Positions 1 to 45,060 of a stretch of 45,060 bases of DNA are shown one piece after another. Under the pieces are notes generated by a model that worked only from the letters and a program-made list of their open reading frames with translations, ran no database searches and was not told where the DNA came from. A program made the translations under genes and the position numbers. The stretch comes from Nitrospirota bacterium (GTDB taxonomy: Bacteria > Nitrospirota > Nitrospiria > Nitrospirales > Nitrospiraceae): contig JACQEY010000095.1 of assembly GCA_016200355.1 (NCBI GenBank), forward strand, positions 1 through 45,060, given 5' to 3'. The first letter of the stretch is position 1. Every line of letters starts with the position of its first letter.

Positions 1-522
1 CCCGAGGACGTGATCTTCAACCTCGGCCCCTTTCGATTCGTAGCAGAATTGTGGCGCGTGTTGAAGCCGGGCGGCAGGGCGTTTCTCACTGAATTTGGGG
101 TCGAAGAAGGCTGGCCGGCACCGGTCAAGCTGCCAGGCCACACGGAATACGAAGTCCAGTACAGCCACTTGCGCCACGCTGTCCGCTGGCTGGGCTTTCA
201 AGAGCGCTACCTTTCGCTGCCCCAGTTTCTTGCCATCAAACCGGACAGCAAAGTGCTCTGCACCGGTGCGGCCTATACCATTCAGCGGTTCTGCCAGGCC
301 ATGAACAAACCTTTTATCGTACGAGCCTACACGGAGAAGGAGTTGCAGCATTCCCTGGGCGACATGCTCCCGAAACTCCACGGCTGCCATTACCACGACG
401 TGGCAGATCCCGCCTGGTTCGGGCTCATCGACTTCAAAGTCTTGTTATTGGAAAAGCCAGGCGGAGCTCCAAAAGCCAGTTTCTCGGAAAACAAAGGCTA
501 TCGGTGGTATTCGCAGAAGTAA
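1..522 (+). CDS. SAM-dependent methyltransferase, C-terminal part (cut by window edge)
   Basis: The reading frame is open from the first base, so the 5' end lies outside the window. The visible part begins in a class I methyltransferase-like region: a segment ending FRFVAELWRVLKPGGRAFL looks like the helix and strand after motif II (the usual 'vLkPGG' turn). The rest is an unrecognised C-terminal region rich in His, Tyr and Trp. The SAM-binding glycine motif would be upstream and cannot be seen, so substrate and exact family are unknown. It converges on the next gene across about 160 bp that begins with a GGGGTGAGGTGTAAGGGG word tract. Confidence 0.6.
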   Translation, partial: PEDVIFNLGPFRFVAELWRVLKPGGRAFLTEFGVEEGWPAPVKLPGHTEYEVQYSHLRHAVRWLGFQERYLSLPQFLAIKPDSKVLCTGAAYTIQRFCQAMNKPFIVRAYTEKELQHSLGDMLPKLHGCHYHDVADPAWFGLIDFKVLLLEKPGGAPKASFSENKGYRWYSQK

Positions 523-682
523 GACGTGAGGGGTGAGGTGTAAGGGGTAAAGACTCGTTTGTTGTGCGCGAATTCAGAACTCAGGCATAAGCCCACGCTC
601 AGATCGCCATTCCTATCAGGGAGCACATGCCTCAGATTCCTTCGGACTCTGAGCGCCAAGTCCAAGAACCTAAGGACAATGA

Positions 683-1897
683 CTACGGGGTCTTCGCACA
701 CCGGAACCCGGTGCCGTAACCCCTGAATGACGGCAAATGGGTCTCCCGATCCGTGGAACGAAGGTCTTTCGGACCGCTGCCCCAGGAGCCGCCTCGGACC
801 ACCTTGTAATCGCCCCGTGGCGGTCCTGTCGGGTTCCGCAACGAGCCGGTCTTGTAAGAGTTAGGATCATACCAATCGCTGACCCACTCCCAGACATTCC
901 CGGCCATGTCATAGATGCCATATGGACTCTTCCCATCTTCAAACATCCCCACCGGCGTCAATACCACGTGGTTATTCCACACCTCTTTATTCATATTTGC
1001 GTGAAACTGCGTCGGAAGCTCATTCCCCCAGGGATAGATCCGGCCATCTGTTCCCCGTGCCGCCTTTTCCCACTCCGCCTCGGTCGGCAATCGCTTGCCC
1101 GCCCATTTGCAGTACGCATCGGCATCTGCCCAATCCACGTTAATGACTGGACGCTTCTGGTGCATGGATTTCCTCATGATGTCCCACTCCGATGGTGCTA
1201 CGTGGGACGTCGCTTCTAAGAACTTCGCATATTCCCCCACCGATAGTTGGTGCTTATCCATATAAAAGGCATCCACATAGACGTGGCGCACCGGCTGTTC
1301 GTCGGCATCACCCGTCGAACTTCCCATAATAAACTCTCCCGCCGACACAAGCGCCATCGACCGCTCTAAATGCTTGGCCGACACCGTCTTCTCGTGACTC
1401 CGTGTATGCTGTTGCTGAATTTTCTCATGCAACTGGTGGTAAAGGGCCCGTTGCTCGTCGTCGAGACCCAGCTTGTGTGCAATGTCCAGGGTGTCTTCGG
1501 CATGGGCAATCTGCTTGGCTGAGGCATTCGGCTCGTTGATTGCCTGCTTCCCTTCGTCCAGCAAGCGCCAGACTTTGGCCTTGCGCCCCCGTTGTTTGGC
1601 CAATTCGGCCACCGAGGATTGCGCATCAAGTTCCAGCGAGGTCTGGTAATGCTCTTCCGCACAGGCCCAGGCTTTCAGGCCCCGACAGGCATCGCCGAGA
1701 TAGAAGTGCGCTCTGGCATTCGCAGGGCTTTCTTGTAGACCAGCTTCAAAGGCTGCGCGCGCCTCCTGGTACTTTTGTTGTTTCAAGAATTCGTAGCCTG
1801 CGGTAAATTTCTTGGCCTTTTCGTCAAAGAGGGCCGCGGCCATCGTCGAGTCAGCATCGAGCGCGAGCATCGCGACAAGTACGAGGATCTGTTTCAT
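683..1897 (-). CDS. Exported TPR protein with formylglycine-generating-enzyme-like (SUMF1) domain
   Basis: 404 aa. Residues 1-21 form a signal peptide (MKQILVLVAMLALD, then small residues). Residues about 30-110 read as tetratricopeptide repeats (FLKQQKYQEARAAFEAGL, AHFYLGDACRGLKAWACAEE). From about residue 180 to the end there is a complete FGE-sulfatase/SUMF1 fold: MALVSAGEFIMGSS, RLPTEAEWEKAARG, YPWGNE, GNVWEWVSDWYD, VVRGGSWGS and GTGFRCAKTP. In known members this fold either makes formylglycine in sulfatases or serves other roles. No sulfatase gene is nearby, so the substrate is unknown. The start is the first Met and gives a good signal peptide. Upstream lies 460 bp of repeat-bearing DNA, so it is probably a single-gene unit. 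Confidence 0.8.
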   Translation of the reverse strand: MKQILVLVAMLALDADSTMAAALFDEKAKKFTAGYEFLKQQKYQEARAAFEAGLQESPANARAHFYLGDACRGLKAWACAEEHYQTSLELDAQSSVAELAKQRGRKAKVWRLLDEGKQAINEPNASAKQIAHAEDTLDIAHKLGLDDEQRALYHQLHEKIQQQHTRSHEKTVSAKHLERSMALVSAGEFIMGSSTGDADEQPVRHVYVDAFYMDKHQLSVGEYAKFLEATSHVAPSEWDIMRKSMHQKRPVINVDWADADAYCKWAGKRLPTEAEWEKAARGTDGRIYPWGNELPTQFHANMNKEVWNNHVVLTPVGMFEDGKSPYGIYDMAGNVWEWVSDWYDPNSYKTGSLRNPTGPPRGDYKVVRGGSWGSGPKDLRSTDRETHLPSFRGYGTGFRCAKTP

Positions 1898-2007
1898 ACA
1901 CCCCCTCCTCCTTCGGCAGAAGAAACGATGAATACCCTATTCTCATATAATTGATAGATAGGAACTATATTCTTCTCGCATCAAAAACACAAACGCACAG
2001 GGGAGGA

Positions 2008-2103
2008 GGGATGGAACCTGATGATCTTCTGTGCTCGTGCAACGCGCGGTCTCGGAAGACCCTCGTTGGACACGCGCAGTAGAAGATCAATCAGCTCCCA
2101 TCC
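2008..2103. repeat. GCGCGC-core hairpin element, copy 1
   Basis: Inverted arms at about 2008-2030 and 2078-2103 pair around GGGATGG and GATCTTCT blocks, with small bulges. The core between them (2031-2077) reads GTGCTCGTGCAACGCGCGG, then the short hairpin GGTCT-CGG-AAGACC, then CTCGTTGGACACGCGCAGT. Core words recur at 14.5, 22.0, 22.5, 26.5 and 37.3 kb, but the arm sequence does not. Confidence 0.7.
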
Positions 2104-2149
2104 CTGAAGAGGGAACGAGCGAGCTTGGAAGGATCATATAGATGAACGG

Positions 2150-2245
2150 TGGTCGCTCGATGCGCGCAGTGAAGGACGGTTTGCCTGCCCCCTATAGGGA
2201 AGGTAAAGAATCAGAAGGCCCTCGTTGGACGCGCGCAGTGAATGA
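2150..2245. repeat. Partial copies of the GCGCGC-core element
   Basis: Two right-half core motifs are visible: GGTCGCTCGATGCGCGCAGT (2151-2170) and GGCCCTCGTTGGACGCGCGC (2217-2236), which leads into AGTGAATGATAG. Neither has a clear partner arm, so they look like decayed or truncated elements downstream of copy 1. Confidence 0.5.
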
Positions 2246-2357
2246 TAGTCTGGCCACCCTGCTGAGAGAATAACCGGGAGAGCACGGGAAGGAATCGTTC
2301 GAGTGGAAGGCAAGATGTACGATTGCAAGACGCTGAATGCCTCTGCACGGACTGTAA

Positions 2358-3575
2358 CTAGATTGTCAGTGGGTTCTTCAGCCAATTGCGCAACGCAATG
2401 CGCGTAAGGCTCCAGAGCTCATTGTTGAGCTCCCTTTCGTTCCACCCAGGGGGGTCCCACCCGGAGTAGAAGTCTTGGTCGAGTTGCATTAACTCGCTTC
2501 CATGAAGAATGCGCGACCGAAGCGTGTACATCTTATTGCGTTGACTTTTAAGAGTGTCGCCGGGGGTATATCTCTCTAAGATGGCTCGAAACTTCTCCGT
2601 GGCACCCGGCACTTCGTGTTCAGTGGGCTTGTGACAAGATGGACACTTGAATTGATGCCGATCACCGCGCTCTGTCAGTGATTCGATTGCCGAGATCAGC
2701 GCTGCAAAGGATACAGACACAGATGTGTCCCATTGGCGTGATGCCATTTCCATCCAGAAGGTAGCCCTGTCGAACTTCGCACGATTCTCCCCTGATAAAG
2801 CCATGTAGCAACAGATCGACTGGTCGAGGTCAGCAGGGACACGCAAACCCTTTCCATCATGTCCAACCTTCGCGTAGTACTCTTCGGGCTCCACTTCCTC
2901 AAGCTGTTCGTCGGCAGGTGGGGATAGCTCATCGTTCACGATTTTATCTAGTTTCGCAAAAAAGAATTTCTGAAGCCATTTACTCTCATGGTTACCGTCA
3001 TCGCACGGCACACTTGCCCAGAAGTGTGCGGATCGGTTCGACTGAAGGCTTGTATGGCCCGCAAGTAGAACGTTGAGAAGAAGGGTCAGGTTGCGATGCT
3101 CCCGCATTCTTCGGTGATTGGTGACCGGCCAACAATCGGTTGCCTTTATAGGAAACTCAAGAATGAAGGGGTGATCAGCCATTTCGACCTTGGCGCGTGG
3201 CGCATGATCAGGCGGCGGAAGTATCTGCACCCCTGAATGATTCCCGCGCCACGAGCCCAGCACGCGGAAGCTGCTAAAACTGTAGTCACGTCCCACCTTC
3301 AGCGGCCCCGCAAGAATCGACTCCTCGATCTCTTTGCTAAGCTTCATCCATTCTGCAGCATTGAATGCTTCGCCAGGCTCTATTGAGACAATACTTTTCT
3401 CGAGAAAGGTGAGCGAAACTCGGCAAGAAGAACGTGCAAGCGGAAGATAAAACTTATTGGGGTTACTCGAAATATTATCATATTGGCCTGGTCTTCCAAT
3501 TCGCTCGTAGAGAAGAAGCATCAATTCGCCCGAGTCGAGATCCTTCCACTCATCTCTAAGAAGGTTATCAGTCAT
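2358..3575 (-). CDS. Unknown protein with a C-terminal HEPN-like (Apea-type) domain
   Basis: 405 aa, not recognised as a whole. The C-terminal third resembles the Apea/HEPN type. There is a helix with FAALISAIESLTE, then FKCPSCHK (a single CxxC, so at most half a zinc ribbon), then a helix ending RSRILHGS. That last piece matches the R-x4-H motif of HEPN domains, which in active members forms the RNase site. The N-terminal 250 residues have no motif I can name. No nucleotidyltransferase (MNT) partner lies beside it. Its Lys/Asn/Ser-rich, lower-GC composition differs from nearby housekeeping genes and fits an accessory gene. RNase activity is inference only. The start is the first Met of the frame. 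Confidence 0.6.
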   Translation of the reverse strand: MTDNLLRDEWKDLDSGELMLLLYERIGRPGQYDNISSNPNKFYLPLARSSCRVSLTFLEKSIVSIEPGEAFNAAEWMKLSKEIEESILAGPLKVGRDYSFSSFRVLGSWRGNHSGVQILPPPDHAPRAKVEMADHPFILEFPIKATDCWPVTNHRRMREHRNLTLLLNVLLAGHTSLQSNRSAHFWASVPCDDGNHESKWLQKFFFAKLDKIVNDELSPPADEQLEEVEPEEYYAKVGHDGKGLRVPADLDQSICCYMALSGENRAKFDRATFWMEMASRQWDTSVSVSFAALISAIESLTERGDRHQFKCPSCHKPTEHEVPGATEKFRAILERYTPGDTLKSQRNKMYTLRSRILHGSELMQLDQDFYSGWDPPGWNERELNNELWSLTRIALRNWLKNPLTI

Positions 3576-3634
3576 ACCGCTGTTCCGTAAACGCCAAACC
3601 GTCGGACAACTATGTGACAGACAGGCTACGTGAC

Positions 3635-4582
3635 CTACCCCATCTGGCGAGCAAGATCGATCAGCACCCCTTCCCGCAACCCCAAATCGCTGACAAGCAC
3701 CGTCGACAGCCCCAATGTCTCCATGATCGTACGGATGATGATGGCGCCGGCAGCTATGACTTCTTCGCGGCCTTTTTCTAGGCCTGGCAGACCGATGCGA
3801 TCGGATTTCTTGCGGCTCAATAGCGTCTGTTCTAGTTCTTGAATTGTGGTGAGCTGCAAGTGATAGTTATGAATTCTTGCTGGCTCGTAGGAGGGGAGTT
3901 TCTGAGCCATGGCGGCTAGGCTGGTGATGGTTCCCGCCGTGCCAACGAAGGTTGCCGTCTGATAGTTGCCCATGTCGGCAACGGCTGCTTTCGTTTCTCG
4001 TGCGACCCACTCGCGCGCTTGGCGTACTTCGTCATCAGTCGGAGGGTCATGTCGGAGGAGCCGTTCACAGAGCCGGACAACTCCAACATCAATCGAGCGG
4101 ACAATCGGCTTCTGGCCTGGCCGATCCAGAATAAACTCGGTGCTGCCGCCGCCGATATCTAGGGCCAACACGTCGGTCACGCCGTCAGGAAGACCTGAGC
4201 GGATTCCAAGCAACGTACGCCTCGCTTCATCGTCACCCGCGATGACTTCAACATCAAAGCCTGCTTCAAAAGCCACACGCTCCAGGAATTCGTCCCGATT
4301 CTCGGCATCACGAACTGCGCTGGTGGCCACAGCGATGCAGGCATTCACATGATAGGTGTCGATGTGACCTTTCCACTCCCGTAAACACTGAATCACTCGA
4401 TCCATCGCCACAACACTCAGCCGTTTGGTCTGATCAACGCCCTCGCCTAACCGAAGAATCCGTCGCTCAGATCGTATTTCTGTCAGCCGGCCATCGGGTG
4501 ATACATCTGCGATGAGCAGTCGACAGGTGAGCGTGCCGATATCCACGCCGGCGAGACGCATCGTGCGTGACGGGCCGCTCAT
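3635..4582 (-). CDS. ppx: Ppx/GppA family phosphatase (exopolyphosphatase-type)
   Basis: 315 aa, the length of short Ppx/GppA proteins that lack the C-terminal HD domain. The actin-like ATPase fold is clear: VDIGTLTCRLLIADV (phosphate-1 loop), AVATSAVRDAENRDEFL, IAGDDEARRTLLGI, LALDIGGGSTEFIL (phosphate-2 loop) and FVGTAGTITSLAAM. Family members split inorganic polyphosphate or pppGpp in the cytosol; sequence alone does not decide which. The start (MSGPSRTMRLAGVDIG) overlaps the stop of the upstream coiled-coil gene by 4 bp, so the two are translationally coupled. Confidence 0.88.
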   Translation of the reverse strand: MSGPSRTMRLAGVDIGTLTCRLLIADVSPDGRLTEIRSERRILRLGEGVDQTKRLSVVAMDRVIQCLREWKGHIDTYHVNACIAVATSAVRDAENRDEFLERVAFEAGFDVEVIAGDDEARRTLLGIRSGLPDGVTDVLALDIGGGSTEFILDRPGQKPIVRSIDVGVVRLCERLLRHDPPTDDEVRQAREWVARETKAAVADMGNYQTATFVGTAGTITSLAAMAQKLPSYEPARIHNYHLQLTTIQELEQTLLSRKKSDRIGLPGLEKGREEVIAAGAIIIRTIMETLGLSTVLVSDLGLREGVLIDLARQMG

Positions 4583-4902
4583 CGCTCGCTCCGAATTTCC
4601 GTTATCTCCGACTCAAGCTTCTCGCGTGAGTCGTTGATGTCTTGGATCTCTTTGACGAGTCGACCGATTTCAGCATCGTACAGAATTCGTTCAACCGGTT
4701 CGCCTACTTCGCGAAGATGAACCGCCCGCTCGCCGACATCCCGATAGAGTTCGTCCAATTGCTGATCGAGCTTGCGGATATCAAGCCGGATCCGCAGCAA
4801 TTCCGTTTCTTCCAGCGCACGGATCGCCGCCTGCGCCGTACCGTGGCGCAACGTCGCCAATCCCGCCTTCATGTCATGCTTGAGTCGCTGGATTAATCCC
4901 AC
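4579..4902 (-). CDS. Small coiled-coil protein coupled to ppx
   Basis: 107 aa, rich in Glu, Arg, Leu and Asp. Two long amphipathic stretches (about 20-60 and 75-107) have heptad-like spacing, e.g. LDIRKLDQQLDELYRDVGER and IQDINDSREKLESEITEI, suggesting a helical hairpin or coiled coil. No signal peptide or membrane segment. Its stop overlaps the ppx start by 4 bp, so it probably acts with or regulates the phosphatase, but no function is recognised. Confidence 0.7.
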   Translation of the reverse strand: MGLIQRLKHDMKAGLATLRHGTAQAAIRALEETELLRIRLDIRKLDQQLDELYRDVGERAVHLREVGEPVERILYDAEIGRLVKEIQDINDSREKLESEITEIRSER

Positions 4903-4917
4903 AAGAACTCCTGGCTA

Positions 4918-4958
4918 GAGGCTGAAGGAACATTCCTTCTCCTCTAGCCTTCAGCCTC
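4918..4958. repeat. Word hairpin GAGGCTGAAGG / CCTTCAGCCTC
   Basis: Perfect 11-bp inverted repeat (4918-4928 and 4948-4958) between recG and the coiled-coil gene, with a 19-base loop that again contains CCTTCTCCTCTAG. It may act as a weak terminator or mRNA-stabilising hairpin after recG; there is no long T tract. Confidence 0.6.
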
Positions 4959-4975
4959 GTACTTCTCGCCTATTA

Positions 4976-7510
4976 TCAACTAATCGATCCCAAATCCAAC
5001 TTCGTTTCCCATCGCCGCAACATCGTCTCTCGCAAAGCCCGATACACCGGCGCCTTCAGCTGTGGGTCCTGCTTCAACAATGCAAAGGCTTCCTGCCGCG
5101 CCTGCTGAAGTAGATCGGCATCCCGCACCAGATTCGCGGCGCGAAACTCCGGCATGCCCCACTGCCGGAGCCCAAAAAACTCGCCGGGTCCACGAATGCG
5201 GAGATCTTCCTCAGCGATCACAAACCCATCGGTCGATCGTACGAGCGCGTCCAGCCTCTCCCTAGCCGCCGATGGCGGTTCGCCGGCTGCTTTGGGCTTC
5301 GCCGATCGAAACAGCACCCCGCCCGAGACCATCAGCAAACAATAGGACTGGTGTCCACTTCGCCCAACGCGCCCCCGCAATTGGTGCAACTGCGCCAGCC
5401 CAAACCGTTCGGCATGCTCGATCATCATGACCGTGGCATTGGGGACATCGACTCCGATCTCCACCATCGTTGTCGGGACCAGGACCTGGATCGCCCCTTT
5501 CTTATACGATGCCATGACCTGTTCTTTTTCTTCCGACTTCATCCGGCCATGCACAAGCCCAACGCGAAACTCAGCCAACTCCTCAGCTTGCAACTGTTCA
5601 GCACCTTGCATGGCTGCTTGCAGATCGGTCTTCTCTGATTCCTCGACCAACGGATATACAACATAGGCCTGCCGGCCACTCCGCAGTTCATCGCGGAGGA
5701 TCTGATAGGCCCGCCCACGCTGGCTGTCGCTGAGAAGAAACGTCCGCACCGGTTTTCTCCCCGGCGGCATCTGGTCGATCACCGAGACATCCAGATCCCC
5801 ATACACGGTCATGGCCAGCGTGCGTGGAATCGGTGTCGCAGTCAACACCAGCACATCGGGCCTATACCCCTTCTCGATGAGCGTCTTCCGTTGGAGGACG
5901 CCGAATCGATGTTGTTCATCCACCACGGCCAGTCCAAGCTTCGCGAAGGTGACACCTTGCTGGATAACCGCATGGGTTCCAATCACGACCTGCGCAGCCC
6001 CGGAGGCCACCTGCCCGCGAATGGCTTTACGCGCTGCCGCGCGGCCACCACCGCTCACGAGCACCACGGAAAGTCCGAGTGGTTCCAACAGACTTTTCAT
6101 CGTCCGATAGTGTTGCTCGGCGAGAATTTCCGTCGGCGCCATCAATGCCGCCTGGTAGCCCGATCCGCAGGCCAGCACCATCGCCTGCACCGCCACGACA
6201 GTTTTGCCGGACCCCACATCGCCCTGCACTAGACGGTTCATTGGTTTGCTCGACGTCATGTCCGACAGAATCTCGCGGATCACCCGTGCTTGCGCTTCGG
6301 TCAACTGAAAGGGCAGCGCACGATCCAGCTTGCCGAGGAGTGGCGTCTTCGGATTGAACGACACCTGCTTGACCTCTTCCTTCATCACTCGTTGCCGCGA
6401 AGCCAAGGCGAGTTGGAGCACAAACAGCTCTTCGAACGCCAAGCGGCGATGCGCCGGCGTGAGGCCTCGATCGAGCTGTCCCCCATCCGTCCCAGGCCGA
6501 GGGAAATGCACATCTTGAATGGCTTGTTGAATGGGCAGCAATCGATAGCGGGCACGAAGCGGAACCGGCAACACTTCCTGCGCCTCGGCGGCATGCGCAT
6601 CCAGCAAGCCTTTCATGAGTACGCGCATCTGCCTGGAGGTCCATCCCTTGGTTTCGTGGTACACCGGAACGATACGCCCCACGTGCAGCGGCGCTTCGGC
6701 TTCCACTCCCACCACCTCGTACTGCGCCACCTCCATCCTCGTATCCACCCACCCCTGCGCACCAGCCACCACCCGCCCGGTCAGCATGACGCTCGTCCCA
6801 ACGGTGAAGAGTTGTTCGAGAAACGGCTGATTAAAGAACACCGACTGGAGACGCCCGGTTGAATCCTCCACCACAATGTCGAGGATGGTGAGGCGGCGAC
6901 TGCGGGCACGCTTCGCCTCGCTTCGGACGATCGTGCCGCAGATCGAAGCCTGCACACCCGGCACCAGTTGCCCGATTGGGGTCATGACCGAGCGATCCTC
7001 ATAGCGCCAAGGCAGGGTCCATAGGGCATCCTCTATCGTCTCGATACCGAACCGTTGGAGCAGCGATGTGCGCTTCGGACCGACTCCCTTTGCGAAACGG
7101 ATGGGCTGTGCCCACCATGGCCGCGATGGGGTATCATTTTTGGCAGGCTCACACACCACGATAGGCTCCGGTTCCTGCCAGTCCCTGGCCGGATCGCGAA
7201 CGGCCTTGCGCAAAACTCCAAGAATGACCTTGGCTTCCTGCAGCCGGCGTTGCTGATCCTCTGCCGGGAGCCGCTGCTGTTCCTCTAGAAACAGTTCACG
7301 CAGCTGAAGCAATGCCGCTTCAATCTCCCGTGGGTAGACGCGGTCGGACAGGGCCTGCATCACTTGTGAGGAGACAAATCGATTCAGATTCTTGACGGTG
7401 GGCAAATGTGCAAACGCATCGCGTGTCGCAAATTCGATCGGACGCGCGACGCGGTCCAGCCATTGCTGAAACTGTTCAGAAGGGTTGGGCTCGGAAGAGC
7501 TCCGTATCAC
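4976..7510 (-). CDS. recG: ATP-dependent DNA helicase RecG
   Basis: About 844 aa from the GTG chosen here. RecG remodels stalled replication forks and Holliday junctions. Visible landmarks are the OB-fold wedge domain (YEDRSVMTPIGQL, SICGTIVRSEAKRARS), Walker A GDVGSGKTVVA, the DEQH box VVDEQHRFGVLQR, LTATPIPRTLAMT (motif III), TTMVEIGVDVPNATVMMIEH (motif V) and QLRGRVGRSG (motif VI). An N-terminal helical extension before the wedge is typical of longer RecG proteins. The frame stays open to an ATG at 7591, but those first 27 codons run through a TTTGG-word inverted repeat, so I prefer the GTG at 7510. No good ribosome site supports either start. Confidence 0.9.
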   Translation of the reverse strand: MIRSSSEPNPSEQFQQWLDRVARPIEFATRDAFAHLPTVKNLNRFVSSQVMQALSDRVYPREIEAALLQLRELFLEEQQRLPAEDQQRRLQEAKVILGVLRKAVRDPARDWQEPEPIVVCEPAKNDTPSRPWWAQPIRFAKGVGPKRTSLLQRFGIETIEDALWTLPWRYEDRSVMTPIGQLVPGVQASICGTIVRSEAKRARSRRLTILDIVVEDSTGRLQSVFFNQPFLEQLFTVGTSVMLTGRVVAGAQGWVDTRMEVAQYEVVGVEAEAPLHVGRIVPVYHETKGWTSRQMRVLMKGLLDAHAAEAQEVLPVPLRARYRLLPIQQAIQDVHFPRPGTDGGQLDRGLTPAHRRLAFEELFVLQLALASRQRVMKEEVKQVSFNPKTPLLGKLDRALPFQLTEAQARVIREILSDMTSSKPMNRLVQGDVGSGKTVVAVQAMVLACGSGYQAALMAPTEILAEQHYRTMKSLLEPLGLSVVLVSGGGRAAARKAIRGQVASGAAQVVIGTHAVIQQGVTFAKLGLAVVDEQHRFGVLQRKTLIEKGYRPDVLVLTATPIPRTLAMTVYGDLDVSVIDQMPPGRKPVRTFLLSDSQRGRAYQILRDELRSGRQAYVVYPLVEESEKTDLQAAMQGAEQLQAEELAEFRVGLVHGRMKSEEKEQVMASYKKGAIQVLVPTTMVEIGVDVPNATVMMIEHAERFGLAQLHQLRGRVGRSGHQSYCLLMVSGGVLFRSAKPKAAGEPPSAARERLDALVRSTDGFVIAEEDLRIRGPGEFFGLRQWGMPEFRAANLVRDADLLQQARQEAFALLKQDPQLKAPVYRALRETMLRRWETKLDLGSIS

Positions 7511-7546
7511 AGAGCGGATCGTATCATAGCCTCTTCCCCTCCTCAA

Positions 7547-7659
7547 CGAGCAGGACTGGTTTCTCTTGTTTATTTGGTTTGTTTTGTTCATCTGGTTAGT
7601 CTTAGTTCAACCAAACAAACCAAATAGACCAAATAAACCAGATCAACCAGTCCTGCTCG
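7547..7659. repeat. TTTGGTTTG-word hairpin
   Basis: Long imperfect inverted repeat. The outer arms CGAGCAGGACTGGTT (7547-7561) and AACCAGTCCTGCTCG (7645-7659) pair perfectly over 15 bp. The inner arms are built of GTTTATTTGGTTTGTTTTG on the left and CAAACAAACCAAATAGACC on the right. It sits between the divergent recG and metallopeptidase genes and covers the upstream ATG of recG. A relative lies at 10863-10962. Confidence 0.75.
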
Positions 7660-7735
7660 CCTTTCGATTTACCGACAATCCTTTGTCTCTCTTGCCTAGG
7701 GTGATACATTGAGAATCATCCGAAGATGAGCCCCT

Positions 7736-9094
7736 ATGTACCGTCGCAACATTTTTCATATTTTGTATCCTGTCGCCTGCCTCATCGGGCTGTTCGTTGT
7801 CTATCAAGCCTGGTTCAAACCGACCTATCTCCCTACATCACCACCCGACCAGCCCCATGCCGTCGTGGAAGACTCACAGGATACGCCCCCGACACCGCAC
7901 CACGATGGCCCTCCGGAACTGGAGCCTAAACAAACTCGCCTGATCGATCCCAGTGTGGTTCCAAAGACGATGCATTATGAGCTATTGGAGACGATCCGCG
8001 ACGAGATCGAAAAAGGACACGTCAAAACTGCGGAAACAAAACTGTCCGACCTACCGGTAACCATCGTAGACGACAACCACACACGCCCCTATCTATCCAT
8101 CCTCTGGAACAATCTGGGGATTCAACAGGAAAAACACGGCGGGACCGCTGTCTCGATCAAAGCCTTCAAGAAAGCTGCATCACTTGATGCGAAGAATCCC
8201 ATCGTCCAACTGAACCTCGCCCATGCCTACTGGGAACTGCGCGATCCGGCCATGACACAGGACTTTCTGGAACAGCTGGTCGCCCTGGCTCCGAACGAGC
8301 CCTTCCCTCATCTAGCCCTGGCCGATCTCTTTCAGGACCGTGATCAGCTCGGCGAAGCGGTTCGCCATCTCGATCAAGCCACCGCCCTCGCAGGCAAAGA
8401 TCCGGCAGTGCAATCCTATCTGCGAACCGTCACGGCCAAAGTTCGCGGAACAGAGAAAAGTGACGCGCGACTGACCAGCCGAAACAGCGCGCACTTTACC
8501 GTGAAATTCGACGGGGAAGCCGATCAGGCGACCTGGGCCGTTGTGTTGGAGATTCTCGAAGAAGCCTATCGAGAGATCGGCCAAAAGTTCGGACACTTTC
8601 CGTCGAAGACCATCGTCGTCGTTCTGCACTCCAAGTCCACGTTTCAAAGCGCGACCGGCAGTCCGGTGTGGGCCGATGGGCTCTTCGATCCCGTGCTCGG
8701 GCGCATCCAGGTTCCTACGCAGGACGCCTTGGCGGACCGTGCCTGGCTCACACGCGTGCTGCGACATGAGTTTGTGCACGCCCTCCTGCACGACCAACTC
8801 GGCCCTGCCGGCAGCGCTATCCCAACCTGGCTGAATGAAGGCTTGGCCATGGAGTTGTCCGGTGATCGCTGGTCGGATCTCGATCAGATTATGAAGCAGG
8901 AGTTTACACTGATCCCTCTACCGGCCTTGGAAGGGGAATGGGGAGGACTGTCCAGCGATGCTGCAATCGTGGCCACGCACCTCAAGGCGAGGCAAGCACT
9001 CTCTGCCGCCATGCAATCACAACTCTCAATGTCGTACGAACAGTTCCAATCCAGATGGGTGGATCAGCTTCAGGAGCACGGAAGGAAAAGCTAG
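7736..9094 (+). CDS. Membrane-anchored TPR protein with gluzincin-type metallopeptidase domain
   Basis: 452 aa. A hydrophobic N-terminal segment (residues 9-27, HILYPVACLIGLFVVYQAWF) is a signal anchor. A proline-rich linker and TPR repeats (about 115-235; NNLGIQQEKHGGTAVSIKAF, VQLNLAHAYWELRD) follow. The C-terminal domain has HEFVH at residues 344-348 and WLNEGLAMELSG about 20 residues later, i.e. the HExxH plus downstream Glu of 'peptidase MA'-like gluzincins. It is therefore probably a zinc peptidase facing the periplasm; substrates are unknown. The start at 7736 is the Met giving the complete anchor. The stop is immediately followed by a CTGAAAAAG repeat. Confidence 0.8.
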   Translation: MYRRNIFHILYPVACLIGLFVVYQAWFKPTYLPTSPPDQPHAVVEDSQDTPPTPHHDGPPELEPKQTRLIDPSVVPKTMHYELLETIRDEIEKGHVKTAETKLSDLPVTIVDDNHTRPYLSILWNNLGIQQEKHGGTAVSIKAFKKAASLDAKNPIVQLNLAHAYWELRDPAMTQDFLEQLVALAPNEPFPHLALADLFQDRDQLGEAVRHLDQATALAGKDPAVQSYLRTVTAKVRGTEKSDARLTSRNSAHFTVKFDGEADQATWAVVLEILEEAYREIGQKFGHFPSKTIVVVLHSKSTFQSATGSPVWADGLFDPVLGRIQVPTQDALADRAWLTRVLRHEFVHALLHDQLGPAGSAIPTWLNEGLAMELSGDRWSDLDQIMKQEFTLIPLPALEGEWGGLSSDAAIVATHLKARQALSAAMQSQLSMSYEQFQSRWVDQLQEHGRKS

Positions 9095-9217
9095 CAAGAT
9101 GCTGAAAAAGTCCGCCAGCAGCGTTCTCGCATCGTTCAGATCCTCAACGTACCCCAGAGGGTACGCCTCGGCCCTTCACTCGCTGCGGCCTTGCTGGACG
9201 GGCTTTTTGAGCATCCT
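9093..9217. repeat. CTGAAAAAG repeat, two-armed copy
   Basis: Left arm from AGCAAGATGCTGAAAAAGTC (9093 onward, just after the peptidase stop codon TAG) pairs with the right arm CGGGCTTTTTGAGCATCCTG ending 9217. The core contains GTACC-CCAGA-GGGTAC (about 9149-9164). The same architecture, with the core reversed, occurs at 15359-15532. Single arms occur at 10977, 21898 and 29277. Confidence 0.75.
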
Positions 9218-9339
9218 GCGGGATCATGTTTGTTGTTCCAGACATGCGAAGCATTGGATTTCACGCAGGCATCGCTTTTCAGCATCCTGGTAACTTGCAG
9301 TGATCTTGCTGCTGGTAGGTTGAACCTTCTTTCTTCTAT

Positions 9340-10263
9340 TCAGATCAAGTCCTTTTCCATTTCCTCAGGCCCCTCGCCACGCCAAGCTGGCAGGATCTCG
9401 GCTGCATCATCGTGACCAGCTACCACATCTGTCTCCTCCACAGTCGGCTCGATCGTATCTTCCCACAATATATTCCGGTCCCGATCATCCGTCATTCGGA
9501 TGCGAAATTCGATCTGCTGAGATGGAGCCGCTAACCCCTCTGTCTGTCCAACGACAGCCCTGTTGATACGCTCTGTTCGCGCAAGCCTGCCGGTCTCAGC
9601 TGAGAACTGATCGGTCCACATCAGCTGGCCGGTTTCTGAATCGACGGCACGAAGAAAAAACTGAGGTTGACCATCGAGGGCGTTTTGTCTGTGAACCTGG
9701 GTCACCGTCGCCTGTGGCACAACAAGATGCGCCACAACTCGGTGGGTAGAACCGGATTCTTGATTGCCGGCACTGAGATTCAGGAGCCCTTCCCAGAGAA
9801 ACCGGCCTGTGGCTGCATCATAGACACGGAGCGTGAACGCTGAAAGTCCATCAGCTCCCGGGCCGACTCCTCCCGCAAAAATCCGCTCATGCGGTTGACT
9901 GCCCGCTGATGCGACGTTTTCTCTCACATCTAAATCATACGTATCCTCGGAAAGAATCTCGCCGTTTTCGGCATCGTAAGTTCTTACGGTAATTGTCGAC
10001 GTCTCAGCATTCTCATACCCAACACCAGCTGCCACAATTGTCCTGGGTTTTATCGGCTCGAGAGACGATAGATCGGCAGTCCAGGCTGTCAACGGAAAGC
10101 CCGGACCGATTATGGCACATGCGATCAACCCGACATAAAACGCCTTCCTCGCCCATCCATCGACCCACCGCTCGTGATACACCGGCATGAACTCACGCCC
10201 ATTCGGCCTGAACCACGCGCTCATTTCCTCTATCGACTCAGACAGCCATTGGATGATCGTCAT
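9340..10263 (-). CDS. Unrecognised exported protein with repeated beta-rich units
   Basis: 307 aa from the chosen ATG. Residues about 35-60 hold a hydrophobic segment (AFYVGLIACAIIGPGFPLTAW), a signal anchor or late signal peptide. The rest has four similar blocks of the type 'TVRTYDAENGEILSEDTYD', 'TLRVYDAATGRFLWEGLLN', 'FLRAVDSETGQLMWTDQFS' and 'IRMTDDRDRNILWEDTIE'. These resemble single PQQ/quinoprotein-like propeller strands, but there are too few for a full propeller. The start at 10263 has AAGGGGG eight bases upstream; the frame could begin 21 codons earlier. Function unknown. Confidence 0.65.
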   Translation of the reverse strand: MTIIQWLSESIEEMSAWFRPNGREFMPVYHERWVDGWARKAFYVGLIACAIIGPGFPLTAWTADLSSLEPIKPRTIVAAGVGYENAETSTITVRTYDAENGEILSEDTYDLDVRENVASAGSQPHERIFAGGVGPGADGLSAFTLRVYDAATGRFLWEGLLNLSAGNQESGSTHRVVAHLVVPQATVTQVHRQNALDGQPQFFLRAVDSETGQLMWTDQFSAETGRLARTERINRAVVGQTEGLAAPSQQIEFRIRMTDDRDRNILWEDTIEPTVEETDVVAGHDDAAEILPAWRGEGPEEMEKDLI

Positions 10264-10431
10264 GCGCAGATCCCCCTTGCTTATGCTGGAGTCTCGCATT
10301 GACACCCTGTAGCGTAAATTCCCCACTGTGGGGGGAAAACCCCATCGAAAGAGGGGGAAATAGCCATGCGAGACAGGTGGGACGAGCGGGAAAAGCGAGA
10401 CGAGTGAAATTGGGGCTTGTCTGATGCGCGG

Positions 10432-10868
10432 CTACTTGGGTCGTAGTTTACGATTTGGTGTGCAGGGATTCTCGGATCCCCCCGCAAGCGGGACTTGGCC
10501 GAAAATAGAATACCGGTACTGGGTCACAACCCAATACAACAGATAGCCGAATGGCTTAACCAGTGGAAAGGTCAAGAGAACTGAGAGGATTCGTCCACAA
10601 TTAAGGCCAGGGAGTAGGGCCAGAAAGGCATCGATCCCATGGGCAATTTCTCCATTAGGGTGGACCAGGAAGGCGGCATTGAGACGACCTGGCTCCTAAC
10701 TCTCTCCCCCCAAGGCCTGCTTGGCCTCTTCGCTCTGATACGGAACCATACCGTACTAGGGTGGCATCCGCATGAGTCTCCAGCCGCTCAAGACCCTTCT
10801 TGGCGGTGACACAGAGGCGGCACTAGCCGTCGCAGACCAGAAGATAGGCTTGAGACGTGTGAGACTGG
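10432..10868 (-). pseudogene. Decayed DCC-family (DUF393) thiol-disulfide oxidoreductase-like gene
   Basis: Reading the minus strand gives QAYLLVCDG, a TAG stop (10823-10825), then CRLCVTAKKGLERLETHA. This is the family's DGxCxxC signature with the residue after Gly replaced by a stop. A frameshift near 10745-10757 moves to a frame with VPYQSEEAKQALGGES, another TAG (10696-10698), then AAFLVHPNGEIAHGIDAF, PLVKPFGYLLYWVV and TQYRYSIFGQ. This is the normal DUF393 C-terminal half, ending at 10432. At least two nonsense changes and one frameshift make it a pseudogene. Its 5' end runs into the TTTGG-word repeat, and no start codon remains. Confidence 0.72.
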
Positions 10869-10962
10869 TTGATCTGGTTTTGTTTGGTTTATTTGGTTCA
10901 CCTGGCAAGCTTCATTCAACCCAAAAACCAAACAAACGAGACAAACCAAATAAACCAAATAA
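10863..10962. repeat. TTTGGTTTG-word hairpin, second copy
   Basis: Left arm ACTGGTTGATCTGGTTTTG and TTTGGTTTATTTGGTT; right arm ACCAAACAAACGAGAC and AAACCAAATAAACCAAAT. The words are those of 7547-7659, without the CGAGCAGG outer arms. It lies at the truncated 5' end of the DCC pseudogene. Confidence 0.7.
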
Positions 10963-10976
10963 TAGCCCTGTTCCGT

Positions 10977-11004
10977 TGGCGGACTTTTTCAGCACCCTGC
11001 TAAA
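10977..11004. repeat. CTGAAAAAG repeat, single arm
   Basis: GGCGGACTTTTTCAGCACCC then TGCTAAAC. Its reverse complement carries TTAGCAGGGTGCTGAAAAAG followed by TCCGCC, matching the arms at 9093 and 15532. No partner arm is visible nearby. Confidence 0.65.
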
Positions 11005-11044
11005 CCTGTTGCTGTGGGCAGCAGACGCAGGTATCATCCCGTCC

Positions 11045-11461
11045 ATGCGACATACCTGGACGCTTATCGGTCTACTTGCGGGACTCTGCCTCATCGGAGC
11101 CAATACCACCCAGCTGATACCGGCTGCGACGGAGGCCATCCGGGTCGGATGGATGCTGTATCTCCTCGCACTTCCTATCGCCCTCGCGGGCCTCGTGTGG
11201 ATGGGATGGAGCTGGACCGCCATGGCCTGCGTCATGTATGGAACGGTGGGATTGGCCTTAGACCTTGCCACGGTCACGAGCATCCTGGGAGGAAAAGGCG
11301 AAGCCGGCACCCTGTTCCTCTTCAGTGCGATAAGCGGGATCGTGAACTTTTTGCTGATCCTGTTCGGCGGGCGGGCATTTTTTCATTCGCTCCAGGGGAC
11401 CGCGCTTCCAGTATCCCGCCCTCCCAGTCCTCCGTCCCCTTCTTCATCCGCAAGACCGTGA
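11045..11461 (+). CDS. Small integral membrane protein, unrecognised
   Basis: 138 aa from the chosen ATG. Four hydrophobic helices are visible: TLIGLLAGLCLIGA, LYLLALPIALAGLVWMGW, AMACVMYGTVGLALDLATV and LFLFSAISGIVNFLLILFGG. A Pro/Ser-rich tail follows. The frame is open upstream to 10772, but that part runs through the DCC pseudogene and two repeats and has no hydrophobic or motif content, so I place the start at MRHTWTLIG. The last 140 bp overlap, tail to tail, the end of the O-methyltransferase gene; one of the two C-termini is probably extended by loss of an earlier stop. Function unknown. Confidence 0.6.
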   Translation: MRHTWTLIGLLAGLCLIGANTTQLIPAATEAIRVGWMLYLLALPIALAGLVWMGWSWTAMACVMYGTVGLALDLATVTSILGGKGEAGTLFLFSAISGIVNFLLILFGGRAFFHSLQGTALPVSRPPSPPSPSSSARP

Positions 11462-12425
11462 TCCGTTCGAATCCGGCATCCGTCAACCACGCCCTCGTCT
11501 CGGCTGCCGAATAGGTATTGCCCCGTTCAGTGAACAACAACATTGAGACGGCAAAGAGATTCGCCTCTTCGGGAAACAGACCGTCCCGTCCGTGGAGAAA
11601 AGCATCTTGAATCAGCAGGCGGCCTCCGGGGTTCAACGCAGCCAACGCGCGCCGAAACAGCGCCTGATTGTCTTTCGGCGAATAGATATGGAGCACGTTT
11701 GAATACCAGATGATATCGTAGGCGCCGGGAATGGCTTCTGTCAGCAAGTCCAATGGCAGATAGGAGAGTCGCACACCGGCCTTGTGAGTCGAGGCAATCT
11801 CCTTTGCCACATCAAGGGCCGCGGGACGGTCGCATACTGTGGCACGGAGCCGGGGGTTCTTTGCGAGGAAGGCCATCGCATAGGTGCCGGGACCGCCGCC
11901 AAGATCGAGCAGGGTCCGTGCGCCACGCAGGTCGATCTGAGCAGCAATCTTCGGAGCCGTCTCCAGGGTCCGGTGATGCATCGCCCATGTGAACCGACGA
12001 CGATAGTCCGGCTCCTCCGCCTCATCGTGATCGAGCGGCAGTCCCGTCTTCACCGACTCCAGCAAGCGTCCCCAATCGGCCCAATGACTTGTGATCAGCC
12101 GGAGATAGTCCCCCCGATAGGCCGGATGATGGGCATTCAACGCCGTAGCGCCCAATCGGCTATTTCGATAAGTCTCTCCCTGTTTCTTCAACAGGCCAGC
12201 CATCGCAAGATTCCGGCAGAGAATGGCCAACCCCCGCTCGCTCACCTTCATCTCACGAGCCAGATCAGGAATGGCCCAGGAGTTCATACCGATGGTCGTG
12301 AAGAGGTCCAGCTCAATCGCGGCAATCAAAACCCGCGGCAACCGGTACGCCGTTATCGCATCGCGAAAATCGTCGAACGTGGCGATCCGCTTGCTCAATG
12401 GGTCACGCCGATCGTCTTCACACAC
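11322..12425 (-). CDS. SAM-dependent O-methyltransferase (class II-like, with winged-helix dimerisation domain)
   Basis: 367 aa. The N-terminal 100 residues form a winged-helix dimerisation domain typical of acetylserotonin/hydroxyneurosporene-type O-methyltransferases (ELDLFTTIG, IPDLAREMKVSERGLAILCR). The catalytic domain has LLDLGGGPGTYAMAF (SAM-binding motif I), ATVCDRPAALDVAKEI, IWYSNVLHIY and LNPGGRLLIQDAFL. The substrate is unknown. The GTG start at 12425 overlaps the upstream gene by 31 bp; a later TTG at MRDP-LSKRIA is possible. It is last in a six-gene minus-strand cluster, and its 3' end overlaps a convergent gene. Confidence 0.8.
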   Translation of the reverse strand: MCEDDRRDPLSKRIATFDDFRDAITAYRLPRVLIAAIELDLFTTIGMNSWAIPDLAREMKVSERGLAILCRNLAMAGLLKKQGETYRNSRLGATALNAHHPAYRGDYLRLITSHWADWGRLLESVKTGLPLDHDEAEEPDYRRRFTWAMHHRTLETAPKIAAQIDLRGARTLLDLGGGPGTYAMAFLAKNPRLRATVCDRPAALDVAKEIASTHKAGVRLSYLPLDLLTEAIPGAYDIIWYSNVLHIYSPKDNQALFRRALAALNPGGRLLIQDAFLHGRDGLFPEEANLFAVSMLLFTERGNTYSAAETRAWLTDAGFERITVLRMKKGTEDWEGGILEARSPGANEKMPARRTGSAKSSRSRLSH

Positions 12426-12832
12426 CAGCGCATCAGGTCTTGAACGGCTATTGGGTTTGTCAGGTCTATGCTCCGTTCGAACCGAGCAGCCACGTACTCA
12501 TCAGTCATGTCGGTCTGTTCAGAAAAACCGGATTTCAGCAGAATCGCACGGTACTTTGAGACCTCCGGTTGGATGTAATACTTGGCCTGCTTAGCGATCT
12601 CGTCGGTGCCAAGATCCTCCGGCGTTCCATCGGACAGCAGCGTCATCACATCGTCCAATGCCATGCCATACTGACAGAGCAACTGTCCACCCGGCGTCAG
12701 TTCCAATACCCAGCCATCGGAGCCAAGATCCATCGTCAACGCACCGCCGGATTCGAATTCTTGCAATTGAGGAAATGTTGGTGCCAGCGAGGCCCTAAGA
12801 GAGGTCCAGGCCGGCGAGGGTTCTTGACTCAT
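12395..12832 (-). CDS. Unrecognised soluble protein in TPR/methyltransferase cluster
   Basis: 145 aa, acidic, no signal peptide or membrane segment. The middle (GALTMDLGSDGWVLELTPGG) looks beta-rich and the C-terminal half is helical (DEIAKQAKYYIQPEVSKYRA). No known family recognised. Its ATG overlaps the TPR gene's stop by 4 bp and its own stop lies inside the methyltransferase 5' end, so it is translated as part of the same cluster. Confidence 0.65.
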   Translation of the reverse strand: MSQEPSPAWTSLRASLAPTFPQLQEFESGGALTMDLGSDGWVLELTPGGQLLCQYGMALDDVMTLLSDGTPEDLGTDEIAKQAKYYIQPEVSKYRAILLKSGFSEQTDMTDEYVAARFERSIDLTNPIAVQDLMRWCVKTIGVTH

Positions 12833-13653
12833 GTGTGTGCCTTTCTCGGAGGCAGCGCCCCGTCCTGCCCTACGAGCCTGGCGCGCAGGGCCGCCAACCG
12901 TTGAATATTCTCTTCAAGTTTCGGCAGCTGATACTTGCGATCCATATGCACCACCAGTTCAAGGAGATCCGCTGCCTCATGCAGCTTGCCCGTCTCTTCA
13001 TAACATTGGACCAGCACATAGCGCGCACCGCCTGTCCGCAGTTCATCGCGTGCGCGTTCGGCAATGGATTGGCTGGTTTGGCAACAGGCGATCGCGTTGT
13101 CGTAGCGCTGCTGCAGTAAAAAGGTTCGACCGATCATGCGCCAGGCATCGGCGACGCCGCTTTCATTCCCCAACCGCCGCATCAAGACCAGCGACTGTTC
13201 ATAATATCCGATCGCCTGCTCGAACTCTTTGGTCTCGCGCGCGACTAAGCCAAGATCAGAAAACAGCACTGCCTTGCCTGCATCATCCTGCGTCTTGCAC
13301 ATGAGGTCCAACGCTTCGAGATAGTAGGCCTTGGCGCGGTCCCATTCGCCCGCATCGGCTCTGAGATTCCCTAAATTGCCCAACGTCGTCCCGATCCCCT
13401 TTTCATCCCCAAGAATCTTCTGGAGTTCCAACACCTCTTGATAGTAGGTCTGAGCCGACTCCCGACGCCCGCTAACAGCACAAATGTTTCCGAGATTTCC
13501 CAGCGTGGCGGCCAACGCCCGTTGATCCCCGGTCAGCCTGTCACATTCCAACGCCTTCGCATAGCAGGTATAGGCATCGGAATAGAGCCCGCGCGAAAAG
13601 TGCTCGTTTCCCTGGCGATTGAGTTCTTCTGAAAGTCCGTTGCGCAACGTCAT
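12829..13653 (-). CDS. Tetratricopeptide repeat protein
   Basis: 274 aa with at least five TPR units of the NB-ARC/kinesin-light-chain spacing (about 40 residues): LAATLGNLGNICAVSGRRES, GTTLGNLGNLRADAGEWDRA, AVLFSDLGLVARETKEFEQA, ADAWRMIGRTFLLQQRYDNA and GGARYVLVQCYEETGKLHEA. There is no signal peptide, so it is probably a cytosolic scaffold. It overlaps both neighbours by 4 bp, so the three genes around it are translationally coupled. Its binding partner is unknown; the adjacent degenerate metallo-hydrolase-like protein and the 145-aa protein are the obvious candidates. Confidence 0.8.
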   Translation of the reverse strand: MTLRNGLSEELNRQGNEHFSRGLYSDAYTCYAKALECDRLTGDQRALAATLGNLGNICAVSGRRESAQTYYQEVLELQKILGDEKGIGTTLGNLGNLRADAGEWDRAKAYYLEALDLMCKTQDDAGKAVLFSDLGLVARETKEFEQAIGYYEQSLVLMRRLGNESGVADAWRMIGRTFLLQQRYDNAIACCQTSQSIAERARDELRTGGARYVLVQCYEETGKLHEAADLLELVVHMDRKYQLPKLEENIQRLAALRARLVGQDGALPPRKAHT

Positions 13654-14252
13654 GATGAGGGCTGGAGCAACCGTTCGACCGACTGCTTGGCGCCGGTGAG
13701 AATCGAGGCACCGTCACCGACCAACAGACTATCGAAATTGTACTTGAGAAGACGACGCAATCCCTCATGGGCCTTCGTCGCATCGGCGTACTTTTCTGCG
13801 GGCAGAAAACTGACGGAGCCGGACGGCTTCCCAATCAAGGCATCACCGACAATCAGTACACCCTTCCCCTGTTGAATGAACAAGGCCGACTCACCGGGAG
13901 ACTTCTGATCTTTCAACTGAATCACCCAGATCCCACCTGTGAGCAATTCCCCGTCTTTGAACGTTTTGGTGGGCTTGAGATCCATCTGCGCTGCATCCGC
14001 TTCAGGCACGTGCAACTGACAGCAAAACTCGTCCTGATACCTTGCCGCTTCGCGCGCATGGTCGCGATTCGTCACGATGATGTAATCGACAGGGCCGTTG
14101 CGGAGAATCACCGAACTCGCTTCGCCGGTCATCGGCGGAGGGTCGACAAGAATCTTGTGTTCCCCGACCGTCAAGAACAGCCCGTTGAAATCGAGTTGCT
14201 TCTCCTCCGAGAACCAAGACCATTGCCAGATGCCGGGAAGCAGATTCTTCAT
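13650..14252 (-). CDS. Metallo-beta-lactamase-fold protein with degenerate metal site
   Basis: 200 aa. The fold is suggested by NGLFLTVGEHKILVDPPPMT (first sheet), YIIVTNRDHAREA at the place of the HxHxDH motif, GGIWVIQLKDQKSPGESALF at the place of the second His, and GVLIVGDALIG (the metal-bridging Asp strand). In the first motif only the final D-H is kept; the two preceding His are V and N. It may be a binding rather than catalytic member, or use a different metal site. It overlaps the TPR gene by 4 bp. No signal peptide. Confidence 0.6.
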   Translation of the reverse strand: MKNLLPGIWQWSWFSEEKQLDFNGLFLTVGEHKILVDPPPMTGEASSVILRNGPVDYIIVTNRDHAREAARYQDEFCCQLHVPEADAAQMDLKPTKTFKDGELLTGGIWVIQLKDQKSPGESALFIQQGKGVLIVGDALIGKPSGSVSFLPAEKYADATKAHEGLRRLLKYNFDSLLVGDGASILTGAKQSVERLLQPSS

Positions 14253-14256
14253 GAGA

Positions 14257-14312
14257 TACCTAGGTTGAGGCTAAGGCTGAGGTTGAGCAAAGTTCCTGAC
14301 CTTAACCTTAGC
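14257..14312. repeat. Word repeat GGTTGAGGCTAAGG / CCTTAACCTTAGC
   Basis: Left side TAGGTTGAGGCTAAGGCTGA and right side CCTGACCTTAACCTTAGCG form an imperfect inverted repeat of GGTTAAGG-like words. The stop codon and last six codons of the small gene 14271-14480 lie inside it. Similar words occur at 29203-29275. Confidence 0.55.
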
Positions 14313-14480
14313 GATGATGTCGTCTTCCGAGACCGTAATGAATTTTCTATTCGGCCCCTTCGTGAAGGAAATCAGAAACATGCTATTAGAAGGTGTCACA
14401 GGGATCACCACCTGCACAGCGGCATCAACCCCCTTCACCACCTCCAAAAACTTCTGCTTACCCTCTTCCATCTCATCCAT
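14271..14480 (-). CDS. Small unrecognised protein
   Basis: 69 aa from an ATG with GGAGAGGAAAG just upstream. It reads as alternating beta and alpha stretches (KFLEVVKGVDAAVQVVIPV, SMFLISFTKGPNRKFITV, DDIIAKVKV), suggesting a small alpha/beta fold. The tail NFAQPQP is encoded by the intergenic word repeat, so the natural C-terminus may have been extended. The frame is open 26 codons further upstream, but that part runs through a GCGCGC-core element. Function unknown; it sits between the metallo-hydrolase-like and thioredoxin-like genes. Confidence 0.6.
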   Translation of the reverse strand: MDEMEEGKQKFLEVVKGVDAAVQVVIPVTPSNSMFLISFTKGPNRKFITVSEDDIIAKVKVRNFAQPQP

Positions 14481-14525
14481 CGTCTTCTTTCCTCTCCCTC
14501 TCAGCAGAAGTCGGTTGGTTTCCAG

Positions 14526-14618
14526 GCTGGGAGGCAGGGTCTCTCCGAATGCGCGCATCGATCGAGCACATTCTGATCGTGCGCGGTCTGCGAGCAGGGA
14601 GAGGCCCCGCCTCCCAGC
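14526..14618. repeat. GCGCGC-core hairpin element, copy 2
   Basis: Arms 14526-14545 (GCTGGGAGGCAGGGTCTCTC) and 14599-14618 (GAGAGGCCCCGCCTCCCAGC) pair at 18 of 20 positions, and one of the two exceptions is G-T. The core carries GCGCGCATCGATCGAGCACA and GTGCGCGGTCTGCGAGCA. It lies just downstream of the thioredoxin-like gene. Confidence 0.8.
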
Positions 14619-14621
14619 TTC

Positions 14622-15155
14622 CTACATCTTACTATGTCCACCAGCCAACAGTTTCTCGACTTCCGCCACAATCACCTCTTCGCCGGCCAGATCCATATTA
14701 CCGACACGCTGCCACCGGATCACACCCTGCTGATCGATTACATACACGTTGGGAATAAACTTCCCTCCGCCGTACAATTTGTCCGTCACCTTGTTTGGAT
14801 CGAGCAGATACGGATAGGTGACGTTCACTGGAAAGGTGGACAAGAATTCGCTCACATTCTTTTTGGAGTCGCCGGAAGAATTAACGCCGAGCACAACCAC
14901 GTCTTTCCCTTTCATTATCTCGGAAACTTTTTGGAGCGCCGATCCCTGCACCAAACAGGGGTCGCAGATGTGAAACAGCCCGAGTACCACAACCTTGCCC
15001 TTATAGGTCTCCAGCACCACATTCTCACCGGTGATGGCCGTCAACCCAAACGAAGGCGCCTTCTCGCCCACCTTGAAAAGTCCAGCGGCAAGCACCAGAT
15101 GGGCCACAAGAAGAGGAACCAGCAGCGTGCCGAGGACAAGGATCATCCGTTTCAT
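14622..15155 (-). CDS. Exported thioredoxin-like protein (TlpA/AhpC-TSA type)
   Basis: 177 aa from the ATG preceded by GGAGG at a five-base spacing; an in-frame ATG lies four codons upstream. Residues 1-24 are a signal peptide (MKRMILVLGTLLVPLLVAHL). The thioredoxin fold shows VGEKAPSFGLTAITGENV, YKGKVVVLGLFHICDPC with C64 and C67 (a CxxC, here CDPC), VLGVNSSGDS and IPNVYVIDQQGVIRWQRVG with the cis-Pro region. It is probably a periplasmic disulfide reductase, as in TlpA/ResA-type cytochrome maturation or protein repair; the exact client is not indicated. Confidence 0.82.
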   Translation of the reverse strand: MKRMILVLGTLLVPLLVAHLVLAAGLFKVGEKAPSFGLTAITGENVVLETYKGKVVVLGLFHICDPCLVQGSALQKVSEIMKGKDVVVLGVNSSGDSKKNVSEFLSTFPVNVTYPYLLDPNKVTDKLYGGGKFIPNVYVIDQQGVIRWQRVGNMDLAGEEVIVAEVEKLLAGGHSKM

Positions 15156-15528
15156 CGCAGCCTCCATTTCTCCGGAAGTGCTGAGTGCTGAGTCTTGAGC
15201 AAGGAAACAATCAATCCGATCTCAGCACTCATAACTTAGCACTCAGCACTTCCTGGCACGCTATCCTACCACGCAGATTTTTTCAGGGGCAATGGCGCAG
15301 AGCCCCACAGAGCAGCCACAGTGCCCGAGTGAGTCGCACTTAGATGGCAAGGACGGAAGCAGGCTGCTCAAAACGTCCGCCAACAAGGCCGCAGCCGAAG
15401 AAAACACCGGAAGCGTACCCTCTGGGGTACGTTGAGGATTTTTCTGAGGTGAGAACGACGCCTGGGAAATGCGCGTCTTGGCGCGCAGGGGTTGGGCGGG
15501 TGAGAAGGGCGACTTTTTCAGCAGCCTG
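15156..15528. other. Gene-free stretch with two repeat types
   Basis: No credible gene; a long open frame on the plus strand (from 15469) is antisense to purF. The stretch holds the GTGCTGA word hairpin (15174-15253) and a two-armed CTGAAAAAG element (15359-15532). The promoter of the thioredoxin-like cluster is probably near 15260-15350. Confidence 0.6.
15174..15253. repeat. GTGCTGA-word hairpin
   Basis: Perfect 16-bp arms GGAAGTGCTGAGTGCT (15174-15189) and AGCACTCAGCACTTCC (15238-15253). Within the loop CTCAGCACTC occurs again (15221-15230). Related words occur at 21555-21650 and 25435-25464. Confidence 0.75.
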
Positions 15529-15532
15529 CTAG
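15359..15532. repeat. CTGAAAAAG repeat, two-armed copy abutting purF stop
   Basis: Left arm GCAGGCTGCTCAAAACGTCC (15359 onward) and right arm GACTTTTTCAGCAGCCTGCT (15511-15530) pair. The core holds CGTACCCTCTGGGGTACG (15414-15431), the inverse of the core at 9147. On the minus strand the purF stop TAG is followed directly by CAGGCTGCTGAAAAAG, the same junction as at 9092. Confidence 0.75.
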
Positions 15533-16941
15533 AGGGATGGCTCGAAGAGGCCCAGCTGCAACTCCTCAGCGCGGGTCAAAGGAATGGGATAGCGTTCAGT
15601 AAAGCAGGCGTTGCAGTACTGGCCCGGCGTGCCGGGGGAGGCGTTCAGCATGCCATCGAGACTCAAATAGGCGAGGCTATCGGCGGTGATGTACTTCCGA
15701 ATCTCTTCGATTGTGTGGCTGGAGGCGATGAGTTCTTTCCTGGTAGGCGTATCAATGCCGTAGAAGCAGGGAGAGACGATCGGCGGCGAACTGATGCGCA
15801 TATGCACTTCTTTGGCCCCTGCATTGCGAAGCATCTTCACAATTTTACGGCTCGTCGTTCCCCGCACCAGCGAATCATCAACCACGACGACCCGTTTTCC
15901 CTCCAATACCTCCGGCACGGCATTGAGCTTGACCTTGACGCCGAAGTGACGAATCGATTGCTCCGGTTCAATGAAGGTGCGCCCGACATAGTGATTTCGA
16001 ATCAGCCCAAGTTCAAATGGAATCCCCGCCCCCTCGGCATAGCCGAGCGAAGCAGGCACCCCGGAGTCCGGTACGGGAATGACGATATCTGCCGGTACCG
16101 ACGATTCCTTCGCCAATTGCCGGCCCAAAGCCTTGCGCGTGGCATAGACCGCGTTCGCGCCGAAGATCTTGCTGTCCGGCCTGGCAAAATACACATATTC
16201 AAAGACGCACATGGCAGGACCGACTGGCGCAAATGGTTTATAACTCGTTACGCCCTTGTCGTTCAGCACGACCAGCTCTCCAGGCTCGATCTCGCGGACA
16301 ACTTCAGCTCCGAGCAGATCGAACGCACAGGTTTCCGAAGCCACGAGATAGGTATCGCCCAGCCGACCGAGACAGAGGGGCCGGAACCCATGAGGATCGC
16401 GAACCGCGATGACCCCCTCGTCCGTCTGCAAAACGAGCGAAAACGCCCCACGAACTTGAGTCAACGCATCGATAATGCGGGCCAGCAACGTATCGGCCCG
16501 CGAATGCGCAATCAAATGGATGATGACTTCGCTGTCCGAGGTGGATTGAAAGATGGCGCCGTACGCTTCGAGCTCATGACGCAACACTTGGGCATTGATG
16601 AGATTGCCGTTATGGGCAAGTGCCAGATTCCCAAACGCAAAGTTGACGGAGAACGGCTGGACGTTCTTGAGATCGTTCGCCCCGGCGGTGGAATAGCGAT
16701 TGTGGCCGATCGCCATCGAACCGATTAATTGATCGAGCGCCTGGGGATTATAAATATCCGCAACAAGCCCCTTCCCCTTATGGACATGAAACTGCTCGCC
16801 ATCGCCCGAGACGATGCCGGAGGCTTCCTGTCCGCGATGCTGCAGGGCGTACAATCCTAGATACGTGAGATTTGCTGCTTCCTTGTGGCCATAAATGCCG
16901 AAGACGGCACATTCGTCGTGAAACTTGTCGGGGGTGATCAT
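15529..16941 (-). CDS. purF: Amidophosphoribosyltransferase PurF
   Basis: 470 aa. It makes phosphoribosylamine from PRPP and glutamine, the first purine step. The N-terminal nucleophile domain starts after a short propeptide at Cys in [28 protein letters not shown] and [11 protein letters not shown] follow. The PRT domain has [18 protein letters not shown]. Cysteines in [23 protein letters not shown] and [12 protein letters not shown] match the 4Fe-4S type of PurF (Bacillus-like). The chosen ATG gives a normal propeptide. An ATG at 17001 with AAGGGG upstream is in frame, but both it and its ribosome site lie in a word repeat. It is the last gene of the pur series. Confidence 0.95.
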
Positions 16942-17040
16942 GGGTAAGGGGTGAGGCGTGAGACGTGAGGCGATTGGAAGAAGTTTTTGGTTCCGACTCA
17001 TGACACCTTACCCCTTACGACTAACTCCTCACGCCTGATT
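16942..17040. repeat. Word repeat TAAGGGGTGAGGCGTGAG at purL/purF junction
   Basis: GGGTAAGGGGTGAGGCGTGA (16942 onward) on one side and CACCTTACCCCTTACGACTA plus CTCCTCACGCC on the other form an imperfect inverted repeat. The purL stop codon (GCG TGA) and a possible extended purF start both fall inside it. Similar words occur at 525-556 and 25478-25530. Confidence 0.6.
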
Positions 17041-19281
17041 GAGTGTGCGTTCAATCGAAAAGGCCCATCGGTCGTAAAGCTGATCTACAGGGAGGTCGAT
17101 GCGGCAACCCTTGCTCCATTGCCCCTCCTCCACATCGATGACGAACCGATCGCCTCCCACCATCCCAATCTTCATTGCTGGAATACCTGAATCCCAGGCG
17201 CGATTCAAGACCTGATCGGCCATCTCAGGCTTCACCGAAAGGACCACCCGCGATTGACTCTCACCGAACAAGAGGGCATCCAGCCTCGATGCATCAAGAA
17301 ATAATTTTACCATAGCGCCTCGCCTGCTGTCCGGTGCAGAGATACAACATTCAGCCAGTGCGACCGACAACCCTCCATCTGAGCAATCGTGAGCGGATTG
17401 CACAGCTCCTTCGCGGATTATCTTCAATAAAAAGTCATGGAGGGCCTTCTCCGTTTCAAGACTCAGTAACGGCGGCGATCCCTGCTCCCGGTGATGGAGC
17501 ACTTTCAGATATTCACTGCCGCCCAGGTCCTCTTTCGTCTTGCCCAGGAGTAGAATCGCATCGCCGTCCTGCTTGAACCACTGCGTCATCGTCTTATCGG
17601 CTGACTCGATCAGACCCACCATCCCCAACATGGGGGTGGGATAAATCGAGAGACCGTTGGTCTCATTGTAAAAGCTCACATTGCCGCTCACGATAGGGAT
17701 CGCGAAATGTTCGCAGGCATCCTTCATCCCTTCGATCGCCAACACGAACTGCCACATGATATCGGGCCGCTCTGGATTGCCGAAATTCAAACAGTCCGTG
17801 AGTCCAATCGGCTCCGCGCCGGAGCAGACCAGATTCCGCGCCGCTTCGGCCACCGCAAGACGAGCCCCTTCATAGGGATGCAACAGGCAATAGCGGCTAT
17901 TACAGTCCACCGTCATGGCAAGAGCTTTATTGGTCCCCTTGATCCGAACCACCGCCGCATCGGAACCAGGCCGGACCATCGTGTTGGTTCGCACCATATG
18001 GTCATACTGCTCATAGACCCAGCGTTTGCTCGCAATCGTCGGCGACTCCAGCAAAGACAACAGCGCCGCATTCGCATCCTTCACATCGGGCAGCGCATCG
18101 TAATTCAGGTTGGTCAGCATATCCTGGTAGCCCGGCGGCGAATAGGGCCGCTCGTAGCGTGGCCCATCATCGGCCAGCGACTTCGCCGGAATCTCTGCCA
18201 CCATCTTGCCCTGATCCTTCACGCGCAACATCCCATTGCCCGTGACCCGTCCCACCACCGCCACGTCGAGATCCCACTTCTTACAGATCCTGATACATTC
18301 GTCTTCCTTGCCCGCCTGCGCCACCATCAACATGCGTTCCTGAGATTCCGACAGCATCAATTCATAGGGCGTCATGCCCGGCTCGCGACGCGGCACATCG
18401 GTCAGGTCCAGATCGATCCCGTTTCCTGCACGCGACGCCATTTCACAGGACGAACTGGTCAACCCAGCCGCCCCCATGTCCTGAATGCCGACGAGCAGAT
18501 CACCCGCCATCAGCTCCAGACAGGCTTCCAACAACAGCTTCTCGGTAAAGGGATCGCCCACCTGCACTGTGGGGCGCTTCTGTTCCGATTGGTCGTCGAA
18601 CGAATCGGACGCCATCGTCGCGCCGTGAATCCCATCGCGGCCCGTCTTCGAACCGAAATAGATCACCGGATTGCCGACCCCCGCCGCCGTTCCAAGGAAG
18701 ATCTTGTCCTTGTACGCAATGCCGAGGCAAAACACGTTCACGAGCGGGTTCTGCGAATAAATATCGTTGAAGACGATTTCGCCTCCGACCGTCGGCACCC
18801 CCATGCAGTTTCCATAGCCCGCGATCCCGGCCACCACACCCTTGACCAAATGTCTGTTCTTCGCATGATCGAGCCCGCCGAACCGTAGCGCATCGAGCAA
18901 GGCAATCGGTCTAGCACCCATCGTAAAGATGTCGCGCAGAATCCCACCCACCCCGGTCGCCGCACCCTGATAGGGCTCGATGAACGAAGGATGGTTGTGC
19001 GACTCCATCTTGAAGACCGCGCAAAGCCCGTCACCAATATCCACGGCCCCGGCATTTTCCCCAGGCCCCTGAACTACTCGATGTCCCGTCGTCGGCAATT
19101 TCTTCAAATGCACGCGCGAACTCTTATACGAGCAATGCTCCGACCACATGACGGAAAACATTCCGAGTTCAGTGATATTCGGTTCCCGCCCGAGTATCTC
19201 GACAATCTTCTTATACTCATCGTCCGTCAGATTATGCTGCGCAATGAGGTCTTTGGTGATGGGAATGCTTTCTAGCGCCAT
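17029..19281 (-). CDS. purL: Phosphoribosylformylglycinamidine synthase subunit PurL
   Basis: 750 aa, the small PurL type that needs PurS and PurQ, both present upstream. It converts FGAR to FGAM with ATP and ammonia supplied by PurQ. Landmarks are [87 protein letters not shown] and [14 protein letters not shown]. The start [11 protein letters not shown] overlaps the antitoxin-like gene by 10 bp. The last codon and stop lie in the word repeat at 16942-17040. A decayed second copy of the first 30 codons lies at 19766-19862. Confidence 0.95.
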
Positions 19282-19472
19282 TTCTTCATCAGCCCTTCGA
19301 AATGTTTCTCCACTTCTTCCTGAGAGAAAATTCTTCCAGCTTCAACAGCTTGCATGCCATGTTCGATCTTTTGACGAACATAGATGTGATACTGAAGATC
19401 CTCCCACGTCAGTTCATCAGGGAGTGCATCAAGCATCTTGATCATCTCGGCTTTCACGTTGGGCTGCTTCAT
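19272..19472 (-). CDS. Small antitoxin-like protein without adjacent toxin
   Basis: 66 aa, helical and charged: [40 protein letters not shown]. This pattern ([17 protein letters not shown]) is what I recall from a small family usually encoded with RelE/ParE-type toxins in Nitrospira and deltaproteobacteria. No RelE/ParE-like ORF is next to it: upstream is a HicB-like gene, downstream is purL, which it overlaps by 10 bp. It may be an orphan antitoxin or a regulator now coupled to purL. No strong ribosome site is seen before the ATG. Confidence 0.6.
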
Positions 19473-19478
19473 AAAGCA

Positions 19479-19748
19479 TCAAGCCGTCAGTGACATCACT
19501 TCAGTGGCAACAATTCGCGGCGACCTCCACATGCCATCCGATCCCAGTTGGCACCCAGCCTCTTTGAGAATATCCTCCACCGGACCGAGCTTTTCAGCTT
19601 CCTCCACGAACAAGCGTACCGCCGTTTTCAAATTCCCCTTCGCCTCATCCACATTATGTCCGCAGCTGGAGACGTCCAGCTCAGGGCAGTGAGCCACAAA
19701 GTTCTTACCTTCCTGAAAAATGATCGCGTCAAACTCAATTGGAATCAT
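19479..19748 (-). CDS. HicB-like (UPF0150) antitoxin-type protein
   Basis: 89 aa from an ATG preceded by TGGAGG at five bases; an in-frame ATG lies four codons earlier. The HicB/UPF0150 fold is clear: FDAIIFQEGKNFVAHCPELD, VSSCGHNVDEAKGNLKTAVR, LFVEEAEKLGPVEDILKEAG. There is no C-terminal DNA-binding extension and no HicA gene on either side, so it looks like a solitary member. The next gene begins six bases after its stop. It was probably brought in with the cassette between purQ and purL. Confidence 0.75.
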   Translation of the reverse strand: MIPIEFDAIIFQEGKNFVAHCPELDVSSCGHNVDEAKGNLKTAVRLFVEEAEKLGPVEDILKEAGCQLGSDGMWRSPRIVATEVMSLTA

Positions 19749-19765
19749 CGTAGCCTCCACATCAA

Positions 19766-19862
19766 ATTCGGCTCAGACTCTGAAATCTCGACGATCTTCT
19801 GGCACTTGCCGTTTGTCAGATTATGTTGCGCGATGAGATCTTTGGTAATCATGTGGCTTACC
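19766..19862 (-). pseudogene. Decayed duplicate of the purL 5' end
   Basis: On the minus strand this stretch encodes [20 protein letters not shown] and continues VEISESEPNL. The real PurL N-terminus has [20 protein letters not shown] then EILGREPNI: 20 of 29 aligned residues agree. The similarity stops where PurL would continue [13 protein letters not shown]. The fragment sits just downstream of the HEPN-like gene and immediately upstream of the HicB-like gene. It therefore marks an old duplication or insertion boundary in the pur operon. Confidence 0.75.
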
Positions 19863-19880
19863 ATTCTCATCTTCCAACTG

Positions 19881-20585
19881 TTAGTTCGGATACACTTCGT
19901 CGAATCTGGATTCAAAATTATTGAGTAGTAGCTCATTACCTTCTTCAAGTTTTGCAAAGTACTCTTTAACTCCAGCTTCAAGATCATCAAAAAAATCTTC
20001 CGGACAAACTCGCAGAAGGTCTCCATGCTTCTCAAACCTTCGTCTGGTTGAGTCGGCAAAGTTATCTCGAAACTCCAAGCTTCCCCAGAGATCACCACCC
20101 TGAGAAACCTGCCCCACCCTTAAATCATGCGCAATACCATTTCGGAATGATGTCCAGAGAACCTTGGGGACAGAAACATTATTTGCGACATTAACGTTCC
20201 ACGCCCTCATGTGGTTCGACAGAAATTCGATGAACATCTTCCAGTTGCTATCTCGATCATCTAAGGTGGCTGAATCAGATTTTCTAAATGACCCAAGTGC
20301 TTCAACAATGTTGAGCATTATTCCCATCGCGGCGATAGAAAACGAACACTCCTTCTGCGGGTCTAATTTCGACTCAAGTAGGCTCTCGAACACTACACGC
20401 TCTTTCCAGATACGTCGAAGAGGCTCAATAAAAGCCATCCGAAGGCGTCTTTCAAACCAAATGGCCTTCTGCTCCTTATTTAGAGGAGTGAGCTTGTGTT
20501 CCTCAACCTGGTCGTAGTCATAGAACAGCGTAAAAGGATCTCCCGGGATGCCTAACGTGATCGAGGGTCTTGATGTTCGCGGCAC
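19881..20585 (-). CDS. Unknown protein with HEPN-like R-x4-H motif
   Basis: 234 aa, mostly helical, not recognised as a whole. The stretch VLWTSFRNGIAHDLRVGQ contains R-NGIA-H, the spacing of the HEPN RNase/structural motif, preceded by helices (AAMGIMLNIVEALGSFRKSD, MFIEFLSNHMRAWNV). Composition is AT-richer and richer in Asn/Ser/Lys than the pur genes around it, suggesting acquisition. The GTG start is chosen because AGGAG lies seven bases upstream and a stop lies a few codons further up. No toxin/antitoxin partner is certain; the HicB-like and antitoxin-like genes follow within 400 bp. Confidence 0.6.
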   Translation of the reverse strand: MPRTSRPSITLGIPGDPFTLFYDYDQVEEHKLTPLNKEQKAIWFERRLRMAFIEPLRRIWKERVVFESLLESKLDPQKECSFSIAAMGIMLNIVEALGSFRKSDSATLDDRDSNWKMFIEFLSNHMRAWNVNVANNVSVPKVLWTSFRNGIAHDLRVGQVSQGGDLWGSLEFRDNFADSTRRRFEKHGDLLRVCPEDFFDDLEAGVKEYFAKLEEGNELLLNNFESRFDEVYPN

Positions 20586-20724
20586 GCTCGTTCTCCTGAC
20601 GTTTCACTACTTCGTCTATGTGTCTCTTACTAAGAAGCCCTGCTGCCGAGAGCGGAATTGGCCGAAGGAGCGGAGACCTATTATAAATCTTTCTTCCCTC
20701 TCCACTCACCCTGACCGCGGGTGA

Positions 20725-20801
20725 CGCTGACCTGGGCGCCCGTCCGCCCGCAGCGGGGTCCCTACACCGGGCGGGGGCGAGGACGGACGGGCTGGTCAGC
20801 G
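20725..20801. repeat. GC-rich hairpin after purQ
   Basis: Nested stems: CGCTGACC (20725-20732) with GGTCAGCG (20794-20801), GCCCGTCCG (20738-20746) with CGGACGGGC (20784-20792), and an inner CGCCCG/CGGGCG. It begins 13 bases after the purQ stop on the minus strand. No T tract follows, so it is not a standard intrinsic terminator; it may slow or stabilise the 3' end of the purQ message. Confidence 0.65.
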
Positions 20802-20813
20802 GCAGGACCCGCG

Positions 20814-21536
20814 TCACGCCCCCACCATCTTCAATTGCTTCCTATTCCCCTTCAGCGCCTCCAGCATCGACAGGAAAATCAGCTTCCCGTCGTCATTGCC
20901 CAATACCGCTTCCGCGCAACGCTCCGGATGCGGCATCATGCCCAGCACATTGCCCTGGGCATTGATGATCCCCGCAATGTTATCCAGTGAACCGTTCGGA
21001 TTCGCTTCCGGCGTCACCTTGCCCTCCAGCGTGCAATAGCGAAGCACAATCTGCGCATTCGCCTGCATCGCTGCGAGCATGACCGGATCGGTATAGTAGT
21101 TTCCGTCTGCATGGGCGATCGGAATCTTAAGCACCTGACCAGACTCGTAGGCGCTGGTAAATGAGGTGGCCGCATTTTCAACCTTCACCGACACATCCTT
21201 GCAGATAAAATGCAGCGATTTGTTCCGGAGCATGGCTCCTGGCAGCAACCCTGCTTCGAGCAGAATCTGAAACCCGTTGCAGATGCCAAGCACCATGCCG
21301 CCCTTCTTCGCAAACTCCTTCACCGCCCCCATCACCGGGGAAAACCTCGCAATCGCGCCGGTCCGCAAATAGTCGCCGTACGAAAACCCGCCCGGCAGAA
21401 CAATCGCGTCCAGTCCCGCGAGCAATGTCTCCTTGTGCCAGATCATTTCCACATACTGGCCCAGCACATCCCTGAAGACATGCTGACAGTCGTGATCGCA
21501 ATTACTGCCAGGAAAAACCACCACTCCGATCTTCAT
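20814..21536 (-). CDS. purQ: Phosphoribosylformylglycinamidine synthase subunit PurQ
   Basis: 240 aa, class I glutamine amidotransferase that feeds ammonia to PurL. The nucleophile Cys is in [17 protein letters not shown], the catalytic His-Glu in [23 protein letters not shown] and [19 protein letters not shown] are typical PurQ segments. The start [14 protein letters not shown] is standard. purS ends about 110 bp upstream; downstream the operon is interrupted by the HEPN/HicB cassette before purL. Confidence 0.95.
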
Positions 21537-21554
21537 AATTGCCCCCAGGGCTGA

Positions 21555-21650
21555 GGGAAAAGTGCTGAGTACTGAGAAATGAGTGCTGAGAGTTGGAGCA
21601 GGAAAAATGCTCTTAGTCCGGTCTCAGCACTCGCTACTCAGCTCTAACCC
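21555..21650. repeat. GTGCTGA-word inverted repeat between purS and purQ
   Basis: AAGTGCTGAGTACTGAGAAA and GAGTGCTGAGAG on the left, GTCTCAGCACTCGCTACTCA and GCTCT on the right. The purS stop codon (21644) sits at its right end. Same word family as 15174-15253 and 25435-25464, different exact sequence. Confidence 0.6.
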
Positions 21651-21883
21651 AGTTCGTACCGATATTCCTCAACAATCGTATTCGCCAACAATTTTTCGCA
21701 CATGGCCTTCACCGCAGCATCCGCTTTAGCCTTGTCCGTTTCATTCACATCCACTTCCATGTACTTTCCGACTCGCACATTGCCCGCATTCTTAAACCCC
21801 AGCGAATCGAGCGCATGCTCAATCGCCTTCCCCTGAGGATCGAGAATCCCCTGTTTCAACGTCACATGAATTTTTGCCTTCAC
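21644..21883 (-). CDS. purS: Phosphoribosylformylglycinamidine synthase subunit PurS
   Basis: 79 aa, the normal PurS length. PurS bridges PurL and PurQ in the FGAM synthase complex. The sequence is typical: KIHVTLKQGILDPQGKAIEH, ALDSLGFKNAGNVRVGKYME, then CEKLLANTIVEEYRYEL at the end. Upstream (AAGGAGGGGGCGGTGAAGG on the minus strand) is a strong ribosome site. The first gene of the purS-purQ-(cassette)-purL-purF part of the series. Confidence 0.93.
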   Translation of the reverse strand: MKAKIHVTLKQGILDPQGKAIEHALDSLGFKNAGNVRVGKYMEVDVNETDKAKADAAVKAMCEKLLANTIVEEYRYELG

Positions 21884-21897
21884 CGCCCCCTCCTTAC

Positions 21898-21920
21898 CAG
21901 GATGCTGAAAAAGTCTGTCG
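21898..21920. repeat. CTGAAAAAG repeat, single arm
   Basis: CAGGATGCTGAAAAAGTCTG then TCGG, just upstream of purS. Matches the arms at 9093 and 15530; no partner arm found before the neighbouring GCGCGC-core element. Confidence 0.65.
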
Positions 21921-21941
21921 GCTATCCTCCTACCCCTCAGC

Positions 21942-22182
21942 GTAGGGCGGCATGGATGCTCTCACGTGCGCGCATCGAGTGACCGTCTCCATCTAATTAA
22001 TCCTTCCAAGCTCGCTTGCTTTTCTTATCTTGGAAGGGCACCCATGTTGGTCTAAGTGCGTCCGTCGAACGAGGCCCTTCTTAGGGCGCGCGTTCCGGGA
22101 GCACAGGACCAACATGGGTGCCCTTCCAATCTTTTTCATCGTGCGCGTTCTGCGAGCACAGAGAGCGTTCATGCCGCCCTAC
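21942..22182. repeat. GCGCGC-core hairpin element, copy 3 (outer, interrupted)
   Basis: Arms 21942-21963 and 22161-22182 pair over 22 positions; the two exceptions are G-T. Next to the arms are the two core ends: ACGTGCGCGCATCGAGTGAC on the left and GTGCGCGTTCTGCGAGCACA on the right. The middle of this core is interrupted by a complete second element (22030-22129) with different arms. Confidence 0.82.
22030..22129. repeat. GCGCGC-core hairpin element, copy 4 (inner, nested)
   Basis: Perfect 23-bp arms at 22030-22052 (begins TTGGAAGGGCACCC) and 22107-22129. Core 22053-22106 contains GTGCGTCCGTCGAACGAGGC and GGGCGCGCGTTCCGGGAGCA. Inserted within copy 3. The arms share no sequence with those of copy 3. 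Confidence 0.85.
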
Positions 22183-22187
22183 ATTCT

Positions 22188-22412
22188 TCACTCTTGACTC
22201 CCCTGATCAGGCGATTTGGGCTGTCTATCTATGTATCTCCTGATCCATAAAATCCCCGCGATCGTCCCGAGCCCAGCCAAGGCAAGCGCCACCATCGGCC
22301 AACGCCAGCGTGAACCATCCAAGCGATAAGCCAACACAGCCACCAACGCCGTGGACACAAAAATCGACGCCACCAACCCATAATTCATGAACCACTGCCG
22401 AAACGCCCTCAC
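22188..22412 (-). CDS. Small two-helix membrane protein
   Basis: 74 aa. Two membrane helices: YGLVASIFVSTALVAVLAYR and WPMVALALAGLGTIAGILWI, joined by a short charged loop (LDGSRWRW), then a polar tail. Size and layout resemble AtpZ/AtpI-like proteins, but no diagnostic residue is visible, so this is only a possibility. It lies between purC and purS on the same strand, separated from each by repeat elements. Confidence 0.6.
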   Translation of the reverse strand: MRAFRQWFMNYGLVASIFVSTALVAVLAYRLDGSRWRWPMVALALAGLGTIAGILWIRRYIDRQPKSPDQGSQE

Positions 22413-22473
22413 TTTTTTCTTCCTTCTTCCTTTTCCCCCTTCCCACTAAAGGAAGGATTTGGGGGATTCCAAT

Positions 22474-22571
22474 GAGGGGATGGTGGGGTTGTCCTCGACT
22501 GCGCGCGTTCAACGAGGGCCTTCTGAGGCCGCGCGTTGCGCGAGCAAAGAGGACGGCCCCACCGTCCCCTC
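22474..22571. repeat. GCGCGC-core hairpin element, copy 5
   Basis: Arms 22474-22495 and 22550-22571 pair over about 22 positions with three G-T pairs and no other mismatch in the inner 20. The core is the cleanest seen: GCGCGCGTTCAACGAGGGCC, TTCTGA, GGCCGCGCGTTGCGCGAGCA. It lies just downstream of purC (minus strand). Confidence 0.82.
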
Positions 22572-22587
22572 TGTCCTCTCTGTCCCC

Positions 22588-23292
22588 TCATCCACAGACT
22601 CTCTTCAATACCTCCCGATACGCCTCTTCAATCTTTCCCAAATCCTTCCGAAATCGATCCTTATCCATCGACTCCTTCGTCGTCTGGTCCCAGAAGCGGC
22701 AGGTGTCCGGCGAAATCTCATCGGCCAGGATCACCTTGCCGTTGTGCATTCCGAATTCCAGTTTGAAATCCACAAGAATCATCTGCCGGTCGCGGAAGAA
22801 CGGCTGGAGTACGCTGTTCACTTTCAACGCGAGCCTTTTGATCTCTGTCATTTGCTCCGGTGTCGCCAGCTTCATCAACCGAATATGCTCATCGGCAATC
22901 AAGGGATCACCCAACGCGTCGTTCTTGTAATACCACTCCACGATAGCCGGCTCGATCGGATCGCCCTCTTTCAGCCCCAGCCGCTTGGCCAAACTGCCTG
23001 CCACGACATTGCGGACCACGACTTCGACCGGCACGATCTCCACCTTCTTCGTGAGCAGTTCCCGGTCGCTCAATCGTTCGACAAAATGTGTCGGCACACC
23101 GGCCTGCTCCAGCAACCGAAAGAGCCGCTCAGACACTTTATTATTAATGACGCCTTTCTCGACGATGGTCCCGCGCTTCTGCGCATTGAACGCCGTCGCA
23201 TCGTCCTTAAAGTACTGGACAACCTGATCCAGCTTATCGGTCGCAAAGACCTTCTTGGCCTTACCTTCGTAGAGTAGTGTGCCTATTGTCAT
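22588..23292 (-). CDS. purC: Phosphoribosylaminoimidazole-succinocarboxamide synthase PurC
   Basis: 234 aa, the compact bacterial SAICAR synthetase length. It joins aspartate to CAIR using ATP. Landmarks are LLYEGKAKKVFATDKLD, YFKDDATAFNAQKRG, GVINNKVSERLFRLLEQAG, VEVVVRNVVAGSLAKRLG and LVDFKLEFGMHNGKVILADE, then ISPDTCRFWD. Starts 18 bp after the cld stop, so purB, cld and purC form one transcript. Confidence 0.95.
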   Translation of the reverse strand: MTIGTLLYEGKAKKVFATDKLDQVVQYFKDDATAFNAQKRGTIVEKGVINNKVSERLFRLLEQAGVPTHFVERLSDRELLTKKVEIVPVEVVVRNVVAGSLAKRLGLKEGDPIEPAIVEWYYKNDALGDPLIADEHIRLMKLATPEQMTEIKRLALKVNSVLQPFFRDRQMILVDFKLEFGMHNGKVILADEISPDTCRFWDQTTKESMDKDRFRKDLGKIEEAYREVLKRVCG

Positions 23293-23310
23293 TGAGGCTC
23301 CCTCGTTCTG

Positions 23311-24102
23311 CTACTGCGCCAGGACCTCGATAATTTCGTCCAGCGACTTCACGGTGCCGATCAGCGTCGGATGCCCGAACCGCCGGTTATACGGAAACTC
23401 TTTCACCTTCTCCATAGCCAAAATCAGGCTGTGGAAATCCTCCAGCTTGGACGTTTCGAAATAGGTGATGAAATCCAGATCGTCGAGGCCGGTCGAATGG
23501 TACAGCTTCCGCTTGACTGTCTTGTTGTAGGGCAACGAGGCTTCCGTATGTTCCTGCATCATCGCCGCGCGCTTGTCCTGATCCAACCCCCACCAGTCTG
23601 CACTCTTACGAATCGGGATCACAATCGCATAGGGCTTCGGACCCGGCTCGCTGTGAATCTTGAGATCGGCCTTCAGCTGATCCGGAAATGCGGGCACATA
23701 GTTGGCTTTCTTGGTCAGGCCATGCATGATGGCGGCCGTCGTGAGGTGCTTACCAAAGAGACCACCTTGAAGATCCAGGAGAAATTGTTGGGTTTCGCGC
23801 AGCTCAGTTGCGTGAATACGAAAAAGCAGGTCTGCGTGATCGGATAGTCCGCGAAGTAGATAGAGATCGATCGCCACCTTCTCTCGATGCTGCTCGACCA
23901 CTCCCTTCAGGACGGTCAATTGCGCGATGCGCATCGCCTGGTCCTGTTTCTCCCAGTCCGCATCGAGACTAAAGGCGGCAAACGTGCCATAGACGCCCGG
24001 CTCGCTCAGAAGTTTATCTCGATCAGCTGCCTCAACGGCTGACACCAGTACCAAGCCAACCAACACCAGCACAGCAAAACGCATGAAAATAGAAGGTCTC
24101 AT
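23311..24102 (-). CDS. cld: Chlorite dismutase, periplasmic Nitrospira type
   Basis: 263 aa. The heme b enzyme splits chlorite into chloride and O2 in the periplasm. Residues 1-25 are a signal peptide ending VSAVEAA before DRDKLLSEPGVYGTFA. The heme site is intact: proximal His185 in MMQEHTEASLPY and distal Arg198 in TVKRKLYHSTGLDD, 13 residues apart as in the N. defluvii enzyme (H160/R173). YLLRGLSDHADLLFRIHA, KPYAIVIPIRK and RRFGHPTLIGT also match that lineage. It starts inside the purB 3' end (4-bp overlap) and is followed by purC 18 bp later, so it is expressed with purine genes. Confidence 0.92.
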   Translation of the reverse strand: MRPSIFMRFAVLVLVGLVLVSAVEAADRDKLLSEPGVYGTFAAFSLDADWEKQDQAMRIAQLTVLKGVVEQHREKVAIDLYLLRGLSDHADLLFRIHATELRETQQFLLDLQGGLFGKHLTTAAIMHGLTKKANYVPAFPDQLKADLKIHSEPGPKPYAIVIPIRKSADWWGLDQDKRAAMMQEHTEASLPYNKTVKRKLYHSTGLDDLDFITYFETSKLEDFHSLILAMEKVKEFPYNRRFGHPTLIGTVKSLDEIIEVLAQ

Positions 24103-25427
24103 CGCTTCCTTCCCTGCACTCGATTACGCGCTTTCGATCCGAAGACCCGCAGAAAAATCTTATCAAGATGGCGCAGGTAATACTTCGGATCGAAACACGA
24201 CTTAATCTCCGCTGCCGTAAGATATTTCGCCATGAACGGGTCCTTGCCGGCTAATTCTTGCAATGCCCCCGCCCCTTTCCAGGAAGCCATGGCATTGCGC
24301 TGAACCGCTTCATACGATTCCTTCCGCTGCGCCCCCTTCTCGATGAGCCGCAACAGCAACCGTTGTGAATAGACCAGTCCGCCTGTGAGATCGAGATTGC
24401 GCTTCATAGTGACAGGGTAGACCACCAGATGCTTGATCACGTCGGTGATCCGCGCCAGCATGTAATCGATCAAAATCGTGCTGTCCGGCATAATCACGCG
24501 CTCGACGGACGAATGGCTGATGTCGCGTTCATGCCACAGCGCGACGTTCTCCATCGCCGCAAGACTATTGCCTCGCACGACGCGCGCCAGCCCACAGAGA
24601 TTCTCCGAGGCGATCGGGTTTCGTTTGTGCGGCATCGCCGAGGACCCCTTCTGCCCTTCCGAAAAATACTCTTCCGCTTCAAGCACCTCGGTCCGTTGCA
24701 GATGGCGAATCTCAGTTGCAAACTTTTCGATGCTGGCAGCCAACAGCGCCAATGCCGAGGCATAGGCCGCGTGGCGATCGCGCTGCACGATTTGACTGGA
24801 GATAGGGTCCGGCGTGAGTCCCAGCTTGGCACAGACGTACTCTTCCACTTCGAGCCCTTGGTGCGCGAACGTACCCATCGCACCGGAGAGTGTGCCGACT
24901 GCGATCTCCTGCCGCACATGCGTCAGTCGCTCCCGATGCCGGCAGGCCTCTTCATACCAGATGGCCAGTTTGAACCCGAACGAGATCGGTTCGCCATGAA
25001 TGCCGTGCGAGCGACCTACCATCAATGTGTTCTTGTATTTCAACGCCTGCTGCTTCAAGACAACGATCAGCTTTTCAAGATCCTCGAGGATGAGGTCTAG
25101 GGCCTCGGTCATCTGCACGGCTAACGCGGTGTCCACAATATCTGACGAGGTCAACCCCATGTGAAGGAACCGATGCTCAGGCCCGACCGACTCCACGAGC
25201 GATTCGAGAAAGGCGATCACGTCGTGCTTCGTCACCTTCTCGATTCTGGCAATGCGCTTCACATCGATCTTGGCCTTCTTCCCGATGCGAACCGCGGTGC
25301 CGCGCGGAACCTGTCCCACCCGCTCAAATGCCGCACAGGCAGCCAATTCGACTGCGAGCCAGATCTCGTACTTACGTTTCAACTCCCAGATGGCTTTCAT
25401 CTTGGGACGGGTATATCTATCGATCAT
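24099..25427 (-). CDS. purB: Adenylosuccinate lyase PurB
   Basis: 442 aa, aspartase/fumarase superfamily. It cleaves SAICAR and adenylosuccinate, releasing fumarate. Landmarks are HMGLTSSDIVDTALAVQ, VGRSHGIHGEPISFGFKLA, GTFAHQGLEVEEYV, the signature GSSAMPHKRNPIASENLCGL, and RDISHSSVERVIMPD. The start MIDRYTRPKMKAIWE is canonical. Upstream is a GAGTGCT word tract and then nusB; downstream it is coupled to cld by a 4-bp overlap. Confidence 0.95.
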   Translation of the reverse strand: MIDRYTRPKMKAIWELKRKYEIWLAVELAACAAFERVGQVPRGTAVRIGKKAKIDVKRIARIEKVTKHDVIAFLESLVESVGPEHRFLHMGLTSSDIVDTALAVQMTEALDLILEDLEKLIVVLKQQALKYKNTLMVGRSHGIHGEPISFGFKLAIWYEEACRHRERLTHVRQEIAVGTLSGAMGTFAHQGLEVEEYVCAKLGLTPDPISSQIVQRDRHAAYASALALLAASIEKFATEIRHLQRTEVLEAEEYFSEGQKGSSAMPHKRNPIASENLCGLARVVRGNSLAAMENVALWHERDISHSSVERVIMPDSTILIDYMLARITDVIKHLVVYPVTMKRNLDLTGGLVYSQRLLLRLIEKGAQRKESYEAVQRNAMASWKGAGALQELAGKDPFMAKYLTAAEIKSCFDPKYYLRHLDKIFLRVFGSKARNRVQGRKR

Positions 25428-25434
25428 GGTGGTC

Positions 25435-25464
25435 CTGAGTGCTGAGTGCTGAGTGCTGAGTGTG
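25435..25464. repeat. Direct GAGTGCT word repeat
   Basis: CTGAGTGCTGAGTGCTGAGT continuing GCTGAGTGTGG, a run of 7-base units directly upstream of purB. The complementary words (CAGCACTC) are not present nearby, so no hairpin partner is visible here. Confidence 0.65.
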
Positions 25465-25484
25465 GACAGACCGGTTCATTCCCC

Positions 25485-25943
25485 TTACTCCTTACTTGCA
25501 ACACCCTTCACGCCTGACGCATCACGTCTTTTCGCGGCCAGCATCGATTCCTTGTTCAAGACCTGATCCAGAATGCCGTTTACAAATTTCGACGCGTCGT
25601 CGTCGCCGAAGCTTTTCGCCAATTCGATGGCTTCATTCACTGTCACCTTGGCCGGCACGTCATCCATCCACAGCAGCTCATACACGCCCGCGCGCAGGAT
25701 ATTGCGGTCCACAATCGGCATGCGGCTGACTTTCCAATTGGTGGCGTATTTCCCGATGAGGGCATCCAGCTCTTTTTTCTTTTCCAATACCCCGGCCACG
25801 AGCCGTTCGGCAAAGGCCTTCACCTCATCCGTGGCTTCGTTCTCCTTCCAGAACACATCCAACCACAGGCCCGGCTTGCCGTGGATATCGTATTGAAACA
25901 GAATCTGGAGCGCGCGTTCCCTGGCATGATGGCGTGATCCCAT
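25485..25943 (-). CDS. nusB: Transcription antitermination protein NusB
   Basis: 152 aa. NusB with NusE binds boxA RNA in rRNA antitermination. The fold is clear: [76 protein letters not shown]-like (here [20 protein letters not shown]), [14 protein letters not shown]. The tail after [10 protein letters not shown] ([14 protein letters not shown]) is encoded by an intergenic GCGTGAAGGG word tract, so the natural C-terminus has probably been replaced. Its start is two bases before the ribH stop region; the usual ribH-nusB pair. Confidence 0.93.
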
Positions 25944-25945
25944 GG

Positions 25946-26479
25946 TTAACGCGGCGCCCGCTTCTTGGCCCTTCGGACTCGCGGGACTTTCGCGCTCGGC
26001 GGAGCCTCCTCACCTGCCCGTAAAAGACGCATGACCGTCGCCATGTCGATCGCGGACCTGGCCGCCTCCCCACCACGGTTAAACTTGGCCGGCTCAGACC
26101 GCTCGATCGCCTGCGCGATCGTATGCGTCGTCAGTACACCGAAAATGATCGGCACGTCGGCATCCAGCGCCGCCTGCCCGATGCCACGGCTCACCTCTGC
26201 GCTGATGTAATCGAAATGCGGTGTGTCGCCGCGAATGACCGCCCCAAGACAAATCACCGCGTCGAACCGCTTCGTCCGCGCCATCGTCCGAGCCACCAAG
26301 GGAATCTCAAACGCCCCCGGCACCCGCACTGCTTCGATGTCGTCGGCCTTGACCCCCTGTTTGGTCAACCCTTCAACGCAGGAACTCAGCAACTTGCTCG
26401 TCACAAACTTGTTGAACCTCGCGACGACAATCCCAAACCGCAATCCCGTCGCATCGTGAGCGCCTTTATGAAGTTTCAT
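25946..26479 (-). CDS. ribH: 6,7-dimethyl-8-ribityllumazine synthase RibH
   Basis: 177 aa. It condenses the ribityl-pyrimidine with dihydroxybutanone phosphate, the penultimate riboflavin step. Landmarks are [74 protein letters not shown] and [19 protein letters not shown] basic tail ([14 protein letters not shown]) is longer than usual. The frame is open further upstream, but that part runs through a GCGCGC-core element. The ATG at 26479 gives the standard [12 protein letters not shown] start, with AAAGGA directly upstream and a better GGAGGAG slightly too far. Confidence 0.93.
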
Positions 26480-26518
26480 TCCTTTGTTTCTTCTCCTCCA
26501 GCACATTCGCCACGAACT

Positions 26519-26615
26519 GGGGGACGGCCAGCTTGCTTTCAATTGCGCGCGTCGAGCGACCACCGTTTCATCGTGGGGGCTCCGCGAGCAAAGAAAGGCG
26601 GGCTGGCCGTCCCCC
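26519..26615. repeat. GCGCGC-core hairpin element, copy 6
   Basis: Arms 26519-26540 (begins GGGGGACGGCCAGC) and 26593-26615 pair over about 22 positions with one bulge and mostly G-T exceptions. Core: TTGCGCGCGTCGAGCGACCA on the left, GGGGGCTCCGCGAGCAAAG on the right. Located between ribBA and ribH on the minus strand, adjacent to the ribBA stop. Confidence 0.8.
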
Positions 26616-26618
26616 CTC

Positions 26619-27827
26619 TCACACCTTTTTTAGAATGTGCCCCATCTTATTCTTCTTCGTTCGCAGATACTTCACGTTCGCCGCATGCGGCTGAATCTCG
26701 ATAGGTACACGCTCAACGACTTGCAGCCCATAGCCTTCAATGCCGACAATCTTGCGGGGATTATTCGTGATGAGCTTGATCTGGTGCAGTCCGAGGTTCA
26801 CAAGAATCTGCGCCCCCACGCCGTAGTCGCGCAGGTCCGCCTTGAATCCCAGCTTCAAATTCGCTTCGACCGTATCGCTCCCTTGATCTTGCAGCCCATA
26901 GGCTCTGATCTTATTGAGCAGGCCGATGCCGCGCCCTTCTTGATTCAAGTAGAGCAGAACTCCGCGCCCTTCCTTCTGAATCACCTCCATCGCCTTATGG
27001 AGCTGGTCTCGACAGTCGCACCGCAACGAACCCAGGGCGTCGGCCGTCAAACAGCCTGAGTGCACCCGCACCAGAGTGGGATCGCCCCCCTCGACACGCC
27101 CTTTCACCAAGGCAATGTGCGTGACCCCGTCCAATTCGTTTTCGAAGGCCACCGCCTCGAACTCGCCAAACATCGTCGGCAGCCGCGCACTGGCCATCCG
27201 CCGCACAAAGGGCTCGCGTTGCATGCGGTATTCGATAAGCGCCTTGATCGTGACCATCGTCAACTTGTGCGCTTTCGCAAACTGCGTCAGCTCCGGCACG
27301 CGCGCCATGGTGCCGTCCTCGTTCATGATTTCGCAGATCACCCCGGCGGGCGTGAGCCCGGCCAACCGCGCCAGATCGACAGACCCTTCTGTTTGCCCTG
27401 CCCGCTTCAACACGCCGCCGTGCTGCGCCTTCAATGGGAAAATATGGCCGGGCCTCGCCAGGTCGGCAGGCTTGGACTTGGGATTGATCGCCATATGAAT
27501 CGTCGTGGCCCGATCCGCCGCCGAGATACCCGTCGTAATATCTTTCCGAGCATCGATAGAGACGGTGAAGGCCGTGCCGAAGGTGGCAGTGTTCTCCACC
27601 GCCTGTTGCGGGAGATGGAGTTCTTCGACTCGCTGGGGCGTCAGGGCGAGACAGATCAACCCGCGGGCATGTCGGGCCATGAAATTGATGGCCTGGGGTG
27701 TCACGTGTTGGGCGGCCATGACAAGATCGCCTTCATTCTCGCGATCTTCATCATCGACGAGGATGATGAATTTTCCCTTTTTGATGTCCTGAATGGCGTC
27801 TTCGATACTGTGAAAAGGCGTGGCCAT
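26619..27827 (-). CDS. ribBA: Bifunctional 3,4-dihydroxy-2-butanone-4-phosphate synthase / GTP cyclohydrolase II
   Basis: 402 aa. The N-terminal half (about 1-205) is Rib[51 protein letters not shown] and [20 protein letters not shown]. The C-terminal half is Rib[21 protein letters not shown] (zinc Cys), [20 protein letters not shown] and [19 protein letters not shown]. The two supply both precursors used by RibH just downstream. No riboflavin-pathway FMN riboswitch was recognised upstream, where a short AT-rich CATT word tract lies instead. Confidence 0.95.
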
Positions 27828-27839
27828 GATTTCAATACT

Positions 27840-27905
27840 AAAATGGTGAATGAACGATCAATTTATCATTTAACATTACACATTGAACATTGTTATTTTC
27901 GCCCG
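27840..27905. repeat. AT-rich CATT-word tract
   Basis: AAATGGTGAATGAACGATCA on one side and CATTTAACATTACACATTGA plus ACATTG on the other form a weak inverted repeat of AATG/CATT words. It separates narK from ribBA, which point the same way. Much lower GC than the surroundings. Confidence 0.5.
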
Positions 27906-27925
27906 ACTGTCAATGGTGAAACCGA

Positions 27926-29125
27926 TCAGGAGGAGGGTCCTTCCAGAGAGGCCGCCCGAGCCCTCAACGCGACGATCACCGTTCCCCAGGCGCAGACCCC
28001 AAATCCTGCGAAGAGCCAGAGACCCAGATCATAGCTCCCGGTGAACCCCTTCATGGTTACAGCAACGAGGGGCAGGAAAAATCCCCCGAAACCGCCGGCG
28101 GCTCCCACAACACCAGATGCGAGGCCGATGTCTTTCGGGAACCATTCGGCAACCAATTGGAACACCACGCCGTTCCCGAATCCCATCGCACCGGTCGCGA
28201 CCACCATCATGGCCACGGCCATGGGTAGAGAGGGACTCGTCACCGCTACGACCGAACCGACAATCACCGGCAACACATAATAGAGGCTGCGGAGGCCGCC
28301 CTGCCAATCCGCAACGTAGCCACCCACCGGACGAATCAGACTGCCGAAGAGTCCGCATAACGCTGCAACGGTCCCAGCCATGACCGCGTCCAGTTGATAG
28401 AGGTCGTGCAACAGCAGTGGCAGCAGGCTGCAGAATCCGATAAAGCCACCGAACGTGACGGCATACAAAAAACAAAGCCAGTAGGCGGTTCTGCGTCGGA
28501 TGAGTTCTGCCGCATTGTGCCACCACTCAACGCGATGGTGCTCCAAGCTCAGCTGTTCCCGCGGGACAAGAAGCGCGAACAGGAACAGCGTGACGCCGAC
28601 GATACCAGCCATCACTGCACAGACGTGATGCCAATCCATCACGGCAGCCCAGCGCGGCGCAAGAAACAGGATCAGCACGGTACCCACGTTCGCTGATGCA
28701 GCCAGACCCAACACCAACCCCTGCGCAGCCGGCGGATAGGCTCGCCCGGCAATCGGCAGCGACACGGCGAAACTCGCGCCGGCAACACCAAGGAACAGGG
28801 CGAAGACCAACGCTTCGTGATATCCAGACACGCCCAACCATCCCCACAGCAAGGCAGCCAATTCCGCAAGAAGAATCACCAGTGCCGTGGGCCGTGCACC
28901 CACCCAGTCGGCGCTCCATCCCGCCAGCATTCTGAGTCCTGCACCACCGAGCAGCGGCAGTGCCACCAGCCACGCCACTTGCTGATCGCTTAGCTGCAGG
29001 TCGCGGGCGAGCGAAATGCTCAGAGCGCCGATCAGCAGCCAGACCATGAAGCTGACAGTCAAATGCAACCAGGCTCCGGCCAAGGACGGCCAATGCCCGC
29101 TTCGTAGTACTGTCAGAATCGTCAT
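27926..29125 (-). CDS. narK: NarK-type nitrate/nitrite transporter (MFS)
   Basis: 399 aa with about 12 membrane helices. It belongs to the nitrate/nitrite porter group: FMVWLLIGALSISLARDLQL at the N-terminus, GPRPT-like loop GWSADWVGARPTALVI, the signature region GAMGFGNGVVFQLVAEWFPK and GVVGAAGGFGGFFLPLV. In a nitrite oxidiser it could take up nitrite or export nitrate; direction cannot be read from sequence. It lies upstream of ribBA on the same strand, and divergent from rpoH. Confidence 0.85.
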   Translation of the reverse strand: MTILTVLRSGHWPSLAGAWLHLTVSFMVWLLIGALSISLARDLQLSDQQVAWLVALPLLGGAGLRMLAGWSADWVGARPTALVILLAELAALLWGWLGVSGYHEALVFALFLGVAGASFAVSLPIAGRAYPPAAQGLVLGLAASANVGTVLILFLAPRWAAVMDWHHVCAVMAGIVGVTLFLFALLVPREQLSLEHHRVEWWHNAAELIRRRTAYWLCFLYAVTFGGFIGFCSLLPLLLHDLYQLDAVMAGTVAALCGLFGSLIRPVGGYVADWQGGLRSLYYVLPVIVGSVVAVTSPSLPMAVAMMVVATGAMGFGNGVVFQLVAEWFPKDIGLASGVVGAAGGFGGFFLPLVAVTMKGFTGSYDLGLWLFAGFGVCAWGTVIVALRARAASLEGPSS

Positions 29126-29202
29126 ATCGGCCTTCCTGGTCTATGCACAAGAGACGACATCATAGGGGACGACGTTTCGTCCGCGCAAGGGAACAAGAAA
29201 GC

Positions 29203-29275
29203 AGGCTAAGGTCGAGGTTAAGGTTAAGCAAAAACCGACTTTCTTCATCTGAGCTTCAGCCTGAACTGTAACCTT
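29203..29275. repeat. GGTTAAGG-word repeat
   Basis: GGCTAAGGTCGAGGTTAAGG and TTAAGC on the left, GAGCTTCAGCCTGAACTGTA and ACC on the right: an imperfect inverted repeat of the same words as 14257-14312, in the divergent narK/rpoH region. Confidence 0.5.
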
Positions 29276-29276
29276 C

Positions 29277-29300
29277 GGATTTTTTCAGCATCCAGGCTGG
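29277..29300. repeat. CTGAAAAAG repeat, single arm
   Basis: CGGATTTTTTCAGCATCCAG then GCTG; its reverse complement is CAGCCTGGATGCTGAAAAAA, matching the family arm. It ends nine bases before the rpoH start. Confidence 0.6.
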
Positions 29301-29308
29301 AGTGTCTT

Positions 29309-30331
29309 ATGATAATCTCGACCTCCATGAGCCCGCGCAAGCGTAAGAAGGATCTCGACGTAAAACTGATCGAACCGGAGGTCTTGGACCAGTCCGAAGA
29401 GAACATCGCCGAGATCAGTCCGCTTCCAGAAGTATCTCCCCTTGCAGCCCTGGAACAGCCTCACACCGCCGATACGACTGCCGTGGTGCCGGTCACGGCG
29501 CTCCAACAATATTTGGCCGAGGTCCGTCTCCATCCCTATCTCTCCAAAGAAGAAGAGCTGCGTCTGTTCCATGAATATCGAACATACGGGAACCGCGACG
29601 CTGCCGTGAAGCTCATCATGGCCAACCTGCGTGTCTCCATCTCGATTGCTGCTGAATATCTCCATACCGGCGCCGACCACATGGACCTCATTCAAGAAGG
29701 CAACGTCGGGCTGATGCACGCTATCAAAAAGTTCGACCCTTCGAAGAACGTGCGCTTTTACGCCTATGCCGCCTGGTGGTCACGGGCCTATATCCTTCGC
29801 TATTTATTGAACAACTATCGCCTGGTCAAGATCGGAACGACCCAAGACCAACGGAAGCTGTTCTACAACCTCAAAAGAGAAAAGGCCAAGCTTGAACGGG
29901 AGGGGTTTGCTCCAGACACGAAGTTGCTCGCCGACCGCTTGAACGTACGGGAGCGAGACGTCATCGAGATGGGCCAGCGACTGGGCAATTGGGAACTCTC
30001 GCTGGACCAGCCGCTCGGTGAGGACCAGGAAGGAAGCCTGCTCGATGTGCTTCCCTCTCAGCAGGTTCCGGCAGATGAGCAGCTTGCTCAAACCCAATTG
30101 CAGACACTCTTTCGTGCCAAGCTCGCCGAATTCGTCAAAACACTCGACGAACGGGACGAAGACATCTTACGGAATCGAATTCTCTCAGAAACCCCATTAA
30201 CCCTGGAAGACCTCGGCTCCAAATACTCCATTACCAAAGAACGAACCAGGCAACTGGAAGTGCGTATCATCAAGCGCTTGCGTGACTACATTAAGAAAGA
30301 CATCAAAGATTTCGACCACTTGCGGACATGA
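29309..30331 (+). CDS. rpoH: RNA polymerase sigma factor, RpoH (sigma-32) type
   Basis: 340 aa. Regions in order: an acidic N-terminal tail (1-55), region 1.2 (ALQQYLAEVRLHPYLSKEEE), region 2 (LVKIMANL-like segment KLIMANLRVSISIAAEYLHT, DLIQEGNVGLMHAIKKFDPS, FYAYAAWWSRAYILRYLLNN). The RpoH-box-like segment YRLVKIGTTQDQRKLFYNLK separates this factor from RpoD. Region 4 is DERDEDILRNRILSETPLTL and ITKERTRQLEVRIIKRLRDY. The start at 29309 has GGAG eight bases upstream; ATG 29327 is an alternative. It lies directly upstream of groES-groEL on the same strand, the regulon such a factor would control. Confidence 0.85.
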   Translation: MIISTSMSPRKRKKDLDVKLIEPEVLDQSEENIAEISPLPEVSPLAALEQPHTADTTAVVPVTALQQYLAEVRLHPYLSKEEELRLFHEYRTYGNRDAAVKLIMANLRVSISIAAEYLHTGADHMDLIQEGNVGLMHAIKKFDPSKNVRFYAYAAWWSRAYILRYLLNNYRLVKIGTTQDQRKLFYNLKREKAKLEREGFAPDTKLLADRLNVRERDVIEMGQRLGNWELSLDQPLGEDQEGSLLDVLPSQQVPADEQLAQTQLQTLFRAKLAEFVKTLDERDEDILRNRILSETPLTLEDLGSKYSITKERTRQLEVRIIKRLRDYIKKDIKDFDHLRT

Positions 30332-30440
30332 TCTCGCTTCTGTCCGTAAAAAGAAACCCTGGAATACCCCATTCTCAATAGGTTATGATCCCTCGGTCCC
30401 TGTTCTAAATGCGCGTGGAATAATTTCGTTGTTGCCCCCC

Positions 30441-30469
30441 CTTGACTTGGACAAACACGAGCCTATCTC
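30441..30469 (+). promoter_or_regulatory. Candidate sigma-32-type promoter for groESL
   Basis: CTTGACT (30441-30447), 14 bases, then CCTATCTC (30462-30469). This resembles the heat-shock consensus CTTGAAA ... CCCCATnT, about 120 bp before groES. No CIRCE element (TTAGCACTC-N9-GAGTGCTAA) is present, so RpoH-type rather than HrcA control is the simpler reading. Confidence 0.4.
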
Positions 30470-30592
30470 CACTCCCGTGTCCAGGGATCAGGACTTCTGC
30501 TCGTTCTGGAGTACCATCGTTACCCCATCGAGTCCGAACCTGTTCTACATCGTCGATATTCACCGGTTTAATTTCACGAGGAGGGTGTTGCT

Positions 30593-30901
30593 ATGGGCAC
30601 TGCAGCCAAGGAGAAGACAGAGAAGAAGGATTTAGCCAAGGGGTTCCAGCCTCTGGGTGACCGGGTATTCGTCACCTATACCGAGGAAATGGACCGGACC
30701 TCCGGCGGGATCTACGTGCCTGACAGCGCAAAAGAGAAGCCGCAACGAGGCATCGTCCAGGCTATCGGCAAGAAGGTTGAGCATGTGAAAGTCGGCGACC
30801 AGGTCCTGTTCGACAAATATTCCGGCAGCAAGCTCCGGATCGAAGACGAAGAATGCTTGATCCTCAAGGAAGAAGACATCCTCGGGGTCTTCACCAGCTA
30901 A
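30593..30901 (+). CDS. groES: Co-chaperonin GroES
   Basis: 102 aa with a polar N-terminal extension of about 16 residues (MGTAAKEKTEKKDLAKG) ahead of the usual FQPLGDRVFVTYTEEMDRTS. The mobile loop GGIYVPDSAKEKPQRG and the beta-barrel core VEHVKVGDQVLFDKYSGSKL and ECLILKEEDILGVF are typical. Strong ribosome site GAGGAGGG before the ATG. GroES caps the GroEL chamber in the cytosol. groEL follows 52 bp later. Confidence 0.95.
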   Translation: MGTAAKEKTEKKDLAKGFQPLGDRVFVTYTEEMDRTSGGIYVPDSAKEKPQRGIVQAIGKKVEHVKVGDQVLFDKYSGSKLRIEDEECLILKEEDILGVFTS

Positions 30902-30941
30902 TCACCATCACCTACACACACTACGAAGACGATACTAATAA

Positions 30942-32591
<1,650 letters not shown>

Positions 32592-32625
32592 AAAGCGACG
32601 CTAGGACGCAGTCAGCTTTCAGCAA

Positions 32626-32668
32626 CGAAGGGCCCGGCGGATCGTCCGCCGGGCCCTTCGTGTTTCTT
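32626..32668 (+). terminator. Intrinsic terminator after groEL
   Basis: Perfect 15-bp stem (32626-32640, CGAAGGGCCCGGCGG, with 32646-32660) and a five-base loop, followed by TGTTTCTT. Lies 35 bp after the groEL stop. Confidence 0.88.
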
Positions 32669-32687
32669 GGCTCCTCACTGCGCTACA

Positions 32688-33080
32688 ATGAATGTCAGTT
32701 TGAATGAGCCGAGGGAACGTCCCGTGATTGTCGAAGTCGAATCAAACGAAAACTGTGAGGCGAGTGTCTTTGCGCGATTCAAAGAAATCGGCCCCGCTCG
32801 ACCTGTTCAACAAGCAAAGCTCTACGACCGAAACCCTGCCGGGGATTGGTATTGGGTCACAGGCTGGAGCGACGATAAACAGATGCCTGCCTGCCAGGCC
32901 TATGCCCAGCTCGTTGAGGACTCAGGAGCAGGACTGACGCATCTAGTCTATGGGGGGCTCTACGGGCTGCGATTCAAGCCGATCAACATTGAGGAAGCTT
33001 GGAATCTCGAAAGTCCATACCAATGGGGAGAAACCTATCTGTCGCTCGCCAGCGATCGTGATCTGCGCTACGCCGAGTAG
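32688..33080 (+). CDS. Unrecognised small soluble protein
   Basis: 130 aa from the ATG chosen. The body (VIVEVESNENCEASVFARFK, LYDRNPAGDWYWVTGWSDDK, CQAYAQLVEDSGAGLTHLVY, WGETYLSLASDRDLRYAE) is mixed alpha/beta with many aromatics; no family recognised and no signal peptide. A GTG at 32724 with GAGGGA eight bases upstream is a credible alternative start. It lies between the groEL terminator and the convergent glnE-like gene, so it is probably its own unit. Confidence 0.6.
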   Translation: MNVSLNEPRERPVIVEVESNENCEASVFARFKEIGPARPVQQAKLYDRNPAGDWYWVTGWSDDKQMPACQAYAQLVEDSGAGLTHLVYGGLYGLRFKPINIEEAWNLESPYQWGETYLSLASDRDLRYAE

Positions 33081-33167
33081 CCGCCGTGTCAACCAGGCCA
33101 CCGGCAACTGACAGACTGGCGCGCGGCGGTTGCAGTAGACGCCTTTATGAATGATGCGGGCAACGGG

Positions 33168-34910
33168 CTATTTCACCCGTGATCGCCCTATCCGTTGGAA
33201 AGTTTTTTTGAGGATCGCTGAGGTCTTCGGTGTTTCGAAGACCGACTGAAAGATGTCGTGCACGACGGTCCTATGGGCGGCATGGTCGGCTTGAAATTGT
33301 TTGAGGGCAGCAGATCGACTCGCCCCTATGTAGCCCATGCGGATTGCGCAACGTTCGAGTTTATCCTGTCGATCCGGCAACGCGTGTGTTTGCATATCGT
33401 GCACCATCTGCAGTTTATGCTCGACGTCTCGGAGAAACCGATAGGCGCAGGTCAGATCGGCCTGTTGTTTTCTTGGAAGAATGCCGGCTTTCTGAAGCCG
33501 TACCAACGATCCAATGGTCCCTCGGTCCAAGATCCCTGGCAATCGGCGACCGGCAAGCACTTGGATCGTTTGGACGAAAAATTCAATCTCGCGGATGCCG
33601 CCGCCGCCTAGCTTCACGTTGCGCTGTTCCTGCCCTCGTTCCGCCATCTTCGCATCGATCCGATCCTTGACCGATCGAACGTCCTCTACAATCGCGAGCC
33701 CCTGTTCGACAACAAGCCGTTTCGGCGAAGGCGCCAGCACAAAAGGCCGCACCAGCTTGATGAACGATCTTCCAACCTCCTGCGACCCGGCGATGGGCCA
33801 GGCCTTCAGCAGGGCCATCCGTTCCCACACTTGTCCTCTCGTCCGATAGTACTTGGCATATTCGTCGAGTGAACGAGTGAGCTGCCCCACCGAACCTTCT
33901 GCCCGCAAGCGGAGATCCACGCGATACAGGTACCCTTCAGGGGTCTGTTCGGTCAGCGCCTTCGTCAACTCCCGTGCGAGGATTTCAAAGTATTCTTCAT
34001 TGGACAGCCCGCGCTGCGCAGAGCCCTTCGCCTTCATGCGCCCTGACACAACCTGCCTGGTTTCGCCCTCATGGGATTCACAGACATAAAGCACATCCAC
34101 GTCGGAACTGTAGTTAAGTTCATGTCCGCCCAGCTTCCCCATCCCAATGACCGTGAAACCCGTCTCCACCCATCGCCCCTGCCGATTCCGATGCATGGGG
34201 GTGCCGTACTGAGATCGTAGATCGTCATCCACAATGCGATAAGCGGCATCGATGAGGACCGAAGCTAGGTTCGAGAGGGAAGCGGTCGTTTCCACCACAT
34301 CGGCTAACCGGAGCAGGTCGCGTACTCCTATGCGCAACATCTCTCGGTGGCGGAATCGTCTGAGCGCGTCCAACTTGAGTTCAGTGGCAATGACACTCCC
34401 CAAACTTTGCCGGACTGTACGCTCCATCCCCGCCTTGGTCGGTGCGGTGGACAACACATTCTGTTGGGCCAGCCAGTACAGCAACAGGGGATCGCGGATG
34501 AGAGTGGAGGCGAGCGAGTTACTGTTCCCGAATATCGTACATACCAGATCCAGCATGCGGGGGGCGCTATGCAGGTATTCCAACACGGCCGACCGGCTGA
34601 TTCCGTTCGCCAGCCAGCGTTCCCATTGATTCAAGGCCAGATCCGGGTCGGCGGTCTTCCCAATGGCCTCAAGCAACGCGGGCAGAATCTCTGCCAACTG
34701 GCGTCGCTGCTGTGGATCGCCCGCCATCGACTGTAGATTCGCATCGGCATCCTGAATGCGCTGGAGCCCATAGGGTTGAAGGATCGCTTTAACCTGGGAC
34801 GGTTCCAGCCCGGAGGCTAATAGGATCGGAGTCGGATCCGGACGAGCAGTCCATTCGAGCGCAGGGATGGCACAATAACGCGGCACCGGTTTCTTTGAAT
34901 GCGTGGTCAT
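33168..34910 (-). CDS. glnE: Half-size GlnE-like glutamine synthetase adenylyltransferase
   Basis: 580 aa with one nucleotidyltransferase domain, whereas ordinary GlnE is about 950 aa with two. Landmarks are the N-terminal helical region (LLLYWLAQQNVLS, LRRFRHREMLRIGVRDLLRL), the NT motif FTVIGMGKLGGHELNYSSDV continuing DVLYV (about 250-275), NEEYFEILARELTKALTEQT, YRVDLRLRAEGSVGQLTRSL, and GGGGIREIEFFVQTIQVLAG followed by a helical GlnD_UR_UTase-type domain. GlnE adds or removes AMP on the GlnA tyrosine, and the target Tyr is present in glnA at 37.7 kb. The start is the first Met; a TATAAT box sits only eight bases upstream. Confidence 0.85.
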   Translation of the reverse strand: MTTHSKKPVPRYCAIPALEWTARPDPTPILLASGLEPSQVKAILQPYGLQRIQDADANLQSMAGDPQQRRQLAEILPALLEAIGKTADPDLALNQWERWLANGISRSAVLEYLHSAPRMLDLVCTIFGNSNSLASTLIRDPLLLYWLAQQNVLSTAPTKAGMERTVRQSLGSVIATELKLDALRRFRHREMLRIGVRDLLRLADVVETTASLSNLASVLIDAAYRIVDDDLRSQYGTPMHRNRQGRWVETGFTVIGMGKLGGHELNYSSDVDVLYVCESHEGETRQVVSGRMKAKGSAQRGLSNEEYFEILARELTKALTEQTPEGYLYRVDLRLRAEGSVGQLTRSLDEYAKYYRTRGQVWERMALLKAWPIAGSQEVGRSFIKLVRPFVLAPSPKRLVVEQGLAIVEDVRSVKDRIDAKMAERGQEQRNVKLGGGGIREIEFFVQTIQVLAGRRLPGILDRGTIGSLVRLQKAGILPRKQQADLTCAYRFLRDVEHKLQMVHDMQTHALPDRQDKLERCAIRMGYIGASRSAALKQFQADHAAHRTVVHDIFQSVFETPKTSAILKKTFQRIGRSRVK

Positions 34911-34918
34911 AGGCGGGC

Positions 34919-34947
34919 ATTATACTCATACCTTGGCGCTCGCACAA
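34919..34947 (-). promoter_or_regulatory. Promoter of the minus-strand glnE-like gene, possibly leaderless
   Basis: Minus strand: TTGTGC (34942-34947), 17 bases, TATAAT (34919-34924), then eight bases to the ATG at 34910. The spacing puts the transcript start at or next to the start codon. On the plus strand TATACT (34964-34969) lies seven bases before ATG 34977, though with no clear -35 box. Confidence 0.5.
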
Positions 34948-34976
34948 TGAACCACGCTTCGGCTATACTCCGAGCC

Positions 34977-37250
34977 ATGACGAATGGGCTTGGATCACGC
35001 GAGTCGATCATCAAGACCCTGGCTTCACGTTGCCCGGACATCGATGACGAGGTCGTTCAGGATTTCGTGTCTCGGATGGACCCCGAGTACTTCGAGCGGT
35101 TCCAACCGGACACCATCGCGCACCATATTCAGCTCGCCAGCCGGCTCACGCCGGACCACCCCTGCGAATTATCGGTGCAAGACAAACGAGCGGGACGATC
35201 GGAAATCAGCATCGTCGCCTACGATTACTTCTCGGAATTCGCCGCCATCTGCGGTGTACTCTCGGCCTTTGGACTCAATATCGAAGAAGGACGGATCTAT
35301 ACCTTTATGGGTGCCACGCCCGCTCCGTCGCCGCGCCGGGAGCCCCCCTCGACGGCCGGCCGTCCTAAAGGCCGGCCCGGCCTCAGCCGCAAAAAAATCG
35401 TCGATGTCTTCCTGGTGCATCCCATAGACCGCGCAGGCTTTTCCTCGCCGCAACACAATGCCCTCCGGCAGACGATCAGCGAGATCGTTCAACTCCTGGA
35501 TGCCGGCCAGTTCGAAGCGGCGCGTCAATATGTCAACCGCCGGCTCGTCGAACGATTGGACAAGCAACGGAGCGCCTTTGCCGGCCTGCTCGATACGGTG
35601 CAGATTACCTTCGACAATAGCCAATCCCAGACAGACACGATCATGGACATCCGATCGGATGATACTCCGGCCTTCCTCTATGCGCTTGCGAATGCCCTGG
35701 CCATGCGCAACATTTACATTACCAAGGCCCAGATCGAATGCGACAGCGACAAGCTGCACGATCGTTTCTTTGTCAGGAATCGCGATGGGCAGAAACTGCT
35801 CGACTCCGCCGATCAGCAGCAACTACGGCTGACCGCCGTGCTCATCAAACAATTCACGCATGCCTTGACCTGGGCGTCCGACCCGGCTAAGGCGCTGGCA
35901 TCGTTCGACCAGTTCCTGGATCTCATCGTGAAAGACCAGGGCAAGAACGGCAAGAACCAGGCGCTCGATTTCGTCAGCGATAAAAAAACCTTTCCGCTGC
36001 TCGCGCAACTGCTCGGCGCCAGCGATTTCTTGTGGGAGGACTTTCTCCGACGCCAGCACGACAACCTCCTTCCGCTGCTCACGGAATACCGGGATGCACC
36101 CCTGATCAAACCGCAGGCAACCCTCCGAAAAGAGCTCGGACGCCTGGTCGTGCGAGCCAAAACAGACGAAGAGAAAAAGGACGCCCTGAACCGGTTTAAA
36201 GACCGTGAGATGTTCCGGATCGACATCAAACACATCGTCGAGCCCTCAAGCAATTTCCCTGACTTTTCACTGGCGCTCACGGAACTGGCGGAAGTCATCA
36301 TGGAACGGAGCATCGAAGATTGCAGCGACAAGTTGGAGAAATCCTACGGGCGCCCACAGCTCGCCAACAAGAAGCCCTGCCCCTTTGCCGTCATGGGCCT
36401 GGGAAAATTCGGAGCGCGAGAGCTTGGCTACGCCTCGGACATCGAGGTCCTGTTCGTCTACGGTGGATCGGGCAACACAAGCGGGAAGGATGGAATTGAG
36501 AACAGCGAATACTTCGAACGGCTGGCGCAGGAACTCCTGGGGTGGATCGAAGCCAAACAAGAAGGCATCTATCGCATCGATGTCCGGCTTCGACCGCACG
36601 GAGGCAAGGGCGCGCTGGCCAATGCGTTCGAGGAGGTCTGTCGCTATTATAGTCCAACTGGACTTGCCGCGCCGTTCGAACGGCAAGCCCTGATCAAGTT
36701 ACGGCATATCGCCGGAGACTCCGCACTGGGCCATCGACTAGAAACACACCGAGACTCCTTCGTCTACGGAGAGGCTCCCTGGGACATTCCCGCGGCAGTG
36801 GAGATCAGGAGGCAACAGCTCAAACAACTGGTCGCGCCTGGAAAGGTCAACGTGAAATATAGCGCGGGAGGACTCATCGACATCGAATATGCCACGCAAT
36901 ACCTGCAAGTGATGCATGGCCATGACCATCCGAGCCTGCGGACGCCGAATACCCTGCAGGCACTCGCTGAGCTGGTCAATGAGGGGCTGATCGCTCGCAC
37001 CGATGGAGCAGGCCTCCGGAAAGCTTACATCTTCACCCGGATATTGGTCGACGGATTGCGCATGGTCAGGGGAAACACCAAAGATCTTGTGCTTCCTCCG
37101 CCGGATTCGGAGGAGTTTGTCTCTCTTGCCCGCCGCATCGGCTACACGAGAGACGACTGGCGGGCCGGCGCGCGCGATTTGCAGTCAGACATCCAGCAGC
37201 ACATGACGCTCACCAAGCAGTTCTTTGAACGGTCGTTCGGAGCGTTATGA
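34977..37250 (+). CDS. GlnE-like nucleotidyltransferase with N-terminal ACT-like domains
   Basis: 757 aa from ATG 34977 (the frame opens at 34899). Residues about 75-115 look like an ACT domain (ISIVAYDYFSEFAAICGVLS, AFGLNIEEGRIYTF). A Pro/Arg linker follows, and about 215-275 forms a second ACT-like unit (TIMDIRSDDTPAFLYALANA, MRNIYITKAQIECDSDKLHD). The catalytic part has FKDREMFRIDIKHIVEPSSN, FAVMGLGKFGARELGYASDI followed by EVLFVYGG (SDIE where GlnE normally has SDxD), IYRIDVRLRPHGGKGALANA, FERQALIKLRHIAG and SAGGLIDIEYATQYLQVMHG. It is thus GlnE-like with one NT domain plus GlnD-like sensor domains. It is divergent from the 580-aa half. Confidence 0.82.
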   Translation: MTNGLGSRESIIKTLASRCPDIDDEVVQDFVSRMDPEYFERFQPDTIAHHIQLASRLTPDHPCELSVQDKRAGRSEISIVAYDYFSEFAAICGVLSAFGLNIEEGRIYTFMGATPAPSPRREPPSTAGRPKGRPGLSRKKIVDVFLVHPIDRAGFSSPQHNALRQTISEIVQLLDAGQFEAARQYVNRRLVERLDKQRSAFAGLLDTVQITFDNSQSQTDTIMDIRSDDTPAFLYALANALAMRNIYITKAQIECDSDKLHDRFFVRNRDGQKLLDSADQQQLRLTAVLIKQFTHALTWASDPAKALASFDQFLDLIVKDQGKNGKNQALDFVSDKKTFPLLAQLLGASDFLWEDFLRRQHDNLLPLLTEYRDAPLIKPQATLRKELGRLVVRAKTDEEKKDALNRFKDREMFRIDIKHIVEPSSNFPDFSLALTELAEVIMERSIEDCSDKLEKSYGRPQLANKKPCPFAVMGLGKFGARELGYASDIEVLFVYGGSGNTSGKDGIENSEYFERLAQELLGWIEAKQEGIYRIDVRLRPHGGKGALANAFEEVCRYYSPTGLAAPFERQALIKLRHIAGDSALGHRLETHRDSFVYGEAPWDIPAAVEIRRQQLKQLVAPGKVNVKYSAGGLIDIEYATQYLQVMHGHDHPSLRTPNTLQALAELVNEGLIARTDGAGLRKAYIFTRILVDGLRMVRGNTKDLVLPPPDSEEFVSLARRIGYTRDDWRAGARDLQSDIQQHMTLTKQFFERSFGAL

Positions 37251-37258
37251 AGTGGAAC

Positions 37259-37576
37259 GGGAGGGTGGCCTGTTGATCTCCTGTGCTCGCGCAACGCGCG
37301 GCCTCAGAGGATGGGAAGGGAGCGGCCAGGTGCCCTTCTTGCTCGCAGAACGCGCACGGTGAAACTGTGCTCGTTCGATGCGCGCAGTAAAGGGCAGCCT
37401 TGGCCACTCCCTAAATAGCGGTGTAGCGAATTTGAAGGCCCTCGCCAGGGCTACTGGCACGTCCCGGGAAATCGATTGCAAAGCAATCGGAGGGTAGGGC
37501 GGGTGAAAAATATCTGCCAGTGGGTGGGCGGGTGAGAAAGACGCGCGCAGTGGGAGATCAAGCAGGACACCCTCCC
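37259..37576. repeat. GCGCGC-core hairpin element, copy 7 (outer, interrupted)
   Basis: Arms 37259-37281 (begins GGGAGGGTGGCCTG) and 37552-37576 pair over 23 positions with one bulge and one mismatch. Core ends: TGTGCTCGCGCAACGCGCGG next to the left arm and GACGCGCGCAGT next to the right arm. Between them lie a second element (37317-37412) and about 130 bp of other sequence including GAAGGCCCTCGCCAGGGC. Confidence 0.78.
37317..37412. repeat. GCGCGC-core hairpin element, copy 8 (inner, nested)
   Basis: Arms 37317-37337 (AGGGAGCGGCCAGGTGCCC...) and 37390-37412 pair apart from two bulged bases and a G-T-type difference. Core: TTGCTCGCAGAACGCGCACG on the left, TGTGCTCGTTCGATGCGCGC on the right, i.e. 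the core runs opposite to copies 2-6. Confidence 0.78.
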
Positions 37577-37634
37577 TGAAAAAAAGACGAGCAAGCTTGG
37601 AGGGAGCATTTGTCGCCGCGCGGGATAGGCTAGA

Positions 37635-37678
37635 AATAAAACGGCGTCCGCTTCTCAATCGAGGGAGGCGGACGCCGT
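37635..37678 (-). terminator. Intrinsic terminator after glnA
   Basis: On the minus strand, ACGGCGTCCGC and GCGGACGCCGT (37668-37678 and 37641-37651) form an 11-bp perfect stem, followed by TTTATTT. It lies about 45 bp after the glnA stop. Confidence 0.85.
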
Positions 37679-37721
37679 TGTCTCGTTTGCCTTATGTCTA
37701 GAGCTCTACCAAGGCGCCGCT

Positions 37722-39131
37722 CTACACGTCGAAATACAAGACATATTCGTATGGATGGGGCCGCAACCGCATGGGGTCAACTTCCCTTTTGCGTTTGTAG
37801 CCGATCCAGGCCTCGATCAGGTCCTTGCTGAAGACCCCGCCCTTGAGCAGAAACTGGTGGTCCTGTTCGAGGTTGCGCAACGCTTCGTCGAGACTGCCAG
37901 GCATCGTGCGGATCGCCGCCGCTTCTTCCGGCTCAAGATCGTATAGATCCTTTTCAGCCGGCTCACCAGGATTGATTTTATTCTCGATCCCGTCCAACCC
38001 TGCCATGAGCATGGCAGAAAATGCGAGGTACGGGTTCGCGGTCGGGTCGGGAAAGCGCACCTCGATCCGTTTGGCTTTCGGGCTCGGTGAGTACATGGGA
38101 ATCCGGATGCCCGCCGACCGATTCCGGCTGGAGTAGGCCAGCAGGACCGGCGCCTCGAACCCGGGGGTCAGCCGCTTGTAGGAGTTTGTCGTCGGATTCG
38201 TGAACGCCGCCAAGGCCGGGGCATGTTTCAAGATGCCGCCGATATAATAGAGACAGAGTTGCGAGATGCCGGCATATTCCTTCCCCGCAAACAGGGGCTT
38301 CCCATCTTTCCAGATGCTCTGATGTGTGTGCATGCCAGTGCCGTTGTCCCCGAAGATCGGCTTGGGCATGAAGGTCGCGGTTTTGCCATGCCGGCGGGCC
38401 ACATTCTTGACGATATACTTGTACATCATCAATTGGTCTGCGGTTTTGACCAGCGAGCCAAATCGGATATCGATTTCCGCCTGGCCCGCCGTCGCCGTCT
38501 CGTGGTGATGTTTCTCAACGGAAATCCCGACCTTTTGCATCTCCAGGACCATCTCACTGCGGATATCCTGTTGCGTATCGGCCGGCGGGACCGGAAAGTA
38601 GCCTTCCTTGTGGCGGATTTTCCCGCCTAAGTTGTGGCCTTCCTGCCCAATGTTCCAGGCGCCTTCTTCGGAATCGATGAAGTAATAACCGCTATGGCCC
38701 GTCTGATCGTACCGAACATGATCGAAGAGAAAGAACTCCGCCTCCGGCCCCCAGTAGGAGGTATCGCCGATCTTCGTGCTCTGGAGATATTTTTCCGCCT
38801 TCTGCGCCACAAACCGAGAATCACGATCATAGGGCTCGCGCGTAATCGGGTCGACAACGTTGCCGACGAGGCTCAGTGTCGGGACTGCACAGAACGGATC
38901 GATACAGACCGCGGACGAATCGGGGATCATCAGCAGATCGCTGTCGTTGATCGCTTTCCAACCCCGGATCGACGAACCGTCCAACCCGGACCCGTCCTTG
39001 AACAGCCCTTCAGTCAGCTCTTCCACGGGAATCGAAAAGTGTTGCCAGGTGCCGATCAGGTCCACAAACTTCAAGTCCACCATCTGGACTTTATGCTTCT
39101 TCGCAAACTCCAATACCTCGCGGGGATTCAT
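37722..39131 (-). CDS. glnA: Glutamine synthetase, type I (GlnA)
   Basis: 469 aa, the normal dodecameric GSI-beta length. It makes glutamine from glutamate, ammonia and ATP. Landmarks are [93 protein letters not shown] and [18 protein letters not shown]. The adenylylation site is intact: Tyr397 in [10 protein letters not shown], the same number as in E. coli, so the GlnE-like proteins nearby have a target. It starts 24 bp after glnD and ends at a strong terminator. Confidence 0.96.
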
Positions 39132-39155
39132 TCCGATCCTCCTTATATGCCCAAT

Positions 39156-41912
39156 TTATGATGGTACTCCTGTCGATACGCCTTCCGACGCATCGACAGG
39201 CTGGCCCATGAACACATCGATCTCGTGTTTGATGGTCGAGCAGATGGCTTCCAGTCGAGCGTGGTCCTCGATCTTGCCTCCATCCCGATCCGTCACATAG
39301 AACACGTCGACGACCTGATGCCTGCCGACGGTGCGCAAGGACTGCTGTATGTCATCGTCCAGCCTGGTCGAAATCCTGGCCGCATGGACCGACAGGCCGA
39401 GCTGAAAGATCGCGCGAGTGATGATATACAGCAGTCCTTGCGTATCGTCGGCAAACACATCGATCACCGTGAGCTTGTCGCAGATCCCATTATCGATTTC
39501 TACCTCGGTCGCTTGGCGGGTGGCCGGCAGGTGGCGAACGGCGGACAGGCGGGTATTTCGACGCATCAACTGATCGAGCGCCTCTTCGCCCTTCAGCACC
39601 CGGATGATCCTCTCGGCTACGGAAGCACGGCGGTCCTCCGGAGGAACGCCGACATAATCCGGATCGGATGCCTGGAAGGTGTTCACGACGATCCCATCAT
39701 CTCTGGTGATGATCTGGGCATCCAGAATATCAAGCCCCTCGGCCGCCATGGCACCGGCCATTTTTGAAAAGATGCCTGGTGTGAGGTTGTCGTGGGTAAT
39801 CACCGTGTACTCGGACATGCCCAGTTCCTCGTTGAAGGTCTCCTCGACCAGCACCTCCCCTGCCTTCAGCCTTCTGATCGCCCCCAGATGGGCGGCAATC
39901 CGCTTCGGAGACGTCCCATGCAGATAGCGCAGAGGAAACTGGCTCAGTTGCAATTCAATCCAGTCGAACTCCCCAGCCGCTGTGTTCGTGAACTCACGCG
40001 CCACCTCGCTGATCAATTCCTTGAGGCATTCAGGGCCGACCGTTGTGTCCTGCTCGCCTGACACAGCCGGCAACGTACGCCTATAGAGCTGGACGAGCAA
40101 CGACTCTTTCCACTTAGTCAGGACGCCGGGCCCCACCGCCGCAATGTCGGCAGCAGTCAGGACCAACAACATGCGTAGAACCTCTGGCGTCTCTACCTCC
40201 TTGGCAAAGGGCAAGAGGACCTTTTGGTCATAGGGGTCGCGCCGGAAGGCCGTGTGAGCCATCAGGAGATGCTTATGCACGAGAAAGACCAGCGTCCTCG
40301 TCTCTTGCTCGTCGCAGCCCAACCGCTCTGCCGTCTCCTCTGCGATCGCCTTGCCCGCTTCACAGTGATCCTCTTTCCGTCCCTTCCCCAGATCGTGCAA
40401 CAGGATCGCCAGATGCAAGAGATCCTTCCTCCTGATTTCCTGATAGACCTCTCCGATAGCCCCGGACTCCAGGGCGAGCGCTTCGGCCTTGGCCACAGCC
40501 AACAGGGTATGTTCATCCACCGTGTACTTGTGATACTGGTTGAACTGCATCAGCCCGCGGAGCGTGGCAAAGACCGGGATGAGCTTCTCCAGCAGATGGG
40601 CGCCATGCATCGCTTTCAGTGTGCCGGCCACGGCGTCCGGCCCAGCGAGGATCTTCAGAAAGACCCGACTGACCTCAGGGGTCCTGAACGCCTCATTCGA
40701 GGCGCTATCCATGTGGCTATGAATTTCGTCCAGCAGGCCGGTGTCGATCTTGAGGCGCCGGGATCTCGCCATGTCGAACAGCCGGAGAAGCAAGTCAGGG
40801 CTATCCAGAACCCGAGCCCGCAGTTCAGAGGGAACGGTCAGATGCCGGCTGGTTACCACGAAATAGCCGTCCACCATGGCAACCGGCAGGGCACGCGCCG
40901 ATCGGCTCTTCGCCGGCACGGCCTGGCAACGGTCCACAAATCGGAGCATGGTCTCATGGAGTCCGACCGTATGCCGGTAATACTGCTGCATGAACTGCTC
41001 CACCCCCAGGAGATGGGGGCGATCTCGGAATCCAAACAGGGATGCCAGCCGAACTTGTTCGTCGAACGACAGAATTTCCTGCGCCATCCCGGCCTCAACA
41101 TGCAGAAATGCCCGAACACGCCACAAAAAATCCCTGGCCTCCGTCAGAGCGAGACAATCCTGCCTAGAGAGGAGGCCTCGATCCGTCAAGTCCTGTAGTG
41201 TAGAAGACTGGAACCGGGCCATCCCAACCCACCGGAGCAGATGGAAGTCCCGCAGCCCTCCTTTGCTTTTCTTGACATTGGGCTCCAGGAGGTAGATCGT
41301 CTGTCCAAACTTTACATATTCACGGCGCCGCTCTTCCATCTTCTGTTCGATAAACCGCCCTGCTCCACGGCCAACCACTTCCTTGAAATATCGGCGATAA
41401 AATTTCTGGAACAGGCTTGGGCTTCCGGCCAAAAACCGTGATGTCATCATCGAGGTGCGAATCGTCAGATCCTGCCCCGCCAGCTCGATGCAATCGTCAA
41501 TCGTCCGCATGCTGTGGCCAACATGGAATCCGAGATCCCAGAGATGGTGCAGCACTTCACGGAACAACACCGGCGCCGCCTCCCCCGCCTCCTCGCTATA
41601 GAGGAACATGACGTCGATGTCTGAGTAGGGCGCCAACTCACGTTGGCCATAGCCTCCCAGCGCGACTAGGCAGCAATGTTGGGCGCCCGCGATCTGCGCT
41701 GCTTCTCCAGCCTGCCGCATGGCGCTTCTGTACCGGTCGATGATCAGAGCATCCACGAACTCCGTCAAGGCCGCCATGACTTCGGCCCCCGTGGCCCCGT
41801 CCAATAGCCGCTGCCGGAGCGCCCGTCTGTGCCCGGCCAGGGCGGAGACCGGATCGGTCTCCGCCCCGCGCAAGAACTCAGCCGACAACCCATTATTCGG
41901 CGTCACCGTCAC
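39156..41912 (-). CDS. glnD: [Protein-PII] uridylyltransferase / uridylyl-removing enzyme GlnD
   Basis: 918 aa, full length. It modifies the T-loop tyrosine of P-II in response to glutamine. Domains: nucleotidyltransferase (CLVALGGYGQRELAPYSDID followed by VMFLY; KKSKGGLRDFHLLRWVG), HD hydrolase (YTVDEHTLLAVAKAEA, LLHLAILLHDLGKGRKEDHC), then two C-terminal ACT domains (YTVITHDNLTPGIFSKMAGA; LTVIDVFADDTQGLLYIITR). The start overlaps the amt stop by 4 bp, tying it to the transporter whose C-terminus carries a P-II T-loop. No separate glnB or glnK gene is in this window. Confidence 0.95.
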   Translation of the reverse strand: MTVTPNNGLSAEFLRGAETDPVSALAGHRRALRQRLLDGATGAEVMAALTEFVDALIIDRYRSAMRQAGEAAQIAGAQHCCLVALGGYGQRELAPYSDIDVMFLYSEEAGEAAPVLFREVLHHLWDLGFHVGHSMRTIDDCIELAGQDLTIRTSMMTSRFLAGSPSLFQKFYRRYFKEVVGRGAGRFIEQKMEERRREYVKFGQTIYLLEPNVKKSKGGLRDFHLLRWVGMARFQSSTLQDLTDRGLLSRQDCLALTEARDFLWRVRAFLHVEAGMAQEILSFDEQVRLASLFGFRDRPHLLGVEQFMQQYYRHTVGLHETMLRFVDRCQAVPAKSRSARALPVAMVDGYFVVTSRHLTVPSELRARVLDSPDLLLRLFDMARSRRLKIDTGLLDEIHSHMDSASNEAFRTPEVSRVFLKILAGPDAVAGTLKAMHGAHLLEKLIPVFATLRGLMQFNQYHKYTVDEHTLLAVAKAEALALESGAIGEVYQEIRRKDLLHLAILLHDLGKGRKEDHCEAGKAIAEETAERLGCDEQETRTLVFLVHKHLLMAHTAFRRDPYDQKVLLPFAKEVETPEVLRMLLVLTAADIAAVGPGVLTKWKESLLVQLYRRTLPAVSGEQDTTVGPECLKELISEVAREFTNTAAGEFDWIELQLSQFPLRYLHGTSPKRIAAHLGAIRRLKAGEVLVEETFNEELGMSEYTVITHDNLTPGIFSKMAGAMAAEGLDILDAQIITRDDGIVVNTFQASDPDYVGVPPEDRRASVAERIIRVLKGEEALDQLMRRNTRLSAVRHLPATRQATEVEIDNGICDKLTVIDVFADDTQGLLYIITRAIFQLGLSVHAARISTRLDDDIQQSLRTVGRHQVVDVFYVTDRDGGKIEDHARLEAICSTIKHEIDVFMGQPVDASEGVSTGVPS

Positions 41913-43441
41913 AGGGCACTTTCCCCCATCTCGCCGGTCCTAATCCGCACCACATTGCTAATGTCCGACACGAAGATCTTCCCGTCCCCGACACTGCCGG
42001 TTTTCGCGGAACGCGTAATGGTTTCGATCACACGCGCCACTTGGTTATCCGCGACGTACACTTCGATCTTTATCTTGGGCACAAAGTCCGTCGTATATTC
42101 GGCGCCTCTGTAAACTTCCTTAGTCCCTTTCTGGCGTCCGAAATTGACCACCATGACAATGATCCAGGTGACGATCCCGGTAAACGCACAGACCGAGACC
42201 ACCATAACGATCTGAGCCCACAGGAGTGAGACGCCCCCGCCATAGAACAGCCCATCGGAGGGGGACCCCATCGCCTTTGACGCAAACAACCCTCCCAAGA
42301 GGCAGCCGGTAATTCCACCCACACCGTGAACTCCCACCACATCCAGCGCATCGTCGACCACCTTATGGCCCACTTTATTCTTCAAGAACACAGCAATGTA
42401 GCAAATAATTCCAGCGCATACACCTACCAGGAGCGCAGGAAACAGGGAGACGAACCCGGCAACTGGTGTAATGGTTGCGAGCCCGGCGATCGCACCGGTA
42501 GCCGCACCGAGCGCCGTGGGCTTCCCGCGGTGCATCCACTCGATAAACATCCACACCACCGTCGCGGTACTGGCTGCGATGTGGGTAGCCACGAAGGCGC
42601 CCACAGCCTGCGCATTCGCACCCAACGAGCTGCCCGCGTTGAACCCGAACCAGCCGAACCACAGAAGGCCGCACCCCAACAATGTAAAAGGAAGATTATT
42701 GGGAGGCATAGAATGAGTTGGATAGCCCGTACGTTTTCCGAGGATAATACAGGCAACCAGGGCGCCCATTCCGCAGGTGGCATGCACGACCGTGCCTCCG
42801 GCAAAGTCCAATGCGCCCATCTGACCCAACCATCCGCCACCCCATACCCAATGGGCAACAGGATAATACACCCCGATGGACCATACACAGACAAACACGA
42901 GCAGCGCGGAGAACCTGACTCGCTCTGCGAGGGCTCCAACGATCAGCGCCGGGGTAATGGCGGCAAACATGAGCTGGAAGACCATGAAGAGTTCGTGAGG
43001 AATCGTTGGGCCATAGGTCGGATGGGGATCAGCTCCCACTCCTCTCAACCCCACCCAATCAAGATTTCCGATGACCCCTCCAATATCGGGGCCGAAAGAC
43101 AGGCTGTATCCGAACAACACCCACATAATACTGCCAAGGCAGAGAGTGATGAAGCAATGCATAAGCGTACTTAGGATGTTCTTGCTCCGGGTCAATCCCC
43201 CATAGAAGAGCGCCAACCCCGGCAAGGTCATCAGCATCACCAGCGCCGAAGAGGTAAGGAGCCATGCCGTATCCCCCTTATCGGCCACCGGAGCGGCTGG
43301 AGCGGCAGCCGGCTCCGCTGGAGCCTGCGCCGCGACATCTTGCACGAACGAAGCCGCCCCTCCTACCAACATGACGGTCAGGCAGATCAGGAGGATCGGC
43401 AGAATCTTTTTTAAACTGATACTGCTCACATACGATGACAT
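41909..43441 (-). CDS. amt: Ammonium transporter Amt with C-terminal partial P-II domain
   Basis: 510 aa. N-terminal signal-like segment (to about 38) and an Ala/Pro linker, then the Amt fold: DTAWLLTSSALVMLMTLPGL, ALFYGGLTRSKNILSTLMHC, DFAGGTVVHATCGMGALVAC, LLWFGWFGFNAGSSLGANAQ and VVGVHGVGGITGCLLGGLFA. The last helix (FTGIVTWIIVMVVNF) runs straight into GRQKGTKEVYRGAEYTTDFV at residue 435. The remaining 76 residues align one-for-one with P-II residues 37-112: T-loop Tyr449 (P-II Tyr51), GSVGDGKIFV and VRIRTGEMGESAL. P-II beta1-alpha1-beta2 and the Amt cytosolic tail are missing. AAAGGA precedes the ATG; glnD overlaps by 4 bp. Confidence 0.92.
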   Translation of the reverse strand: MSSYVSSISLKKILPILLICLTVMLVGGAASFVQDVAAQAPAEPAAAPAAPVADKGDTAWLLTSSALVMLMTLPGLALFYGGLTRSKNILSTLMHCFITLCLGSIMWVLFGYSLSFGPDIGGVIGNLDWVGLRGVGADPHPTYGPTIPHELFMVFQLMFAAITPALIVGALAERVRFSALLVFVCVWSIGVYYPVAHWVWGGGWLGQMGALDFAGGTVVHATCGMGALVACIILGKRTGYPTHSMPPNNLPFTLLGCGLLWFGWFGFNAGSSLGANAQAVGAFVATHIAASTATVVWMFIEWMHRGKPTALGAATGAIAGLATITPVAGFVSLFPALLVGVCAGIICYIAVFLKNKVGHKVVDDALDVVGVHGVGGITGCLLGGLFASKAMGSPSDGLFYGGGVSLLWAQIVMVVSVCAFTGIVTWIIVMVVNFGRQKGTKEVYRGAEYTTDFVPKIKIEVYVADNQVARVIETITRSAKTGSVGDGKIFVSDISNVVRIRTGEMGESAL

Positions 43442-43540
43442 ATTTGTATCCTTTCATCCTCTGGTTCAGGACGAGGTTGCCAATACGTTCGTTGAAATAT
43501 TCCGAGCGGCCCTCCTGGTTGCCTCATGCTTCCCCTTCGA

Positions 43541-43570
43541 CCCTTCGACAAGCTCAGGGCTCAGGGCAGG
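43541..43570. repeat. CCCTTCGACAAGCTCAGGGC repeat
   Basis: CCCTTCGACAAGCTCAGGGC (43541+10) plus CTTCGACCC before it and TCAGGGCAGG after it. From memory this word is a dispersed intergenic repeat in many unrelated Gram-negative genomes. It can fold as CCCT...AGGG. Confidence 0.55.
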
Positions 43571-43731
43571 TTTCTTCGTCGAAACGGGCTGTGGCGCTCT
43601 GCCTGCGCCAGAGTGACGCGCGCCAACTCAGCCCCTCATCATTTGTTGTGCCAAAAAATATCGCCATCGATCCCGCCATGACCACCAACCGCGCTCCGGC
43701 GCAGGCACGATTGATAGTTCTTCTCGTGATT

Positions 43732-43763
43732 GCTCCCTTCGCGGCATATGCCACGAAGGGAGC
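43732..43763. repeat. 32-bp near-perfect palindrome downstream of porin
   Basis: GCTCCCTTCG (43732-43741), CGGCATATGCCA, CGAAGGGAGC (43754-43763). The whole 32 bp is self-complementary except for one G-T pair. It lies 40 bp after the porin stop on the minus strand; no T tract follows, so either a hairpin 3' end or a protein-binding palindrome. Confidence 0.7.
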
Positions 43764-43801
43764 GATCTGTCACCATCACATAACCTACTGTCTCACTCAG
43801 C

Positions 43802-45060
43802 TTAGAACAGATAGATGACTTGGAATCCCAGGGTTGTTTGATTATTCGTCGCGACAGTGCCATTCAGGAACGAATTTCTGTTTGAATGGTCATGCCGAAC
43901 CTCCACTCTCGTGATGAGTGACGGAGCCGGCTTGTATTGGAGTGTATTGGTGATCTCCCAGAGGGTCTGAACTGTTCCACCGCCAGTATTAAAGTTGAAA
44001 CAGCCGGCACACGCCGTAGATCCAGCAGGAGCGACTACAGGTCCAAACCCACCCGGCCCACCAGCACCAGTGCAAACGTTTGTACCGCCATTGAAATTCG
44101 CGCCACCAGCGCAGGAACGGGCACCGCCTGCATCCTCCCAGAGTTCTCCACGAAACCGGTAGCTGAAGGCATGGGGCTGCAGTTGATCGTTGAAGTCATG
44201 AATCCAGTAGTTACCAATTCCGCCCCAGCGTGCGTTCGGCGACTGGCCGGCTGCCGCTCTAATTCCGCTGGCATTGCTCTCGTTCGCATAGTAGGGCTCA
44301 AAGACGAGAGTATCACTGTCTGTGACCTTCACCGTGATGATCGACCCCGCCACTAATCGCTTGGCCGAAGGATCGCAGCCGGTTGTTCCGCTCACACAGG
44401 AACCGACCGCTGCATTACCGCCGAAGTTATTTCCATTCCCCTGTTCCGCTCCGTAGGTCCCGTAGAAGGTTGCTGAGAACCTATCGTGCGGCGTCAGGAA
44501 CACGCCCCATTCGAATGTTTTGCCTCTGTTGTTGTCCTCGATGTTGTCCCACCCATTGACGAGTCCGAGTGCCACGGTCGCATATTTATTGAACGGATAG
44601 GTAAACCGGATACCGGTCGTCGTGAAGGCTTGGCTCAGACCGAACATGAAGGTACGCGAAATGTTGTAGTTATCCCAAGAGTTGATCTGCTCTAATCCGA
44701 CCAATGTATGGATTTTTCCTACTTGAATCTTCAGGCCGTTGCCGATCGGGGCGAGGTATTCGCCGTAGATCTCTTGGGGGTCAAACTCGGCGGCATCCTG
44801 ACCCGGTTGGTAATTCGTGCGGGCCCGCGAGAACCTCGCTTGGGCTCCCCAACTGAGCCTCGCGCGAAAGCCCACCCGGTCATAGGCACTGCCTGCCGTT
44901 GCAGGTTTTTCGAATACGAGCTGCGCCACTTGCGGCACGAACGAGTTGGCCTGGGTATCGAAGATGCGCAGATTATTGACGTTGTTGTCAGGATTGTTGA
45001 AATTCTGTGTGTATGTTACATCCGTGGCCCCGGAGATCTTAAAGCCCAATTTCTTCCAGA
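43802..45060 (-). CDS. Outer-membrane beta-barrel porin (OmpL/bbp2-like), N-terminus outside window
   Basis: At least 419 codons; the frame remains open to the window edge (WKKLGFKISGATDVTYTQNF), so the start and signal peptide are missing. Alternating amphipathic strands with aromatic girdles run throughout (FRARLSWGAQARFSRARTNY, IRFTYPFNKYATVALGLVNG, FSATFYGTYGAEQGNG), ending in GFQVIYLF with the terminal Phe typical of outer-membrane barrels. Two Gly/Cys-rich insertions (GSCVSGTTGCDPSAK; CTGAGGPGG ... CAGCFNFN) would be extracellular loops, possibly disulfide-bonded. The solute is unknown. It is upstream of amt on the same strand but separated by 360 bp. Confidence 0.8.
   Translation of the reverse strand, partial: WKKLGFKISGATDVTYTQNFNNPDNNVNNLRIFDTQANSFVPQVAQLVFEKPATAGSAYDRVGFRARLSWGAQARFSRARTNYQPGQDAAEFDPQEIYGEYLAPIGNGLKIQVGKIHTLVGLEQINSWDNYNISRTFMFGLSQAFTTTGIRFTYPFNKYATVALGLVNGWDNIEDNNRGKTFEWGVFLTPHDRFSATFYGTYGAEQGNGNNFGGNAAVGSCVSGTTGCDPSAKRLVAGSIITVKVTDSDTLVFEPYYANESNASGIRAAAGQSPNARWGGIGNYWIHDFNDQLQPHAFSYRFRGELWEDAGGARSCAGGANFNGGTNVCTGAGGPGGFGPVVAPAGSTACAGCFNFNTGGGTVQTLWEITNTLQYKPAPSLITRVEVRHDHSNRNSFLNGTVATNNQTTLGFQVIYLF

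Follow-up and report, generated by a model that had tools for sequence, protein, structure and literature searches.

ERIC/IRU, NEMIS and other MITE-like hairpin repeats are transcribed within bacterial mRNAs and are believed to influence how stable the RNA is or how it is processed. In integrons, the attC site is a long imperfect hairpin located right past the stop codon and carries strand-specific imperfections. Transcripts terminated by Rho have hairpins at their 3' ends that act as barriers to exonucleases. REP/BIME elements are palindromes tagged by GTAG and CGTC (PMC3733652, PMC12306157), and some REPs sit no more than 15 nt from a stop codon, a position in which they reduce translation in E. 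coli (PMC12306157).

The window analyzed here is a stretch of 45,060 nucleotides (contig JACQEY010000095.1, forward strand) from the assembly GCA_016200355.1 of a Nitrospirota bacterium of the Nitrospiraceae, which comprises 242 contigs and 2.94 Mb. It holds several copies of a repeat that we interpret, with a probability of roughly 0.6, as a dispersed element specific to the Nitrospiraceae, about 95 nt long and forming an mRNA hairpin just past stop codons, often within operons. The hairpin is made of a constant tip, or core, of 47 nt and a stem of about 22 bp, which varies between genes yet stays paired. Read in mRNA sense, one arm comes first, TGCTCGC...GCGCGCA follows and the second arm comes last. 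The right-hand core motif, with up to one mismatch allowed, is present at 87 places in the genome, versus 2 for the reversed control. When the uninterrupted elements were cut out, the core measured exactly 47 nt in 64 of 64 and a common fold was recovered. The ungapped alignment of 36 elements from this genome revealed the invariant core columns T27, G28, G30, C40, G41, A42, G43, C59, G60, G62, T64, G67, G71 and A73. Conserved imperfections were also detected in the core, namely one U.C mismatch, a two-nucleotide bulge on the 3' side and one C.U mismatch (mRNA sense), while its variable pairs covary, with G-C/A-U and G-C/C-G exchanges and several types at one pair. The fold energy of the hairpins lies 6-11 standard deviations under that of shuffled sequences. 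A first-pass annotation, made from the letters alone, had described a constant core flanked by paired arms, and this description holds: the pairing score of an element's own arms is 12.3, compared with 2.4 when arms are swapped.

The most elaborate copy in the window is the nested element at 21942..22182 ((-), the mRNA sense), located between a gene X and purS. Its outer hairpin has a type A core and arms at 21942-21963 and 22161-22182 that are 91% complementary. The outer core is interrupted in its apical loop, giving a 192-bp composite (21967..22158, (+)). The interrupting sequence is a complete hairpin (22030..22129, (-)) with perfect 23-bp arms (22030-22052 and 22107-22129, 100% complementary) around a 47-nt type C core with a GGCCC/GGGC tip (22057..22103, (+)). 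The nested arrangement proposed by the annotation is real. The cistron downstream is purS (21644..21883, (-)). A single hairpin with a type B core at 22500-22546 (22474..22572, (-)) follows the stop codon of the cistron upstream of it, purC, encoding SAICAR synthetase (22588..23292, (-)). In the interval between purC and purS (21884-22587), the gene preceding purS abuts or overlaps it in 8 relatives, leaving next to no intergenic DNA, and in other relatives repeats fill 100-300 bp there.

Single hairpins also occur after the stop of an AhpC/TSA-family gene (14526..14618, (-); type A core at 14550-14596; arms at 14526 and 14598, 90% complementary) and between ribBA and ribH (26519..26615, (-)). 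The latter has a variant core (CCCCC/GGTGG), and its arms at 26519 and 26583 coincide with a listed inverted repeat. The annotation had named further copies at 2008, 14526, 22474, 26519, 37259 and 37317. Cores are present at all of them, but not all are simple copies. The region 37259-37420, after a GlnE-like gene, is a type B hairpin interrupted by a type A hairpin: the type A unit (37318..37411, (+), here the mRNA sense) sits in the apical loop, and 37259..37299 (+) is one half of the interrupted unit. The copy at 2008 is a type B hairpin (2007..2105, (+); core at 2032-2078) within a decayed nest, in which left halves persist near 2168 and 2238 and the right halves are missing.

Other repeats were observed in the same DNA. 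A second repeat family (CGGCTGCTGAAAATGG...TTTTGAGCAGCC and AGGATGCTGAAAAAG...TTTTTGAGCATCCTG) occupies the same post-stop positions in relatives and is found after ribBA in G004, G010, G025 and G026; its ends recur in the window at 9088-9296, 15358-15530 and 21905. Long A/T-rich hairpins of TTGTTTGGTTTATTTGG-type units, with arms of up to 51 nt that are 82% complementary, constitute another repeat type at 7547-7659 and 10880-10962. A 34-nt inverted repeat, 91% complementary and with its halves 63 nt apart, lies at 39323-39453 within the ORF 39156-41912.

The position of the element relative to genes, which were placed with a home-made gene caller based on codon usage, is well defined. The distance from stop codon to core has a median of 32 nt and is mostly 22-33 nt, and named Nitrospira records that form an independent set again give a median of 32 nt. 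Since the arm takes up about 22 nt, the base of the hairpin lies 0-10 nt past the stop codon. Between tandem genes, the core motif is antisense to the genes in 34 of 39 cases (34:5) in this genome, and the preferred orientation was found in 58 of 73 (58:15) in the named set. A larger count of 109:8 includes orthologous copies and hence is not an independent count. A minority of copies have the opposite orientation, lie between divergent genes or are far from a stop codon.

The arms are inherited locus by locus and are altered by compensatory double substitutions within one orthologous locus. The purC locus provides a covariation test in 17 relatives that avoids the mixing of unrelated families; it yielded 38 both-side cells versus 14.9 +/- 2.7 in shuffled data, with slid controls at or below 11. 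Compensated changes, one of them a G-C to C-G replacement, also separate G002 from G025 at the 14622 locus. In the source genome, 36 copies gave 207 both-side cells versus 103 shuffled, and both-side changes were present in all 23 arm pairs. Orthologs share 0.76-0.85 identity in arms and 0.81-0.88 in cores, and for any two copies the values are 0.55 and 0.79, respectively, a large gain for the arms and a slight one for the cores. The annotation had regarded the arms as different at every locus and unrelated to each other, which is not the case. When 62 elements of this genome were clustered at 75% arm identity, families of 15, 12, 6, 4, 4, 3 and 2 members were obtained (46 copies in seven shared families), leaving 16 singletons. 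The arms of paralogous copies are 0.55 identical within this genome, versus 0.39 when shuffled, and their purine/pyrimidine agreement between copies is 0.72 versus 0.50. That annotation also held that its model of locus-specific arms would fail if most copies were unpaired or if the arms formed a small fixed set; neither was found, although the findings come near to it, about three-quarters of the copies belonging to shared families at 75% identity.

The element model matched 32 of 32 genomes of the genus, with counts reaching at least about 128, and 74 of 79 genomes of the family, whose members carry dozens to more than 100 copies per genome. The rest of the phylum sample gave one weak match (E 5e-5). 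This match is in G306, of the same order and another family, and is either due to chance or a diverged copy. In a scan of 84,980 species genomes for the exact core pattern, all of the matches listed (at least 80) carried the names Nitrospira, Nitrospirae, Nitrospirota or Nitrospiraceae. Many members of the genus share one set of arms at the purS site, around simple cores of type A or A'; composites occur in G000 and G031, the most diverged member has a degenerate copy, G001 retains an arms-only remnant and in others the site is wholly empty. The sites behind the 14622 gene and behind ribBA are more variable, and in some relatives they carry very different arms, a different repeat or nothing at all. 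The purC site has the element in most relatives, including some whose PurC is only 77-79% identical. Individual sites are without the element in several genomes that keep the gene order intact, so no single copy is essential.

The stems are imperfect in a regular manner. In mRNA sense, A:C mismatches are concentrated at 8-11 and 16-19 bp from the core, and mispairs in the stems total 298 A:C versus 49 G:U. One-nucleotide bulges of the 3' arm substitute for the mispairs at 9-12 bp from the core. The A:C pattern and the bulges were repeated in the independent set of named Nitrospira records. At the purC locus across species, 15 of 16 sequences are unpaired at columns 16/83, 10 of 16 at 17/82 and 10 of 16 at 8/91. 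Strand-biased mutation was considered for the A:C excess and rejected, as a corresponding bias is missing from the flanks (A/(A+G) 0.44, T/(T+C) 0.52) and the excess is limited to the two stem positions. At these positions both C.A and A.C occur and G:U and U:G are nearly absent, a mixture that a double-stranded DNA site would not explain and that therefore indicates a folded single strand. This strand is most likely the mRNA, which is favored because mispairs exchange with bulges and the elements are placed behind stop codons.

Selection on folding, acting on a family-wide, REP-like post-stop hairpin, is the best explanation for the maintenance of the arms. The annotation had already offered pairing kept by selection as one of two options, and both the covariation and the mispairs at special positions support it. 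The hairpin would be transcribed together with the upstream gene and might stall 3'-to-5' exonucleases or, like REPs close to stop codons, slow the ribosome at termination, and could thereby determine how long the message of that cistron lasts or how much it yields. A role in protecting or tuning the 3' end of that cistron is probable, and position and orientation fit it. The regular imperfections of the stem may prevent its being cut as long perfect double-stranded RNA, and the invariant tip may be a protein-binding site. If only stem pairing and its imperfections matter, the stem would be free to drift and the tip would not. A more ambitious and tentative extension, which we consider less probable than the basic reading, is that the hairpins form a new class of regulatory mRNA element. 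A putative dedicated protein of the Nitrospiraceae would recognize the tip, the drifting stems would keep two obligatory distortions, and tips would be exchanged between loci by recombination, the whole serving, behind many genes, as a genome-wide mark of post-stop control.

The assignment of function to the mRNA strand is less certain, since the same mispairs become G:U wobbles on the antisense strand, which folds more stably (mean -60.2 versus -55.1 kcal/mol; 147 of 175 copies). The functional molecule could thus be an antisense RNA or a single-stranded DNA intermediate of transposition or replication, the special positions being G:U or G:T wobbles there and the conserved core mismatches reading G.A and A.G. 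We consider this doubtful, although it is the strongest of the competing explanations. Away from the two special positions, A:C and G:U are about equally rare and no strand asymmetry is seen; the replacement of mispairs by one-nucleotide bulges suggests that distortion itself is favored; a conserved antisense promoter was not observed; and it is the sense gene's stop codon that fixes where the element lies.

Selection on the folded mRNA also has to be weighed against mechanisms that would pair the arms without it. Template switching can correct imperfect palindromes, and such quasipalindrome correction would fit the arms that are perfect over 23 bp and the co-change of arms within a locus. It is an improbable explanation, because it would erase the mispairs at the special positions, and at the purC locus these mispairs persist from species to species.

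About equally improbable is a mobile core that enters the loops of existing hairpins or copies its flank in inverted orientation on insertion, the latter being the other option of the annotation. It would agree with the nesting of elements in apical loops, with the homology of the 192-bp composite to about 40 other loci, which ends at the core ends, and with 36 pairs of copies in this genome in which arm identity is below 0.5 and the cores are at least 97% identical. However, copying of a flank gained no support: the arms at purS are common to many species, arms are homologous between loci and fall into common families, and wholly empty sites at purS and other loci contain nothing resembling either arm. 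At the site with arms and no core (G001, L146), loss is likelier than a core that has yet to arrive, as the most diverged tested member of the genus has the core. The sharp boundary of homology is explained by replacement of the core inside standing arms.

Cores are at times invaded or replaced while the arms stay, probably by recombination between copies. A loose scan for nested copies found 15, with an outer-arm pairing score of at least 9 in 11 of them and a mean of 13.2 versus 7.9 for swapped arms. The outer stem still folds, since the inner hairpin occupies the apical part of the outer. Free swapping of cores inside standing arms is not claimed here, because the tree shows that at purC core types and arm types change mostly in step (at least 9 and at least 11 changes). 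Independent core change is supported by the purS site, where at least 4 core changes occurred with one arm family, the two composites among them, by the chimeric core of G006, and by G012, in which type II arms surround a type B core.

An ordinary intrinsic terminator or a plain REP/MITE repeat would also be intergenic, palindromic, high in copy number and downstream of genes, but is very improbable: the terminator was rejected for want of a U-tract (1 of 62 hairpins has TTTT in the next 20 nt, and T makes up a fraction of 0.18 past the 3' arm), and a REP with its RAYT was rejected for the missing tag (GTAG/CGTC near the foot in 15 of 175 copies, scored over the outermost 8 nt of 28-nt flanks) and for the missing Y1 transposase in several element-rich genomes. 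No Y1 (RAYT) transposase was detected in the source genome or in the element-bearing, 99% complete G025, G026, G027, G172 and G234; some Y1 protein occurs in 47 of 78 genomes of the family. A known Rfam family was likewise rejected, as the Rfam 15 covariance models gave no match above the gathering cut-off in the window. The top sub-threshold match to the element, a microRNA precursor model with 27.8 bits versus the 90 needed, reflects likeness of shape.

No description of the element was found in the literature on Nitrospira repeats, most subscription papers lying outside the search. If the interpretation is true, a major group of nitrite oxidizers possesses a structured RNA element, present throughout the family, that conserves the pairing of its stem without conserving the sequence. 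Each genome would offer dozens to more than 100 natural test cases for the action of post-stop hairpins, and the fixed mispair positions lead to clear predictions for RNase III, exonucleases or a tip-binding protein.

The evidence points to a previously undescribed structure at message ends, and not to an insertion with a copied flank. Among known systems, the element would act most like a REP beside a stop codon. REP/BIME palindromes are intergenic, occur in many copies, lie for the most part downstream of coding sequences and are probably transcribed (PMC12306157), and the Nitrospiraceae element shares the intergenic location, the high copy number and the place downstream of coding regions. 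It differs in its length of about 95 nt, compared with 20-40 in REPs, in having a constant tip and a variable stem (arm identity 0.55 versus 0.79 for the core) where REPs conserve the stem, and in its fixed mispair positions. ERIC/IRU and NEMIS have fixed terminal inverted repeats, whereas the outer arms here are locus-specific. The exonuclease-barrier hairpins of Rho-terminated transcripts are similarly stable, lie just past the stop codon and have no U-tract, but do not form a sequence family with an invariant tip. The attC site resembles the element as a long imperfect post-stop hairpin with strand-specific imperfections; its base is conserved and its tip variable, while the element of the Nitrospiraceae shows the reverse and resides in ordinary chromosomal operons.
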